From positions 2,728,001-2,792,000 of the forward strand of contig NZ_CP146022.1 in NCBI RefSeq assembly GCF_036967205.1: 64,000 bases of DNA. Reading direction: 5' to 3'. Of the stretch, positions 1-64,000 are shown piece by piece (position 1 is the first letter of the stretch; each line of letters starts with the position of its first letter). Below the pieces are notes generated by a model that saw only the letters and a program-made list of their open reading frames with translations, was not told the DNA's origin and ran no database searches. The translations under genes were made by a program, and so were the position numbers. The stretch comes from Streptomyces sp. Q6 (lineage in GTDB: Bacteria > Actinomycetota > Actinomycetes > Streptomycetales > Streptomycetaceae).

Positions 1-1407
1 TCGACGACATCAGCGCGTCCTTGAGCCGGGCGCCCGTCCAGTCCGGGTGCTTCTGGGCGAGCAGCGCGGCGACGCCCGCGACGTGCGGCGTCGCCATCGA
101 CGTACCGCTCATGGTGGTGTACGCGCCGGAGCCCTCGGTCAGCGAGGAGCGGGCCGCGAGGATGTCGACGCCGGGTGCGGAGACATCGGGCTTGAGGCCG
201 TTGTCTCCGGTGCGCGGGCCCTGGCTGGAGAAGTCGGCGCGCCGGTCGTCGGCGTCGACCGCGCCGACGGTCAGCGCGGCGTCGGCGGCGCCGGGCGAGC
301 CGATGGTGTACGCGCCGTACGCGTTGCCCGCGGCGACCACGAAGAGTGCGCCGGTCTCCTGGGACAGGGAGTTGACGGCGGCGGCCATCGGGTCGGTGCC
401 GTCGCTCCCGGTGTCCGAGCCGAGGCTCATCGAGACGACCTTGGCCTTGACGTCCTTGGCGGCCCACTCCATCCCGGCGATGATCTGCGACTCGCTGCCG
501 TAGCCCTCGTTGTCGAGGACCTTGCCGACGGCGAGGGTGGCGTCGGGGGCGACGCCCTTCTCCTTGCCGTCGGAGGCGGCGCCGGATCCGCCGACGGTCG
601 AGGTGACGTGGGTGCCGTGGCCGTGCCGGTCGGCGACCTCCTCGCCGTCGATGAAGGACTTCGACTCGGTGACCCGCGACGCGAGGTCGGGGTGCGCGGG
701 GTCGTAGCCGGTGTCGAGGACGGCGACCTTCACGCCCTTGCCGGTGAGCCCGGCCTCCCAGGCGCTCGGGGTGCCGATCTGGGCGTTGGACTGCTCCATG
801 TCGCCCTCGACGCGGCCGTCGAGCCAGATCTTCCCGATCCCGTCGGCGAACCCGCTCTTGCCGGTGGTGGCCGCGTTCCAGAACGTACGGCCCTTGTCCG
901 CGTCCAGGGCGGCGCCGCCGATGCTGCCCAGCGCGCGGGTGCGGTCGGCGCCCGCGGGGTGGCGGCGGCGCCGCGGGCGGCCTTGTTCCGATAGGTGACG
1001 ATCAGCGGGGTCGCGGCGGCCTTCTTGTCCGCGAGCCCCTGCCGTATCAGCCCGCTGACGTCGAAGAGGCGGGCGTCGAGGGTGCCCGCTTCGAGATAGG
1101 GCCGCGCCTCGTCGGGCACCACGCTCACCTCGCCGCCCGACACCTGCGTCCTGACGGCACCGGTCGCGCCCTTCGCCCGGTCGACGGTGACGGTCCGCCG
1201 GCCGCCGCCCAGTTCGGTGACGGTCACCTTGTCGCCGGTCACCAGGGTCACGGTGTGCGCGGCGCGCGCGGCCCGCGTGGTCGTCGGCGCCGGTGCCGTC
1301 GACGCGTCCGGTACGGCGGCCTGGGTCCCTCCGGCGGGCAGCAGCGCGAACGCGACACCGGCCGACAGCAGGGCCGCGCCACGTCTCGCGGCAGGTCCTC
1401 TGGTCAT
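1..1407 (-). CDS. S8 subtilisin-like secreted serine protease, partial at window edge, with a frame lesion
   Basis: Secreted subtilisin-like endopeptidase. It starts with ATG at 1407 behind a GAGAGG ribosome binding site, followed by an Arg-rich signal peptide (about residues 1-30, ending near TQAAVP) and a prodomain. The catalytic triad can be read: Asp in VLDTGYD (about 713), His in GHGTHV (605-625) and Ser in SGTSMATPHVAG (98-100). The C-terminus lies beyond base 1. The signal/prodomain frame (1407 to about 960) and the protease frame (below about 960) differ by one base. Adding one G to the GGGG run at 956-959 makes TPAGADRTRAL continuous. The gene is therefore a frameshifted pseudogene or, more likely, carries a sequence error. 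It is transcribed divergently from the conflict operon. Confidence 0.85.
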
Positions 1408-1602
1408 CGTTGCCTCTCTTCGTAGCCCTCGGTGCGGGGGTGGTACCGAGTACGCAGAAGACTCTCAAGAGGCGCATGTGGCGCGGAAGTTGATGTCCAC
1501 GGCGGGAACCCGCCCTGGCGCTTTCCCGCCGACGAACGCCACAATGGCCCCAGGCACGACGGGACAGCACCAGCACGGAACGTACGGGTACGGGGGCGGC
1601 AC

Positions 1603-1989
1603 GTGGACAGCGCGGACGGTACGGACGGCATGGACGGCCTGGTGGAGTTCAAGGTCGACGGGACGGGGACACCGATCCTGTTCGAGGTGGCCGGCGACGA
1701 GGAGACGGGCGCCCGCATGGTGGCCCGCGGCGGCGGCCCCGTCCAGGCGACGGCCACCTTCGAGACGGCCCTGGACTCGGTCCGCTCGGCCGCCCAGTCG
1801 GCCCTGCGCGTCCTGCGCGACGGCCCGCTCTCCCCCGACGGCGTGGAGATCGAGTTCGGCGTGAAGCTGTCGGCGGAGGCGGGGGCGTTCATCACGAAGG
1901 GGACGGCGGAGGGCCACCTGGTGGTCAAGCTCAGCTGGTCGCGCGAGACGCCGCAGGACCCGGCCGCGGGAGCTCCGTCCGGCTCATGA
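1603..1989 (+). CDS. Trypsin-co-occurring domain (Trypco1 / CU044_2847-like) small protein
   Basis: Small acidic single-domain protein (128 aa from GTG 1603, 119 aa from ATG 1630). GTG 1603 is preferred because GGGGGC lies just upstream; an earlier in-frame start at 1432 would add an unconserved Arg-rich extension. The body reads LVEFKVDGTPILFEV-like at the N-terminus, then a central helix with ALDSVRSAAQSAL, then EIEFGVKLSAEAGAFI and a final strand HLVVKLSW. This matches, from memory, the Trypco1 family that accompanies trypsin-like proteases in actinobacterial conflict systems. Its stop overlaps the start of the protease gene (ATGA at 1986-1989), indicating translational coupling. The biochemical role is unknown; by family context it is probably a protease partner or regulator. 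Confidence 0.75.
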   Translation: MDSADGTDGMDGLVEFKVDGTGTPILFEVAGDEETGARMVARGGGPVQATATFETALDSVRSAAQSALRVLRDGPLSPDGVEIEFGVKLSAEAGAFITKGTAEGHLVVKLSWSRETPQDPAAGAPSGS

Positions 1990-3626
1990 GCGACGCACAG
2001 TGGGTGGCCCGCGTCGAGTGCGCGGGCCGGATCGTCGGCTCCGGCTTCCTGGTCGCCGGGCGCACGGTCCTGACCTGCGCCCATGTCGTCGCGGGCGGCG
2101 CCGACGTGACCGTCTCCTTCCCGCACAGACCGGCCGACGCGCCGGTCGCGGCGCGGGTCCTGGTCGGCGGCGGCTGGCGGGGCGACGCCACCACCCACGG
2201 CGACCTGGCCGTGCTCGAACTGGCCCGCGAGGTGGACCTCGCCCCGGCCAGGCTCGCCCACGAGGCGACCGCGTACGGCGGACAGAACGGCCCGGCGCCG
2301 ACGCTGCTCGCCTACGGCTTCCCGAAGAAGTACGACGAGGGGACGATCGCCGAGTACCGCACCAAGGGCTCGATCAGGGTGCTCGACGAGTGGGTCGAAC
2401 TGGTGGCGCTCGACAGCCACGGACAGCCCCTCGACCACGGTTTCAGCGGCGCCGCGCTGGCCGTCGCGGGCACCAACCGGGTCGTCGGCATGGTCACCTC
2501 CGCCACCGGCGGCGCCGATGTGCTGACCGGCCGGATGATGCCGCTGTCCGTGATGGCCCGCTACTGGCCGGACCTCGCCCTGTACCTGCCGGGCGCGGCC
2601 CGGCTGACCGCGCTCGTCGAGCGGGTGCGGCGCCTGGGCCTCGACTGCAACCCGGAGCGCCTCTACCGGTACGCGGCGGGCGCGTTCGATCCGCCGGTGC
2701 CGCCGCACGGCCTCAACTCCCTGGAGGCGGCGGCGATGTACGCCCTGGACGCGCCGGACGCCGAGGTCGCCGAGCGGCTCGCGGACCGGCTCACCGAGCT
2801 CGTCACCGCGGCCCCGGAGCGCCCTCGCCCGGCCCGCCGCACCACCGCCTGGTCACCGGTCCTGTTCACGGTCGAGCACACCGGCGCGGGCGAGGACGAG
2901 GTGCGCGTGGAGGTGTCCGCGTACCACGAGGGACACCGGCATCTGGTCGAGGAGCCGCGCACGGTGCCGGTCGCCGAGGTCGGTGGGTACGTGGCGTCCG
3001 TCATCGACGCGGCGATGGACCATCTGCCCGACGAGACCGACGAGTTGGTCGCCTTCCAGCTGCCGCGCCGCCATCTGAACTGGCCGGTCGCGCACTGGCC
3101 GGCGAGCGCCGACAACTCCACCCCGATGGGCTGCGCCTACCCGGTCGTGGTGACCGCGACGGCCCGCAGGGGCGGTGGCAGCCGTCGGCGTCTCGTCCGC
3201 CGCTGGCAGGAGAGCGGCGACCGGCCCACGGCGGGTGTGCACCGCGTCGGCTGCTCCGGCGGCACGCCCAGCCAGTGGGATCTGGCCCGTGCGGACGTGG
3301 TGGGGTTCGCCGCCCCGCCGGCCGGGGAGGGCGGCCCGCACGACGCGGCGCTGGCCAAGCCGGTACCGGCGCTGCTGTGGCCGCGCGCCGGCTGCGACGG
3401 CGGTCACCGGCCGGACGAGACCTGCCCGGGGGCCGCGTTCCTGGACGCGGTGGGCCCGTACGTGTCCCAGGTGAGCCTCGCCGAACTGCCGCGCCACATC
3501 ATGGAGTTGCGGGAGCGGGCGAGCGGCCGGGCGGAACACTGGGCGGGCGACGTCCAACTCCTGTGGGACGCTCCGCACTGTTTCCCCGCACCACCCAGGA
3601 CGCACGCCCACTGCCCGGTGGCCTGA
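1986..3626 (+). CDS. Trypsin-like serine protease fused to VMAP-C domain
   Basis: 546 aa cytosolic protein without a signal peptide. The N-terminal trypsin-like fold has a complete triad: His33 in TCAHVV, Asp73 in HGDLAVLEL and Ser154 in GFSGAA. After a linker region (about residues 195-285), the C-terminal half carries blocks typical of the VMAP-C domain: FQLPRRHLNWPVAHW, PALLWPRAGCDG, LPRHIMELRERA and VQLLWDAP. VMAP-C proteins belong to vWA-MoxR-associated ternary systems, where a protease is one of the usual effectors (family knowledge). The gene overlaps Trypco1 by 4 bases and is followed 48 bases later by the MoxR ATPase, so one operon is likely. The substrate is unknown. Confidence 0.8.
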   Translation: MSDAQWVARVECAGRIVGSGFLVAGRTVLTCAHVVAGGADVTVSFPHRPADAPVAARVLVGGGWRGDATTHGDLAVLELAREVDLAPARLAHEATAYGGQNGPAPTLLAYGFPKKYDEGTIAEYRTKGSIRVLDEWVELVALDSHGQPLDHGFSGAALAVAGTNRVVGMVTSATGGADVLTGRMMPLSVMARYWPDLALYLPGAARLTALVERVRRLGLDCNPERLYRYAAGAFDPPVPPHGLNSLEAAAMYALDAPDAEVAERLADRLTELVTAAPERPRPARRTTAWSPVLFTVEHTGAGEDEVRVEVSAYHEGHRHLVEEPRTVPVAEVGGYVASVIDAAMDHLPDETDELVAFQLPRRHLNWPVAHWPASADNSTPMGCAYPVVVTATARRGGGSRRRLVRRWQESGDRPTAGVHRVGCSGGTPSQWDLARADVVGFAAPPAGEGGPHDAALAKPVPALLWPRAGCDGGHRPDETCPGAAFLDAVGPYVSQVSLAELPRHIMELRERASGRAEHWAGDVQLLWDAPHCFPAPPRTHAHCPVA

Positions 3627-3674
3627 CGGCCCGCACGGGACGACGGGACCGACAGAACGGAAAGCGAGAGGTTC

Positions 3675-4664
3675 ATGCCCGAGTGGCCCGTGTACCGCGG
3701 CACGAACGAACCGCACGACGGTATCGACCGGCTGCCCGCGCCCCCGCCGTGGCGGGCCTTCGACGGGGGCCCGCTCCTCCCGGTCCCCGACGAGAGCGAG
3801 GACCTGGCGGCGGTCTCACCCGACCGCGTGCACCGCGCCCACACCTACCGGCCCACCGCCGAGAGCGTGGACCTGGTCAACGCGGCGCTCTTCCTGCGCC
3901 GCCCCCTGCTCGTCACCGGCCCGCCCGGCACCGGCAAGTCGTCCCTCGCGTACGCCGTGGCACGGGAGTTGGGGCTCGGCCCGGTGCTGCGCTGGAACAT
4001 CACGAGCCGCTCCGCGCTCGCCGACGGCCTGTACCGCTACGACCCGCTGTCGCGCCTGTACGCGGCCCGCGCCACGGACCGGGTGAAGGTGGAGGACCAT
4101 CTCCACCTCGGCCCGCTGGGCACCGCGCTGCTGCCTCACGAGCGGCCGCGCGCCCTGCTCGTCGACGAGATCGACAAGAGCGACCTCGACCTGCCCAACG
4201 ACCTCCTGAACGTCCTGGAGGAGGGGCAGTTCGAGATCCCGGAGCTGCTGCGCGCGGGCGGCACCGCCGAGGTGCGGGCCGACGGCACGGACACGAAGGT
4301 GCCGGTGCGGGGCGGGCGGGTGCGCTGCCGGGCGTTCCCGTTCGTGGTGCTGACCAGCAACGGCGAGCGGGAGTTCCCCGCGGCGTTCCTGCGCCGCTGC
4401 GTCACGCTGAACCTGCGCCGCCCCGACGAGGCGCAGCTCGCCGCGATCGTCCGCGCCCATCTCGGCGAACCCGACGCCGAGGCCCGCCAGTTGATCTCCC
4501 GCTTCCTGTCCCGCGCGAACGCGGGCGAACTCGCCACCGACCAGTTGCTCAACGCCCTGTATCTCACCGGCACGGCGGGCCTGGACGCCGATTCCCGCGA
4601 GGCGCTGGCCCTGCGTCTGATGCCGGGGCTGCGGCAGCCGGCGCCGGACCACGATGCGCACTGA
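3675..4664 (+). CDS. MoxR-type AAA+ ATPase of the conflict operon
   Basis: 329 aa ATPase. It has Walker A GPPGTGKS (residues 82-89), Walker B ALLVDEIDKSD (about 155-165) and sensor 1 VVLTSNGERE followed by the arginine-finger region AFLRRCVTL. The segment after Walker A (LRWNITSRSALADGLYRYDPLSRL) is typical of the MoxR branch found beside SAV_2336 proteins. MoxR ATPases remodel partner complexes, usually working with vWA proteins; here the likely partner is the vWA-like region of the next protein. A GAGAGG ribosome binding site precedes ATG 3675. The gene overlaps the next start by 11 bases (ATG 4654), which supports co-translation. Confidence 0.88.
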   Translation: MPEWPVYRGTNEPHDGIDRLPAPPPWRAFDGGPLLPVPDESEDLAAVSPDRVHRAHTYRPTAESVDLVNAALFLRRPLLVTGPPGTGKSSLAYAVARELGLGPVLRWNITSRSALADGLYRYDPLSRLYAARATDRVKVEDHLHLGPLGTALLPHERPRALLVDEIDKSDLDLPNDLLNVLEEGQFEIPELLRAGGTAEVRADGTDTKVPVRGGRVRCRAFPFVVLTSNGEREFPAAFLRRCVTLNLRRPDEAQLAAIVRAHLGEPDAEARQLISRFLSRANAGELATDQLLNALYLTGTAGLDADSREALALRLMPGLRQPAPDHDAH

Positions 4665-7600
4665 GCTGGGCCGGCTCGCCGCCGCCCTCACCACCGCGGC
4701 GGAGGGCACCGAACCGACACCGGTGGAACTCGCGGAACTTCTGTGGCTGGCACGGGAGTTGGAGCGGATCGAGCGGCCGGTGCAGGACACGGCGCGTCCG
4801 GAGCAGGAGACGGCGCGGGGTGGATCCGTACGGGAGAAGGCCGGGCCGCGACGGCAGGAGCGGCCGCCCGCGGAGTGCCCGGCAGACCCCGAACCCGGAC
4901 GGCCCGCCGCGCCCCACCCCCTCCGCCGCCCGCCCCACCGCGCCCCGCGCCCGCCCGCGTCACGCTCTACGTCCAGCGGGAGGAGCCGCCCACCCCCGGC
5001 ACCCTCCTCGCTCCCACCCCGCCGATGCTGCGCCACCCGCTGGACCTCCAGCGCGCCCTGCGCCCACTGGGCCGCCGCGTCCCCTCGCCCACCGGCGCCC
5101 GCGTCATCGACGAGCACGCCACCGCGGACCGCATCGCACGCCTGGGCGGCGGCCCCGACGCCTGGCTGCCGGTGCTGCGCCCGGCACCGGAACGCTGGCT
5201 GCGCCTGGCCCTCGTGCACGACACGGGCCCGACCATGCCGATCTGGCACCCCCTGCTGCGGGAACTGCACACCGCCCTCACCCAGTCGGGCCTCTTCCGC
5301 ACCGTCAGCGTGCACCCGGCCACACCCGACGGCCGCGTCCAGCGCCTCTCGCCGCCCGCGGACGGCCGCACCGTCGTCCTCCTGCTCAGCGACTGCACCG
5401 GCCCGCAGTGGCACCCCGGCGACGCGGGCACCCGCTGGCTCGACACCCTGCACCGGCTGGCGCGCCGCGCCCCGCTCGCCGTGCTCCAGCCGCTGCCCGA
5501 GCGCCTGTGGCGCACCACAGCGCTGCCCGCCACCGCGGGGCGCCTCGCCTCCCCGCACCCGGCGGCGCCGTCCGCGGCGCTGCGCTTCACGCCGTACGAC
5601 ACCGAGGAGCGGGCCCCGCGCGGAGCGCTCGCGGTGCCGGTCTTGGAGGCGGAGCCGCGCTGGCTCGCCCACTGGTCCCGGCTCACCGGCGCGCCCGGCG
5701 GCGCCGACGTGCCGGGCGCGGCGGCCTGGCTGACGCGCGAACCGGCGGAGTCGGCGCGGCCGGCCCGCGCGCTCGCCGCGTCCCCGGAGGAGCTCGTCCT
5801 GGATTTCCGTGCCACCGCGTCCCCGGAGGCGTTCCGGCTCGCCGGGCATCTGGCGGTCGGCGCCCCGCACCTGCCCGTGATGCGCCTGATCCAGGCCACT
5901 CTGGAGCGCCGTCCGCGCCCCTCGCACCTGGCCGAGGTCATCCTCTCCGGCATGCTCACGCAGGACGCGGGCCCGCCGGGCTCCTACGCCTTCCGGCCGG
6001 GCGTCCGCGCGTTGCTGCTGCGCACGCTGCCGCGCTCGGCGCGCGGCCGTACGACCCTGTTCCTCGCCGAGCGCGGGGCCCTGATCGACGACCGGGCGGG
6101 CGCGGCACCGGGCGACTTCGCGGCGTCGACGCGGGGCGCGCGCGAGGACGCGGTGGCGGCCGTGACCGAGGAGAGCGTGCGGCGGCTCGGCGGCCGCTAT
6201 CTCCTCGACCGGGCGATCGGGGCGCGCGGGTCCGTCTGGCTGGCCCGCGACCTCGACCAGGGCGGCACGGTGATCGTGGAGCGGTTCGCGACCTCCGACC
6301 CCGCCGCCTTCCGGCGGGTCGCCGGCAGACTGACCGGACTCGACCACCCGAACGTGGCCCGGGTCCTGGACCACGGGTTCACGGACGGGGACGCGTACGT
6401 CGTCATGGAGCATCTGGACGGGATCCCGCTGGACGCGCTGCTGCGCACACCCCGGCTGATCGCACGTCGGCGGGACCGGCTGGCGCAGGATCTCGCCCGC
6501 GGGGTCCGGGCGCTGCACGACGCGGGCGTCACGCTCGGCGAACTGCTCCCGTCCCGCGTCCTGCTGCTGCCGGACGGCACCACCAAGCTGACCCGGTTCT
6601 GGTACGGCCCGCACAGCGCGTACGAACTGCGGCAGGATCTGCTCGAACTCGGGCGGCTGCTCGCCTCGTTCGACATCGTGCCGCACGTGGCCCTCGCCCT
6701 GGCCGGACCCGACGCGCACGCGGCCGATCGGGCCCTGTTCGACCTGGCCGAGGGGCAGTTGGCGAACAGCCCCGACCCCCTGCCCCCGGAGCGCTCCTTC
6801 CAGCTTCTCGGCGCCCCGAGGATCACCCTGCCGAACGGCGACCTCGCCACTCCGGGGCCGCGCCAGCAGGCTTTCCTGTGCGCCCTGTTGAGTGACCCCG
6901 GACGCGTCGTCCCGCTGGCGGCGATCGCGCATGCCCTCTGGGGCGACGAGCCGCCCTCCGACGCCGGCAACCAGATCGCCGCCTGGGCGAGGCGATCGGC
7001 CGACGACGACGTGGCCCTGATCGCCAAGACCCGGACCGGGTACGCCGTCCACATCAGCGCCGACCACCTCGACGTGGACGTACTGGCGAGCCGGGAGGTC
7101 GATGTCGCGACGGCTGTCGCGGCCGGGGACACGGAGGCCGCCCGCGCGCACGCCACCGCCGCCCTCGACCTCTTCTACGGAACGCCTCTCGACGGGGTCC
7201 CCGGCCCCGGCGCCGCACAGATCCGCGCCCACCTCGAAGAGCGGCGCTTCGCCCTGCGCCGCCAACTCGTCGAGCTGGACCTGGACTCCGGCGATCTGGA
7301 CCGCGCCGAGGCGGCCCTGGTGGCGCTCCTGGTCGAGAACCCCGGCCGGGCGGACCTGCTGCGGATGCACGCACGGACCCGCGGACGCCTCGGCACTCCA
7401 CCCGCCGCGCCCTCCGGCGGGCGCCTGGCGCACGCCTCCGCCCTGTTCTCGGCACAGGACGCGCGGCCCGGACAAGTGGAGTCGCTGGCAGCCGAGTTGA
7501 CGGCGGTCGCGGGCCTCGGCCCCGACACGTACCGGATGTCCACCACCACCCCGACGGTCTGCGAGGTCGTCCTGACCGATGCCGCGGCGACGGATCTGCT

Positions 7601-9803
7601 GCTGGCCACGACGGTGGAGCACCTCACGCGCCTGGTCGCCGAGACGCCCGTCGACGGCCGGGTGAGCGTCACGTTCTGGCCGATGGGCTCCCGCATCCCG
7701 ATCGTCGCGAGCCACCTCCCGGCCCCCGTGGAGGTCACGGCATCCCTCGACCTGGTGCCGCGCGAGCGCGCCCTGGCCCTCGGCATGCGCCCGCTGAGTC
7801 CGCTCGGCGGTGCGCCGGACGTCTGGAAGCACCAGCTCCTGGCCCGCAGCACGGTGGAGCAACTCGGCTGGGTGATCGACGACGTGACGCGGGAGTGGAC
7901 CAGCACACCGCTGCGCCACGCGCTCGTCGACTCCCTCAATACGGCGCTGCGGAGCGCGGGCCTCACCCCGCGCCTCGACGCGTCCAGTCCCGGTCCCGTA
8001 CTCGCCTCCGCGGCCCTGCGCGTCCCGGACGGCCGCCGCGCCCTCCTGGAGGCCGTCGTCCGGTACGCGCCGACGAGCGTCGCCCGCGTCGAGGAGGCCC
8101 TCGCACACCAGGGCGCGGCCTTCCCGCCCGGCCTGCTCACGGCGGCGCTGACGGAGACCCGGGAGCTGAACACTCCCGCCCAGCTCACCTTGTGCGCGCG
8201 CCTGTTGCACGATCTCCTGGACATCCACATGGTGTCGCCGGTCGACGCCGGGGAACTGGCGGAGGCGACGCTGGGGCATCCGGACGGGCTGTCCTTCCTC
8301 TGCCACCTGGTCGACCATCTCGCGGGCACCGAGGCGGCCACGGAGTTCGTGCGCCGGGTCGGTTCGGGCCTGCCGGTTCCGCACTCCCGCGACTCCGTGC
8401 CGAGCGCGCTCGACGACCGCTTCCGCCTGGCCGAGGCCCTGCGGTCACGCCCCATGCTGGACACGCGGGCCCGGCGCCGCGGCCTCGCCGACGCGCTGGC
8501 CGCCGAACTGGGCCGCCCCGTCGCACTCGCCGGCCCCCGGCGCGCCGACGCCCTCGCCCTCGCCCACGCCGCCCTCAACCATCCGACCGGCAGGCAGACG
8601 CTGAACATGCTCGTCGAGCGCCTGCGTCTGCTGGCCCCTCCCGCGAGCCCGGCCCCACCCGACTCCTTCGCCCGCGGCCCGCTCCCCCTCCCCGGTGACG
8701 GCGTCGACCTCACCCCGAACACCGTCCCGGTCTACGTCCGCCCCGACGGCAGTCTCACCCTGACCGCTCCCCAACGCTCCGAGTTCAGCTGGGAGTTCTA
8801 CGAGATCGACCTGACCCAGTACACGTACGACCTGGACGAGGTCCTGCTCGGCGCCCGCGTCGACGTCCGCGTCGCCGATCCGGTGGAGGTCGCGCTCGCC
8901 CCTGACCTGGACCTGCCCACGCTCCTCGCGGAACGTCTGACCCAGGCCCTGCACGGGGGCGACCGGGCGGCGGCCGAGGAGGAACTCGACCGCCGCCCGC
9001 TGCCCGGCTACACGGTCCGCTGGCGCCTCCCGAAGACCGTGCCGGAACGAGGACCGGAGCCCGCCGCTCCCGCACCGGCCCACGCGTCCGGAACGGCCCG
9101 CATCCTCAACGAGGTCCTCACGACCGCCGAGGCCTACCTCCTCGGCTTCGACGGACTCCTGCTCGATCTGCACACGCAACGGCACAACGACACGGCCGCG
9201 CTGGCCAACTACTCGGCCGGCCTCCTCGCCCACCGCGGACGCCTCGACGGTCCCGCCGCGTCCGACAGACTCCCCGTCACCTCGTCGCTCGACTCTCGTC
9301 CCCTTGATGTCCTGCGCTTCTTCGCGGACGACGCCGCGCTGTCGCGCGCCCTGCGCGAACGCCTGGAAGAGCTGGAACTGAGCGCCCTGCGCACCGCCCG
9401 CCCGCACCGCGACGCGGACCTCCTCGTGCGCGCCCTGAACGCCACGGGGCGCCCGGTCTCCGTCGTCTCCGACGTGGCCCCGCACGTCATCTCGACCTAC
9501 CTGCAAGGCCGTTCACCGGCCTTACGGGCCGCCGTGCACGGCCGCTCCGACGACCCGGACTACCTGATGCCCCACCCCGACGTCCTGCACCGCGCCCTGC
9601 ACCTGCTGGGTGTCCCCACCCAGCACGGCGTCCTGATCGGCTCGTCCCCCGCCGAGCTTCGGGCGGCCCGTGCCATCGACCTCCCCTTCGTCGGCTACGC
9701 CGCGACGTCCCGCGACGCCGCACGCCTCACGGAGGACGGCGCCCTCCTCGTCGTACGGCACCTGTCCGAACTGGTCGACGCGGCACGCGGCATCAGGCGC
9801 TGA
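4654..9803 (+). CDS. Giant SAV_2336-type multidomain protein (vWA-like, pseudokinase, wHTH-BTAD, EAD2-like, HAD-like), apparent frame lesion
   Basis: About 1,715 aa if repaired. The N-terminus from ATG 4654 (LGRLAAALTTAAEG, ELAELLWLARELE) matches the SAV_2336 N-terminal helix but is one base out of frame with the rest. Adding one C to the run at 4912-4915 or 4917-4921 joins it to a Pro-rich linker. Domains in order: vWA-like (about 5180-5560) with MIDAS reduced to HDTGPTM; a middle domain with SPEAFRLAGHLAVGAP and SHLAEVILSGML; a kinase-like fold (about 6187-6610) lacking VAIK, HRD and DFG; OmpR-type winged helix plus BTAD (about 6795-7395); an EAD2-like helical segment (about 8420-8640); and a HAD-like C-terminus (about 9094-9790) with GFDGLL instead of DxDG. 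It is probably the scaffold or signal integrator of the system; no intact catalytic site was recognised. Confidence 0.75.
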
Positions 9804-9810
9804 GGACCGC

Positions 9811-10176
9811 CTAGAGCAGCCCGGTGCCCAGCCACCCCGCCACCGCCGCGAGCACGAGCAGCACCACGTTCAGCCCGATCACCCGGGCCTCGCCGCGCAG
9901 CAGGTGCAGCGTCGCCCCGCCGAGCTGGACCAGCACGAGCCCCGCCGCCGCGGCCACCGCGAGGCCCACCGCGATGCCGGTCAGCGGCGGCAGGACGAGA
10001 CCGAGGGCGCCGAGTATCTCCAGGGCGCCGATGGCCCGTACGTACGGCATGGGTACCTGGTCGACCCAGGCCATCATCGGCCGTAGCTCCTCCTGCCCCT
10101 GCACCACCTTCTTTCCGCCCGCGTAGGCGTAGAACAGGGCGAGCAGAGCGGCGACGATCCAGTACGCGACGTGCAT
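9811..10176 (-). CDS. DoxX family small membrane protein
   Basis: 121 aa integral membrane protein with four predicted helices. The ATG at 10176 has GGAGG upstream; an in-frame start at 10194 is less well placed. The first helix and loop YWIVAALLALFYAYAGGKKV plus a glycine-rich second helix (GALEILGALGLVLPP) are typical of the DoxX/DoxX-like fold. Members are often linked to redox or detoxification and controlled by a neighbouring HxlR or MarR regulator (family context). That arrangement is present here, with the HxlR gene divergent at 10296. The stop lies in CTAG at 9811, only 7 bases past the convergent giant gene. The exact function is unknown. Confidence 0.8.
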   Translation of the reverse strand: MHVAYWIVAALLALFYAYAGGKKVVQGQEELRPMMAWVDQVPMPYVRAIGALEILGALGLVLPPLTGIAVGLAVAAAAGLVLVQLGGATLHLLRGEARVIGLNVVLLVLAAVAGWLGTGLL

Positions 10177-10295
10177 GACGGCCTCCCCGGCCAATGGTTA
10201 CGAACCGTAAGTTGCCCCATGATGAGTGACCGGCGGGAGGCCTACAAAAGGCACACGGATGTGCGTCAGGCACACAGGACGGTCGAGGAGACACC

Positions 10296-10673
10296 GTGGA
10301 CGAGTACCAGCACACGTGCATGATCAGGGGAGACGGCGGGCGGGCGATCCGCGCGATCCTGGACCGGATCTGCGACAAGTGGACGATGCTGATCGTGGCC
10401 ACGCTCGACGACGGCCGGATGCGCTTCACCGAACTGAAGGAGCACATCCCCGGCATCTCGCAGCGGATGCTCACCCTGACCCTGCGCCATCTCGAACGCG
10501 ACGGCCTCGTCTCCCGCACCGCCTACGCGGAGGTGCCGCCCCGCGTCGAGTACGAGCTCACCGCCCTCGGCAAGAGCCTCATCCCGCCCGCCCTGACGCT
10601 CGCGGGCTGGGCCATCGAGCACAACGGCGAGATCCTGGCCAGCAGAGAGACGTACGCCGCCCGTCAGAAGTGA
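10296..10673 (+). CDS. HxlR family winged-helix transcriptional regulator
   Basis: 125 aa regulator starting at GTG 10296, with GAGGAG about 5 bases upstream. The HxlR signature is clear: an N-terminal Cys (HTCMIRG) in place of the usual CP[IV] start, DKWTMLIVATL, RFTELKEHIPGISQRMLTLTLRHLERDGLVSR in pieces around residues 40-75, then EYELTALGKSL. HxlR proteins often sense aldehydes, quinones or oxidants through this N-terminal cysteine. It is divergent from the DoxX gene, and the roughly 120-base shared region likely contains its operator. The likely role is local control of DoxX. Confidence 0.88.
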   Translation: MDEYQHTCMIRGDGGRAIRAILDRICDKWTMLIVATLDDGRMRFTELKEHIPGISQRMLTLTLRHLERDGLVSRTAYAEVPPRVEYELTALGKSLIPPALTLAGWAIEHNGEILASRETYAARQK

Positions 10674-10847
10674 GGCGACGCGGGCCGGCGGCGGCCCCGG
10701 CCGGTCCGGTCATGGGATTTTTCACCCGCCCGGCCCCGCCCCGCCCGGCCCATCCCAGCGCGCGCTCCGCGGACCCGGCCCGCACGATGCCAGGAGGACC
10801 GCGGATCCGTGGTCCACCCACGGTCTGCGCTCTCGGGAGGATCTGCC

Positions 10848-11885
10848 ATGACCGTCAGTCTGGAGCAGTTGCGCCGCTGCCACTTCGCCGTCGATCTGGG
10901 TGCCGCGCGCACCCGCGTCTACGTGAAGGGCTCCGGCCTCGTCGTCGACGAGCCGAGCGCGGCGGCGATCAACACCCGCACCGGCGCCCTGATCGCGGTC
11001 GGCGAGTTCGCGGAGAAGATGACGGGGCGCACCCCTTCCTACATCCGCGTCGTACGGCCCGTCTCCGGCGGCACCGTCGTCGACATCGAGATGGCCCAGC
11101 GGATGCTGCGCCACCTACTCGGCGAGAAGCTCCGCCGCACCCTGCGCCGCAAGCCCCGGCTGCGCGCGGCGGCCTGCACCCCGCACGACGCCGACCCGCT
11201 CGCCCAGCGCGCCGCCGTGGAGACCCTGGTCGGCCTCGGCGCGCGCCGCGTCGAACTGGTCGACACCCTGATCGCCGCGGCCGTCGGCTGCGGGCTGCCG
11301 GTGGAGCAGCCCGAGGCCACGATGATCATCGTCTGTGGCGCGGCCACGACACAGATCGCCGTCCTCTCGCTGGGGGCGATCGTCACCGCGGACCGGGTGC
11401 CGGTCGGCGGCGACGCCATCGACCACGCGGTGGTGCAACACCTGCGCCAGCAGCACGAGTTGATGCTCCCCTCGCAGTCCGTACGGCCTCTGCAGCTCGC
11501 CCTGAGCGGCAACGGCCTGACCCCGCACGGCCCGGAGCAGACCGAGATCCACGGCCGCGACGTGGCGACCGGCCTGGCCCGCTCCGTGCACGTCGACACC
11601 TCCGCCGTGCGCCGCGCGATCCACACGCCGCTGACCGCCGTCCTCGACGGCATCGGCAAGGTGCTGCGGGACTGCCCGCCGGACCTCGTCGCCGACCTCG
11701 CGGACCGCGGCATCATGATGGTCGGCGGCAGCGCGCTGCTCCCGGGCCTCGACCAGATGCTGCGCGACGCGACGGGCATGCCGGTGCACATCGCCGAACG
11801 CCCCGACGTGTGCGCGGTGCAGGGCCTGGGCGCGATGATGGAGGGCAGGATCCAGCCGCTGGTCCTCGACCCGCTGACCGGCTGA
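10848..11885 (+). CDS. mbl: MreB/Mbl-like actin homologue with altered nucleotide-binding motifs
   Basis: 345 aa from ATG 10848, with GGGAGG about 7 bases upstream. The overall order follows MreB: phosphate-1 region AVDLGAARTRVYVKG, RPVSGGTVVDIEMAQ, a middle segment ending AAVGCGLPVEQPEA, phosphate-2 region MIIVCGAATTQIAVLS, VPVGGDAIDHAV and the adenosine loop GIMMVGGSALLPGLD. In canonical MreB, phosphate 1 is DLGTANT and phosphate 2 is DIGGGTTE. Here the Asp, two glycines and the final acidic residue of phosphate 2 are replaced (V, A, A, Q), so ATP hydrolysis may be weak or absent. Streptomyces Mbl works with MreB in spore-wall synthesis. The symbol rests on gene-order resemblance to the mbl region recalled from S. 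coelicolor and is moderately sure. Confidence 0.75.
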   Translation: MTVSLEQLRRCHFAVDLGAARTRVYVKGSGLVVDEPSAAAINTRTGALIAVGEFAEKMTGRTPSYIRVVRPVSGGTVVDIEMAQRMLRHLLGEKLRRTLRRKPRLRAAACTPHDADPLAQRAAVETLVGLGARRVELVDTLIAAAVGCGLPVEQPEATMIIVCGAATTQIAVLSLGAIVTADRVPVGGDAIDHAVVQHLRQQHELMLPSQSVRPLQLALSGNGLTPHGPEQTEIHGRDVATGLARSVHVDTSAVRRAIHTPLTAVLDGIGKVLRDCPPDLVADLADRGIMMVGGSALLPGLDQMLRDATGMPVHIAERPDVCAVQGLGAMMEGRIQPLVLDPLTG

Positions 11886-11937
11886 CCCGGCCGATCCGCC
11901 GACCGGCCGCAGCGAACGCACGGGGACGCCTGGAACC

Positions 11938-13410
11938 ATGACCGCAGCACCGCGCGACCCCGGCGTCCCGGCCGGCCTCTCCGTCCTCCTGGAGGCCGTG
12001 CTCAGCGTCGGCACCGACCTCGAACTACGGGCCACGCTCCAGCACCTGGTGGACAGTGCCGCCGCCCTGACCTGCGCCGAGCACGGCGTGCTCGGCGTCT
12101 TCGACCCGGGGCACGGCACCGTCGTCGAGGAGGTCGTGACCGGGGAGGCGCGGCCGGACGCGCCGCCCGACGAGGCCGCCGACTCGGTCGTGCACCAACC
12201 GGACGTCCTCGCCGTCCCCATCCACGTACAACAGACGGTCTTCGGGCGGCTGCGCCTCACCGGCAAGCGCTCCCCGGGCGGCTTCACCGACGACGACCTC
12301 GATCTGCTGCGGCTGCTCGCCACGCAGGCGGGCATCGCCATCGGCAACGCCCGCCTGTACGAGACCGCCAAGCAGCGCGAGCGCTGGATCGAGGGCGCCG
12401 CCGCCGTCACCACGGCGCTGCTCACCGGCCGCGCGGGCGACGCCCTGACCACGGTCGCCGAACGGGCCAGGCTGCTCGCCGACGCGGCGGCCGGCGTCGT
12501 CCTCCAGCCCACGGAGGCCGGCGGCATGGAGATCGTCGCCGCGTCCACGACGGACGACCCGCACGGACTGCTCGGTACGACGATCCTGCCCGGCAGCGCC
12601 GTCCTCGCCCAGCTCCTCACCGGGGAGCCGGTGTTCATCGAGGACTCGGCGACGGACCCGCGAATGACGACGGACGTCCGCTCCCGCTTCGGGCCGAGCA
12701 TGATGCTCCCGCTCCAGGCCGCGGGAAAACTGATCGGCACGCTCGCCCTGCCGCGCGCCCGCGGCGCCCGCCCCTACACGTCGGTCGACCACCTCCTGGC
12801 GACCCAGTTCGCCTCGCAGGCGGCGCTCGCGCTGGTGCTGGCCGACGCGCAGGCGGGCCGCGAGCGCCTGGCCGTCTTCGAGGACCGCGACCGCATCGCC
12901 CGTGACCTGCACGACCTGGTCGTCCAGCGGCTGTTCGCGACGGGCATGATGCTGGAGTCGACACAGCGCCGCGCCCAGGTCGAGGACGTCCACGACGCGC
13001 TCACCCAGGCGATCGACGAGCTGGAGTCGACGATCCAGGAGGTCCGCACCACGATCTTCGCGTTGCAGCAGCCGCCCGCCGACGCCCCGACGACGTTCCG
13101 CGGCAGGGTGCTGCGCGAGACGGCGGGCGCTGCGGCGATCCTCGGCTTCGCCCCCTCGGTCCACTTCCACGGCGCGGTCGACGCGACCCTGGGCGACCAG
13201 GTCCAGGGCCACCTCCTGACGGCCCTGCGCCGCGCTCTGGCGGCCGCGTCGCGCCGCTCACCGATCTCCCGTATCGACGTCACGGTCGACGCGGAGGCGA
13301 CCCTTCCGGACGGCCGCCCCGGCGTCCGCCTGACGGTGGCGGACGACGGCGCCCGCGACGACGGCGAGGCCACGACGACGGTGACCTGGCAGTCGCCCCC
13401 TGACGTGTGA
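11938..13410 (+). CDS. GAF-domain sensor histidine kinase-like protein with degraded ATP-binding domain
   Basis: 490 aa. Two GAF domains (about residues 10-145 and 155-315) are followed by a HisKA_3 dimerisation helix with a phospho-acceptor site (DRIARDLHDLVVQRLFATGM, His about residue 327). The C-terminal ATPase region is short. Where DevS/NarX-type kinases have an Asn N-box (EALSNAxRHA) this protein reads ALRRALAAASRRS. VADDG resembles the G1 box, but no G2 box follows before the end. It is therefore probably unable to autophosphorylate and may act as a sensor that is phosphorylated by, or dimerises with, another kinase. It lies 52 bases after the mbl-like gene and is probably co-transcribed with it. 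Confidence 0.82.
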   Translation: MTAAPRDPGVPAGLSVLLEAVLSVGTDLELRATLQHLVDSAAALTCAEHGVLGVFDPGHGTVVEEVVTGEARPDAPPDEAADSVVHQPDVLAVPIHVQQTVFGRLRLTGKRSPGGFTDDDLDLLRLLATQAGIAIGNARLYETAKQRERWIEGAAAVTTALLTGRAGDALTTVAERARLLADAAAGVVLQPTEAGGMEIVAASTTDDPHGLLGTTILPGSAVLAQLLTGEPVFIEDSATDPRMTTDVRSRFGPSMMLPLQAAGKLIGTLALPRARGARPYTSVDHLLATQFASQAALALVLADAQAGRERLAVFEDRDRIARDLHDLVVQRLFATGMMLESTQRRAQVEDVHDALTQAIDELESTIQEVRTTIFALQQPPADAPTTFRGRVLRETAGAAAILGFAPSVHFHGAVDATLGDQVQGHLLTALRRALAAASRRSPISRIDVTVDAEATLPDGRPGVRLTVADDGARDDGEATTTVTWQSPPDV

Positions 13411-13458
13411 CGGCCTCGCGGCCCTAGGCTGTGCGGCCGTGGGCTGTGCGGCCCTAGG

Positions 13459-14510
13459 TGTATTGATCACGAGCGTTGTTGACACTGGCGGGTCTTGATC
13501 ATGGCGAAGACCTCCGGTGTGGTGGAGCTGTCTAGGACTGCACCACACGGAGGTCTTCGTGTCCCACCGTAATGCCCGGCTGACCGTGCACGGCAGGCGC
13601 CTGCTGGTCGAACGTGTCGCGTCCGGCCGTCCCGTCGCCCATGTCGCCGCCGAGATGGGCATCTCGCGGGCGACCGCCCATAAATGGCTCCGGCGGTGGC
13701 GAGCCGAGGGCGGGGCGGGCCTGGCCGACCGCTCCAGCAGGCCTTTGACGACACCGCATCGGACCCCGGCGAGTATCGAGGCCGACGTCTGCCGGCTGCG
13801 GACCGACCGCAAGCTCGGGCCGGCCCGGATCGGCCCGATCCTGGGACTGCCCGCCTCGACCGTGCACCGCGTTCTGACCCGCCACCGGCTGAACCGGCTG
13901 TCCTGGATCGACCGGCCGACCGGCACCGTGATCCGCCGTTACGAACGCGACCGGCCCGGCGAACTGATCCACATCGACGTGAAGAAACTCGGCCGGATTC
14001 CCGACGGCGGCGGCCACAAGGCCCTGGGCCGCCAGGCCGGCCGCGTCACCCGCAACAACATGGGTTACGACTACATCCACTCGGCCGTCGACGACCACTC
14101 CCGCCTCGCCTACAGCGAGATCCACCCGGACGAGAAGGCCGCGACCTGCGCGGCCTTCCTCACCCGCGCGGCCGCGTTCTTCGCCGAGATGGGCATCACC
14201 CGCATCGAACGCGTGCTGACGGACAACGCCTGGGCCTACCGCAAGGGCCTGGCCTGGAAGAACGTCCTGGCCGAACTCGGCGCGAGTGGCAAGCTCACCC
14301 GCGCCTACCGGCCCCAGACCAACGGCAAGGTCGAACGCTTCAACCGCACCCTGCTCGAGGAATGGGCCTACCTGCGGCTCTACACCTCAAACGACGAACG
14401 CACCGCGGCCCTGGCAGACTTCCTGCACACCTACAACCACCACCGCAGCCACACCGCACTCGGCGGCCAGCCACCCATCACCCGCGTCAACAACCCTGCG
14501 GGTCAATACA
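13459..14510 (+). mobile_element. IS481-family insertion sequence
   Basis: 1,052-bp element with TG...CA ends. The left end starts TGTATTGA and the inverted right end also starts TGTATTGA; both continue to a shared GTTGTTGAC block, giving imperfect terminal repeats of about 30 bases. CCTAGG flanks both ends (13453-13458 and 14511-14516), best read as a 6-base target duplication, though it is palindromic and could be an extension of the repeats. It carries one transposase. It separates the GAF kinase gene from the phosphotransferase gene and breaks no recognisable gene. Confidence 0.85.
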
Positions 14511-14515
14511 CCTAG
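13559..14515 (+). CDS. IS481-family DDE transposase
   Basis: 318 aa from GTG 13559, giving the usual start MSHRNARLTVHGRRLL. An N-terminal helix-turn-helix (VAAEMGISRATAHKWLRRW) is followed by the integrase-fold catalytic core: Asp in ELIHIDVKKL, Asp in RVLTDNAWAY and Glu in NGKVERFNRTLLEEWAY. It appears full length and intact, so the element could be active. The TAG stop (14513-14515) lies outside the inverted repeat, inside the flanking CCTAGG, so the target site appears to supply the termination codon. Confidence 0.92.
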   Translation: MSHRNARLTVHGRRLLVERVASGRPVAHVAAEMGISRATAHKWLRRWRAEGGAGLADRSSRPLTTPHRTPASIEADVCRLRTDRKLGPARIGPILGLPASTVHRVLTRHRLNRLSWIDRPTGTVIRRYERDRPGELIHIDVKKLGRIPDGGGHKALGRQAGRVTRNNMGYDYIHSAVDDHSRLAYSEIHPDEKAATCAAFLTRAAAFFAEMGITRIERVLTDNAWAYRKGLAWKNVLAELGASGKLTRAYRPQTNGKVERFNRTLLEEWAYLRLYTSNDERTAALADFLHTYNHHRSHTALGGQPPITRVNNPAGQYT

Positions 14516-14552
14516 GCCGTGCGGATTCCATCACGGGAGGGGCCGAGCGACG

Positions 14553-15401
14553 ATGCAGGCACCGGAGTCGGCCCGCGCGAGGACCGCGGCCCTGGACACC
14601 GCCACCGCCCTCGGTCTACCGGCCACCGAGGCGCTCGTCCTCCACGACTCGAACAAACTGACCCTGCGCCTGCTCCCCTGCGACGTCGTGGCCCGCGTGG
14701 CACCGGCCGCGCACGGGGTCGCCCGGTTCGAGATCGCGCTCGCCCAGCGGCTCACCGAGGCCGGCTGCCCGGTCGCCACGCCCGCCTGTGGACCGCGCGT
14801 CCTCGAACGCGACGGCTTCGACATCACCCTGTGGACGTACTACGCGCCCACGCCCCGGCCCGAGATCCCCGCGCCCGCCTACGCCCAGGCGCTCCACCGC
14901 CTGCACAGCGGCATGCGCACCCTGGACGTCCCGACCCCGCACTACACGGACCGGATCGCCCAGGCCATGCGCCTCCTGGCGGACCCCGACCGCACCCCGG
15001 CACTCGCCGACGCGGACCGGGCACTGCTCCGCGCCACCCTCAGCGACCTGAGCCGCGTGGTGGCCGAGCACGGTGGCCCCGAGCAACTCCTGCACGGCGA
15101 GCCCCACCCGGGCAACCTGCTCGCCACGGAGAGCGGCCCACGGTTCATCGACTTCGAGACATGCTGCCGCGGCCCCGTCGCCTTCGACCTGGCCCACGCA
15201 CCCGAAGAGGTCGGCGCGCACTGTCCGGGCGTCGACCAGACCGTCCTGCGCGCCTGCCGGACGCTCGTCCTCGCGATGGTCACCACCTGGCGCTGGGACC
15301 GCGACGACCGCCTCCCGAACGGCCGCCGCCTGGCCACGGAGTGGCTCGGGCGGCTCCGGGATGCGGCCCATGGAGTGACAAATGACCCGCCACTGTTTTA
15401 G
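14553..15401 (+). CDS. Aminoglycoside phosphotransferase-fold (APH) protein
   Basis: 282 aa kinase-fold protein. ATG 14553 is preceded by GGGAGGGG. Motifs are the catalytic loop LLHGEPHPGNLL (canonical HGDxHPGN, with the Brenner Asp replaced by Glu) and the metal-binding RFIDFETCC. Such proteins phosphorylate small molecules, and few of the many Streptomyces paralogues confer resistance; the substrate cannot be told from sequence. The IS481 insertion lies 42 bases upstream and may have displaced the native promoter. The TAG stop falls in the loop of a hairpin at 15383-15411 that probably serves as terminator. Confidence 0.8.
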   Translation: MQAPESARARTAALDTATALGLPATEALVLHDSNKLTLRLLPCDVVARVAPAAHGVARFEIALAQRLTEAGCPVATPACGPRVLERDGFDITLWTYYAPTPRPEIPAPAYAQALHRLHSGMRTLDVPTPHYTDRIAQAMRLLADPDRTPALADADRALLRATLSDLSRVVAEHGGPEQLLHGEPHPGNLLATESGPRFIDFETCCRGPVAFDLAHAPEEVGAHCPGVDQTVLRACRTLVLAMVTTWRWDRDDRLPNGRRLATEWLGRLRDAAHGVTNDPPLF

Positions 15402-15411
15402 TGACGGGTCA
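15383..15411. terminator. Bidirectional hairpin terminator
   Basis: A 12-base stem, TGACCCGCCACT with AGTGACGGGTCA (one mismatch), around a 5-base GTTTT loop. It sits at the phosphotransferase stop codon on the plus strand and downstream of the tRNA(CAU) gene on the minus strand, so it can serve both converging transcripts. Confidence 0.7.
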
Positions 15412-15457
15412 TCAGGTTACGTACAGGCAGGTCAGAACGATTCTGCTCTACCAACCT

Positions 15458-15534
15458 TGGTGGGGCGGGTGGGACTCGAACCCACGGCCGACGGATTATG
15501 AGTCCGCTGCTCTAACCGGCTGAGCTACCGCCCC
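15458..15534 (-). tRNA. tRNA with CAU anticodon (Ile2 or elongator Met)
   Basis: Full cloverleaf on the minus strand. The acceptor GGGGCGG pairs with CCGCCCC. The D-arm is AGCTCAGCCGGTTAGAGC, the anticodon arm loop is CTCATAA (CAU) and the T-arm is GTGGGTTCGAGTCCCAC. CCA is encoded at 15458-15460. CAU can be tRNA-Met or the lysidine-modified tRNA-Ile2. The acceptor starting GGGGCGG suggests Ile2, but identity elements would need checking. Confidence 0.93.
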
Positions 15535-15670
15535 GTCACGGCGTGGCGCGTACAAGTGTGCGCGCCGTCTGCCGCAGCATAGCCGCTCATACGATCTCCT
15601 GCCTCGGATGGTTCGGCTCTGCACGACCTTGAGGACTCCGCAGGTACGCGGTCGGTTCCACCGCGCACGA

Positions 15671-15703
15671 AAAAGCCCCCCGGCGTGTTCACCGAGGGGG
15701 CTT
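15671..15703 (-). terminator. Intrinsic terminator after the tRNA-Asn pair
   Basis: On the minus strand, AAGCCCCC opens a stem closed by GGGGGGCTTTTT, a G/C-rich hairpin followed by a T run. It lies about 10 bases past the end of the second tRNA-Asn and before the tRNA(CAU), so the tRNA(CAU) probably has its own promoter. Confidence 0.8.
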
Positions 15704-15712
15704 GTTCGACAG

Positions 15713-15785
15713 CTCTCCCGACTGGACTCGAACCAGTAACCTGCCGATTAACAGTCGGCTGCTCTGCCAATTGAGCTACAGGAGA
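15713..15785 (-). tRNA. tRNA-Asn (GUU), copy 2 of the pair
   Basis: 73 nt. The acceptor TCTCCTG pairs with CGGGAGA (one G-U pair), the anticodon loop is CTGTTAA (GUU), and the T-loop GGTTCGAGTCC is standard. CCA is not encoded. It is identical to its neighbour except in the acceptor stem. Confidence 0.95.
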
Positions 15786-15790
15786 TCGAG

Positions 15791-15863
15791 CTCCCCCGAC
15801 TGGACTCGAACCAGTAACCTGCCGATTAACAGTCGGCTGCTCTGCCAATTGAGCTACAGGGGA
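15791..15863 (-). tRNA. tRNA-Asn (GUU), copy 1 of the pair
   Basis: 73 nt, acceptor TCCCCTG with CGGGGGA, GUU anticodon. The body is identical to the copy 5 bases away. The two are probably co-transcribed from above 15863 and end at the hairpin at 15671-15703. CCA is not encoded. Confidence 0.95.
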
Positions 15864-15942
15864 ATGTCTCGTTGCTTCGAACGTACCTACCTGGGTACTT
15901 GCCAGGCGGCGTGCGCTCGCTGCGACACATACATTAGCGCAA

Positions 15943-15978
15943 GCAGGGGGGTGCTCCGCCAATCGGTATCCCCCCTGC
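15943..15978. promoter_or_regulatory. G-run hairpin between tRNA-Asn and YtxH-like gene
   Basis: Perfect 9-base stem GCAGGGGGG with CCCCCCTGC and an 18-base loop, in the divergent region upstream of the tRNA-Asn genes (minus) and of the YtxH-like gene (plus). It may be a structural or regulatory element. The rest of 15864-16033 shows no gene. Confidence 0.35.
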
Positions 15979-16033
15979 GATCACCGAGCCTGTCAGATAC
16001 GACCTCGAACCTTGCTAGGGAAGGGTGGCCGAC

Positions 16034-16336
16034 ATGCGCTACCGGCTCACATTCATCGGCGGTCTGGCCCTGGGTTACGTGCTGGGGACGCGGGCCGGCC
16101 GCGAGCGGTACGAGAAGTTGAAGAAGACCGCACGCGAGATCTCCCAGAACCCCACGGTGCGCAACACCGCGGAGTCCGCCGCACAGCAGACCCGGACCTA
16201 CGCCGGGAAGGCGTTCCACTCCGTGAGCGAGAAGGTCGAGAGCCGGGTCCCCGACTCGGTGGCCGACCGCGTCCGCTCACTGCGGGATCGCGGCGACCGG
16301 ACCGAGAGCGACGACTGGGGCACCAGCAACACGTAG
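16034..16336 (+). CDS. YtxH-like small protein
   Basis: 100 aa. ATG 16034 is 8 bases after AGGGAAGGG; an in-frame GTG at 16025 overlaps that site. A single N-terminal hydrophobic segment (FIGGLALGYVLGTRAGRERYEKL) matches the YtxH domain, followed by a charged amphipathic helix rich in Lys, Arg and Glu. YtxH-like proteins are small membrane-anchored proteins of unclear, possibly stress-related, role. It is 39 bases upstream of the sugar kinase. Confidence 0.75.
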   Translation: MRYRLTFIGGLALGYVLGTRAGRERYEKLKKTAREISQNPTVRNTAESAAQQTRTYAGKAFHSVSEKVESRVPDSVADRVRSLRDRGDRTESDDWGTSNT

Positions 16337-16375
16337 CGGTACGGGAGTGGCGCGCGGTACGGCAGAATTTCCGGC

Positions 16376-17806
16376 ATGGGGATAGTCGCCGGGCTGGACA
16401 GTTCGCCCGATTTCACACGCATCGTCGTTTGTGACGCGGACACCGGGGCCGTGCTCCGGCAGGGGTACGCCCCGCATCCGCTGGAGACGGCCGAAGGGGG
16501 CGGTCGGCCCTCCGACGTGGATCCCCAGGCCTGGCTGCTGTCGCTCGGCGAAGCCGCGGGCGGCGGGCTGCTCGAAGGCGTGCAGGCCATCGGCGTCTCG
16601 GCGCAGCAGAACGCCCTGGTGCCGCTGGACGCCCAGGGCAACACCGTGCGCCCGGCCCTGGTGGGCGGCGACAAGCGGGCGCAGGCGGCCGCCGCGGACC
16701 TGATCGACCGGCTCGGCTCGCGCGAGGCGTGGGCCGAGGCCGTCGGCTGCGTGCCGCAGGCGCCGCTGCCGATCGCGAAGCTGCGCTGGCTCGCGCGGAC
16801 CGAGCCGGAGAACGCGCAGCGGGTGGGCACCCTTCTACAGGCCCACGACTGGCTCGTGTGGCAGCTGCTCGGGCGCCCCGCGCGCCGGACCACCGACCGG
16901 GGCGGCGCCTCGGGCACCGGGTACTGGTCGGCGGCGAGCGGCTCGTGGCGGCCCGACCTCGTGGAGCTCGCGCTGGGGCACCAGGCGGTGCTGCCGGAGG
17001 TGCTCGGTCCCGGCGACGCCGCGGGGACGACCCCGGAGGGGTTGATCATCTCGGCCGGGACCGGGGAGACCATGGCCGCCGCGTTCGGGCTCGGGGTGCG
17101 GGCCGGCGACGCCGTCGTGTCGCTCGGGGCCTCCGGTTCCGTGATGGCCGTGCACCATGAGGCGCTGGTCGACTCCAGCGGTGCCATTACGTCGCTCGCC
17201 GACGCGACCGGCATGCATCTGCCGGTGGTGCATACGTTGAACGCGGTGCGGGCGCCCCGCGCCACCGCGGAGATGCTGGGGCTCGACGGAGGGCTCGAGG
17301 AGCTGTCCGAGCTCGCCGTGAAGTCGACACCGGGCGCCCACGGTCTCGTACTCCTGCCGTATCTGGAGGGCGAGAAGACGCCGAACCTGCCGCACACCGC
17401 GGGGACGCTGAGCGGGCTGCGGCGGGAGTCCATGCGGCCCGAGCATCTGGCGCGCGCGGCCTTCGAGGGCATGCTGTGCGGGCTCGCGGACGCGCTGGAC
17501 GTGCTGCGCGGGCGGGGTGTCGAGGTGCGGCGGGTGTTCCTGCTGGGCGCGGCCGCCGAGCTGCACGCAGTACAGGGTGCGGCGCCGATGCTGTTCGGGA
17601 CGCAGGTCGTGGTGCCGCAGCCCGCGGACTACGCGGCGATCGGCGCGGCGCGCCAGGCCGCGTGGGCGATGACCGGGCAGCTGCCGATGTGGCAGGGCGC
17701 GGCCACCCAGGTCTTCGAGCCGGGCGAGGAGCTGGCGGTCGGGCAGGCGGTGCGCCAGCAGTACCGGGCGGTGCGGGAGCAGATCCACCCCGGTGCGTTC
17801 GCCTGA
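16376..17806 (+). CDS. FGGY-family carbohydrate kinase (xylulokinase-like)
   Basis: 476 aa, close to the length of xylulokinases. The N-terminal phosphate loop reads GLDSSPDFTRIVVCDADTG where xylulokinases have DSSTQSTK. GVSAQQNALVPLD and the GGDKRA segment belong to the substrate side. The C-terminal ATPase part shows VSLGASGSVMA and FLLGAAAELHAVQGAAPMLFG. It probably phosphorylates a ketose or polyol using ATP. No sugar transporter or isomerase lies nearby, so the substrate is uncertain. Confidence 0.85.
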   Translation: MGIVAGLDSSPDFTRIVVCDADTGAVLRQGYAPHPLETAEGGGRPSDVDPQAWLLSLGEAAGGGLLEGVQAIGVSAQQNALVPLDAQGNTVRPALVGGDKRAQAAAADLIDRLGSREAWAEAVGCVPQAPLPIAKLRWLARTEPENAQRVGTLLQAHDWLVWQLLGRPARRTTDRGGASGTGYWSAASGSWRPDLVELALGHQAVLPEVLGPGDAAGTTPEGLIISAGTGETMAAAFGLGVRAGDAVVSLGASGSVMAVHHEALVDSSGAITSLADATGMHLPVVHTLNAVRAPRATAEMLGLDGGLEELSELAVKSTPGAHGLVLLPYLEGEKTPNLPHTAGTLSGLRRESMRPEHLARAAFEGMLCGLADALDVLRGRGVEVRRVFLLGAAAELHAVQGAAPMLFGTQVVVPQPADYAAIGAARQAAWAMTGQLPMWQGAATQVFEPGEELAVGQAVRQQYRAVREQIHPGAFA

Positions 17807-18003
17807 CGGTCCGCCGTAGCACCCCGTGGCCGGTCTTTGAACGCTCTTGGGTCAATCGGTTGAGGTAACGCGGGTGGAGTGTCCGACGATAGGGGTCCAT
17901 GCGTCTTCGTTTCGCCCGTCGGGACGAGGACGTACCGCTCTCCCCCGTCGCCCTCCCCTGTCCACCGCTCACCCTCAGACCGCCGACCCACGAGAGACAG
18001 AGC

Positions 18004-19743
18004 GTGCTCATACAACTCCTGCGGACCTATCTCGGGCCGTACAAGAAACCCATCGGGCTGCTGGTGCTGCTGCAGTTCCTGCAGACCTGTGCCGCGCTGT
18101 ACCTGCCCACGCTGAACGCGGACATCATCGACAACGGTGTCGTCAACGGCGACACCGGCTACATCCTGACCTTCGGCGCCCTGATGCTGGGCGTCACCGT
18201 CGTGCAGGTCGTCTGCAACACCGGCGCCGTCTACTTCGGCGCGCGCACCGCCGCCGCTCTCGGGCGGGACATGCGGGGCGGGATCTTCGACCGGGTGCAG
18301 TCGTTCTCGGCGCGTGAGGTCGGCCAGTTCGGGGCGCCCTCGCTGATCACCCGGACCACGAACGACGTGCAGCAGGTCCAGATGCTGGTGCTCATGGGCT
18401 TCACGCTCATGGTGTCGGCGCCGATCATGTGCGTCGGCGGTGTGGTCATGGCCCTGGGGCTCGACGTGCCGCTGTCCGGTGTGCTGCTCGCCGTGCTGCC
18501 GGTGATGGCGATCGTGCTGTCGCTGATCATCCGCAGGATGCGACCGCTGTTCCGGTCCATGCAGGTCAAGCTGGACACGGTGAACCGGGTGCTGCGCGAG
18601 CAGATCACCGGCAACCGCGTCATCCGCGCCTTCGTGCGCGACGACTTCGAGAAGGACCGGTTCGGCCGGGCCAACTGGGATCTGACGGAGACGTCGCTGG
18701 CCACCGGCCGGATCATGGCGCTGATGTTCCCGTTCGTCATGACGATCGTGAACGTCGCCTCGATCGCCGTCGTCTGGTTCGGCGCGCACCGGATCAACAG
18801 CGGCGGCATGCAGATCGGTGACCTGACCGCGTTCCTCGCGTATCTGATGCAGATCGTGATGAGCGTGATGATGGCCACCTTCATGTTCATGCAGGTGCCG
18901 CGCGCCGAGGTGTGCGCCGAGCGCATCCAGGAGGTCCTCGCGACCGAGTCGAGCGTCGTGCCGCCGGCCCCCGAGAACTCCGTACGGGAACTGCGGCGGC
19001 GCGGGCACCTGGAGATCCGGGGCGCCGACTTCGGCTACCCGGGCGCCGAGGAGCCCGTGCTGCGCGGGGTCGACCTGATCGCGCTGCCCGGCGAGACCAC
19101 CGCGGTCATCGGCTCGACCGGCAGCGGCAAGTCGACGCTGCTCGGGCTCGTGCCGCGGCTGTACGACACCACCGCGGGCGTCGTGTACGTCGACGGCGAG
19201 GACGTCCGCGAGATCGATCCGGTCCTGATGGCGAAGACCGTCGGACTCGTCCCGCAGAAGCCGTACCTGTTCTCCGGGACCGTCGGCTCGAACCTGCGGT
19301 ACGGGCATCCCGACGCGACCGACGAGGAGCTGTGGCACGCGCTGGAGGTGGCGCAGGCCAAGGACTTCGTCTCCCGCCTCGAAGGCGGGCTGGACGCGCC
19401 GATCACGCAGGGCGGGACGAACGTCTCGGGTGGTCAGCGGCAGCGGCTCGCGATCGCGCGCACGCTCGTGCAGCGGCCCGAGATCTATCTCTTCGACGAC
19501 TCCTTCTCCGCGCTCGACTACGCCACCGACGCGGCGCTGCGCCGTGCGCTGGGGGCGGAGACGGCCGACTCGACCGTGGTGATCGTGGCCCAGCGGGTCG
19601 CGACGATCCGCGACGCGGACCGGATCATCGTGCTCGACGAGGGCCGGGTGGTCGGCACCGGGCGCCACCACGAGCTGATGGCCGGGAACGAGACGTACCG
19701 GGAGATCGTCCTCTCCCAGCTGACGGAAGCGGAGGCCGCCTGA
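18004..19743 (+). CDS. ABC exporter subunit A (TMD-NBD half-transporter)
   Basis: 579 aa. The GTG at 18004 gives the conserved start LIQLLRTYLGPYKKP; an earlier in-frame ATG at 17899 adds an unlikely Pro/Arg leader. Six membrane helices (about residues 15-300) precede a nucleotide-binding domain with Walker A GSTGSGKST, signature NVSGGQRQR and Walker B IYLFDDSFSALD. The Walker B catalytic Glu is Asp, while the signature is intact. Its last base overlaps the start of the partner gene, so the two form a heterodimer like BmrC/BmrD. The exported compound is unknown, probably drugs or lipids. Confidence 0.9.
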   Translation: MLIQLLRTYLGPYKKPIGLLVLLQFLQTCAALYLPTLNADIIDNGVVNGDTGYILTFGALMLGVTVVQVVCNTGAVYFGARTAAALGRDMRGGIFDRVQSFSAREVGQFGAPSLITRTTNDVQQVQMLVLMGFTLMVSAPIMCVGGVVMALGLDVPLSGVLLAVLPVMAIVLSLIIRRMRPLFRSMQVKLDTVNRVLREQITGNRVIRAFVRDDFEKDRFGRANWDLTETSLATGRIMALMFPFVMTIVNVASIAVVWFGAHRINSGGMQIGDLTAFLAYLMQIVMSVMMATFMFMQVPRAEVCAERIQEVLATESSVVPPAPENSVRELRRRGHLEIRGADFGYPGAEEPVLRGVDLIALPGETTAVIGSTGSGKSTLLGLVPRLYDTTAGVVYVDGEDVREIDPVLMAKTVGLVPQKPYLFSGTVGSNLRYGHPDATDEELWHALEVAQAKDFVSRLEGGLDAPITQGGTNVSGGQRQRLAIARTLVQRPEIYLFDDSFSALDYATDAALRRALGAETADSTVVIVAQRVATIRDADRIIVLDEGRVVGTGRHHELMAGNETYREIVLSQLTEAEAA

Positions 19744-21671
19744 TGAGTGGGCCGATGGCGGCGCGGATGGCGGCCGGTGGGCCCAACGCGCGCTCGATGG
19801 ACTTCAAGGGGTCGGGCAAGCGGCTCCTGAAGCGGCTCGCGGCGCATCGCGCGTCGGTGGTCGGGGTGCTGGTCGCGGTGGTGATCAGTGTGGGCCTTTC
19901 GGTGGTCGGGCCGAAGATCCTGGGGCACGCCACCGACCTGCTGTTCGGCGGGATCGTCGGCGGGCAGCTGCCGGCCGGGCAGACCAAGGAGCAGGTCATC
20001 GAGGGCCTGCGGGCCAAGGGTGACGGCGGCATGGCCGACATGCTCGGCGGCGTCGACTTCACGCCCGGCCAGGGCGTGGACTTCGGGGCGATCGGCGAGG
20101 TGCTGCTGCTCGCGCTCGCGGTGTTCGCGGTGGCGGGCGTGTCCATGATGATCGGCACGCGGCTGGCCAACCGGGCGATCAACCTGGCCGTGGCGAAGCT
20201 CCGCGGCGACATGCAGGCGAAGCTGTCGCGGCTTCCGCTGTCGTACTACGACAAGCAGAAGCGCGGCGAGGTGCTGAGCCGGGCGACGAACGACATCGAC
20301 AACATCGGGCAGACGCTCCAGCAGACGATGGGGCAGATGCTCAACTCGCTGCTGACCATCGTCGGCGTCCTCGTGATGATGTTCTGGATCTCGTGGCTGC
20401 TCGCGCTGGTCGCGCTGGTGACGGTGCCGCTGTCGGTGCTCGTCGCGGCGAAGGTCGGCAAGCGGTCGCAGCCGCAGTTCGTGCAGCAGTGGAAGACCAC
20501 GGGTGTGCTGAACGCGCACGTCGAGGAGATGTACACGGGCCACAACCTGGTGAAGGTGTTCGGGCGGCAGCAGGAGTCGGCCGAGCAGTTCGCCGAGCAG
20601 AACGAAGCGCTGTACGAGGCCTCGTTCAAGGCGCAGTTCAACAGCGGCATCATGCAGCCGCTGATGTTCTTCATCTCGAACCTGAACTATGTGCTGGTCG
20701 CCGTGGTCGGCGGGTTGAGGGTGGCCAGCGGGTCGCTCTCCATCGGCGACGTGCAGGCCTTCATCCAGTACTCGCGGCAGTTCTCGATGCCGCTGACGCA
20801 GGTGGCGTCGATGGCGAACCTGGTGCAGTCGGGTGTCGCGTCCGCCGAGCGGATCTTCGAACTCCTCGACGCGGAGGAGCAGTCGGCGGATCCGGTGCCG
20901 GGTGCGAAGCCGCAGAACCTGCGCGGGCACGTCGAGTTCGAGCACGTCGCCTTCCGCTACGACGAGGACAAGCCGCTCATCGAGGACCTCTCGCTGACGG
21001 CGGAGCCGGGGCACACGGTCGCGATCGTCGGGCCGACGGGCGCGGGCAAGACCACGCTCGTCAATCTGCTGCTGCGGTTCTACGACGTCACCGGGGGGCG
21101 CATCACGCTCGACGGGGTCGACATCGCGACGATGTCGCGCGACGAACTGCGGGCCGGTATCGGCATGGTGCTCCAGGACACCTGGCTGTTCGGCGGCACC
21201 ATCGCGGAGAACATCGCGTACGGCGCCGCGAAGGACGTCTCGCCGGAGGAGATCGAGGAGGCGGCGCGGGCCGCGCACGCCGACCGGTTCATCCGGACGC
21301 TGCCCGACGGGTACGACACCGTGATCGACGACGAGGGCACGGGCGTCAGCGCGGGTGAGAAGCAGCTCATCACCATCGCGCGGGCCTTCCTGTCCGACCC
21401 CGTGATACTGGTCCTCGACGAGGCGACCAGCTCGGTGGACACCCGGACCGAGGTGCTCATCCAGAAGGCCATGGCGCGGCTCGCCGCCGGTCGTACGTCG
21501 TTCGTCATCGCGCACCGTCTGTCGACGATCCGCGATGCCGACACGATTCTGGTCATGGAGAACGGGGCGATCGTGGAGCAGGGCTCGCACGACGCGCTGG
21601 TCGCCTCCGGCGGGGCTTATCAGCGGTTGTACGAGGCCCAGTTCGCTCAGGCGGTCGCCGAGGTCGACTGA
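19743..21671 (+). CDS. ABC exporter subunit B (TMD-NBD half-transporter)
   Basis: 642 aa from ATG 19743, overlapping the previous stop. It has an extended N-terminus and a long loop between helices 1 and 2 (GGQLPAGQTKEQVIEGLRA region). The NBD has Walker A GPTGAGKTT, Walker B ILVLDEATSSVD with the catalytic Glu, and a degenerate signature VSAGEKQ in place of SGGQ. Together with subunit A this gives one consensus and one degenerate ATP site. The gene ends 81 bases before the convergent sigma factor gene. Confidence 0.9.
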   Translation: MSGPMAARMAAGGPNARSMDFKGSGKRLLKRLAAHRASVVGVLVAVVISVGLSVVGPKILGHATDLLFGGIVGGQLPAGQTKEQVIEGLRAKGDGGMADMLGGVDFTPGQGVDFGAIGEVLLLALAVFAVAGVSMMIGTRLANRAINLAVAKLRGDMQAKLSRLPLSYYDKQKRGEVLSRATNDIDNIGQTLQQTMGQMLNSLLTIVGVLVMMFWISWLLALVALVTVPLSVLVAAKVGKRSQPQFVQQWKTTGVLNAHVEEMYTGHNLVKVFGRQQESAEQFAEQNEALYEASFKAQFNSGIMQPLMFFISNLNYVLVAVVGGLRVASGSLSIGDVQAFIQYSRQFSMPLTQVASMANLVQSGVASAERIFELLDAEEQSADPVPGAKPQNLRGHVEFEHVAFRYDEDKPLIEDLSLTAEPGHTVAIVGPTGAGKTTLVNLLLRFYDVTGGRITLDGVDIATMSRDELRAGIGMVLQDTWLFGGTIAENIAYGAAKDVSPEEIEEAARAAHADRFIRTLPDGYDTVIDDEGTGVSAGEKQLITIARAFLSDPVILVLDEATSSVDTRTEVLIQKAMARLAAGRTSFVIAHRLSTIRDADTILVMENGAIVEQGSHDALVASGGAYQRLYEAQFAQAVAEVD

Positions 21672-21673
21672 TC

Positions 21674-21748
21674 GGGAAGCCCTGCCGGGGTTGCGGTCGC
21701 GGGGCTCCGCCCCGGACCTCGCGCCTCAGTCGCCGGCGGGGCTTGATC
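21674..21748. terminator. Long hairpin between convergent ABC exporter and sigma factor genes
   Basis: AAGCCC-GCCGG at 21676 onward pairs with CCGGC-GGGCTT near 21735-21748. An inner GGGGCTCCGCCCC hairpin lies between the arms. It fills the gap between two convergent genes and probably terminates both. Confidence 0.55.
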
Positions 21749-21752
21749 AGCT

Positions 21753-23039
21753 TCAGTCCAAGTAACCCCTCAGCTGGTCCGCGAAGGCGTGGTCCCTGAG
21801 TTTGTTGAGGGTCTTGGACTCGATCTGGCGGATGCGTTCCCGTGTCACCCCGAAGATGCGGCCGATCTCCTCCAGGGTGCGGGGGCGGCCGTCGGCGAGG
21901 CCGTAGCGGAGCTGGACGACCTTGCGCTCGCGCTCCCCGAGCGTCGACAGGACGGCCTCCAGGTGTTCCCTGAGCAGGAGGAACGCCGCCGATTCCACGG
22001 GGCTGGTCGCGTCGCCGTCCTCGATGAGGTCGCCGAGCGCGACGTCGTCCTCCTCGCCCACCGGGGCGTGCAGGGAGACGGGTTCCTGGGCCAGCCGCAG
22101 GACTTCGCTGACCCGCTCGTGCGGGAGGTCCAGGTGGGCCGCGACCTCTTCCGGTGTCGGTTCGTAGCCGCGTTCCTGAAGCATGCGGCGCTGCACCCGG
22201 ACGACGCGGTTGATGAGTTCGACGACGTGGACCGGGACGCGGATCGTGCGGGCCTGGTCGGCGAGGGCCCGGCTCATCGCCTGGCGGATCCACCAGGTCG
22301 CGTACGTCGAGAACTTGTAGCCGCGGGCGTAGTCGAACTTCTCGACGGCCCGGATCAGGCCGAGGTTTCCCTCCTGGACCAGGTCGAGCATGGTCAGGCC
22401 GCGGCCCACGTACCGCTTGGCCACGGAGACGACCAGGCGCAGGTTCGCCTCGATGAGGCGGCGCTTGGCCATCCGGCCCATGACGACCAGTTTGTCGAGG
22501 TCGAGGGCGAGTTGGGAGTCCAGGTCGGGGGCGTGGGCGAGCTTCTCCTCGGCGAACAGGCCCGCTTCGACGCGGCGCGCGAGCTCCACCTCGTCCGCGG
22601 CGGTGAGCAGCGGGATGCGGCCGATCTCGCGCAGGTACTGGCGGAACAGGTCGGAGGACGGGCCGCTGGTGTCGGCGCGGGCGCCGCGCACGGGTTCGGG
22701 CGGTTCGACCGGTTCGGTGGCCGTGGGCTCGTCCGGCGCTTCGGGGTCCGCGGCGTCCGCCTCCGGGTGGTGCGCGGCACGACTCTGGGGCGGCACCGTG
22801 GTGAGGACGTCGCTGTCCGCCACGGCTGCCGGATCGGTGAGGGCCTGCGCTGTGCTGTCGCTCTGACTGAGGGTCTGGGTCTGCACGGGGGCGACCTCCA
22901 AGGTGATCGCTGCTGAGGCGTGCGGCCGAGGGGCGTCAGCGGCGGCCTCGCCGCTGTCCGTCCCGTACACGATGAGCGGAACCGCGGGGGTGTCGGACCC
23001 GTTGTCCGGGGTCCGGCCGCGCTCCGAGGACTCAGGCAC
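21753..23039 (-). CDS. hrdA: Principal-like (group 2) RNA polymerase sigma factor, HrdA type
   Basis: 428 aa from GTG 23039; a GTG at 23075 would add 12 residues and neither has a strong ribosome binding site. The variable N-terminal 110 residues are rich in Ala, Pro, Ser and Glu. Region 1.2 ([17 protein letters not shown]), region 2 ([39 protein letters not shown]), region 3 (RTIRVPVHV) and region 4 ([18 protein letters not shown]) are complete. It lacks the long N-terminal extension of HrdB. The hrdA symbol rests on position near dnaG and dgt, as recalled for S. coelicolor, not on a diagnostic residue. It recognises consensus-like promoters and is usually dispensable. Confidence 0.82.
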
Positions 23040-23206
23040 CGCAACCCAGTGTGGAGTACGACACAGTGCCGCCACGAGGGGCGTGCGTTGACTTTTTGAG
23101 TCCGGTGCGTGACCGCGCGGTTACCGTGATGTACGGGTGCCCACTCTGCCCCGACCGATACGGCTACAAACAGCGCGTGAATGTGCGGCCGGGCGCGCGG
23201 TCCGCT

Positions 23207-25102
23207 CTAGAGCGCTTCCGCGCCTCGCTCGCGCAGGGCCTGCCCGTACTGCTGGAGCACCCACAACTCGTTCTGCACGGCTGCCAGTTGGGTCGGGTCG
23301 CCGCCGGAGCCGAGGCGGGTCAGGGTGCCCTGGACATCGCGGATGCGGCGGTCGACGGCGCGCCGGCGGACCCAGACGAGCTGCTCGCCCGCGTACGCCT
23401 CGTCGACGGTCTTGCGGTGGATCGCCTCGACGGCGAGCTCGGTCACCATGGCCCGCACCGCGTCGTCGGGTGCCGCGTCACGGACCCTGACCAGGTACTC
23501 GTGCGGGTCCTGGATGCCCTGCTCGGCGCCGCCCGCCTCCAGGACCGCCAGGCGTACGGCGGCGTAGGGCGCGGCCGTGAACTCGTCGATCCCGTAGGCG
23601 TCGAAGGCCGGGGAGACCAGGTGCGGGTACTGGAGGGCGAGCTTGAGGAGCTCGCGCTCGGTCGCGTAGACCGGGTTGCGCAGGGTGAGCGCGGGGCCGC
23701 CGAACGCGGGGCCCGAGGCGGCCTCCACCGGGGCCTGGCCGCGCGTGGGCGCCGGGCCCTTGCCGCCTCGGTCGCGCGCCCAGCGGGCCAGCTGCGCGAC
23801 CCGCTTGACGACGAACTGGGTGTCGAGGATGCCGAGCATGCCGGCGAGCTGGACGGCGACCTCGTGCTGCGAGGCGCTGTTCTTGATACGGGCGACGACG
23901 GGCGCCGCCTCGTCGAGCGCGGCGGCGCGGCCCGCCGGGGTCTCCAGGTCGTAGCGGCCGACGATCTGGCGCAGCGCGAACTCGAAGAGCGGCGTGCGGG
24001 GTTCGACCAGGTCGGCGACCGCTTCGTCGCCCTTGGCGAGGCGCAGGTCGCACGGGTCCATGTTGTCCGGCGCGATCGCGATGTACGTCTCGGCGGCGAA
24101 CTTCTGGTCGTCCTCGAAGGCGCGCAGGGCGGCCTTCTGGCCCGCCGCGTCGCCGTCGAAGGTGAAGATCACCCGGGCCGAGCCGTTGTCCATCAGGAGG
24201 CGGCGCAGGATCTTGATGTGGTCGGTGCCGAAGGCCGTGCCGCAGGTCGCGATGGCGGTGGTGACACCGGCGAGGTGGCAGGCCATGACGTCCGTGTAGC
24301 CCTCGACGACGACCGCTCGGCTGGACTTGGCGATGTCCTTCTTCGCGAGGTCGATGCCGTACAGGACCTGGGACTTCTTGTAGATCGGCGTTTCGGGCGT
24401 GTTCAGGTACTTGGGGCCGTTGTCGTCGTCGCGCAGACGGCGGGCGCCGAAGCCGACGACCTCGCCGCCGATGTCGCGGATCGGCCACATGAGGCGGCCG
24501 CGGAACCGGTCGATGGGGCCGCGGCGGCCCTCCTGGGAGATCCCGGAGAGGGTCAGCTCCTTGTCGCTGAAGCCCTTGCCGCGCAGATAGCGGGTGAGGT
24601 GGTCCCAGCCGGCCGGGCTGTAGCCGACGCCGAAGTGGGCGGCGGCGGCCTGGTCGAAGCCGCGCTCGGCGAGGAACTTGCGGCCGATCTCGGCCTCGGG
24701 CGACTCCAGCTGCTCCGCGTAGAACTGGGCGGCCGCCTTGTGCGCCTCGACGAGGCGGATCCGCTCGCCGCGCTGGTTCTGCGGGTTGTACCCGCCCTCC
24801 TCGTAGCGGAGCGTGATGCCGGCCTGGCCGGCGAGGCGCTCCACCGCTTCGGAGAACGTGAGGTGGTCGACCTTCATCACGAACGTGATGGTGTCGCCGC
24901 CCTCCTGGCAGCCGAAGCAGTGGAAGAACCCCTTGCTCGGGCTGACCTGGAAGGACGGGGACTTCTCGTCGTGGAAGGGGCACAGGCCCTTCAGGTTGCC
25001 GCCGCCCGCGTTGCGCAGTTGCAGGTACTCGGACACCACGGCGTCGATCGGGACCGCGTCCCGAACCGCCTTCACGTCCTCGTCATTGATCCTGCCTGCC
25101 AC
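23207..25102 (-). CDS. dnaG: DNA primase
   Basis: 631 aa replicative primase that makes RNA primers at the fork and binds DnaB helicase. The N-terminal CHC2 zinc finger reads CPFHDE (about 42) and HCFGCQEGGD (about 62). The RNA polymerase core contains the primase signature and the Toprim Glu in VVVEGYTDVMA, with the metal Asp pair in FTFDGDAAG. The C-terminal helical region (about 480-631) is the DnaB-binding domain. Length is normal. ATG 25102 opens MAGRINDEDVKAVRD. The stop is TAG in a CTAG site at 23207-23210. Confidence 0.96.
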   Translation of the reverse strand: MAGRINDEDVKAVRDAVPIDAVVSEYLQLRNAGGGNLKGLCPFHDEKSPSFQVSPSKGFFHCFGCQEGGDTITFVMKVDHLTFSEAVERLAGQAGITLRYEEGGYNPQNQRGERIRLVEAHKAAAQFYAEQLESPEAEIGRKFLAERGFDQAAAAHFGVGYSPAGWDHLTRYLRGKGFSDKELTLSGISQEGRRGPIDRFRGRLMWPIRDIGGEVVGFGARRLRDDDNGPKYLNTPETPIYKKSQVLYGIDLAKKDIAKSSRAVVVEGYTDVMACHLAGVTTAIATCGTAFGTDHIKILRRLLMDNGSARVIFTFDGDAAGQKAALRAFEDDQKFAAETYIAIAPDNMDPCDLRLAKGDEAVADLVEPRTPLFEFALRQIVGRYDLETPAGRAAALDEAAPVVARIKNSASQHEVAVQLAGMLGILDTQFVVKRVAQLARWARDRGGKGPAPTRGQAPVEAASGPAFGGPALTLRNPVYATERELLKLALQYPHLVSPAFDAYGIDEFTAAPYAAVRLAVLEAGGAEQGIQDPHEYLVRVRDAAPDDAVRAMVTELAVEAIHRKTVDEAYAGEQLVWVRRRAVDRRIRDVQGTLTRLGSGGDPTQLAAVQNELWVLQQYGQALRERGAEAL

Positions 25103-25136
25103 GCGGCAAGTCTACGGTCCCGCACCGACACTCCCG

Positions 25137-26402
25137 TTACGCCTCCAGAAGATCGTTCAGCGGGACGCTGGGGTCCGACAGGCGCTCGGCGCCGGGCCGT
25201 ACGCCGGAGCGGATCAGCTCCTGGATGGGCTCCGTGACGTCCCACACATTCACGTTCATCCCGGCGAGGACCTGTCCGTCCTTGAGCCAGAAGGCGATGA
25301 ACTCGCGCTTGCCCGCGTCGCCGCGGAGCACGACCTGGTCGTACGTGCCCGGGGGTGCCCAGCCCGAGTACTCCAGGCCCAGGTCGTACTGGTCGGAGAA
25401 GAAGTAGGGCACGCGGTCGTAGCGGACGTCCTTGCCGAGCATGGCGCGGGCGGCGGCCGGTCCCCCGTTCAGGGCGTTGGCCCAGTGCTCGACGCGCAGT
25501 GTGGCCGAGAAGAGCGGGTGCCGGAGCGCGGCCACGTCACCGGCCGCGTAGATGTCGGGGTCGGACGTGCACAGCCGCTCGTCGACGGCGATGCCGCCGC
25601 CGTGCCGCCGGTCGACCAGGGTCAGGCCCGCGGCCTCGGCGAGCGCGGTGCGCGGGGCCGCGCCGATCGCGGCGAGCACGTCGTGCGCGGGGTGCTCCTC
25701 GCCGTCGTCGGTCTGCGCCGCGAGCACCATGCCGTCCTGGCCGACGATGCCGGTGAGCTTCGCGCCGAAGTGGAAGCGGACGCCGTGGTCGCTGTGCAGC
25801 TCGGTGAAGATCTGCCCGACCTCGGGGCCGAGCACGGCGTGCAGCGGGGTGGCCTCCGGCTCGACGACGGTGACCTCGGCGCCGTACTCGCGGGCGGCCG
25901 CGGCGACCTCCAGGCCGATCCAGCCGGCGCCGGCGATCACCAGGTGGCCGTTGTCCCTGCCCAGCGCGGCCAGGACGTTCTTCAGCCGCTCGGCGTGGGC
26001 GAGGCGGCGCAGGTGGTGGACGCCGGCGAGGTGCGTGCCGGGGATGTCCATACGGCGCGGCTCGGCGCCGGTGGCCAGCAGCAGCTTGTCGTAGCGGATG
26101 ACGGTGGCGTCGCCGAGGTGCACCGTCCTCGCGTCCCGGTCGATGGTGGTGACCGTCTGACCCAGGTGCAGCTCGATGTCGTTGCTCGCGTACCAGGCCG
26201 GTTCGTGGACGAAGACGCTGTCCCGGTCCTCCTTGCCCTGGAGGTAGCCCTTGGACAGGGGTGGGCGTTCGTAGGGGTGGTCCCGTTCGTCGCCGATGAG
26301 GATGACTCGCCCGGTGAACCCCTCCGAGCGGAGCGTCTCGGCGGCCTTCGCACCGGCGAGCCCTCCTCCGACGATGACGAACGTCTGGTCCGCGTCGACC
26401 AC
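25137..26402 (-). CDS. FAD-dependent ferredoxin/rubredoxin reductase-like oxidoreductase
   Basis: 421 aa. GTG 26402 has a perfect AGGAGG 6 bases upstream, better than ATG 26423, whose codons contain that site. It has an FAD-binding Rossmann motif (FVIVGGGLAGAKAAETLR), the PPLSKG motif of ferredoxin reductases, LLLATGAEPR, an NAD(P)-binding motif (VIAGAGWIGLEVAAAA) and the second FAD motif IYAAGDVAAL. A reductase C-terminal domain follows. It probably passes electrons from NAD(P)H to a ferredoxin or P450 system; no ferredoxin gene is adjacent. It lies 34 bases upstream of dnaG on the same strand. Confidence 0.88.
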   Translation of the reverse strand: MVDADQTFVIVGGGLAGAKAAETLRSEGFTGRVILIGDERDHPYERPPLSKGYLQGKEDRDSVFVHEPAWYASNDIELHLGQTVTTIDRDARTVHLGDATVIRYDKLLLATGAEPRRMDIPGTHLAGVHHLRRLAHAERLKNVLAALGRDNGHLVIAGAGWIGLEVAAAAREYGAEVTVVEPEATPLHAVLGPEVGQIFTELHSDHGVRFHFGAKLTGIVGQDGMVLAAQTDDGEEHPAHDVLAAIGAAPRTALAEAAGLTLVDRRHGGGIAVDERLCTSDPDIYAAGDVAALRHPLFSATLRVEHWANALNGGPAAARAMLGKDVRYDRVPYFFSDQYDLGLEYSGWAPPGTYDQVVLRGDAGKREFIAFWLKDGQVLAGMNVNVWDVTEPIQELIRSGVRPGAERLSDPSVPLNDLLEA

Positions 26403-26555
26403 TTGATGCCTCCTCGTTGCCATGCCGTCTTGTGCGAGCGTCCCGCACGCAGCGTGATGCGGGAAGGGGGCGTGGCCCGAACAGACCATCTTTTCGTCAC
26501 GCCCAGTGGTCGCGGGGCGGGGAGGGAAACGTTCCGAACCGCCGCGCGGGACCCG

Positions 26556-27869
26556 TCAGTCGGCGCCCGGCCGGTCGGCTCTGAGGCGGGCGTGCAGCGA
26601 GCGGGCCGAGGCGTCGGTGAGGGACGCGATCTGGTCGACGATGACGCGCTTTCTCGTACGGTCGTCGGGCGCGTCGTCGAACAGGGCGCGGAACTGGGGG
26701 TCGAGGCCGTCCGGCGCGCGGGCCGTGAGGGCCTCGGCCAGCTCGGCGACGACGACGCGCTGGTCGGCGCGGAGCCGCTCCTGCTGGGGGCGCTGCATCA
26801 CGTACCGGTCGGCGACGGCCTTGAGGACCGCGCACTCGTACCGGGCGGCGCGCGGGACGACGAGCTCCGCGCCGTAGCGGGTCAGGCGGCCGGTGCCGTA
26901 CCGCTCGCGGGTCGCGCCCTCGGCGGCGAGGCAGAAGCGGCCGATGAGCTGGCTGGTGGCGTCCTTCAAGCGGGCCTGGGCGACCGCCGTGCCGTCGTAG
27001 CCGTGCGGCCACCACTCCTGGTCGAGGAGCCGGTCGAGGGCGGCGGACAGCTCGGCGGGGTCCGTGTCGCCCGGCACATAGCGCCCGATGGCGACGGTGA
27101 AGATCTCGGCGCGCTCGGGCTCCGCGTGCAGCACGTTCGGATCGAGGTGGCCCGCGTGCAGGCCGTCCTCCAGGTCGTGCACGGAGTACGCGACGTCGTC
27201 CGACCAGTCCATGACCTGCGCCTCGAAGCAGGTGCGGCGGCCTGGCGCCTCCTTCCTGATCCAGTCGAAGACCGGCCGGTCGTCCTCGTACACGCCGAAC
27301 TTCGACGAGTGCGGGTCGGTGGGGTGCTCGCCGCGCGGCCACGGGTACTTGGTGGCGGCGTCGAGAGCGGCCCGGGTGAGGTTCAGCCCCACGCTGACGA
27401 GCTCGCCCGACTCCTCGGAGCGCACGAAGCGCTTGGGTTCGATGCGGGTGAGCAGGCGCAGCGACTGTGCGTTCCCCTCGAAGCCGCCGCAGTCCTGCGC
27501 CACCTCGTTCAACGCCTGCTCGCCGTTGTGACCGAAGGGTGGGTGGCCCAGGTCGTGGGAGAGGCAGGCCGTCTCGACCAGGTCCGGGTCGCAGCCGAGG
27601 GCGGCGCCGAGCTCACGGCCGACCTGGGCGCACTCCAGGGAGTGGGTGAGGCGGGTGCGGGGGCTCGCGTCCCAGTGCCGGCTGCGCGTGCCGGGCGTGA
27701 CGACCTGGGTCTTGCCCGCGAGTCTGCGCAGTGCCGACGAGTGCAGGACGCGGGCGCGGTCGCGCTGGAACGCGGTGCGCCCCGGGCGCTTGTCGGGCTC
27801 GGGAGCCCAGCGCTCCACCGCGCCGTCGTCATACGCGGTCGCGCCTTCGTACGTGCTGCTGCCGTCCAT
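26556..27869 (-). CDS. dgt: Deoxyguanosinetriphosphate triphosphohydrolase-like HD protein
   Basis: 437 aa HD-domain dNTP triphosphohydrolase, which splits dGTP into deoxyguanosine and triphosphate and tunes dNTP pools. Metal ligands lie in [14 protein letters not shown] and in [14 protein letters not shown], with a later Asp in [14 protein letters not shown]. The N-terminus from ATG 27869 contains the usual [23 protein letters not shown]. Length fits the type 2 family. It belongs with dnaG in a replication/nucleotide neighbourhood. Confidence 0.92.
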
Positions 27870-27918
27870 GCACTGACAGTAAGGGCACCCACTGACATTG
27901 AGGACGGGGCGGGTGGGG

Positions 27919-28737
27919 TCAGGCGGACGCCAGGTGTCGTGCGGCGCTCTCGGGGGCGGTCGTCAGGGCGGTGTCGTAGCGGTGCAGGACGAGCCGGGCG
28001 AGGGCCGGGTGGGTGCCGAGCGGGGCGGCGACGATGCCGGGGGCCGCTTCGGCCGACTCGGTGGCGAACCGGCCCGGCGCCGTGAAGTACGAGGCGAGCG
28101 CCACGCGGTGGCGGCCGCGGGCGGCGAGGACGCGGACCGCGGTGGCGACGTCCGGACCGGCGGCGGAGGCGTAGGCGGGGACGACCGGGACGCCGAGGCG
28201 GCGGGCGAGCAGCGCGGCGGTGCGGTGGGTGTCGACGGCGGCTTCCGGGTCGCGCGATCCGGAGGCGGCGAGGATGACGCCGGTGTGGCGGCGGGCTCGC
28301 TCGGACAGGTGTGCGGGCCAGCCCGCCTCGGTCAGGCGGTCGTGCAGCGCGTCGACGAGCAGGGGGTGCGGGCCGAGCGGGGCGGCGACGCGGGTGAGCA
28401 GGTGCTCGGCGGCGGCCGCGGCCCGCGGGATGTCCTGCTTGACGTGGTAGCCGCGGGACAGCAGCAGCGGTACGAGGACGGCGCGGCCCGCGGGGAGTTC
28501 GGCGAGGGTGTCGCTCAGCAGGGGATCGTTCAGCTCGATGTGTCCGAGGCGGACGGTCAGCCCGGGGCGCTCTTCACGTATCCGCTCGATGAGCGCGGTG
28601 ACGGTGGCGAGGGCGCGCGGGTCGCGGCTGCCGTGCGCCACGAGGACCAGGGCGGGCGGGCGCGGGCGGCCCCGCAGGGAGCTCGGGGAGCGCGGGGACA
28701 TGTGGCTGAGCTGGGCGCCGAGCTGGGTGCTGATCAT
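27919..28737 (-). CDS. Sirohydrochlorin chelatase / CbiX-type protein
   Basis: 272 aa from ATG 28737; the frame stays open upstream to 29091 through a 15-base tandem repeat, so the start is uncertain. Two chelatase-like halves are visible: [14 protein letters not shown] (His catalytic) with [18 protein letters not shown], and a second half with [18 protein letters not shown] and [14 protein letters not shown]. The enzyme inserts Fe2+ or Co2+ into sirohydrochlorin. Siroheme is the cofactor of the nitrite reductase encoded at 37373, so it probably supplies that enzyme. Confidence 0.85.
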
Positions 28738-28780
28738 GCTGAGAATTCCCGCCGTGCTGTCTAGGTGGTCCGTCCGGGGG

Positions 28781-28870
28781 TCCGTCGTGCTCCGGTCCGT
28801 CGTGCTCCGGTCCGTCGTGCTCCGGTCCGTCGTGCTCCGGTCCGTCGTGCTCCGGTTCGTCGTGCCGTGG
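28781..28870. repeat. 15-bp tandem repeat, five perfect copies plus one degenerate
   Basis: The unit TCCGTCGTGCTCCGG repeats perfectly from 28781 to 28855; a sixth copy with changes covers 28856-28870. Being 15 bases, it stays in frame and would encode a repeated Ser-Thr-Thr-Asp-Arg unit if the chelatase gene started further upstream. It lies in the divergent region between the chelatase and SanA-like genes (28738-29114), in which no other gene was found. Confidence 0.95.
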
Positions 28871-29114
28871 TTCATCGTGGCGTGGTGCGTCGTGCGGGGC
28901 TGGATGGTGCCGTACGACTCGTCCGTCATGGAGCGATCCTGCCGGGCGGTGGTTGCCGGGCTGTTGCGGGGCGGTGACGGGTCCGGTTGCGGGGGCTTCA
29001 CGGTCGGGGTGGGCGTGAGGTGAGCCCGGGGAACGTGAACCGTCCGGGCCCGCGGGACGTCTCCATGAACCACAGGCCGCACCACGAGCACGTCGTCCGA
29101 CCAGGGGGTCCTTC

Positions 29115-29816
29115 ATGCGTCTGTCCGCGTCCGCCCTTCCACGGCCGCGTCTGCCCCGCCTGCCCCGTACCCGCGCCGGGCAGCGGCGGGCGGTGCAGGC
29201 GCTGATGGGGCTGTGCGTGCTGGCGCTGCTGCCGGCGACGTGGCTGTTCGTGTCGACCGGGGACCGGCTGCGGTCGGTCGCGGACGTGCCGCGCACGGAC
29301 GTGGCGGTGGTGTTCGGCGCGGGGCTGTGGGACGGGAAGCCGTCCCCGTACCTGGCCCACCGGCTCGACGCGGCGGCCGAGCTGTACCGGGACGGGCGGA
29401 TCCGGGTGGTCCTCGTCACCGGGGACAACAGCCGCACGGAGTACGACGAGCCGAGCGCGATGCGGGCGTATCTGGCCCGGCGCGGGGTGCCGGAGCGGGC
29501 GGTGGTGAACGACTACGCGGGGTTCGACACCTGGGACTCGTGCGTCCGCGCGAAGAAGATCTTCGGGGTCGACCGGGCGGTGCTGATCAGCCAGGGCTTC
29601 CACATCCGGCGGGCGGTCGCGCTCTGCGAGGCGGCGGGCGTCGCGTCGTACGGCGTCGGGGTCGCCGAGCCGCACGACGTGACGTGGTACGGGGGTGGGG
29701 CGCGGGAGGTCTTCGCGGCGGGGAAGGCGGCGGTGGACGCGGTGGTGCGGCCCGCTCCGCGGTTCTTGGGGGGCCGGGAGGACGGGGTGCGGCGGGCCTT
29801 GAGTGCGGGGCGCTGA
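29115..29816 (+). CDS. SanA/YdcF-like (DUF218) membrane protein
   Basis: 233 aa. One N-terminal membrane helix (about residues 28-48, LMGLCVLALLPATWLFV) follows an Arg-rich leader. The DUF218 domain shows VAVVFGAGLWDGKPSPYLAHRLDAA, VLVTGDNSRTEYDEP and FDTWDSCVRAKKIFGV. SanA in Escherichia coli affects envelope permeability and vancomycin sensitivity; biochemical function is unknown. AGGGGG lies about 6 bases before ATG 29115. Confidence 0.85.
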   Translation: MRLSASALPRPRLPRLPRTRAGQRRAVQALMGLCVLALLPATWLFVSTGDRLRSVADVPRTDVAVVFGAGLWDGKPSPYLAHRLDAAAELYRDGRIRVVLVTGDNSRTEYDEPSAMRAYLARRGVPERAVVNDYAGFDTWDSCVRAKKIFGVDRAVLISQGFHIRRAVALCEAAGVASYGVGVAEPHDVTWYGGGAREVFAAGKAAVDAVVRPAPRFLGGREDGVRRALSAGR

Positions 29817-29841
29817 CCGTGAGGGCTCGTTGCCGGGTGCG

Positions 29842-29880
29842 GCGCCGTCGTGGCCGGTCGCGCGGTTCCCCGCGCCCCTG
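29842..29880 (+). repeat. Dispersed Streptomyces-type intergenic repeat, copy 1
   Basis: GCGCCGTCGTGGCCGGTCGC followed by GCGGTTCCCCGCGCCCCT. A second partial copy is at 52285. It sits between the SanA-like and nitrate reductase genes. The rest of 29817-30043 is GC-rich, with a GGCGGCGGCTTCGCCGC hairpin and no convincing gene. Confidence 0.7.
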
Positions 29881-30043
29881 AGGCGGCGGCTTCGCCGCGC
29901 CTCCTCTGAAGGCGAGCGGCCCCCTCCGGCCCGCACCCGGCGACAAACCTCACCACGCCCCCACCTCCGCCGGGAGGCCCCCGTACCGGTGGCGTAACCG
30001 GGTGCGTGAGCGGGCGCAACACGCGCGGCGCACCCTCGACGCC

Positions 30044-32269
30044 ATGCACTCCACGTCGACGCCCACCCATTGTCCGTACTGCGCTCTGCAGTGCGGGATG
30101 AACGTGCTGTCCGGCCCCGGCGCCCCACAGGTCGAGGGCCGCGCGGACTTCCCGGTCAACCAGGGTGCGCTGTGCGGCAAGGGGCAGAGCGCCGCCGCCG
30201 TGCTCTCCTCGCGGGTCCGTCTCACCGAGCCGCTGGTCCGCAGCCCCGCCACCGGACGGCTCGAACCGGCCACCTGGGAGGCGGCCCTCGACGCGGTCGC
30301 CGAGGGCCTGTCCCGTACGCGTACGGCGCATGGCCCGGACGCGTGCGGGGTCTTCGGGGGCGGCGGCCTCACCAACGAGAAGGCCTACGCGCTGGGGAAG
30401 TTCGCGCGGATCGCGCTCGGCACCTCCCAGATCGACTACAACGGGCGTTTCTGCATGTCGTCGGCAGCCGCCGCGAACCAGAAGGCGTTCGGCCTCGACC
30501 GCGGTCTGCCGTTCCCGCTGGAGGACATCCCGCGCACGGACTGCGTCATCCTCGTCGGGTCGAACCTGGCCGAGACGATGCCGCCCGCCCTGCGCTACCT
30601 CACCGAACTCAAGGCGCGCGACGGCAAGTTGATCGTCATCGACCCGCGCCGCACCCGCACCGCCGACCAGGCCGACCTGCACCTCGCGCCGCGCCCCGGC
30701 ACCGACCTGGCCCTCGCGCTCGGCATGCTGCACCTGGTCGTCGCGGAGGGCCGGGTCGACGAGGCGTACGTCCGTGAGCGCACACAGGGCTGGGCGCAGA
30801 CGCGGGCGGCGGCGATGGCGCACTGGCCGGAGTACGTGGAGCGGGTCACGGGGGTGCCGCTCCCCCGACTCCGTGCCGCCGTGCGGATGTTCACCGACGC
30901 CGAGCACGCCATGATCCTCACCGCGCGCGGCCCCGAGCAGCAGTCCAAGGGCACGGACACGGTCGGCGCGTGGATCAACCTGGCCCTCGCGACCGGCCGC
31001 CCCGGCCGTCCGCTGTCCGGGTACGGCTGCCTCACCGGCCAGGGCAACGGGCAGGGCGGGCGCGAACACGGCCAGAAGGCCGACCAGTTGCCCGGTTACC
31101 GCAAGCTGACGGACCCGGCGGCCCGCGCCCATGTCGCGGAGGTCTGGGGCGTGGACCCCGACGCGCTGCCCGGTCCGGGACGTTCGGCGTACGAGCTTCT
31201 CGACGCGCTCGGGCAGGACGTGCGGGCGCTGCTCCTCATGGGCTCGAACCCGGTGGTGTCGGCTCCCCGGGCCGCGCACATCGAGGGCCGGATCCGCTCC
31301 CTGGACTTCCTCGCCGTGGCCGACGTCGTCCTGTCCGAGACGGCCGAACTCGCCGACGTGGTCCTCCCCGTAGCCCAGTGGGCGGAGGAGACCGGCACCA
31401 CCACGAGCCTGGAAGGGCGTGTGCTGCTGCGCCGCCGGGCCCTCACCCCGCCGGACGGCGTGCGCACGGATCTCCAGATCCTGCACGAGCTGGCGGCCCG
31501 GCTGTCCGCCGACAGCCTGGAGAAGAAGTTCCCGACGGACCCGGCGGAGGTCTTCGACGAGCTGCGGCGCGCGTCCGCGGGCGGCCCCGCCGACTACTCG
31601 GGGATCACGTACGAGCGTCTCGCGGCCGGCGACGCGGTCTTCTGGCCGTGCCCGGCGGACGCGGAGCACGACACCCGGGGCACGGGAGACAACGGGAGCA
31701 CCGAGAGCACTCAGAGCGCTGAGAGCACTGAGAGCACCAGCGACACCGAAGGCACCGCGAGCACCAGTGACACTGAAGGCACCGCGAGCACCACACACAC
31801 CGGAAACACCACCGGCACCCCCCGCCTCTTCCTCGACCGTTTCGCGACCCCCGACGGCCGGGCCGTCTTCGTCCCCGTGACGCACCGCCCCGCCGCCGAG
31901 GAGCCGGACGCGGAGTACCCCGTGCACCTCACGACGGGCCGGGTCGTCGCCCAGTACCAGTCCGGCGCGCAGACCCGCCGCGTCCCCGAACTCAACAAGG
32001 CGGCCCCGGGGCCGTTCGTGGAGCTGCACCCGCGGCTCGCGACCCGCCTGGGCATCGCCGAGGGCGACGACGTGGCGGTGGTGTCCCGGCGCGGCCGGGC
32101 GGTGGCCCCGGCACGGCTGACGGCGACGATCCGCCCGGACACCGTCTTCATGCCGTTCCACTGGCCGGGCGCGGGCCGCGCCAACACCCTGACGAACCCG
32201 GCGCTCGACCCGACGTCACGGATGCCCGAGTTCAAGGTGTGCGCGGTGCGTCTGGAGCGGCCCGCGTGA
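30044..32269 (+). CDS. nasA: Assimilatory nitrate reductase catalytic subunit (molybdopterin oxidoreductase)
   Basis: 741 aa from ATG 30044; a start at 30002 would add unconserved residues. The N-terminal 4Fe-4S site is CPYCALQCGM plus CGKGQSAA. The molybdopterin guanine dinucleotide domains follow (GRFCMSSAAAANQKAFGLDRG, VILVGSNLAETMP, IDPRRTRTADQAD, GYGCLTGQGNGQGGREHGQK). The C-terminal dinucleotide-binding barrel has VHLTTGRVVAQYQSGAQTRR. It reduces nitrate to nitrite in the cytoplasm. Unusually, about 50 residues around 555-605 are a Ser/Thr/Glu/Gly repeat tract. The end overlaps the convergent EEP gene by 38 bases. Confidence 0.9.
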   Translation: MHSTSTPTHCPYCALQCGMNVLSGPGAPQVEGRADFPVNQGALCGKGQSAAAVLSSRVRLTEPLVRSPATGRLEPATWEAALDAVAEGLSRTRTAHGPDACGVFGGGGLTNEKAYALGKFARIALGTSQIDYNGRFCMSSAAAANQKAFGLDRGLPFPLEDIPRTDCVILVGSNLAETMPPALRYLTELKARDGKLIVIDPRRTRTADQADLHLAPRPGTDLALALGMLHLVVAEGRVDEAYVRERTQGWAQTRAAAMAHWPEYVERVTGVPLPRLRAAVRMFTDAEHAMILTARGPEQQSKGTDTVGAWINLALATGRPGRPLSGYGCLTGQGNGQGGREHGQKADQLPGYRKLTDPAARAHVAEVWGVDPDALPGPGRSAYELLDALGQDVRALLLMGSNPVVSAPRAAHIEGRIRSLDFLAVADVVLSETAELADVVLPVAQWAEETGTTTSLEGRVLLRRRALTPPDGVRTDLQILHELAARLSADSLEKKFPTDPAEVFDELRRASAGGPADYSGITYERLAAGDAVFWPCPADAEHDTRGTGDNGSTESTQSAESTESTSDTEGTASTSDTEGTASTTHTGNTTGTPRLFLDRFATPDGRAVFVPVTHRPAAEEPDAEYPVHLTTGRVVAQYQSGAQTRRVPELNKAAPGPFVELHPRLATRLGIAEGDDVAVVSRRGRAVAPARLTATIRPDTVFMPFHWPGAGRANTLTNPALDPTSRMPEFKVCAVRLERPA
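31690..31800 (+). repeat. Low-complexity Ser/Thr/Glu repeat tract inside the nitrate reductase gene
   Basis: Degenerate AGAGCACYGAG-type units give STESTQSAESTEST. Two copies of a 27-base unit follow (AGCGACACCGAAGGCACCGC then GAGCACC, the second copy with synonymous changes). The segment uses A-ending and T-ending codons much more than its neighbours. Confidence 0.85.
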
Positions 32270-33101
32270 CGATCCGCACGTCGGACTGGAACAGGTGGTG
32301 GTCCGAGTACGGGCTCGGCCGCACCCGGTGCGCGACCGCGGTGACGCCGCGCAGGAACACGTAGTCGAACTTGCTCTGCCAGTCGGTGGTCGGCGCGCAG
32401 TCGCCCTCGAACACGGCCCGGCAGGCGGGGTCCGACTCCGTGGCCAGGGCCTGGACGGGGCCGAGTTCGGGCGCGTACGGCACGGCGTTGAAGTCGCCGA
32501 TGACGATCACGCGGTCGTGCCGGGCGATCTCCCGCGCGAGGACGCGGGCCTGCCGGGCCCGCACCGGCTCCTGGCGCCGTTCGGCGAGGTGGGTGTCGAT
32601 GACGCGGACGCGCCGCCCGTCCACCGTGGTGGTGACGGACAGGTAGCCGCGGTCCTCGGAACCGCCGTCGGGGTACTCGACGTTCGCGCGGTCGCTGATC
32701 GGCGCCGCCGACAGGATCGCCTGCCCGTAGCCTCCCGGGCGCCACGGCAGTCCGCCGCAGCGGCCCCAGCTCGTCAGCACCGGCCCGTACGCGACCTGGT
32801 ACGTCAGGCCGTAGAGGCCCGCGAGGAGGCGCCGGATCTCCTCGACGTCCCGCACGCACGCCTCCTGGAGGCCGATGACCTGGGGCGCGTATGTGGCGAT
32901 CTCCGCCGCCCTGCCGAGGTTCTGGCTCCTGCCGCAGGGGTTGCAGATGTTCCACGTCATGACGCGGTTCGGTACGACGTCCTTGGCGGCGTCGACCGGC
33001 AGCGGCTTGGCGACGAGGACGCCGCCCGGGGCGCTGGGGCCGATGAGCGCGAGGCAGAGCACGGCCACGGCACCCGACAGCAGGAACCGGCGCAGGGTCA
33101 C
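32232..33101 (-). CDS. Secreted endonuclease/exonuclease/phosphatase (EEP) family protein
   Basis: 289 aa from GTG 33101, which overlaps the cutA stop (GTGA). A membrane or signal segment (LLSGAVAVLCLALIGPSAP) precedes the EEP fold. Metal and catalytic residues are visible in VMTWNICN, IGLQEAC, VIDTHLAERR, VIGDFNAVPYAPE and SDHHLF. It could be a nuclease, phosphatase or sphingomyelinase-like enzyme; the sequence does not decide. Four Cys residues fit an extracellular location. Confidence 0.85.
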   Translation of the reverse strand: MTLRRFLLSGAVAVLCLALIGPSAPGGVLVAKPLPVDAAKDVVPNRVMTWNICNPCGRSQNLGRAAEIATYAPQVIGLQEACVRDVEEIRRLLAGLYGLTYQVAYGPVLTSWGRCGGLPWRPGGYGQAILSAAPISDRANVEYPDGGSEDRGYLSVTTTVDGRRVRVIDTHLAERRQEPVRARQARVLAREIARHDRVIVIGDFNAVPYAPELGPVQALATESDPACRAVFEGDCAPTTDWQSKFDYVFLRGVTAVAHRVRPSPYSDHHLFQSDVRIVTRAAPDAPRTP

Positions 33102-33514
33102 GCGGGGGACGTCTCGTCGTGGACCCACGCCAGGTAGCCGGCGCCGCCGCGCACCACGGGCAGGGCGACGATCTCCGGCGTCTCGTAGTCGTGGCGCTCC
33201 GTCAGCCAGCCCTCCAGTTCGGCGTACCGGGCCTCCGTGGTCTTCAGGAGCACCTGCCATTCCTGCGCCGACTCGACATCGCCCTCCCACCGGTAGACGG
33301 AGGTGACCGGTCCGCCGATCTGGACGCAGGCGGCGAGCCGGGCGGCGACGGCGTCGCGCGCCAGGGCGTCCGCCTTCTCGCGGCTGTCCGTCGTGGTCAG
33401 GACGGCGAGGACACCCGACCCGGCCCGCTCGCTCCGGTCGGCCTGATCGTTCAGGTCGCCCTGCTCGGTCCGGTCGGTCCGCTCTGTCCGTTGAGGCTTC
33501 TGCACGCCTCCCAT
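33098..33514 (-). CDS. cutA: CutA1-like divalent cation tolerance protein
   Basis: 138 aa. The core LAVLTTTDSREKADALARDAVAARLAACVQI in overlapping pieces, VTSVYRWEGDVESAQEWQVLLKT and HDYETPEIVALPV are the CutA trimer signatures. The first 30 residues are an unusual charged tract rich in Arg, Thr, Asp and Gln, encoded by near-repeats, and may be disordered; a later start is possible. CutA was linked to copper tolerance in E. coli, but its general role is unclear. It is translationally coupled to the EEP gene. Confidence 0.88.
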   Translation of the reverse strand: MGGVQKPQRTERTDRTEQGDLNDQADRSERAGSGVLAVLTTTDSREKADALARDAVAARLAACVQIGGPVTSVYRWEGDVESAQEWQVLLKTTEARYAELEGWLTERHDYETPEIVALPVVRGGAGYLAWVHDETSPA

Positions 33515-33821
33515 TGTGACCTTCAGGGCTCCGGCACGGGCGTCCCACGGGAATTCGCGCGGGACCGGACGCGCGGTTCCGCGTACCGCCGGGGGCGCTG
33601 ACGGAGTGTCGGGTCACCCGGTCGCACGCTTCGGCGCGCCCTTCGGGTTCTTTTCGCCGACACGCCGATGACCTGCTGGAATGTTGCCGTCGAGGCGTCA
33701 GGAGTAGGGCGCCACCGGGGTATCTGACGGTGCATCAGCAAGCGTGCGGCGGCGAAGGGGACTTACCTCGTGCTTGGCAGGGCGCACCGGACGCCCGCTC
33801 AGGACACGAAGGAGCAGCTCG

Positions 33822-34340
33822 ATGCGTACAGGCCGACCGCTGACCGTCGCCGCTCTGGCCGTCGCCGCCGCCGGCATCGCGGCCGGCCCGGTCGGCGCCG
33901 CGCAGGGCGGCCTGGAGGTGTACCCGGCGACGGTGTCGCCCGGTGACACCGTGACCGTCGGCACGACCGCGTGCGGCGCGGACGGCACGGCGTCCGGCGA
34001 CGCGTCGGCGGTCGGCGCGGGGGCGTTCACGCTGGCGCCCGGCGCGGACTCCGGCGGCGCCGACGGACGGTTCTCGGTGCCCGTGTCCGCGCAACCGGGA
34101 ACGTACGAGATCGTCGCCCGCTGCTCCCGCGGCACCGAGGTGACCGGCGACCTGATCGTGTCGCTGGCCCAGGCCGGGACGCCGGGGGCGCAGATGCCGA
34201 AAGGCCATGTGAAGACGGGGGTCGGCGGCGCGCTCGGTCCCGACCCCGTGCAGACCGCGGCGGGTGTGGCGGCGCTGGCCGTCGCCGCCGCGGGCGGTAC
34301 CTGGCTCCTGCATCGCCGGGCGAGAGGCGATGGGATCTGA
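33822..34340 (+). CDS. Secreted surface protein with C-terminal membrane anchor, sortase neighbour
   Basis: 172 aa from ATG 33822, preceded by AAGGAG. It has a signal peptide (LTVAALAVAAAGIAAGPVGA, cleaved near residue 30), an Ig-like small domain with two Cys residues (TTACGADG and VARCSRGTE), and a C-terminal helix (AAGVAALAVAAAGGTWLLH) ending in RRARGDGI. A clear LPXTG is absent. The layout, together with the class F sortase 135 bases downstream, suggests a sortase-associated cell-surface protein. The stretch 33515-33821 upstream holds no recognisable gene. Confidence 0.65.
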   Translation: MRTGRPLTVAALAVAAAGIAAGPVGAAQGGLEVYPATVSPGDTVTVGTTACGADGTASGDASAVGAGAFTLAPGADSGGADGRFSVPVSAQPGTYEIVARCSRGTEVTGDLIVSLAQAGTPGAQMPKGHVKTGVGGALGPDPVQTAAGVAALAVAAAGGTWLLHRRARGDGI

Positions 34341-34475
34341 CGGGTCGGCGCGGACCCCCTCCGCCGTTCGCGCACCCGTCCGTCCCCCGGTACCGCCAGT
34401 CCCCTCCTCTCCGGCCGCATCCCCTCGCGGACCGGAGAGGAAGGGGACCCAGTCGTCGAGCCGTCAGGAGCCTGA

Positions 34476-35115
34476 ATGCGACGCGTGCGCGTGCGCCCCG
34501 GGAATCGGGCCAACGCCGTCATAGGAACCGTCACGGCCCTCGCCCTGTGCGCCGGGGCCTGGCTCCTGGCCAGCGGTTCCGAGGGCCACCCGCCGCCCCA
34601 GCCGTCGGCCGCGCAGGCCCGTGCGGGCGGCGGCCACGACACCCCGCCGCGGCCCCGCTCTCCCCTCGCCGCCGGACCGCGTCCGCATCCCGTCGATCCG
34701 GGTGGACGCCCCGCTGATGGGCCTGGGCCTGACCCGGGGCGGCAGCCTCGACGTACCGCCGCCGGAGAAGAAGAACCTCGCGGGCTGGTACGAGGCCGGC
34801 ACCACGCCCGGCGAGACCGGCACGGCCGTGGTGGCGGGCCATGTCGACAACGCCGTCGGCCCCGCCGTCTTCTACGACCTGGGCGCGCTGACCCGCGGCC
34901 GCACCATCGAGATCGACCGCCGCGACGGCTCGGTCGCCGTCTTCACGGTCGACGCGGTCGAGGTCTACGCGGCGAAGGACTTCCCCGACGAGAAGGTCTA
35001 CGGGGCGGCGCGCAGGCCGGAGTTGCGCGTGATCACGTGCGGCGGGCCGTACGCGCGGGGCACGGGGTACCAGGGGAACGTCGTGGTGTTCGCGCATCTG
35101 ACGGGGAGCCGCTGA
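34476..35115 (+). CDS. Class F sortase, with a frame lesion
   Basis: N-terminal part in one frame: ATG 34476, basic start, membrane helix VIGTVTALALCAGAWLLASG and Pro-rich linker. Catalytic part in the next frame: RVRIPSIRVDAPLMGLGL, GTAVVAGHVDN with the catalytic His, LRVITCGGPY with the Cys, and VVVFAHLTG at the end. The switch lies around 34630-34680 and needs one extra base removed or two added. With repair it gives about 212 aa, normal for actinobacterial class F sortases, which attach surface proteins to peptidoglycan. It is probably intact in nature. Confidence 0.8.
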
Positions 35116-35136
35116 GACCGGCTCGTGCCTCGGTGC

Positions 35137-35922
35137 TCACGCCACCCACTGCTCGTACGCCATCTTCAGCACCAGCGCGCACACCACCGTCAGCAGCACG
35201 ACGCGTACGAAACCCGCGCCGCGCTTGAGGGCCGTGCGGGCGCCGATCATGCCGCCCGCGAGGTTGAACACGGCCATCAGCGCGGCCAGTTGCCAGTAGA
35301 CCGTGCCCTTGTAGGCGAACATCGCCAGCGCGCCCGCGTTGGTGCAGCAGTTGACGATCTTGGCGGTGGCGGAGGCCGTGACCAGGTCCAGGTGGAGCAG
35401 CGCGGTGAGGGCGAGGACCAGGAAGGTGCCGGTGCCGGGGCCGATCAGGCCGTCGTAGAAGCCGATGCCGAGGCCGGCGAAGCCGATCGCCGCCCAGACC
35501 CGGCGCGGGGAGACCGGGGTGGCCGACGGGGCCGTGCCGAACGACGGGCGGAAGATCACGAAGGCGCCGACGCCCACCAGGACGACCATGACGATCGGCT
35601 TGAGGACGTCCGTGCTCATCCCGGCCGCGAGGAGGGCGCCGCCCGTCGAGCCGACGAGCGCCGCCACGCCGATCCGGACCGCGAGGCGGACGTCCACCGT
35701 CGCCTTGCGGGTGTACGTGATCGCGGCGCCGGTCGTGCCGACGATGGCGACGGCCTTGTTCGTGCCGAGCGCGTAGGGCCCCGCCGCCGAGGAGGCCGGC
35801 AGGCCGAGCAGCAGCGCGGGGAGCAGGAGCAGGCCGCCGCCGCCCACCACCGCGTCGATCCAGCCCGCCGCGAGCGCGGCGACGCAGAGGACGATGACGG
35901 TGGTGAGCGATATGTCAGGCAT
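35137..35922 (-). CDS. TauE/SafE family (DUF81) anion permease
   Basis: 261 aa with about eight membrane helices. It shows VVGGGGLLLLPALLLGL, GTNKAVAIVGT and GFYDGLIGPGTGTFL, the two repeated GGG/GxGTG family motifs. The family exports sulfite, sulfoacetate or related anions. Its divergent position next to the nitrite reductase operon could mean anion handling linked to assimilation, but that is inference. ATG 35922; convergent with the sortase 21 bases away. Confidence 0.9.
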   Translation of the reverse strand: MPDISLTTVIVLCVAALAAGWIDAVVGGGGLLLLPALLLGLPASSAAGPYALGTNKAVAIVGTTGAAITYTRKATVDVRLAVRIGVAALVGSTGGALLAAGMSTDVLKPIVMVVLVGVGAFVIFRPSFGTAPSATPVSPRRVWAAIGFAGLGIGFYDGLIGPGTGTFLVLALTALLHLDLVTASATAKIVNCCTNAGALAMFAYKGTVYWQLAALMAVFNLAGGMIGARTALKRGAGFVRVVLLTVVCALVLKMAYEQWVA

Positions 35923-36050
35923 GATCGCGACCTTATGGACGCGATACGTGTGCCGTCCATCGATCCGGGGAGAGTTGAGCGTCTTCTGAGCTTGCGCCCG
36001 CGCCCGCCGCAGAGCCCTCACACCCGTCACCCGCCCCCGCTGAGCCCACC

Positions 36051-36088
36051 GTTCCCCCAGGGAAATCATCGGGACGCCACCGGGAAAC
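36051..36088 (+). promoter_or_regulatory. Candidate GlnR box upstream of the nitrite reductase operon
   Basis: Four five-base blocks with exact 6-base spacing: GTTCC, GAAAT, GACGC, GAAAC. This fits the actinobacterial GlnR pattern gTnAC-n6-GaAAc twice. It ends 24 bases before ATG 36112. GlnR is known to activate nitrite reductase genes in Streptomyces under nitrogen limitation. Confidence 0.6.
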
Positions 36089-36111
36089 ACCCACGCCGCA
36101 GGCTTCGGAGC

Positions 36112-37371
36112 ATGACCGCACCGTACGAGCACGACGACGCACCCCGGGACGGGTCCCGGGTCGTCGTCATCGGCACCGGCCTCGCCGGCACCCGCCTCGC
36201 CCAGCGCCTGGGCGAGCGTGCGGTGCTGATCGGGGAGGAGACGCACGCCCCGTACAACCGCGTGCTGCTCGCCGAGGTCCTCGCCGGCACGTACGGCGCG
36301 GACGTCATCGAACTGCCCCGCACCCCGGGCCCCCGCCTGCACACCCGCGCCGTCCGCATCGACCGGGACCGGCGGATCGTGCAGTGCGAGAACGGGGCCG
36401 AGGTCGCCTACGACCGGCTCGTCCTGGCGACGGGGTCCAACCCCGTGCTGCCTCCCCTGCGCGGTCTCTTCGAGCCCGGGGCCACCGAGCTGCCGGGCGG
36501 CGTCCACGCGTTCCGCACCATGGACGACTGCCTCGCGCTGTCCGCGGCCGTCACCGAGGGGACCCGCGCCGTCGTCATCGGCGGCGGCCTCCTCGGTGTC
36601 TCCGCGGCCCGCGCGCTCGCCCGGCGCGGCGCCCAGGTGGTGCTCACACAGCAGGCCGAGCGGCTGATGGAGCGCCAGCTCGACCCGCGCTCCTCCGCCC
36701 TCGTCCGGCGCCATCTGACCGCACTCGGCGTCGAGATCCACACCGAGTGCCGGGTCCGCGGCGTCGGCGTCGTCGACGGCCGCGTACGCCGCGTCGAACT
36801 GCACGACGGCTACGTCCTCGGCACCGATGTCACCGTGCTCGCCTGCGGGGTGCGGCCCCGCGCCGGGCTCGCGCAGGCCGCGGGCCTCGACGTGCGCAAG
36901 GGGATCGTCGTCGACGACGAGCTGCGCACCAGCGACCCGCTCGTCCACGCGATCGGCGACTGCGCCCAGCACGCCGGCACCGTCTACGGGCTCGCGACGC
37001 CCGCCCTCGAACAGGCCGACGCGCTCGCCGACCTGCTCACCGGCGGGCGGGCCGCGTACACCGGGACCCGCACGCTCACCCGGCTCACCCTCCCGCACGA
37101 GGCGGGCCCGCTGGATCTCGCCGCGTTCGGCGAGACCGAGGCACTCCCCGGCGACGACGTCGTCCAGCTCGCGGACGCCACGCGCGGCACATACCGCAAG
37201 GTCGTCGTGCGCGGGGACCGCCTGGTCGGCGGCGTCCTGGTCGGTGAGCTCGCCAGCGTCGGCGCGCTCGCCCTCGCCTGGGAGGCGAACGAATCCCTGC
37301 CCGCCGACGGCACCGACCCCGCGGTCGGGGCGTCGCTGCTCCATCTGCTCACCCACGACGGAGGCCACTGA
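36112..37371 (+). CDS. NAD(P)/FAD-dependent oxidoreductase of the nitrite reductase operon
   Basis: 419 aa with the NirB-type flavin domain architecture. FAD motif VVVIGTGLAGTRLAQRL, THAPYNRVLLAEVLAG (NirB-like), LVLATGSNP, NAD motif AVVIGGGLLGVSAARAL, and HAIGDCAQH near the second FAD contact. It ends one base before the nirB start, so it is translated together with nirB. It probably feeds electrons from NAD(P)H to NirB or the nitrate reductase, like NasB or NasC; which partner is uncertain. Confidence 0.87.
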   Translation: MTAPYEHDDAPRDGSRVVVIGTGLAGTRLAQRLGERAVLIGEETHAPYNRVLLAEVLAGTYGADVIELPRTPGPRLHTRAVRIDRDRRIVQCENGAEVAYDRLVLATGSNPVLPPLRGLFEPGATELPGGVHAFRTMDDCLALSAAVTEGTRAVVIGGGLLGVSAARALARRGAQVVLTQQAERLMERQLDPRSSALVRRHLTALGVEIHTECRVRGVGVVDGRVRRVELHDGYVLGTDVTVLACGVRPRAGLAQAAGLDVRKGIVVDDELRTSDPLVHAIGDCAQHAGTVYGLATPALEQADALADLLTGGRAAYTGTRTLTRLTLPHEAGPLDLAAFGETEALPGDDVVQLADATRGTYRKVVVRGDRLVGGVLVGELASVGALALAWEANESLPADGTDPAVGASLLHLLTHDGGH

Positions 37372-37372
37372 C

Positions 37373-39925
37373 ATGGCGACCTCACTGCCCACCCTCGTCC
37401 TCGTCGGCCACGGCATGGTCGGCCAGCGCTTCCTCGAAGCAGCCGCCGAGCGCGGGCTCACCGAGACGCATCGCGTCGTCGTGCTGTGCGAGGAGCCGCG
37501 CCCCGCCTACGACCGCGTCCACCTCACCTCGTACTTCTCGGGCACGACACCCGAGGAACTCTCCCTGACGGAGCCGGAGTTCATCGAGAAGCACGGCATC
37601 GAGCTGCACGTCGGCGACCCCGCCGTCGTCGTCGACCGCGAGGCGCGCGTGGTGCACGCCCGGTCGGGTCTCACGGTGGCGTACGACGCGCTGGTGCTGG
37701 CCACCGGCTCGTACCCGTTCGTGCCGCCGGTGCCGAACAAGGATGCCGCCGGCTGCTTCGTGTACCGGACCATCGAGGACCTGTACGCGATCGAGGAGTA
37801 CGCCAGGAACAACGCCACGGTGGGCGCCGTCGTCGGCGGCGGCCTGCTCGGCCTGGAGGCCGCGGGCGCGCTCCAGGGGCTCGGACTGACCACGCACATC
37901 GTGGAGTTCGCGCCGCGCCTGATGCCCGTCCAGGTCGACGAGGGCGGCGGCGCCGCCCTTCTGAAGACCATCTCCGACATGGGCCTCAGCGTGCACACCG
38001 GGGTCGGCACGCAGGAGATCGTGACCTCCGACGGCGCGGAGACCGGCGCCGTGCGCGGCATGAAGCTGTCCGACGGCTCCGAGCTGGAGACCGATCTCGT
38101 CGTCTTCTCCGCGGGCGTCCGTCCGCGCGACCAACTCGCCCGTGACATGGGTCTGTCGGTGGGCGAGCGCGGCGGCGTCACGGTCGACGAGCAGTGCCGC
38201 ACCAGCGACCCCGACATCTTCGCGATCGGCGAGTGCGCGCTGGCCTCGGACGGCCGGGTGTACGGGCTCGTCGCCCCCGGTTACGAGATGGCGCTCACCG
38301 CCGCTGCGGCCATCGCCGAGGACGACGCGGCCGAGCGACTCACGTTCACCGGCGCCGACCTGTCCACCAAGCTGAAGCTGCTCGGTGTCGACGTCGCCTC
38401 CTTCGGCGACGCGCACGGCGCCACCGCCGACTGCCTCGACGTCGTCTACTCCGACTCGCGCTCGGGCACGTACAAGAAGCTGGTCATCGGCAGCGGGGGC
38501 GAGCTGCTCGGCGGCATCCTGGTCGGTGACGCGGAGGCGTACGGCACGCTGCGCGCCTTCACCGGGGCGGTCCCGCCGATCGCGCCCGAGCAGCTGGTGC
38601 TGCCGGCCGGTGCCGGGGCGCCGGTGCAGCTCGGTCCGGACGCGCTGCCCGCGGACGCCGTCATCTGCTCGTGCCACAACGTCACCAAGGGCGAGATCTG
38701 CGAGCACACCACGCTGCCCGAGGTGAAGAAGTGCACCAAGGCCGGTACCGGGTGCGGGAGTTGCGTCAAGCTCATCGGGCAGCTGCTGCCCAAGAGCGGG
38801 GACGACGGGCTGTGCGGCTGCTTCAGGCACACCCGCCAGGAGCTGTACGAGATCGTGCGCGTCAAGCGGATCACGACGTTCGCGCAGCTGCTCGACGAGC
38901 ACGGGCGCGAGGGCGCGCGCGGCGGCGAGGGCTGCGAGATCTGCAAGCCGACGGTCGGCTCGATCATCGCCTCGCTGGCCCCGACGATCGGCGCGGACGG
39001 CTATGTCCTCGCGGGCGAGCAGGCCGCGTTGCAGGACACGAACGACCACTTCCTCGCCAACCTCCAGAAGAACGGCTCGTACTCGGTCGTGCCGCGCATC
39101 CCGGGCGGTGAGATCACCCCGGAGAAGCTCATCGTGATCGGCGAGGTGGCGCGGGACTTCGGCCTCTACACGAAGATCACGGGCGGCCAGCGGATCGACC
39201 TCTTCGGCGCCCGTGTCGAGCAACTCCCGATGATCTGGGCCCGGTTGGTGGGCGCCGGATTCGAGTCCGGCCACGCGTACGGCAAGTCGCTGCGCACCGT
39301 GAAGTCGTGCGTCGGGCAGACCTGGTGCCGGTACGGCGTGCAGGACTCGGTCCGGATGGCGATCGACCTGGAGCTGCGCTACCGGGGGCTCAGGTCGCCG
39401 CACAAGCTGAAGTCGGCGGTCTCCGGGTGCGCCCGCGAGTGCGCCGAGGCCCAGTCGAAGGACTTCGGCGTCATCGCCACCGCCAACGGCTGGAACCTTT
39501 ACGTGGGCGGCAACGGCGGCATGACGCCCCGTCACGCCGACCTGCTCGCGCAGGACTTGAGCGACGCGGAGCTGGTCCGGCTGATCGATCGGTTCCTGAT
39601 GTTCTACATCCGCACCGCCGACCGCCTGGAGCGCACCTCGGTCTGGCTGGACCGGATCGACGGCGGCCTCGACCACGTACGGGATGTCGTCGTGCACGAC
39701 TCGCTCGGCATCTGCGACGACCTGGAGGCGCTGATGCGGGCCCATGTCGACCGCTACCGCGACGAGTGGTCCGAGACCATCAACGACCCGGAGCGCCTGG
39801 CCCGCTTCGTCTCCTTCGTCAACGCCCCCGACACCCCGGACCCCACGGTCCGCTTCGTGCCGGAGCGCGACCAGATCAAGCCGGAACTGCCGCTCATTCC
39901 CCTGGAAGGACTCGCTGTCCGATGA
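37373..39925 (+). CDS. nirB: NAD(P)H nitrite reductase large subunit
   Basis: 850 aa, full length. Flavin domain (VLVGHGMVGQRFLEAA, VVGGGLLGLEAAGAL), a BFD-like 2Fe-2S region (VICSCHNVTKGEIC, GTGCGSCVKL), and siroheme/4Fe-4S binding (TVKSCVGQTWCRYG and SGCARECAEAQSKDFG). Reduces nitrite to ammonium with six electrons from NAD(P)H. A second Cys pair (CEICKPTVGS) also fits the family. Overlaps nirD by ATGA. Confidence 0.96.
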   Translation: MATSLPTLVLVGHGMVGQRFLEAAAERGLTETHRVVVLCEEPRPAYDRVHLTSYFSGTTPEELSLTEPEFIEKHGIELHVGDPAVVVDREARVVHARSGLTVAYDALVLATGSYPFVPPVPNKDAAGCFVYRTIEDLYAIEEYARNNATVGAVVGGGLLGLEAAGALQGLGLTTHIVEFAPRLMPVQVDEGGGAALLKTISDMGLSVHTGVGTQEIVTSDGAETGAVRGMKLSDGSELETDLVVFSAGVRPRDQLARDMGLSVGERGGVTVDEQCRTSDPDIFAIGECALASDGRVYGLVAPGYEMALTAAAAIAEDDAAERLTFTGADLSTKLKLLGVDVASFGDAHGATADCLDVVYSDSRSGTYKKLVIGSGGELLGGILVGDAEAYGTLRAFTGAVPPIAPEQLVLPAGAGAPVQLGPDALPADAVICSCHNVTKGEICEHTTLPEVKKCTKAGTGCGSCVKLIGQLLPKSGDDGLCGCFRHTRQELYEIVRVKRITTFAQLLDEHGREGARGGEGCEICKPTVGSIIASLAPTIGADGYVLAGEQAALQDTNDHFLANLQKNGSYSVVPRIPGGEITPEKLIVIGEVARDFGLYTKITGGQRIDLFGARVEQLPMIWARLVGAGFESGHAYGKSLRTVKSCVGQTWCRYGVQDSVRMAIDLELRYRGLRSPHKLKSAVSGCARECAEAQSKDFGVIATANGWNLYVGGNGGMTPRHADLLAQDLSDAELVRLIDRFLMFYIRTADRLERTSVWLDRIDGGLDHVRDVVVHDSLGICDDLEALMRAHVDRYRDEWSETINDPERLARFVSFVNAPDTPDPTVRFVPERDQIKPELPLIPLEGLAVR

Positions 39926-40284
39926 CAATGGCCCCGATCGCCCCCGAGAAGACGACGGTACTGGTCCAACTCGCCTTCGGCGACGAGTGGTTGAGCGTGT
40001 GCGAGCTGTCCCGGCTGACCCCGGGGCGCGGCGTCGCCGCCCTGCTGCCCGACGGCCGGCAGGCGGCGGTCTTCCTCGACCGCGCGGGCCGCTTGTTCGC
40101 CCTAGACAACACCGACCCGTTCACCGGGGCGGCCGTCCTGTCGCGCGGCCTGATCGGCTCGGCGCAGGGCCGCCCGTTCGTGGCGTCGCCGCTGCTCAAG
40201 CAGCGCTTCGACCTGGAGACGGGCCGCTGCCTGGACGACGACGAGGTCGCGGTCCGGGCGTACGGGACGCGCACCGTCGCCTGA
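39922..40284 (+). CDS. nirD: NAD(P)H nitrite reductase small subunit
   Basis: 120 aa Rieske-fold protein without the Rieske cysteines and histidines, as is typical of NirD. Motifs: VAALLPDGRQAAVFLDRAGRLFALDNTDPFTGAAVLSRG and SPLLKQRFDLETGRCLDDD, given here in pieces across residues 37-108. ATG 39922 overlaps the nirB stop; a second ATG at 39928 is possible. It associates with NirB and ends the operon. Confidence 0.93.
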   Translation: MTMAPIAPEKTTVLVQLAFGDEWLSVCELSRLTPGRGVAALLPDGRQAAVFLDRAGRLFALDNTDPFTGAAVLSRGLIGSAQGRPFVASPLLKQRFDLETGRCLDDDEVAVRAYGTRTVA

Positions 40285-40299
40285 GCCTCCCGACTTTAC

Positions 40300-40315
40300 T
40301 TGACCGATCGTTCCA
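40300..40315. promoter_or_regulatory. TetR-type operator, copy at the regulator gene
   Basis: TTGACCGATCGTTCCA, containing the near-palindrome GACCGATCGTTC. It recurs upstream of the SDR gene at 40967-40982 (reverse complement TTGACCGATCGGTTCA). Matches suggest one regulator controls both genes. Confidence 0.6.
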
Positions 40316-40335
40316 CTCACACGTAGGTTCCGTGC

Positions 40336-40919
40336 GTGGCCAGGACCAAGGAATTCGACCCGGACGCCGCGTTGCAGGCAGCCCTTGAGCTGTTCCAGCG
40401 GCGCGGCTACGAGGCGACGTCGATGGCGGACCTCGTCGAGCACCTCGGCATCGGCCGCGCCAGCCTCTACGCGACGTTCGGCAGCAAGCGGGAGCTGTAC
40501 CTCAAGGCGGTCGACCGGTACACCGGGACCACCGACGCGGCGATCCTCGCCGAGCTGTCGGGCGACGGGCCGCCGCTCGACCTCGTGCGCACGCTCGTAC
40601 GCCGCTTCGCCGCCGAGGCCACCTCGGACGACCGGCGCCTCCTCGGCTGCCTGGTGACGAACACGGCGGCGGAGCTCGGCCCGCACGACGCGCGGGCCGC
40701 CCGGCGCGTGCAGGGCAGCTGGGAGCACCTGGAGACACTGCTGCGCGCGACGCTCACCCGCGCGCAGGCCCGCGGCGAACTGCCCGCGGGGCGCGACCCC
40801 GCTCGCTCGCCCGCCTGCTGCTCGTCCTGATGCAGGGCATCCGGGTCACCGGCAAGGCGTCGCAGGACCCCGCCCGGGTCACGGACGCGGCCGAGCAGGC
40901 GCTCGCCCTCCTGGACTGA
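40336..40919 (+). CDS. TetR family repressor, with a frame lesion near the C-terminus
   Basis: GTG 40336. The HTH is MADLVEHLGIGRASLYATFGSK. The ligand domain runs to RGELPAGRDP; the next residues only make sense one base off, RSLARLLLVLMQGIRVTGKA to ALALLD and a TGA at 40917. Adding one C to CCCC at 40797-40800 restores about 194 aa. It controls the downstream SDR gene, with matching operators at 40300 and 40967. Confidence 0.85.
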
Positions 40920-40966
40920 GACCGGGCACCGCGCACCTCGCCCGGCCCTTTTTCACACCCTCATAA

Positions 40967-40982
40967 TGAACCGATCGGTCAA
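40967..40982. promoter_or_regulatory. TetR-type operator upstream of the SDR gene
   Basis: TGAACCGATCGGTCAA, with an AACCGATCGGTC palindrome. It overlaps a CATAAT -10-like sequence (40962-40967) and lies 13 bases before the SDR start, a natural repression position. Confidence 0.6.
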
Positions 40983-40995
40983 GAAAGAGGATCCC

Positions 40996-41772
40996 ATGTC
41001 TCCAGCGCCCCGCACGCGCTTCACCGGCCGCACCGCCCTCGTCACCGGTGCCGGTTCCGGACTCGGCCGGGCGATCGCCCTCGCGCTGGCCGCCGAGGGC
41101 GCGAGCGTCGTCGTCGCCGGACGCACCGCCGCCCCGCTGGCCCAGACCGTCGCCCTGATCGAGGCGGCCGGCGGCACGGCCCTCGCGCACCCGACGGACG
41201 TGACCCGCGCCGACGAGGTGCGGACCCTGGTCCGCACGGCGGTCGAGCGGTTCGGCTCGCTCGACGTCGCCGTGAACAGCGCGGGCGTCTTCCGCGGCGG
41301 CGGCCCCGTCGCCGACCTGTCCGCCGAGGACTGGCGCACCCTGCTCGACGTCAACGTCACGGGCGTCCTGCACGCGCTCCAGGCCGAGGTCGCCCAGATG
41401 CGCACCCAGCCCGGCGGCGGCGCGATCGTGAACATCTCCTCGAACCTCGGACCGCACAAGTCCCGTGCGGGTATCGCCGGTTACGGCGCCTCGAAGGCCG
41501 CCGTCTCCGCCCTCACCCGGGGCGCCGCCCTGGACCACATCGCCGACGGCGTACGGATCAACGCGGTGAGTCCGGGCCCCTCGGACACGGCGATGTCGCT
41601 GCTGCCCGGCGAGAGCGCCGACGGGCGCGCGGCCCGGATGAAGGAGGCGTCGCCGCTCGGCCGCGTCTCGACGACCGACGAGATCGCCGCGGCCGTCCTG
41701 TACCTGGCCTCCTCCGACGCGGCGTCGGTGGTCGGCGCCGATCTGGTGATCGACGGCGGCGCCGCCGCGTGA
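40996..41772 (+). CDS. Short-chain dehydrogenase/reductase (SDR)
   Basis: 258 aa classical SDR. ATG 40996 follows AAAGAGG; an upstream in-frame ATG at 40966 overlaps the operator and is less likely. Cofactor motif TGAGSGLG, VNSAG in place of NNAG, catalytic Ser in VNISSNLG and YGASK for Tyr/Lys. C-terminal VVGADLVIDGGAAA is standard. Arg after the second strand (VVVAGRTAA) suggests NADPH. Probably part of a TetR-inducible detoxification unit. Confidence 0.9.
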   Translation: MSPAPRTRFTGRTALVTGAGSGLGRAIALALAAEGASVVVAGRTAAPLAQTVALIEAAGGTALAHPTDVTRADEVRTLVRTAVERFGSLDVAVNSAGVFRGGGPVADLSAEDWRTLLDVNVTGVLHALQAEVAQMRTQPGGGAIVNISSNLGPHKSRAGIAGYGASKAAVSALTRGAALDHIADGVRINAVSPGPSDTAMSLLPGESADGRAARMKEASPLGRVSTTDEIAAAVLYLASSDAASVVGADLVIDGGAAA

Positions 41773-41865
41773 CCCCGTCAGCGTGCCGTCAAGACCCGCG
41801 CGCCGTGGATCAGCGTCACGTCAAGAGGGGTGACTCGGGGCGGGCACCGGCCTAGCGTGCGCTGC

Positions 41866-42429
41866 ATGCGACACAGTGCGAGGACACGAGGGGCGCGGGT
41901 CGGCAGGTGGCCGGCCCGGCCCACGGCCACCGTCACCGTCACCGACCGGAACTGGACGGGCGAGCTGCGGGCCGCCCTGTTCTGCTCCTTCGGCCTGGCC
42001 GCGCTCGTGCTGACCATCGACGCGGCCAACTCCACGCTCACCCCGGCCCGTACGGCGATGTGGGTCGGCCTCTCCCTGCTGCTGCACGCCGTTCTGCACC
42101 CGCAGCGCGTCACGGCGGGGCCGGGCTGGCTCGCCGTGCGCGGGCTGGTGCGGCGGGCCCACGTCTGCACGGATCTGCTGGTGTCGGCGCGGCGCGCGGA
42201 CGGGGTCGCGCCGCGGCTCGTCCTGCGGGACGCCCTCGGCGGCCGGGTCGAGCTGGACCCGAAGATCCTCACCGGCAATCCGCTGCTGTGGCACCGCGTC
42301 GAGACGGGGGCCGCGCGGGCCCGCGCCAGCGGCCTCCTCGTCTGCGGCGACGAGCTGCTGCGCGGACTGGGCGCGCGGGTCGACGGCGACGTGGCGAAGG
42401 CCGTCTTCGAGGCGTCGGGCCTCGACTGA
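41866..42429 (+). CDS. Conserved hypothetical membrane protein
   Basis: 187 aa from ATG 41866 (a GTG at 41830 is possible; neither has a good ribosome binding site). Two predicted membrane helices (ALFCSFGLAALVLTIDAA and TAMWVGLSLLLHAVL) follow a basic N-terminus, and a soluble C-terminal domain of about 90 residues resembles the PH-like or membrane-associated domains of many actinobacterial hypotheticals. No function recognised. Confidence 0.7.
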   Translation: MRHSARTRGARVGRWPARPTATVTVTDRNWTGELRAALFCSFGLAALVLTIDAANSTLTPARTAMWVGLSLLLHAVLHPQRVTAGPGWLAVRGLVRRAHVCTDLLVSARRADGVAPRLVLRDALGGRVELDPKILTGNPLLWHRVETGAARARASGLLVCGDELLRGLGARVDGDVAKAVFEASGLD

Positions 42430-42446
42430 GCCGCCGCAGGAGGCCG

Positions 42447-43373
42447 TCAGCCCTTGAGGGACCCGTACTCCACCCCGGTCAGCTGCTCCGACGCGGCCCA
42501 GAGGCGTTCCCCCGCCGTGTCGTCGAGCGTCCACGGCGCGCGCCACGACGGGGCCGGCGCCCCACGCCACATGAGGTGGCGCGGCCCGTAGAAGCCGTCG
42601 GGACGCACCTCGGGCGCCGTCGCCGCGTACAGCGTGGGCAGCGCGCCCCGGTGTGCGGGCTGCGCGACGATCCGGTTGCCGATCTCGACGAATCGCTCGG
42701 CCGCCTTGCGGCCCTCCATCCTGACGCCGCGCGTCTGGAGCGACGTGGCGGCGTATCCGGGGTGCGCGGCCGCGGCCACGAGGTCGACCCCGGTGGCGGC
42801 CGCCCGGCGGGCGAGTTCGTGGACGTACAGCAGGTTGGCCGTCTTGGAGCGGGCGTACGCCACCCAACGGCGGTAGCGCCGCTCGCTGTTGAGGTCGCCG
42901 ATGTCGATGTTCGCGAGGGCGTGCAGGCCGCTGGAGACGGAGACGACGCGTGGCGCGGGCGCCTCTAGGATGCTCGGCAGGAGCAGTCCGGTCAGGGCGA
43001 AGTGCCCGAGGTGGTTGACGCCGAACTGGGTCTCGAAGCCGTCGGCCGTGCGCCCGTACGGCAGCGCCATGACGCCCGCGTTGTCGACGAGCAGGTGAAG
43101 GGGCCGGTCGCCCCAGGCGGCGGCGAAGTCCCGTACGGAGGCGAGGTCGCCGAGGTCGAGGGGTGCGAACTCGGCGTCGGCGTCCGGGACTTCGGAGCGG
43201 ATCCGGTCCCGCGCCTCGATGCCGCGCGGCTCGCTGCGGCAGGCCAGGACCACCCGGGCCCCGGCGCGGGCGAGTTCGCGGGCGGTGACGTAGCCGATGC
43301 CGCTGTTGGCGCCGGTGACGACGGCGGTGCGGCCGCTCTGGTCGGGGATGTCGCTCGCGTTCCAGCCGCTCAT
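42447..43373 (-). CDS. Short-chain dehydrogenase (retinol dehydrogenase-like)
   Basis: 308 aa. ATG 43373 has GGGAGG upstream. Cofactor motif TGANSGIG, LVDNAGVM, catalytic Ser in VVSVSSGLH and YARSK. The extended C-terminus (PDGFYGPRHLMWRG, GERLWAASEQLTG) is characteristic of actinobacterial retinol-dehydrogenase-type SDRs. The substrate is unknown. Confidence 0.9.
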   Translation of the reverse strand: MSGWNASDIPDQSGRTAVVTGANSGIGYVTARELARAGARVVLACRSEPRGIEARDRIRSEVPDADAEFAPLDLGDLASVRDFAAAWGDRPLHLLVDNAGVMALPYGRTADGFETQFGVNHLGHFALTGLLLPSILEAPAPRVVSVSSGLHALANIDIGDLNSERRYRRWVAYARSKTANLLYVHELARRAAATGVDLVAAAAHPGYAATSLQTRGVRMEGRKAAERFVEIGNRIVAQPAHRGALPTLYAATAPEVRPDGFYGPRHLMWRGAPAPSWRAPWTLDDTAGERLWAASEQLTGVEYGSLKG

Positions 43374-43454
43374 GGCGGTGTCCTCCCTGGACGAGGGGCG
43401 GAGTGCTTGCTTCCTGCCGACCAGTAAACACGGGGACCCCGCCGGGGACGCGAA

Positions 43455-43485
43455 GGGCGGTACCCCCCGCACAGGGGTACCGCCC
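43455..43485. terminator. Perfect 12-bp hairpin, probably the original ppdK terminator region
   Basis: GGGCGGTACCCC pairs exactly with GGGGTACCGCCC around a 7-base loop. Further G/C hairpins lie at about 43504-43567. Before the IS insertion this region would have started about 15 bases after the ppdK stop. It could also be an operator for the SDR gene that begins at 43373. Confidence 0.45.
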
Positions 43486-43584
43486 GTTCGCATGGGCCGG
43501 GGCCGCCGCCGATCGGTGAGGGTCGGGGACCGACGGCGGCTCCGGGGTTCTGGGCGTTCCGCCCAGGGCCGGTCCGGGCCCTAG

Positions 43585-44480
43585 GGCCTGTCTTCAAAGT
43601 AGCGGCGCGGGATGATGGGTCTTGTGAGTCGCCGCTATGAACTGACCGATGAGGAATGGGAGTTGTTACGCCCGTTCCTGCCGGCGGCATCGTTCGGTCG
43701 CCCGCGGGCGGACGACCGGACGATGTTGAACGGGATCGTATGGAAGATCCGTGCGGGCGCCGCCTGGCGGGATGTGCCAGCCCGGTACGGGCCGTGGCAG
43801 TCGTTGTACACACGTTTCCGCAGGTGGGCCCTGGACGGCACGTTCACCCGCATGCTTGCCGCGGTCCAGGCCGACCGCGACGCGAACGCGGACGTGGACT
43901 GGCTGGTGGCCGTCGACTCCACTGTGGTCCGTGCCCATCAACACGCGGCCGGCGCGAAAAGGGGGGCAGGTCGAGGGACGAACCGGCAGATCACGCCCTC
44001 GGTCGATCCCGAGGTGGACTGACCACCAAGATCCATCTTGCCTGTGACGGCCGCGGCCGCCCGCTCTCGTTCACTCTCACTGGCGGTAACCGCAATGACT
44101 GCACCCAGTTCGAACAGGTCATGGCGGGTATTCGCGTCGCTCGACTCGGCCCCGGTCGCCCCCGCACTCGCCCCGACCGGGTGGTCGCGGACAAGGGCTA
44201 CTCGTCCCGGGCCATCCGCACCCATCTGCGCCGACGCGGCATCAAGGCCACCATTCCCGAACGGGTCGACCAACTCGCCGGGCGAGCACGACGCCGTGAA
44301 CGGCGATGCGGCTTCGACAAGGCTGCCTACCGGCGCCGCAACGTCGTCGAGCGCTGCTTCAACCGCCTCAAGCAATGGCGCGGCATCGCCACCCGATACG
44401 ACAAGACCGCGACCTCCTTCGAAGCCGCGGTCACCCTCGCATCAACGCTCCTCTGGCTCCGCCCACTTTGAAGACAGGCC
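43585..44480 (+). mobile_element. IS5-family (IS427-like) insertion sequence
   Basis: 896-bp element. The terminal inverted repeats start with 16 identical bases, GGCCTGTCTTCAAAGT. It is flanked by a direct CTAG duplication (43581-43584 and 44481-44484). It carries one transposase split over two frames. The right-hand CTAG contains the stop codon of ppdK. Confidence 0.92.
43624..44471 (+). CDS. IS5-family transposase, two frames joined by probable programmed -1 frameshift
   Basis: The first frame (GTG 43624, SRRYELTDEEWELLRPFLP) contains the first catalytic Asp in VAVDSTVVRAHQH and ends at 44022. The second frame provides the rest: GGLTTKIHLACDGRG, VVADKGYSSRA (second Asp) and NVVERCFNRLKQWRG (Glu). 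The frames meet at AAAAGGGGGG (43958-43967), a typical -1 slippery run. Two-frame transposases are usual in this IS group. The stop lies inside the right inverted repeat. It appears functional. Confidence 0.87.
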
Positions 44481-47210
<2,730 letters not shown>

Positions 47211-47411
47211 GGGTCTCGACTCCTCGAGGCTCGGGTGGCTGCCCTGACGGCGAGGAACATACCCAGATCCAAGGCCTGTGGGTACGTCCACTCAGCCGTC
47301 ATACGGACGTAACCACCCGTCCGCCAGGAGATCGAAAGTGACCGACAGGTAGGCGCCTTCGAGAGCGCGCGTTCACGTCTTGAACGATCAACCCCCGTAG
47401 ACCCCGGAAAT

Positions 47412-47425
47412 CGCTCACATGAGCG
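47412..47425. promoter_or_regulatory. Palindromic operator-like site upstream of ppdK, copy A
   Basis: CGCTCA-CA-TGAGCG, 6-base arms around a 2-base centre. A related CTCACATG copy is at 47433. It is 200 bases upstream of the ppdK start. Confidence 0.45.
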
Positions 47426-47512
47426 CGGCAATCTCACATGTGCGTTCACTGCATAAATGATCGAGCAGTGGCACTCAGTGCCAGGGGTTGGAGAAGTGCA
47501 GACGACGATTCC

Positions 47513-47528
47513 GCGCTCATGTGAGCGC
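47513..47528. promoter_or_regulatory. Palindromic operator-like site upstream of ppdK, copy B
   Basis: GCGCTCA-TG-TGAGCGC, perfect 7-base arms. It shares CGCTCANNTGAGCG with copy A 100 bases away. The intergenic region 47211-47637 holds these sites and no convincing gene. Confidence 0.45.
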
Positions 47529-47637
47529 AAGCCCTATCAGGCGTGGCGAGAATCACGCCGTTTGAAGCGGGCTTCGGACGGCCCGATGTCAGCATGCGGA
47601 CACCGCGCGGGCCTGTATCGGCGGCGAAACGGGCCCG

Positions 47638-48840
47638 TCACACGCCCAGCGCCGCGAGCCGCCGCTCGGCGCGCGCCGGGGCGTACAGCTCCTCCACCAC
47701 CAGCGCTCCCGCTCCGATGAGCGCGGACCGCTCGCCGAGCCGCGAGGTCACCACGTCGAGCCGGGCGGTGGAGCGCGGCAGGGCCCGCTGGTACAGGAGT
47801 TCACGGACGCCGGTGAGGAAGGGAGTTCCGGCCAAGTCTCCGGCGATCATGAGAACGCCGGGGTTCAGGAGCGTCACGACGGTGGCGAGGACCTCACCGA
47901 CGCTGCGGCCCGCGTCCCGCGCGAGCCGGGCCGCCTCCGGGTGCCCGGCGGCGAGCAGCCCCCGTACGTCCCACCCGGAGGCCGCGGGCACGCCCGCCTC
48001 CGTGAGCCTGCGGGCGAGGGCGCGGCCGCTCGCGACCGCCGCGAGGCAGCCGTACGAGCCGCACCGGCACAGGGCGTCGGCGCCCTCGGGGACCCGGATG
48101 TGGCCGATGTCGCCGGCGCCGCCGTCGATCCCGCGGTAGATCGACCCGTCCACGACGACGCCCGCGCCGATGCCGGTGGAGACCTTGACCAGGGCGAAGG
48201 CGCGGCAGTCCCGGTGGCCGGCGCGCTGTTCCCCGTACGCCATGAGGTTGGCGTCGTTGTCGACGATCACAGGGACGTCGGGCGCGGTCGCCGCGTGTTC
48301 GGCGGCGGCGCGGGCGAGGCGGCCCCGGATGTCGTAGCCGTCCCAGCCCGGCATGATCGGGGGCTGCACGACGCGGCCGGTCTCGATGTCGACGGGACCG
48401 GGGACGGCGAGGCCGATGCCGCACACCGTGTCGGCCGCGCGGCCGGTCGCCTTCAGCAACTCGCCGAACCAGATGCCCAGTTGGGGCAGGACCGCCTCGG
48501 GTCCGTCCTCGACGGTGAGGGTGCCGGTGTGTTCGGCGACGACCTCGCCGCTCAGGCTCAGGACGGCGGCGCGGGCGTGCCGGGTGTCGAGGTCGGCGGC
48601 GAGCACCACCGCGTGCGCGTCGTCGAACTCCAGATGGATCGAAGGGCGGCCGCCCAGGCGGGAGTTGACGGGTCCGGCCGCGCCCTCGCGCAGCCAGCCC
48701 GCGCGGAAGAGCCGGTCGAGGCGCTGTCCGACGGTGGCCCGGGACAGGCCCGTGACCTCCTGGAGAGCGCCGCGCGTGGTCGCCCGTCCGCTGCGCACCA
48801 GGTGCAGCAGATCTCCGGCGCTCGCCTGGTTCCCCGCCAT
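47638..48840 (-). CDS. ROK-family transcriptional regulator
   Basis: 400 aa. ATG 48840 lies 9 bases after AGGGGG. N-terminal winged helix (SAGDLLHLVRSGRATTRGALQE, GLSRATVGQRLDRL) plus ROK sugar-kinase fold: VDNDANLMAYGE, VKVSTGIGAGVVVDG, the Zn-binding CRCGSYGCLAA, and GERSALIGAGALV. Divergent from two glycoside hydrolases, it probably represses them and senses a sugar. Confidence 0.9.
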   Translation of the reverse strand: MAGNQASAGDLLHLVRSGRATTRGALQEVTGLSRATVGQRLDRLFRAGWLREGAAGPVNSRLGGRPSIHLEFDDAHAVVLAADLDTRHARAAVLSLSGEVVAEHTGTLTVEDGPEAVLPQLGIWFGELLKATGRAADTVCGIGLAVPGPVDIETGRVVQPPIMPGWDGYDIRGRLARAAAEHAATAPDVPVIVDNDANLMAYGEQRAGHRDCRAFALVKVSTGIGAGVVVDGSIYRGIDGGAGDIGHIRVPEGADALCRCGSYGCLAAVASGRALARRLTEAGVPAASGWDVRGLLAAGHPEAARLARDAGRSVGEVLATVVTLLNPGVLMIAGDLAGTPFLTGVRELLYQRALPRSTARLDVVTSRLGERSALIGAGALVVEELYAPARAERRLAALGV

Positions 48841-48888
48841 GGCCGCCAACCCCCTTGCGTTCATCAACTGCGCGTTACATTCTAGGTT

Positions 48889-48918
48889 TTGCATGTTAAG
48901 CAGACGTAACCCTATGCT
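48889..48918 (+). promoter_or_regulatory. Promoter of the glycoside hydrolase operon
   Basis: TTGCAT (48889-48894), 18-base spacer and TATGCT (48913-48918) resemble a primary sigma promoter for the operon starting at 48954. An inverted TTACAT/ATGTTAA pair (48875-48900) overlaps the -35 and could be the ROK operator. Confidence 0.5.
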
Positions 48919-48953
48919 GCCTTCCGCGTAACCGGCAGCCCGCGGGAGAGCAT

Positions 48954-50309
48954 GTGGAGCACACCACCGAGCGACGCGGATCCCCGGTCGCCGTCGTCCA
49001 GCGGGACACGCTGCGCGACCGCGCGGCGCGGGTCCTCGAAGCCAACTGGACCGGCACGTCGACCGTCCCCTCGCGCACGCTCTACCCTCACCAGTGGTCG
49101 TGGGACTCGGCGTTCATCGCCATCGGCCTGCGCCATGTCTCCTCCTTACGCGCCCAGTTGGAGCTGGAGACGCTGCTCGGCGCCCAGTGGGGCGACGGCC
49201 GCATCCCGCACATCGTGTTCAACCCTGCCATCCCGCTGGACGCGTACTTCCCCAGCCCCGACTTCTGGCGCTCCTCCACCGCCGGCCGGGCCGCCGGAGC
49301 CCCGCTCACCCAGCAGACGTCCGGCATCGTGCAGCCGCCGGTGCACGCGCTCGCCGCCTGGCTGGTGCACCGAGCCGACCCGGCCCTCTCGCGCGAGCGC
49401 GGGTTCCTGGCGCGCGTCTATCCGGGCCTCGCCGCCTGGCACCGCTACCTGCTGCACCGCCGCGACCTCGGCGGCGCGGGCCTCGTCTGCGTCGTCCACC
49501 CCTGGGAGCAGGGGATGGACAACAGCCCCTGCTGGGACGCCCCGTTGAGCCGCGTCTCCCCCGCCCCGCCGCGGACGTTCCGGCGCGCGGACCTGGAGCA
49601 CGGCGCGGCGGAGGACCGGCCGACCGACCTCGACTACGGCCGGTACGTACGTCTCGCGATGGACTACCGGGATCGCCGATACGCGGACGGGGGCGGGGAG
49701 TTCGCGGTCGAGGACCCGGCGTTCAACGCGCTGCTGGCCGCCTCCGAGCACGCGCTGGCGCGGATCGCCTGCGAGCTGGGGGCGGCGGGCACGGCCCGGC
49801 ACGCGCGGGCCGAGCGGCTGACGGCGGCGCTCGTGGAGCGGCTGTGGGACCCGGAGGCGGGCCTGTTCTTCTGCCGCGACCTGCGGGGCGCGGGCGGTCT
49901 CATCCGTGAGCGCGGCATCTCCGGGCTGCTCCCGCTGATCCTGCCCACGCTGCCCCGCGACGTGGTCGCCGCCCTGGTACGCACCGCGTGCGGGCCGCAC
50001 TTCGGCGTCGGCGACCGCGTACGCCTGGCGCCGAGCTACGACCTGGAGGGGCCCGCCTTCGACCCGCACCGCTACTGGCGCGGGCCCGCCTGGTTCAACA
50101 CCAACTGGCTTCTGGAGCGCGGCCTGAACCTCCACGGCGAGCACGCGCGGGCCGCGGGGCTGCGGGCCGCGCTCCTGGAGGTGGCGGGGACCTCGGACTT
50201 CGCCGAGTACGTCGACCCGTACACGGGGGCGGGCTGCGGCGCCCGCGGCTTCGGCTGGACGGCCGCTCTGACGTTGGACTTGCTGGGCCCTCGGGAAGGG
50301 ACGTTGTGA
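48954..50309 (+). CDS. GH63/trehalase-like glycoside hydrolase (MGH1-type)
   Basis: 451 aa with an (alpha/alpha)6-barrel pattern. GTG 48954 follows GGGAGAG. Characteristic segments: LYPHQWSWDSAFIAIGLRH, DGRIPHIVFNP, VHPWEQGMDNSPCWD and YWRGPAWFNTNWLLERGL. This resembles glucosylglycerate/mannosylglycerate hydrolases. The product would be a glucose-containing sugar split, in the cytoplasm (no signal peptide). It overlaps the next gene by one base. Confidence 0.82.
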   Translation: MEHTTERRGSPVAVVQRDTLRDRAARVLEANWTGTSTVPSRTLYPHQWSWDSAFIAIGLRHVSSLRAQLELETLLGAQWGDGRIPHIVFNPAIPLDAYFPSPDFWRSSTAGRAAGAPLTQQTSGIVQPPVHALAAWLVHRADPALSRERGFLARVYPGLAAWHRYLLHRRDLGGAGLVCVVHPWEQGMDNSPCWDAPLSRVSPAPPRTFRRADLEHGAAEDRPTDLDYGRYVRLAMDYRDRRYADGGGEFAVEDPAFNALLAASEHALARIACELGAAGTARHARAERLTAALVERLWDPEAGLFFCRDLRGAGGLIRERGISGLLPLILPTLPRDVVAALVRTACGPHFGVGDRVRLAPSYDLEGPAFDPHRYWRGPAWFNTNWLLERGLNLHGEHARAAGLRAALLEVAGTSDFAEYVDPYTGAGCGARGFGWTAALTLDLLGPREGTL

Positions 50310-52267
50310 TGACGGACGGACACACGCACGGACAGACGCGCCAACTCCTCGTGCGGGCGGGCACGTTCGCGTCGATGGACGCGGCCGGCGGGCTCACCGC
50401 GGTGCGCGGCGGGACCTCGCCCGAGGGCCTCTTCGTGCGGGACGCCCGGCACCTGTGCCGCTGGCAGCTCACGGTCGACGGCGCGGCGCCCGAGGTGCTC
50501 ACCCCGATGACGTACGAGGACGAGGGCGTCGCCCGCTGTGTGCTCGTGCCGCGCGGCGGACGCCAGGAGCCGCCCGCGTACACGCTCTTCCGTGAACAGG
50601 CCGTCGGTGACGGGACGTTCGTGGAGCGGCTGCGGATCGTGTCGAACCGGCCGGTGCCGACGACCGTGCGCCTCGCGCTGACGGTCGACGCGGACTTCAC
50701 GGACCAGTTCGAGCTGCGCGCCGGCCACCGCACGTACACGAAGCTCGGGGCGGTGCGCGGGCGTGAAGTCCTGGACGACGGCGTCGGGTTCACGTACACG
50801 CGCGGCGACTGGCGCTCGTCGACGACCGTGACGAGCGAGCCCGCACCGGACGCCGTCGAGGAGACCGGGGCGGGCGCTCGGCGGCTCGTGTGGGCGCTGG
50901 AGCTGGAGTCGCAGGGCAGCGCCGAGCTGAACCTGCGCGTGGTGGCGCGGCCGCACGGCGCGCGGGAGACGGACGCCGTCGCGGCGAGCCCGCAGGACGC
51001 AGCCGCCGAACTGGCCACCGCTGTGAGGGAGTTCGCCGACGGGGTGGAGCTGCCCGGGGCGTGGCCGGAGCTGGCCGACGCGTGCGCGCGCGGGCTCGCC
51101 GACCTGGCGGTGCTCCGGGTCCCGGCGGCCGGGCCCGACGGGGAGCGGCATCTGGTGCCCGCGGCGGGCGTGCCGTGGTTCCTGACACTGCTCGGCCGGG
51201 ACGCGCTCCTGACGTCGCTCTTCGCCCTCCCCTACCGGCCCGAGCTGGCCGCGGCCACCCTGCCGGTGCTCGCCGCGACGCAGGCGACCGAGCAGGTCGA
51301 GGGGGCGGTGGCGCAGCCCGGGAAGATCGTGCACGAGGTGCGGCACGGGGAGCTCGCGCACTTCGGGCAGGTGCCGTTCGGCCGCTACTACGGCTCGGTC
51401 GACGCGACGCCGCTGTTCCTGGTGCTGCTCGGCGCGTATACGGAGCAGACCGCGGACCTCGGGCCGGCCCGGCGCCTGGAGGCGCACGCGCGGGCGGCGG
51501 TCGGCTGGATGCTGGACCACGGCGGGCTCACGTCGCGCGGGTACCTGGTGTACCGCGCCGACCAGGGCGGCCTCGCCAACCAGAACTGGAAGGACTCCCC
51601 CGGCGCGATCTGTTCCGCCGACGGGAGCCGGGCGACGGGGCCCGTGATGGCGGCGGGTGCGCAGGGGTACGCGTACGACGCGCTGCGGCGCACCGCCGTC
51701 CTCGCCCGCACCGTCTGGGACGACGTGGTCTACGCGGAGCTGCTGGAACAGGCGGCGGCGGATCTGCGGGACCGGTTCCTGCGGGACTTCTGGATGGAGG
51801 ACCGGGGATTCCCTGCGCTCGCCCTCGACGGGAACGGGCAGCAGGTCGACGCGCTCGCCTCCGACGCGGGGCATCTGCTCTGGTCCGGGCTGCTCGACAA
51901 GGAGTACGGGGAGGCGGTGGGACGGCGCCTGCTGGAGCCGGACTTCTTCTCCGGGTGGGGCGTCCGTACGGTGGCCTCCGGCCAGGCGGCGTACCACCCG
52001 CTGTCGTACCACCGGGGGTCGGTGTGGCCGCACGACAACGCGTTGATCGCGCTGGGGCTCGCGCGGTACGGGCTGCACGACGAGGCGCGGGTCGTGGCGG
52101 GCGGGCTCGTCTCGGCGGCGGTCGCCTGCGGAGGGCGGCTGCCGGAGGTCATCGCCGGGTACGCACGGTCGGCGTATCCGGAGCCGGTGCCGTATCCGTA
52201 CGCATGTGTGCGTGAGTCGCGGTCGGCTGCGGCGCCGTTGGCGTTGTTGAGCGCCGTCGGGGGCTGA
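50309..52267 (+). CDS. Glycogen debranching N-terminal domain protein / amylo-alpha-1,6-glucosidase-like hydrolase
   Basis: 652 aa; ATG 50309 (GTG 50306 is an alternative). N-terminal GDE_N domain (GLFVRDARHLCRWQLTVDG, FTDQFELR) and C-terminal (alpha/alpha)6 barrel with GVPWFLTLLGRDALLTSLFAL, NQNWKDSPGAI and YHRGSVWPHDNALIA. It may act on an alpha-glucan or alpha-glycoside with the preceding enzyme. Co-transcribed with it; both are likely under the ROK regulator. Confidence 0.85.
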   Translation: MTDGHTHGQTRQLLVRAGTFASMDAAGGLTAVRGGTSPEGLFVRDARHLCRWQLTVDGAAPEVLTPMTYEDEGVARCVLVPRGGRQEPPAYTLFREQAVGDGTFVERLRIVSNRPVPTTVRLALTVDADFTDQFELRAGHRTYTKLGAVRGREVLDDGVGFTYTRGDWRSSTTVTSEPAPDAVEETGAGARRLVWALELESQGSAELNLRVVARPHGARETDAVAASPQDAAAELATAVREFADGVELPGAWPELADACARGLADLAVLRVPAAGPDGERHLVPAAGVPWFLTLLGRDALLTSLFALPYRPELAAATLPVLAATQATEQVEGAVAQPGKIVHEVRHGELAHFGQVPFGRYYGSVDATPLFLVLLGAYTEQTADLGPARRLEAHARAAVGWMLDHGGLTSRGYLVYRADQGGLANQNWKDSPGAICSADGSRATGPVMAAGAQGYAYDALRRTAVLARTVWDDVVYAELLEQAAADLRDRFLRDFWMEDRGFPALALDGNGQQVDALASDAGHLLWSGLLDKEYGEAVGRRLLEPDFFSGWGVRTVASGQAAYHPLSYHRGSVWPHDNALIALGLARYGLHDEARVVAGGLVSAAVACGGRLPEVIAGYARSAYPEPVPYPYACVRESRSAAAPLALLSAVGG

Positions 52268-52284
52268 GGTTCACGGTCGACCGC

Positions 52285-52308
52285 TGCGCCGTCGTGGCTG
52301 GTCGCGCG
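52285..52308 (+). repeat. Dispersed intergenic repeat, copy 2
   Basis: TGCGCCGTCGTGGCTGGTCG then CGCG, matching the copy at 29842 apart from one base in the shared core. It directly precedes the terminator at 52311. Confidence 0.7.
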
Positions 52309-52310
52309 CT

Positions 52311-52346
52311 CCCCTGAGAGGCGCACTCTCTGCGCCACCTCAGGGG
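52311..52346. terminator. Bidirectional terminator between debranching-type gene and dusB
   Basis: CCCCTGAG pairs with CTCAGGGG, and the inner GGCGCA pairs with TGCGCC, forming a 14-base interrupted stem with a short CTCTC loop between convergent genes. Confidence 0.75.
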
Positions 52347-52365
52347 AGCGGCGGCGCAGAACCGC

Positions 52366-53499
52366 TCAGCCCCCGGACGTGTCCAGTTCCGCGTCCTCGG
52401 ACAGCCCCGCGCAGTCGTACGGGTCCTTCAGCCAGCCGTCCGGGAGCACGACCCGGTTGTTGCCCGACGTGCGGCCCCGGGGGCCGTCCGCGCCGGCGGG
52501 CCACTCCTGCTCCAGGTCCAACTCGTCCAGCCCGGAGCGCAGTTCGTCCAGCGACGAGGTGATCGCGAGCCGCTTGCGCATCTCCGAGCCGACCGCGAAC
52601 CCCTTCAGGTACCAGGCCACGTGCTTGCGGAAGTCGATGACACCGCGCGCCTCGTCCCCGATCCACTCCCCCAGCAGCGTCGCGTGCCGCACCATCGCGT
52701 CGGCGACGACCCGCAGCGTCGGGCGGACCCGCTCGTCGCGGCCCTCGAACGCCGCGACCAGGTCCGCGAAGAGCCACGGCCGGCCCAGGCAGCCACGGCC
52801 CACGACGACCCCGTCGCACCCGGTCTCGCGGACCATGCGCAGCGCGTCGTCGGCGGACCAGATGTCGCCGTTGCCGAGGACGGGGATCTCCGGGACGTGC
52901 TCCTTGAGGCGGGCGATGGCGTCCCAGTCGGCCGTGCCGCCGTAGTGCTGCGCGGCGGTGCGGCCGTGCAGCGCGATCGCCGTGACGCCCTCCTCGACGG
53001 CGATCCGGCCCGCGTCGAGGAACGTGATGTGGTCGTCGTCGATGCCCTTGCGCATCTTCATGGTGACCGGCAGGTCACCGGCGCCCGAGACGGCCTCCTT
53101 GAGGATCGCCCGGAGCAGGTTCCGCTTGTACGGGAGCGCGGAGCCGCCGCCCTTGCGGGTCACCTTCGGGACCGGGCAGCCGAAGTTCAGGTCGATGTGG
53201 TCGGCGAGGTCCTCTTCCGCGATCATGCGGACGGCCTTGCCGACGGTCGCCGGATCGACCCCGTACAGCTGGATCGAGCGCGGCTTCTCGCTCGCGTCGA
53301 AGTGGATGAGCTGCATGGTCTTCTCGTTGCGCTCGACCAGGGCGCGCGTCGTGATCATCTCGCTGACGAAGAGGCCCTTGCCGCCCGAGAACTCCCTGCA
53401 CAGGGTGCGGAACGGCGCGTTCGTGATCCCGGCCATGGGGGCGAGGACCACGGGCGGCTGCACGGTGTGCGGGCCGACGTGAAGAGGCTGCTGAGTCAT
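52366..53499 (-). CDS. dusB: tRNA-dihydrouridine synthase B
   Basis: 377 aa FMN enzyme that reduces uridines in the tRNA D-loop. ATG 53499 starts MTQQPLHVGP. TIM barrel with VVLAPMAGITNAPFR, catalytic Cys in DLNFGCPVPKVTRKGGGSA, MKMRKGIDDDH and VLGNGDIWSADDA, ending in the helical domain with VAWYLKGFAVG. Often co-encoded with Fis in proteobacteria but free-standing here. Confidence 0.95.
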   Translation of the reverse strand: MTQQPLHVGPHTVQPPVVLAPMAGITNAPFRTLCREFSGGKGLFVSEMITTRALVERNEKTMQLIHFDASEKPRSIQLYGVDPATVGKAVRMIAEEDLADHIDLNFGCPVPKVTRKGGGSALPYKRNLLRAILKEAVSGAGDLPVTMKMRKGIDDDHITFLDAGRIAVEEGVTAIALHGRTAAQHYGGTADWDAIARLKEHVPEIPVLGNGDIWSADDALRMVRETGCDGVVVGRGCLGRPWLFADLVAAFEGRDERVRPTLRVVADAMVRHATLLGEWIGDEARGVIDFRKHVAWYLKGFAVGSEMRKRLAITSSLDELRSGLDELDLEQEWPAGADGPRGRTSGNNRVVLPDGWLKDPYDCAGLSEDAELDTSGG

Positions 53500-53575
53500 C
53501 GGGGCGGGTCTCCGGAGACGTACGACTACACCTTCGAGGGGCGCGGGCAAGGATCCATTGTCCCACTCCCCGCGC

Positions 53576-54456
53576 TCACCCCGTCGGGGCCGTCGACGCC
53601 GCCAGTTTCTCCAGCCGCTCCGCGGTCTCGTCGTCCGCCGGGAGGTAGGCGACGACGCGGTACGCGTCGCTGTCCGGGGCGAGCCACATGTGGCGGTGCT
53701 CCAGGCGCAGCAGGCCGACCTCCGGGTCAGGGTGCAGATAGCGCTTGACGTGCGAGACCATCGGCGCGACGTCGTGCCGCCGCCACAGTGCGCGGAACTC
53801 CTCGGACGCTTCGAGGAGCTCGTCGACCGGCGTCTTCCAGGCGGGTTCGGCGACGTGCTCGGCCATCGCCTTGCGGTACTTGGCGAGGAGCTCGGGCAGC
53901 ATCACGTCGCGGTCGAGGAACCGCACGCGCCAGCGGTCGTTCATGAACATCAGCCACAGGGCGTTGCGGTGCCGTGGCTCGTGCTCGGCGGGGTCGCCGA
54001 AGACGTCGGTGTAGGCCCGGTTGTGGGCGAGGATGTCGTACCGGGCGTTCTTCACCTCGGCGGGGTACGGCTCCAGGCGGCGCAGCAGCCGCAGGACCGT
54101 GGGCGTGACGGCGGGGCTCTCCGGGGTGGCGCGCGGGTCGGTGGTCCCGGCGAGCGCGAAGGCGTGGGCCCGCTCGGTGGGGTCCATCCGCAGGGCGCGG
54201 GCGATGGCGTCGAGGACGCCGGCCGAGACGTTGATGGCGCGGCCCTGCTCCAGCCACGTGTACCAGGTGATGCCGACCGAGGCGAGGTGCGCGACCTCCT
54301 CGCGGCGCAGGCCGGGGTGCGGCGGCGGGCCGTGCCGGGCAGGCCGACCTGGTCCGGGGTGATGCGCTCGCGGCGGCTGCGCAGGAAGGCGGCCAGCTCG
54401 GCGCGGCGCGGACCGTCCGCCGACGCGGTCCCTGCGGCGGTCGCGGCAGTCGTCAT
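53576..54456 (-). CDS. XRE-type regulator with MmyB-like ligand-binding domain, frame lesion in HTH region
   Basis: N-terminal frame (ATG 54456): GPRRAELAAFLRSRRERITPDQVGLPGTARRRTP. The second frame continues LRREEVAHLASVGITWYTWLEQGRAINVS to the C-terminal MmyB-like domain (AEVKNARYDILAHNRAY). The lesion lies at GGGG 54314-54317; the intact paralogue has GGGGG at the same place (56803-56807). With repair about 293 aa. Divergent from the MFS gene, so probably its repressor. Confidence 0.85.
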
Positions 54457-54488
54457 GCCCCCAGGATGCCTCGCCGCTCATCCTGGTG

Positions 54489-54528
54489 CCAGGTACTGCC
54501 TGTAACACGATAAGGAGACTCTGGTACC
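54489..54528. promoter_or_regulatory. Shared operator/promoter block, module 1
   Basis: CCAGGTAC and CTGGTACC separated by 24 bases, with GATAAG in between. The same elements with identical spacing occur in module 2 (57005-57044). Confidence 0.55.
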
Positions 54529-54556
54529 AGGCTGAGCGGGCGGCGACGGTAGGGGC

Positions 54557-56074
54557 ATGACCTCACACACCCGTCCCGGCGGCGTTCCGGATACCGTCGG
54601 AGGCATGCCCGACGCGCCCTCTGACCTGACCCACCGGCGGCGGATGCTCGTCCTCGCGATCTGCTGCATGAGCCTGCTGATCGTCAGCCTCGACAACACC
54701 GTCCTCAATGTCGCCCTGCCGTCCATGGCGAAGGACTTCGACGCCACGCTGTCGGGCATGCAGTGGACGATCGACGCCTACACGCTGGTGCTCGCGTCGC
54801 TGCTGATGCTGGCCGGTTCGACCGCCGACCGGATCGGGCGGCGCAAGGTCTTCACGATCGGGCTGATCGTCTTCACGGCCGCGTCGGTGGCCTGCTCGCT
54901 CGCGCCGAGCCTGGAGGCCCTCGTGGCGTTCCGGATGGTCCAGGCGGTCGGCGGCTCGATGCTCAATCCGGTGGCGATGTCGATCATCACGAACACCTTC
55001 ACGGACCCGCGCGAGCGGGCCCGCGCCATCGGCGTCTGGGGCGGGGTCGTGGGCATCTCGATGGCCGCGGGACCGATCGTCGGCGGCCTGCTCGTGGACT
55101 CGATCGGCTGGCGGTCGATCTTCTGGGTCAATCTGCCCGTCGGCCTGGCCGCGCTGCTGCTCACCCTCCGCTACGTGCCGGAGTCCCGTGCGCCGAAGGC
55201 CCGCCGCCCCGACCCGGTCGGCCAGGTCCTGATCATCGCGCTGCTCGGTTCGCTGACGTACGCGATCATCGAGGCGCCCGACGCGGGCTGGACCTCGACG
55301 CGCATCATCGTCTTCGCGGCGATCGCCGTCGCCGCGCTGACCGGCCTCCTGGCCTACGAGCCGCGCCGCGACGAACCCCTGATCGACCTGCGGTTCTTCC
55401 GCTCGGCCCCGTTCAGCGGCGCCACCGTCATCGCGGTCAGCGCCTTCGCGGCGCTCGGCGGCTTCCTGTTCCTGTCGACGCTGTACCTCCAGGACGTACG
55501 CGGCCTGGACGCGCTGCACGCGGGCCTGTGGATGCTGCCGATGGCGACGATGGCCCTGGTGTGCGCGCCCCTGTCGGGCCGGCTCGTCGGCAGCCGCGGG
55601 CCGCGCCTGCCGCTGCTCGTCGCGGGCGTCACGATGACGGCGAGCGGGGTGCTGCTCGCGGCGTTCGACGCGGAGACCTCGAACGGGTCGCTGTTCGTCG
55701 CCTACGTGCTGTTCGGCATCGGCTTCGGCTTCGTCAACGCGCCCATCACCAACACGGCGGTCTCCGGGATGCCCCGCGCCCAGGCCGGGGTCGCGGCGGC
55801 CGTCGCCTCCACCAGCCGGCAGATCGGCCAGACCCTCGGTGTCGCCGTCATCGGCGCGGTCCTCGCGTCGGGCGTCGCCGGATCCTCGTACGCCGACTCC
55901 TTCGTCGATGCCGGCCGGACCTGCTGGTGGATCATCGCCGGGTGCGGTCTGGCGGTCCTGGTGCTCGGCGCGCTGACCAGCGGGCGGTGGGCGAAGGAGA
56001 CGGCCCGGCGCACGGCCCGGCGCTTGGCGGAGCCCGAGGTCCGCGCGGAGGCCGACCTCACGAGCTCCGGCTGA
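54557..56074 (+). CDS. MFS transporter, DHA2 (14-TM drug efflux) family
   Basis: 505 aa, about 14 membrane helices. Helix 1 motif VSLDNTVLNVALPSM, loop motif AGSTADRIGRRKVF, and motif C region VGGVVGISMAAGPIVGGLL. It exports drugs by proton antiport. A later start (54605) is possible. It overlaps the end of the convergent regulator by 17 bases and is controlled by the divergent regulator at 53576. Confidence 0.9.
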   Translation: MTSHTRPGGVPDTVGGMPDAPSDLTHRRRMLVLAICCMSLLIVSLDNTVLNVALPSMAKDFDATLSGMQWTIDAYTLVLASLLMLAGSTADRIGRRKVFTIGLIVFTAASVACSLAPSLEALVAFRMVQAVGGSMLNPVAMSIITNTFTDPRERARAIGVWGGVVGISMAAGPIVGGLLVDSIGWRSIFWVNLPVGLAALLLTLRYVPESRAPKARRPDPVGQVLIIALLGSLTYAIIEAPDAGWTSTRIIVFAAIAVAALTGLLAYEPRRDEPLIDLRFFRSAPFSGATVIAVSAFAALGGFLFLSTLYLQDVRGLDALHAGLWMLPMATMALVCAPLSGRLVGSRGPRLPLLVAGVTMTASGVLLAAFDAETSNGSLFVAYVLFGIGFGFVNAPITNTAVSGMPRAQAGVAAAVASTSRQIGQTLGVAVIGAVLASGVAGSSYADSFVDAGRTCWWIIAGCGLAVLVLGALTSGRWAKETARRTARRLAEPEVRAEADLTSSG

Positions 56075-56972
56075 GCGACAGCTCCCTGAGCGTGTCGAGG
56101 CGGGCGCGGGTCGCGTCGTCCGCCGGGGTGTACGTGACCATGCGCGCCCCGCAGTCCCGGCCCAGCCACAGATCGGTGTGGACGACGGCGAGCGGTCCGA
56201 CGAGCGGGTTGAGGAAGTGCTTGACCTTGCTGGGCACCGACCGCACCACCTCGTGGCGCTCCCACACCTCGCGGAACTCGGCGGACTCGTCGAGGAGCCG
56301 GTTGAGGACGGACTTCCAGGTGGGTTCGGCGAGATGGTCGGCCATGCCCGAACGGAACTTGGCGGCCATGATCCGCAGGACGTCGTCGAGGGAGACGATC
56401 GCCGAGCGCCACTGCTCGTGGGTGAAGGCGAGCAGCATCCAGTTGCGGTCCTCGGGCGGGATCTCGTCGAGGTCGCAGAGCAGCAGCCGGTAGGTGCTGT
56501 TGTAGGCGAGGATGTCGTAGCGGCCGTTCTGCACGCAGGCCGGCATCGGGTCCAACTGGTCGAGCATCTGGCGCAGTTCGGGGGTGAGCCGGGCGCAGCT
56601 CGCCGCCGGGGCCGGGTCGATCGCCCCGGCGAGGCCGAAGAGGTGGGCCCGCTCGCTGACGTCGAGCCGCAAGGTGCGGGCCAGGGAGTCGAGGACCTGC
56701 GCGGAGACCTGGATGTCGCGGGCCTGCTCCAGCCAGGTGTACCAGGTGACGCCGACCGCGGACAGGTGCGCGACCTCCTCGCGGCGCAGGCCGGGGGTGC
56801 GGCGGCGGGCACCGCGCGGCAGGCCCACGTCCTCGGGCGTGATGCGCTCGCGGCGGCTGCGCAGGAACCCGGCCAGTTCGTGCCGCCGGATCTCCGCGGG
56901 CCGCGCGTCCCCCTCGCTCCGGTCGCCCCGTTCGCCCCGCGCGAGGGCGGCGTCCTGCGTCATGGTGGTCAT
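56058..56972 (-). CDS. XRE-type regulator with MmyB-like ligand-binding domain, intact
   Basis: 304 aa from ATG 56972 (GGAGG only 1 base upstream; ATG 56963, 10 bases from it, fits better). HTH: ELAGFLRSRRERITPEDVGLP, RRRTPGLRREEVAHLSAVGVTWYTWLEQ. MmyB-like domain: PACVQNGRYDILAYNSTYRLLL. It is a paralogue of the module 1 regulator and probably represses the divergent MFS gene at 57074. Confidence 0.9.
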   Translation of the reverse strand: MTTMTQDAALARGERGDRSEGDARPAEIRRHELAGFLRSRRERITPEDVGLPRGARRRTPGLRREEVAHLSAVGVTWYTWLEQARDIQVSAQVLDSLARTLRLDVSERAHLFGLAGAIDPAPAASCARLTPELRQMLDQLDPMPACVQNGRYDILAYNSTYRLLLCDLDEIPPEDRNWMLLAFTHEQWRSAIVSLDDVLRIMAAKFRSGMADHLAEPTWKSVLNRLLDESAEFREVWERHEVVRSVPSKVKHFLNPLVGPLAVVHTDLWLGRDCGARMVTYTPADDATRARLDTLRELSLSRSS

Positions 56973-57004
56973 GCCTCCAGACTGCACCCGCGCCGAGCCT
57001 GTTT

Positions 57005-57044
57005 CCAGGTACCTCTTCTACCAGGATAAGAACACTCTGGTACC
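57005..57044. promoter_or_regulatory. Shared operator/promoter block, module 2
   Basis: CCAGGTAC, 24 bases including GATAAG, then CTGGTACC: the same arrangement as 54489-54528. Confidence 0.55.
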
Positions 57045-57073
57045 CCTTTGGGAAGAGGTGGACGCTCGATGCC

Positions 57074-58504
57074 ATGACCACCACCACGCAGTCCCCGACG
57101 CTCGGGCGGTCCGCCGCTCCCGGCACCGCGCTGACCGGACCGGGCCTGTTCACCGTGCTGCTCGGCGCGGCACTCCCCCTCATCGACTTCTTCATCGTCA
57201 ACGTCGCCCTGCCCACCATCGACCGCGATCTGTCCGCGAGCGAACCGGTCCTGGAACTGGTCGTCGCCGGATACGGCATCGCGTACGCCGTGCTGCTCGT
57301 CCTCGGCGGGCGGCTCGGCGATCTGCTCGGCCGCCGCCGGCTCTTCCTCGGCGGCATGGCCGCCTTCGGCCTGACCTCGCTGGCCTGCGGCCTCGCGCCG
57401 ACGGCCGGGACGCTCGTCGTGGCACGGGTCGCGCAGGGCGCGGCGTCCGCGGCGATGCTGCCGCAGGTCCTCGCCACGATCCAGGCGACGACGGCAGGCT
57501 CGCGCCGCGCCAAGGCCATGAGCATGTACGGGGCGACGGCCGGTCTGTCGATGGTGGCGGGCCAGGTGCTCGGCGGGGTCCTGGTCTCCGCGGATCTGTT
57601 CGGCACGGGCTGGCGCTCGGTGTTCCTGGTGAACGTGCCGGTGGTGCTGCTCGCCCTGGTCCTCGCCGCCCGTACGGTGCCCGAGACCCGCTCGCCGCGC
57701 CCCGAGCCGGTCGACGTGCCCGGCACGGTCCTGCTGGCCCTCGCCCTGGCCGCGCTGCTCGCCCCGCTGACGGAGGGCCGGGCGGCGGGCTGGCCGCTGT
57801 GGACGTGGCTGTCGCTCGCGGCGTTCCCGCTGCTCGCGTACCTCTTCTACGCGGTGGAGCGCCGGGAGGACCGGGCGGGCCGCACCCCGCTGGTGCCGCC
57901 GTCCCTCTTCCGGCTGCCGTCCCTGCGACGGGGGTTGATCATGGTCGTGCCGTTCTCGATCGGCTTCTCGGGCTTCATGTTCGTGATCGCGGTGGCGTTG
58001 CAGCAGGGCGAGCACCTCGACGCGACGGCGGCGGGCCTGGCGCTCGCGCCGATGGCCGCGGTGTTCTTCGCGACGTCGCTGGCCGGTCCGCGCCTGGTGG
58101 CCCGCTGGGGCACGCGGGTCGTCACGGCCGGCGGACTGCTCCAGGCGGCCGGGCTCGCGCTGATCGCGGTCGCGGCGTGGCGGACCTGGCCGGACCTCGG
58201 GGTCGTCCAGCTGATGCCGGGGGCGGCGCTGGCCGGAGCGGGGCAGGCGCTCCAGCTCCCCATCCTCTTCCGCATCATCCTGTCCGAGGTGCCCGCGGCG
58301 CGGGCGGGCGTGGGCGGCGGCGTGATGACGACCACCCAGCAGGCGGCGCTCGCCCTGGGCGTGGCGACGCTCGGCTCCCTGTTCCTCTCGCTGGCGCCGG
58401 GCATGGGGATGCGTGACGCGCTCCTGGTGACGCTCGTCGCCCAACTCGCCACGGTGGCCCTGACGGTGGCCCTCAGCCTCCGCCTGCCCCGCACGGTCTC
58501 CTGA
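57074..58504 (+). CDS. MFS transporter (14-TM type)
   Basis: 476 aa with about 14 predicted helices. LIDFFIVNVALPTIDRDL, VLGGRLGDLLGRRRLFLGG (motif A) and GLSMVAGQVLGGVLV (motif C). It is a drug or metabolite efflux pump of the DHA2 type, related to but distinct from the module 1 pump. Probably controlled by the XRE regulator at 56058. Confidence 0.9.
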   Translation: MTTTTQSPTLGRSAAPGTALTGPGLFTVLLGAALPLIDFFIVNVALPTIDRDLSASEPVLELVVAGYGIAYAVLLVLGGRLGDLLGRRRLFLGGMAAFGLTSLACGLAPTAGTLVVARVAQGAASAAMLPQVLATIQATTAGSRRAKAMSMYGATAGLSMVAGQVLGGVLVSADLFGTGWRSVFLVNVPVVLLALVLAARTVPETRSPRPEPVDVPGTVLLALALAALLAPLTEGRAAGWPLWTWLSLAAFPLLAYLFYAVERREDRAGRTPLVPPSLFRLPSLRRGLIMVVPFSIGFSGFMFVIAVALQQGEHLDATAAGLALAPMAAVFFATSLAGPRLVARWGTRVVTAGGLLQAAGLALIAVAAWRTWPDLGVVQLMPGAALAGAGQALQLPILFRIILSEVPAARAGVGGGVMTTTQQAALALGVATLGSLFLSLAPGMGMRDALLVTLVAQLATVALTVALSLRLPRTVS

Positions 58505-58519
58505 CGGGAGGCACGGGCC

Positions 58520-58974
58520 TCACCGAGCGCCCGCGACGGCGGCACGGCGCCGCTCGTCGCGTTCGTGGGCGACCACCGCGCACACCCCGAGACCGACGGT
58601 CGTGAGCCCGGTGACGAGCAGGGCGGGATTGACGTACGGGGGCACGGTGTCGGCGGTGTCGCCGCCGGCGCTCTCGGTGTCGCACACGAACCGCAGCGGC
58701 AGGAGGTCGACGTGATGGTCGAGGTATCCGGGCGCCACGGCCCGGGGCGCGGACCGGCACGGCCGCGGCGGCGCCGAGTCCGTCCCGCCGTCCTCCGCGT
58801 CCAGCACGGCTCCGACGACATGGAGCAGACCCCACGCGTACAGCGCGCAGGTGAGCGCGGCGGCCAGCGCGGCGAGCCCGCGCGGCCGCAGCCCCGGCCC
58901 AGCGCGCCGCACCCGTGTCCGAGGAACGAGCAGGCACCGATCAGGGCGAGAAGCAGCCCGACGAAAGCCTTCAT
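58520..58974 (-). CDS. Small membrane protein, frame lesion
   Basis: ATG 58974 starts a hydrophobic segment (KAFVGLLLALIGACSFLGHG). The rest is one base off: RGLAALAAALTCALYAWGLLHVVGAV, a mid loop with YLDHHVDLLPLRFVCDTES, and LLVTGLTTVGLGVCAVV. One extra base in CCCC at 58892-58895 joins them into about 151 aa with three membrane helices. No function recognised. Confidence 0.6.
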
Positions 58975-59058
58975 GGCGGGAGTTGACCACACGCGCGCCC
59001 GGTCGCGCGCCCCGCGTCCGCCGGACGCCGACCGCCGCCCCTGCCTACTGTCACCCGC

Positions 59059-59625
59059 ATGACCACCGACATCCCTGATCCGTCCGCCGTCACCCGCCGC
59101 GTCGGACTCTTCCCCGGCGCGGGCTCCGAGGCCCGTTTCACCACCCCCGCCACCGGCGACGAGCGCCGCATGCTCGCCGGGTTCCTCACCGCGCAGCGCG
59201 CCACGCTGGAGCTCAAGTGCGCGGGTCTGCGGGGCGAGTTGGCGACCGCGTCGGTGGAGCCGTCGACGCTCTCCCTGCTCGGGCTCGTGCGGCATGTGAC
59301 CGATGTGGAGCGGCGCTGGTTCCGCCGGGCGATCGCGGGCCAGGACGCCCCGAACCTGTACTCCACGCCCGACAACCCGGAGGGCGACTTCGACGACGCG
59401 GCAGCGGCGGACCCGGCCGCCGTCTGGGCCGCGTGGCGCGCGGAGGCGGAGTTCGCCGATCAACTCCTCGCCGGGGCCGCCGACTTGGACGTGACGGGCA
59501 GGGATGCCTGGCGGGGCACGGTGTCGCTGCGCTGGGTGGTGATCCACATGATCGAGGAGTACGCGCGCCACAACGGCCACGCCGATCTCCTCCGGGAGCG
59601 CATCGACGGCACGGTCGGCGTCTGA
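59059..59625 (+). CDS. DinB superfamily (DUF664) protein
   Basis: 188 aa four-helix-bundle protein. The metal-binding helices show SLLGLVRHVTDVERRWF and RWVVIHMIEEYARHNGHADLLRE, with His residues at the expected places. Family members are thiol-dependent or metal-binding enzymes, some acting with mycothiol. The substrate is unknown. Confidence 0.85.
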   Translation: MTTDIPDPSAVTRRVGLFPGAGSEARFTTPATGDERRMLAGFLTAQRATLELKCAGLRGELATASVEPSTLSLLGLVRHVTDVERRWFRRAIAGQDAPNLYSTPDNPEGDFDDAAAADPAAVWAAWRAEAEFADQLLAGAADLDVTGRDAWRGTVSLRWVVIHMIEEYARHNGHADLLRERIDGTVGV

Positions 59626-59662
59626 CCCCTGCCCGCACCCCCCCCACGCACCACGCACCACG

Positions 59663-59702
59663 CATGACAGATGACAGATATTGAAATCTGTCATCTGTCA
59701 TG
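59663..59702. promoter_or_regulatory. Long inverted-repeat operator upstream of the aldo/keto reductase
   Basis: Perfect 17-base arms (CATGACAGATGACAGAT and its reverse complement) around ATTGAA. Each arm has TGACAGA twice in direct repeat. It ends 13 bases before ATG 59716. Probably the binding site of the TetR protein at 60760. Confidence 0.65.
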
Positions 59703-59715
59703 TCATGGTGGAGGC

Positions 59716-60735
59716 ATGAACCTCCCCACTCGGAAACTCGGCACCACCGGCCCGCACGTCTCCGCCCTCGGCCTCGGCTGCATGGGCATGTCCGCCCTGT
59801 ACGGCGACGCCGACCGCGCCGAGTCGATCGCCACCATCCATGCTGCGCTCGACGCCGGCGTCACGCTCCTCGACACCGGCGACTTCTACGCCATGGGCCA
59901 CAACGAGATGCTCATCGGCGAAGCCCTCCGCTCGGCGCCCGCCGCGGCCCGCGAGAAGGCGCTGACCAGCGTGAAGTTCGGCGCCCTGCGCGATCCGGAC
60001 GGCGGCTGGTCCGGCTACGACGGCCGACCGGCGGCGGTGCGGAACTTCGCCGCGTACAGCCTCCAGCGCCTCGGCGTCGACCACATCGACGTCTACCGGA
60101 TCGCCCGGATCGACCCGGACGTCCCGATCGAGGAGACCGTCGGCGCGATCGCCGAGCTGGTCGAGAAGGGCCACGTCCGGCACATCGGGCTCAGCGAGGT
60201 CGGCGCGGACACCATCCGCCGGGCCGCCGCCACCGCCCCGATCAGCGACCTCCAGATCGAGTACTCGCTGATCTCGCGCGGTATCGAGGACGAGATCCTG
60301 CCGACCACCCGCGAGCTGGGCATCGGCATCACCGCGTACGGGGTCCTGTCCCGCGGTTTGATCTCCGGCCACTTCTCCCGCGACCGGCAGCTCGCCGCGA
60401 ACGACTTCCGCGGGATGAGCCCGCGCTTCCAGGGCGAGAACCTCCAGCACAACCTGGACCTCGTCGAGCAGCTCCGCAAGATCGCCGAGCAGAAGGGCGT
60501 GAGCGTCGCGCAGATCGCCATCGCGTGGGTGCTCAGCCGGGGCGCGGAGCACGAGGACATCGTGCCGCTGGTCGGCGCCCGCCGCCGCGACCGCCTCACG
60601 GAGGCCCTCGGCGCGCTCGACGTCACCCTGGACGCCGCCGATCTGGCCGCGATCGAGGAGGCCGTGCCCGCCGACGCCGCGGCCGGTGAGCGCTACCCGG
60701 CGGCCCAGATGGCACACCTCGACAGCGAGCGCTGA
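59716..60735 (+). CDS. Aldo/keto reductase
   Basis: 339 aa, (beta/alpha)8. ATG 59716 follows GGAGG. LGTTGPHVSALGLGCMGMS, catalytic Asp/Tyr in LLDTGDFYAMGHNE, and Lys in TSVKFGALRD. Where the family has His (LHRVD), this reads VYRIARID, so the catalytic His is Ala. LVGARRRDRLTEAL is the NADP-binding region. It probably reduces an aldehyde or ketone with NADPH. TetR is 24 bases downstream. Confidence 0.88.
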   Translation: MNLPTRKLGTTGPHVSALGLGCMGMSALYGDADRAESIATIHAALDAGVTLLDTGDFYAMGHNEMLIGEALRSAPAAAREKALTSVKFGALRDPDGGWSGYDGRPAAVRNFAAYSLQRLGVDHIDVYRIARIDPDVPIEETVGAIAELVEKGHVRHIGLSEVGADTIRRAAATAPISDLQIEYSLISRGIEDEILPTTRELGIGITAYGVLSRGLISGHFSRDRQLAANDFRGMSPRFQGENLQHNLDLVEQLRKIAEQKGVSVAQIAIAWVLSRGAEHEDIVPLVGARRRDRLTEALGALDVTLDAADLAAIEEAVPADAAAGERYPAAQMAHLDSER

Positions 60736-60759
60736 TCGACGCCGGGTAACTTCAACACC

Positions 60760-61344
60760 ATGCCCACCGAGCCCCTGACCCCCGAGCGCATCCTCGCCGC
60801 GACCGAGGAGGTGCTGCGCCGGCACGGCGCCGCCAAGGCCACCGTCGTCGACGTCGCCCGCGCACTCGGGGTCAGCCACGGCTCGGTGTACCGCCACTTC
60901 CGTACGAAGGCGGAGCTGCGCGGCGCGGTCACCAAGCGCTGGCTGGACCATACGACGGAGCTGCTCGCGGAGGTGGTCGCCGGTTCCGCGGCACCGGCCG
61001 CCAAGCTGCGGCTCTGGCTGGCGACGCTGTTCGAGGCCAAGCGGCACAAGGCGGGCGACGACCCCGAGCTGTTCGCCACGTACACCGTCCTGACGACGGA
61101 GAACGGCGGCGTGGTCGACGCGCACATCGCCGAGCTGATCGGCCAGCTGACCCGGATCCTCGACGAGGGCGTCCGGCAGGGCGAGTTCGAGAGCGCCGAC
61201 CTGCCCGTGACGGCCCGCGCCGTGTTCGAGGCGACCGCCCACTTCCACGACCCGGTGCACGCCCCCGAGTGGTCCCGCCCGGGCGCCGAGCAGGCCTTCG
61301 ACGCCGTGGTCGCCCTGGTGATGCGCGGCCTGACGAGCCGCTAG
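60760..61344 (+). CDS. TetR family transcriptional regulator
   Basis: 194 aa. HTH VDVARALGVSHGSVYRHFRTK is canonical, and a C-terminal ligand domain (AAKLRLWLATLFEAKRHKAGDD) follows. Co-transcribed with the aldo/keto reductase, so it likely represses itself and the reductase through the operator at 59663. Its TAG stop lies in a CTAG at 61341-61344, right next to the MITE-like element. Confidence 0.92.
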   Translation: MPTEPLTPERILAATEEVLRRHGAAKATVVDVARALGVSHGSVYRHFRTKAELRGAVTKRWLDHTTELLAEVVAGSAAPAAKLRLWLATLFEAKRHKAGDDPELFATYTVLTTENGGVVDAHIAELIGQLTRILDEGVRQGEFESADLPVTARAVFEATAHFHDPVHAPEWSRPGAEQAFDAVVALVMRGLTSR

Positions 61345-61350
61345 GCCCTA

Positions 61351-61410
61351 GGTCTGTCTCCCAGATCCCTCCTGCCCTGCGGGCGGACGGAGGGATCTCG
61401 GAGACAGGCC
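61351..61410. mobile_element. MITE-like 60-bp inverted repeat with IS5-like tips
   Basis: Arms 61351-61372 and 61389-61410 (22 bases each) pair with 2 mismatches. The right tip reads GGCCTGTCTCC, sharing GGCCTGTCT with the IS5-family element at 43585. CTAG borders both sides (61348-61351 and 61411-61414). It fills the gap between two convergent stop codons, and as RNA it forms a strong hairpin that may terminate both genes. It could be a MITE mobilised by an IS427-like transposase. Confidence 0.55.
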
Positions 61411-61617
61411 CTAGTCGGAGCCGGGGTCCACCGTCGCCTGGTGCTCCCGCTCCAGGTGTTCCTGCGCCTTCAGCCAGGGCAGGAACTGGGCGGTTCTGCG
61501 CCACCCGCACGTCCCGCACGTCAACTGCCGCTGGAGACCGGCCTTCTCGACGCTCACGACATGCGCCCGTCCGTGCTGGTCCCAGCGACTGACTTTGCTG
61601 CTCGTCATCTGCGGCAT
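61411..61617 (-). CDS. Small Zn-ribbon-like hypothetical protein
   Basis: 68 aa from ATG 61617 (ATG 61608 is an alternative). It contains a CGTCGW motif with His residues in the tail (HLEREHQ), a possible zinc site (two Cys, two His), and basic residues. Such small proteins are common in Streptomyces. Its TAG stop lies in CTAG at 61411-61414. Confidence 0.6.
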   Translation of the reverse strand: MPQMTSSKVSRWDQHGRAHVVSVEKAGLQRQLTCGTCGWRRTAQFLPWLKAQEHLEREHQATVDPGSD

Positions 61618-61705
61618 GCCCGCAGTGTGCAGCAATTCGCCCCGGCACGCAGCAGACCCCGGCCGCGGAAGGCCGCGGCCGGGGTCTGCGGGACGTGCGA
61701 CGAGG

Positions 61706-63088
61706 TCAGCAGCCGATCAGGCGGCTGGCCAGGTAGCCCTCGATCCGGTCGAGGGAGACGCGCTCCTGCTTCATGGTGTCGCGCTCGCGCACGGTCACCG
61801 CGTTGTCGTCCAGGGTGTCGAAGTCGACGGTGACGCAGAACGGCGTACCGATCTCGTCCTGGCGGCGGTAGCGGCGGCCGATGGCACCGGCGTCGTCGAA
61901 GTCGATGTTCCAGTGCTGGCGCAGCGCGGCCGCCAGGCCCTTGGCCTTCGGCGACAGCTCCGGGTTGCGGGACAGCGGCAGGACGGCGACCTTCACCGGG
62001 GCGATGCGCGGGTCGAAGCGCATGACGGTGCGCTTCTCCATCTTGCCCTTGGCGTTGGGCGCCTCGTCCTCGAAGTACGAGTCGAGCATGAACGCCAGCA
62101 TCGTGCGGCCGACACCGGCCGCGGGCTCGATGACGTACGGCGTGTAGCGCTCGCCCTTCTCCTGGTCGTAGTAGGAGAGGTCCTGGCCGGAGGCCTTGGA
62201 GTGCGCGGAGAGGTCGTAGTCCGTGCGGTTGGCGACACCCTCCAGCTCGCCCCACTCGCTGCCGCCGAAGCGGAAGCGGTACTCGATGTCAGCGGTGCGC
62301 TTCGAGTAGTGGGAGAGCTTCTCCTTCGGGTGCTCGAACCACCGCATGTTCTCCTCGCGGAGACCCAGGCCGGTGTACCAGTTCCAGCGCTGCTCCATCC
62401 AGTACTCCTGCCACTTCTCGTCCTCGCCCGGCTTGACGAAGAACTCCATCTCCATCTGCTCGAACTCACGGGTGCGGAAGATGAAGTTGCCGGGCGTGAT
62501 CTCGTTGCGGAACGACTTGCCCATCTGGGCGATGCCGAACGGCGGCTTGCGGCGCGAAGTGGTCTGCACCTGCGAGAAGTTGGTGAAGATGCCCTGGGCG
62601 GTCTCGGGGCGCAGGTAGGCGATGGAGCCGCTGTCCTGCGTCGGGCCGAGGTGCGTGGCGAGCAGGCCGGAGAACTGCTTGGGCTCGGTGAAGGCGCCCT
62701 TGGTGCCACAGTTCGGGCAGTTGATGTCCGCGAGGCCGTTCTCCGGAACGCGGCCCTTCTTCTCCTCGTACGCCTCTTCCAGGTGGTCCGCGCGGAACCG
62801 CTTGTGGCAGGAGGTGCACTCGGTGAGCGGGTCGGTGAACGTGGCGACGTGGCCGGAGGCCTGCCAGACGTCGGTCGCCAGGATCACCGACGAGTCGATA
62901 CCGACGACGTCCTCGCGCGAGGTGACCATGTAGCGCCACCACTGACGCTTGAGGTTCTCCTTCAGCTCCACGCCCAGCGGTCCGTAGTCCCAGGCGGCAC
63001 GCTGGCCGCCGTAGATCTCGCTGCAGGGGTAGACGAAGCCACGGCGCTTGCTGAGGCTGACGATGGTCTCGATCTTGTCGGCGGCCAC
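61706..63088 (-). CDS. glyS: Glycyl-tRNA synthetase
   Basis: 460 aa, alpha2-type class II enzyme that charges tRNA-Gly. GTG 63088 follows GAAGAGAG. Motifs: [40 protein letters not shown] (Zn-like Cys), [16 protein letters not shown] (motif 2) and [17 protein letters not shown]. The C-terminal anticodon-binding domain carries [13 protein letters not shown]. Length normal. Confidence 0.96.
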
Positions 63089-63288
63089 GGTGCTCTCTTC
63101 TTACGACGACGATTCAAAAGGTGTGGCGCGCAGCGCCTCCGTCAGGGGTGGTGGTCGGGCGACGGGCGGGCGGATACGCGCTCCGGGAGCGAATGCTTCA
63201 GGTTACCGGCGGGCCCACCCCCCGAACCAAATCGGTTCCGCGACCGGAGTCGGCACAGAGTGGGACGAACGCTTCACCGCACTCTTCT

Positions 63289-63325
63289 TGACAATCATTT
63301 CCAGTTTTGTTGAAAATGACTGTCA
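63289..63325. promoter_or_regulatory. Tandem Zur boxes upstream of znuA
   Basis: TGACAATCATTTCCA (63289-63303) and TGAAAATGACTGTCA (63311-63325) match the Streptomyces Zur palindrome TGAAAATGATTTTCA with a few changes. They are 22 bases apart centre to centre and overlap the proposed start, as expected for zinc-repressed transcription. Confidence 0.7.
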
Positions 63326-64000
63326 TGAACGTGCGCCTTCCCCGCCGGCCCCGCCGCCGCCTCATATCCACGACCGCCGTCGCCGCCACCACGATGCTCG
63401 GTCTCACGGCCCTGTCCGCGTGCGGGTCCTCCGCCGCCGACAGCAAGGGCAGCGACGGCAAGCTGGACGTGGTGGCGTCGTTCTACCCGATGCAGTACCT
63501 CGCCGAGGAGATCGGCGGCGACCACGTCGACGTCACGAACCTGACCAAGCCCGGTCAGGAGCCCCACGACCTGGAGGTCAGCGCCCAGCAGCGCGCCCAG
63601 CTGGAGGAGGCCGACGCCGCGATCTACCTCAAGGGCCTCCAGCCGGCCGTCGACGAGGCGATCAGCCAGTCCGGGATCTCCACGAAGGTCGACGCGGCGT
63701 CCCTGACGACGCTGGAGGAGCACGGCAGCGAGGTCGGCGGCCACGCCGAGGAGCACGAGGGCCACGACCACGGCGGCGAAGAGGGCACCGACCCGCACAT
63801 CTGGCTCGACCCGGTGAAGTACGCCGAGGTCGCCGAGGGCGTCGGCAAGGCCCTGCAGAAGGCCGACCCGGACCACGCGGCGGACTACAAGAAGAACACC
63901 GCGGCCCTGGTGGAGAAGCTCGGCACGCTCAGCACCGAGTTCGAGGACGGCCTGAAGAACACGGACTCCAAGGTCTTCATCACCACGCACGCCGCCTTCG
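63325..64000 (+). CDS. znuA: Zinc ABC transporter substrate-binding lipoprotein, partial
   Basis: ATG 63325 (ATG 63316 in the Zur box is an alternative); the gene runs off the right edge. Lipobox LTALSACGS, then DVVASFYPMQYLAEEIGG (ZnuA start), LTKPGQEPHDLEVS and the His/Asp/Glu-rich loop GGHAEEHEGHDHGGEEG typical of zinc-specific proteins, followed by DPHIWLDPVKYAEV. It binds zinc outside the membrane. The ZnuBC genes would follow beyond the window. Confidence 0.92.
   Translation, partial: MNVRLPRRPRRRLISTTAVAATTMLGLTALSACGSSAADSKGSDGKLDVVASFYPMQYLAEEIGGDHVDVTNLTKPGQEPHDLEVSAQQRAQLEEADAAIYLKGLQPAVDEAISQSGISTKVDAASLTTLEEHGSEVGGHAEEHEGHDHGGEEGTDPHIWLDPVKYAEVAEGVGKALQKADPDHAADYKKNTAALVEKLGTLSTEFEDGLKNTDSKVFITTHAAF

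What the first reader, a model, noticed from the sequence alone, without database searches (positions are those of the whole stretch)
1603..9803. Complete Trypco1-protease-MoxR-SAV_2336 operon: a probable NTP-dependent conflict (defence-like) system
Four tightly spaced genes encode a Trypco1-like small protein, a trypsin fused to VMAP-C, a MoxR AAA+ ATPase and a giant SAV_2336-type scaffold. The catalytic triad (His33, Asp73, Ser154) and AAA+ motifs are intact. This matches the ternary vWA-MoxR-VMAP systems predicted to mediate conflict with phages or selfish DNA in multicellular bacteria. Most members have no experimental function. The separate fully intact protease suggests a proteolytic effector gated by MoxR ATP hydrolysis.
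Basis: partly seen in the sequence, partly recalled or inferred. Interest (0 to 1): 0.85.

Follow-up and report, generated by a model that had tools for sequence, protein, structure and literature searches.

The report
Streptomyces protease-ATPase conflict operon
A four-gene set in a soil bacterium encodes a protein-cutting enzyme, an ATP-driven motor and a giant protein whose enzyme-like parts look inactive; it belongs to an already described, still untested family of probable anti-virus systems, and here it offers a clean way to ask which part senses and which part acts.

Summary
The observation mostly holds. Four co-directional genes encode Trypco1, a trypsin-like protease joined to VMAP-C, a MoxR-type ATPase and a giant SAV_2336 protein: a "VMAP classical ternary" MoxR-vWA system as described by Kaur et al. 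2020 (PMC7159879), so a new member of a known kind. Corrections: gene 4 is not cleanly intact; its conserved N-terminus starts at ATG 4654 in another frame than the rest (two further apparent frame changes in the window suggest assembly indels). The "scaffold" is the third, vWA-position component; its vWA fold could not be confirmed here. Additions: (1) the protease triad is invariant in 81 of 81 sequences, while the tail's kinase-like and HAD-like domains lack catalytic residues in the subgroup that carries them; (2) the tail holds an EAD2-like triplet, found full-length in only one other of 295 genomes searched; (3) the operon sits beside an mreB-like core gene (54 of 68 loci), with debris in two of four "empty" sites examined, which may explain the published 33% position bias; (4) the genome has a second VMAP system with EAD2. 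I found no functional test of such systems. Likeliest working: MoxR-gated protease output, only slightly ahead of the published reverse model.

The parts
1603..1989 (+). Trypco1 small protein (128 aa)
   Evidence: PF19493 92.5 bits; NF041216 80.8 bits
1986..3626 (+). VMAP component: trypsin-like protease (aa 1-200, His33/Asp73/Ser154), middle region without a Pfam match, VMAP-C (aa 304-530)
   Evidence: PF13365, PF20028; triad invariant in 81 of 81
3675..4664 (+). MoxR-type AAA+ ATPase (329 aa)
   Evidence: PF07728, PF00004; Walker A Lys88 78 of 78, Walker B Asp164-Glu165 80 of 80, Arg240 80 of 80
4654..4953 (+). N-terminal conserved stretch and linker of the SAV_2336/vWA-position gene; frame differs from the downstream part
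   Evidence: NF041121 positions 3-73, 20 bits; frames shown; same ORF as the core in 30 of 31 relatives
4974..6101 (+). SAV_2336 core, third (vWA-position) component; Asp160 and Asp217 (numbering of ORF 4743) invariant
   Evidence: NF041121 382 bits; Asp160 71 of 71, Asp217 72 of 72
6183..6599 (+). kinase-like domain without catalytic residues
   Evidence: PknB-like 42.3 bits; VAIK Lys 0 of 53, HRD Asp 1 of 52, DFG Asp 0 of 51 at the aligned columns
6789..7394 (+). SARP-like winged helix plus BTAD
   Evidence: PF03704 40.5 bits; AfsR model 89.9 bits over this part, below its cut-off of 1430
7914..8648 (+). tandem array of three EAD2-like repeats, only the third over the cut-off
   Evidence: genome scan 14.1, 17.3 and 29.7 bits; homologous array in G103
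8700..9080 (+). segment taken for a Band-7-like domain from Kaur's description; not tested
   Evidence: 47% identical segment in G103
9108..9803 (+). HAD-like domain lacking nucleophile, Lys and motif IV Asp
   Evidence: PF00702 19.2 bits, below cut-off 26.4; nucleophile Asp 0 of 47, Lys 0 of 48

Best explanation
Identity (about 0.93): a VMAP-type MoxR-vWA ternary conflict system with a Trypco1-trypsin module, resident at a fixed locus of Streptomyces. Working (about 0.45): the VMAP protein, a MoxR ring and the vWA-position protein form an off-state complex. The long tail of the third protein (kinase-like, SARP-like, EAD2-like triplet, HAD-like) is bait: folds resembling host enzymes that an invader's protein engages. 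Binding is passed to MoxR, ATP hydrolysis remodels the complex, and the trypsin-like protease of VMAP, with Trypco1 as small partner, is let loose on host proteins or on the tail itself, leading to arrest or death of the hyphal compartment. Shown: domains, gene order, intact protease and ATPase motifs, missing catalytic residues in the tail, rapid divergence of tail and VMAP. Inferred: complex, sensing, gating, substrate, outcome.
For: Domains; gene order in 68 of 80 loci; triad 81 of 81 and MoxR motifs; kinase-like and HAD-like domains without a full catalytic set. Against G103, the nearest operon relative found, dN is 0.02 for the adjacent MreB, 0.13-0.28 for Trypco1, trypsin, VMAP middle, VMAP-C, MoxR and SAV_2336 core, and 0.43-0.65 along the tail. 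Patchy presence, with debris in two of four empty sites examined, fits a costly, often lost system. PMC10907252 (passages) proposed this direction of signal flow.
Against: No functional data. Kaur et al. read the tail as effectors released by the protease, and Hachiman/AVAST proteases activate a partner by cleavage (PMC12799240, passages). TIR, NB-ARC, SpoIIE and GTPase matches occur in other tails. Six of 72 tails keep a DFG by pattern, nine have an Asp beside the aligned DFG column, and G103 keeps a VAVK-type Lys. If the frame change is real this copy may not work at all.
Confidence: 0.45

Rival explanations
1. Reverse direction (Kaur et al. 2020): VMAP senses the invader, MoxR remodels, and the VMAP protease cuts the third protein to set free its tail domains, which act as decoys, dominant negatives or, for the SARP-like part, as a transcription factor.
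For: Published model; precedent of trypsin-like proteases activating a partner in Hachiman and AVAST (passages); the tail holds a SARP-like winged helix plus BTAD; VMAP-C and the VMAP middle diverge as fast as the tail in three of four comparisons, as expected if VMAP senses.
Against: Released kinase-like and HAD-like parts would be inactive as enzymes. No cleavage site was identified here.
Confidence: 0.37
2. Broken copy (compatible with either direction): the frame change is a real mutation, the third component lacks its N-terminus, and the operon is on its way out, as in the genomes that keep only debris.
For: Frame change between ATG 4654 and the core; a HAD piece in G040 and a lone Trypco1 in G033 at the same address.
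Against: Two other genes in the window, a subtilisin and an XRE-type regulator, also seem to change frame (read by eye), as residual indels of an assembly would; the rest of gene 4 is open over 1,686 codons.
Confidence: 0.25
3. Not defence but regulation of growth or development: a MoxR-driven chaperone-protease tied to the neighbouring MreB-like gene.
For: mreB-like gene same-strand within 1.5 kb downstream in 51 of 68 loci.
Against: All 73 same-genus genomes match over the mreB part, but only 12 of these 73 have a VMAP match below E 1e-40; in this window DoxX and HxlR genes separate the two; tail content varies.
Confidence: 0.08

Closest known systems
VMAP classical ternary MoxR-vWA conflict systems (Kaur et al. 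2020, PMC7159879)
   Same: VMAP with N-terminal trypsin and VMAP-C, then MoxR, then vWA component, Trypco1 neighbour, inactive kinase with wHTH, inactive HAD (sections and passages)
   Different: EAD2-like triplet inside the third component's tail, whereas the sections I read place EAD2 on VMAP or on signalling enzymes (source data not read); HAD also lacks the nucleophile, beyond the lysine they name; frame change in gene 4
DGR-linked ternary systems of Thiohalocapsa (PMC10907252; passages)
   Same: trypsin-VMAP, MoxR, vWA with a variable tail; tail proposed as sensor
   Different: no C-type lectin match in the four proteins; the neighbourhood was not searched for a retroelement
System B of the same genome, L056 (C1 7.316-7.326 Mb)
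   Same: VMAP-C, MoxR-type AAA+, SAV_2336 protein in the same order
   Different: VMAP has EAD2 and VMAP-M0 in place of trypsin; tail is NB-ARC plus TPR; a downstream protein ends in EAD2
Hachiman/AVAST nuclease-protease pairs (PMC12799240; passages)
   Same: trypsin-like protease fused to a defence protein, partner gene immediately upstream
   Different: partner there is a nuclease proenzyme; Trypco1 gave no nuclease hit

Membership tests
VMAP ternary system | VMAP-C domain | tested here: met
   PF20028 118 bits, cut-off 27
VMAP ternary system | AAA+ ATPase of the MoxR clade with Walker A/B and arginine finger | tested here: met
   AAA_5 over cut-off; motifs 78 of 78 and 80 of 80. The clade-specific helix-2 insert was not tested; bpMoxR is below its cut-off (24.3 against 27)
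VMAP ternary system | vWA domain with two metal-binding aspartates | tested here: inconclusive
   two invariant Asp; hhalign puts the DxGPTM motif on the vWA motif but only over 13 columns, E 0.09, probability 0.6%; no PDB match
VMAP ternary system | strict order VMAP, MoxR, vWA | tested here: met
   68 of 80 loci, with Trypco1 in front
VMAP ternary system | trypsin accompanied by Trypco1 or Trypco2 | tested here: met
   PF19493 92.5 bits; 77 of 80 loci
VMAP ternary system | protection against an invader | not testable with these tools
   no experiment possible; none seen in the listings of searches
EAD2 | score over Pfam cut-off 23.8 | tested here: inconclusive
   22.8 and 23.3 bits for the protein, 29.7 for the third repeat in the genome scan, 37.2 for the middle repeat in G103
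active Ser/Thr kinase | VAIK Lys, HRD Asp, DFG Asp | tested here: not met
   Glu513, Glu600, Arg618 in the window protein
active HAD hydrolase | nucleophile Asp and motif III Lys | tested here: not met
   Gly1468 and Met1609 in the window protein
AfsR/SARP regulator | full AfsR equivalog model | tested here: not met
   89.9 bits against a cut-off of 1430; only the winged helix and BTAD part matches

The most novel reading that the evidence does not exclude
The tail of the third component is a multi-bait sensor made of dead copies of host enzymes, and its EAD2-like triplet physically couples this trypsin system to the second, EAD2-based VMAP system of the same genome, so that one trigger can fire two proteases: a cross-wired bacterial death network.
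Probability: 0.1. Interest if true: 0.8.

Novelty: new member of a known kind. Interest (0 to 1): 0.42.

Why it matters
Two published models disagree on which end of these systems senses and which acts. Here the only enzyme sites that look intact are one protease and one ATPase, and the third protein's kinase-like and HAD-like parts lack their catalytic residues, so point mutants could give a clear answer. The fixed address beside an mreB-like core gene also offers a simpler reading of the reported placing of VMAP systems about 33% from the chromosome ends (Kaur et al., passage): shared descent at one locus, not arm recombination. That reading is testable on existing genomes.

Tried and rejected
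Chance ORFs: rejected by HMM hits and conserved order. Programmed frameshifting of gene 4: rejected, 30 of 31 relatives with both parts detected have one frame (L091, the exception, was not followed). Wholesale allele replacement of the tail: not favoured; against G103 dS is 0.40-0.62 in the core and MreB and 0.58-1.10 in the tail, while dN rises more. The subtilisin rows are from a wrong frame and are not used; the mreB comparison used a wrong frame and was replaced.

Insertion of a mobile operon: weakened by debris in two of four empty sites. I picked these four by eye because both flanks lie side by side; the other genomes without the operon were not examined. Two of the four are clean and say nothing. 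EAD2 coupling to system B: the window's tail copies are 17-26% identical to system B's two copies, no more than to copies of other genomes; a rough tree of 29 short sequences does place the tail copies beside VMAP-type copies, system B's among them (support 0.82-0.87), weakly in favour. G103 has the array but no other EAD2 over the cut-off, so coupling in trans is not required. PADLOC models matched only kinase-like, protease or AAA parts. Solved-structure and profile-profile searches for a vWA fold were inconclusive.
Full report
What is there. Four co-directional genes lie between a subtilisin gene (minus strand; identified from its sequence, not by HMM) and, after a DoxX and an HxlR gene, an mreB-like gene. 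They encode Trypco1 (1603-1989), trypsin plus VMAP-C (1986-3626), a MoxR-type AAA+ protein (3675-4664) and a SAV_2336 protein whose large ORF is 4743-9803. The window lies at 2.73 Mb of an 8.57 Mb contig. The genus is inferred to be Streptomyces: the contig of a same-genus genome (G081, 20,948 bases) has the length of a named Streptomyces atriruber contig that carries the same operon.

The fourth gene. A conserved N-terminal stretch (NF041121 positions 3-73; 20 bits, E 0.00026) is read from ATG 4654, which overlaps the MoxR stop; the core is read in another frame. The codon-usage path left 4651-4952 unassigned, so the argument is homology: N-terminal matches and core share one ORF in 30 of 31 named loci where both were detected, and in G103. 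The same path, read by eye, shows frame changes inside two further genes, a subtilisin near 955 and an XRE-type regulator near 54,313; two other switches were ordinary gene boundaries. I take an assembly indel as likelier than a dead gene, but cannot tell.

Conservation. Of 101 genomes of the genus, 42 match the VMAP protein at E 0.001 or better and 15, own genome included, below E 1e-40. Of these 80, Trypco1 was found in 77, VMAP-C in 78, MoxR in 79, SAV_2336 in 71, and the full order in 68. Of the other 12, eight end at a contig end, one has a run of N, two lack a detectable Trypco1 and one a detectable VMAP-C. Protease His33, Asp73, Ser154: 81 of 81. MoxR Walker A Lys88: 78 of 78 rows without a gap (2 gaps); Walker B Asp-Glu and Arg240: 80 of 80. 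The VMAP middle of the window protein has no Pfam match; VMAP-M8 was found in 7 and VMAP-M0 in 5 of 33 relatives.

The tail. After the SAV_2336 core come a kinase-like domain, a SARP-like winged helix with BTAD, an EAD2-like array, a segment that I take, from Kaur's description, for a Band-7 domain (not tested), and a HAD-like domain. Kinase-like domains were picked up by phmmer in 53 of 72 third components (window included): VAIK Lys 0 of 53, HRD Asp 1 of 52, DFG Asp 0 of 51 at the aligned column, though nine have an Asp in the neighbouring column. By pattern, six of 72 hold a DFG, none of them with HRD or VAIK. HAD-like domains were picked up in 48 of 72: nucleophile Asp 0 of 47, motif III Lys 0 of 48. 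Forty have both, 13 only the kinase-like, 8 only the HAD-like, 11 neither. In the second batch of 36 tails Pfam lists TIR (6 members), SpoIIE, NB-ARC and a GTPase domain (1 each), and one strong Pkinase match (1.3e-32). So 'dead tail' is a statement about the kinase/HAD subgroup. G103's kinase-like domain keeps a VAVK lysine but, by eye, no HRD or DFG.

EAD2. Three tandem repeats score 14.1, 17.3 and 29.7 bits in the genome scan; only the third passes the cut-off. The 286-residue stretch has a full-length relative (39%) in one other of the 295 genomes searched, G103, and partial matches in two more. The own genome's other EAD2 copies over the cut-off are both in system B: a VMAP with EAD2, VMAP-M0 and VMAP-C, a MoxR-type AAA+, a SAV_2336 protein with NB-ARC and TPR, and a protein ending in EAD2. 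I read that last protein as caspase-like from its HG and DAC motifs (recalled; no caspase match); the ORF before it has a weak hydrolase match (16.6 bits, below cut-off). The window's tail copies are 17-26% identical to system B's copies, no closer than to those of other genomes, though a rough tree puts them beside VMAP-type copies including system B's. G103 has no other EAD2 over the cut-off. The coupling idea is open, with little support.

Address and loss. Of 71 named loci with the SAV_2336 gene, 68 had at least 1.5 kb beyond it; in 51 the mreB-like gene follows on the same strand within 1.5 kb (usual gap 120-220 bp), in three more within 1.75 kb, and in 14 it was not found in the locus, 11 of these with a SAV_2336 core under 58% identical to the window's. 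All 73 same-genus genomes match over the mreB part; 12 of these 73 carry a VMAP match below E 1e-40. In four of them, picked by eye, the subtilisin gene lies next to mreB without the operon: G040 keeps a HAD piece read in two frames, G033 a lone Trypco1; G059 and G010 are clean. This suggests a resident operon lost at least twice. Kaur et al. report VMAP systems clustering near 33% from the ends of linear Streptomycetales chromosomes and suggest arm recombination (passage). The window's operon lies at 0.32; of ten operons on long contigs, seven lie at 0.31-0.37 and three at 0.06, 0.12 and 0.20. The mreB-like gene lies at 0.25-0.40 in 20 of 31 genomes of at most six contigs (median 0.315; one further such genome, G004, left out for want of a contig length; lengths mostly rounded genome sizes, so rough). 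Shared descent beside mreB is a simpler candidate explanation for at least this subtype.

Rates. Against G103, dN/dS is 0.06 for MreB, 0.28 MoxR, 0.35 trypsin, 0.38 VMAP-C, 0.35 SAV_2336 core, 0.53 Trypco1, 0.56 VMAP middle, and in the tail 0.41 (kinase-like), 0.75 (SARP/BTAD), 0.80 (next segment), 0.89 (EAD2 array), 0.75 (Band-7-like), 0.65 (HAD-like); dN is 0.43-0.65 in the tail and at most 0.28 elsewhere. Against three other operons (L036, L073, L060; L119 repeats L036) VMAP-C (0.59-1.03) and the VMAP middle (0.56-0.97) are as high as the tail (0.70-0.93). So both ends diverge fast, as Kaur et al. noted, and the rates do not by themselves name the sensor. Simple counting method and GC-rich codons: approximate.

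Papers. Kaur et al. 2020: sections 8, 9 (part 2), 19, 30, 35 (part 1) and passages. PMC10907252, PMC10910872, PMC8195603 and PMC12799240: passages only. SAV_2336 occurs in no held paper and Trypco1 in two. I saw no experimental test of a VMAP ternary system in the listings of searches; the library is partial and most listed papers were not opened.

Verdict. A real, conserved operon and a good example of a described family. The protease-as-output reading is plausible and matches one published model; the reverse model is nearly as likely. The new points worth keeping are the missing catalytic residues of the tail domains across this subgroup, the EAD2-like triplet in the third component, the mreB address with debris, and the frame change that makes this particular copy doubtful.

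Noticed in passing
window 1-1407: Minus-strand subtilisin-like gene appears to change frame near position 955.
   Followed up: partly
window 53582-54427: An XRE-type regulator (by eye, no HMM run) on the minus strand appears to change frame near 54,313, the third such case in the window.
   Followed up: partly
window 9811-10673: DoxX-like and HxlR genes sit between the operon and the mreB-like gene; neither was found in the 71 named loci that hold the SAV_2336 gene.
   Followed up: partly
L056 5452-14690: A second VMAP system of the same genome: EAD2-VMAP, MoxR-type AAA+, SAV_2336-NB-ARC-TPR, and a protein ending in EAD2 that looks caspase-like (motifs recalled).
   Followed up: partly
L117, L120-L123, L125, L127, L130, L134, L136, L137: These 11 third components have neither a kinase-like nor a HAD-like hit; TIR, NB-ARC, SpoIIE and GTPase matches occur in the batch that contains them.
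   Followed up: no
L187 2877-3553 and L188 2375-2689: Operon debris (a HAD piece in two frames; a lone Trypco1) at the otherwise empty mreB-adjacent site of two congeners.
   Followed up: yes
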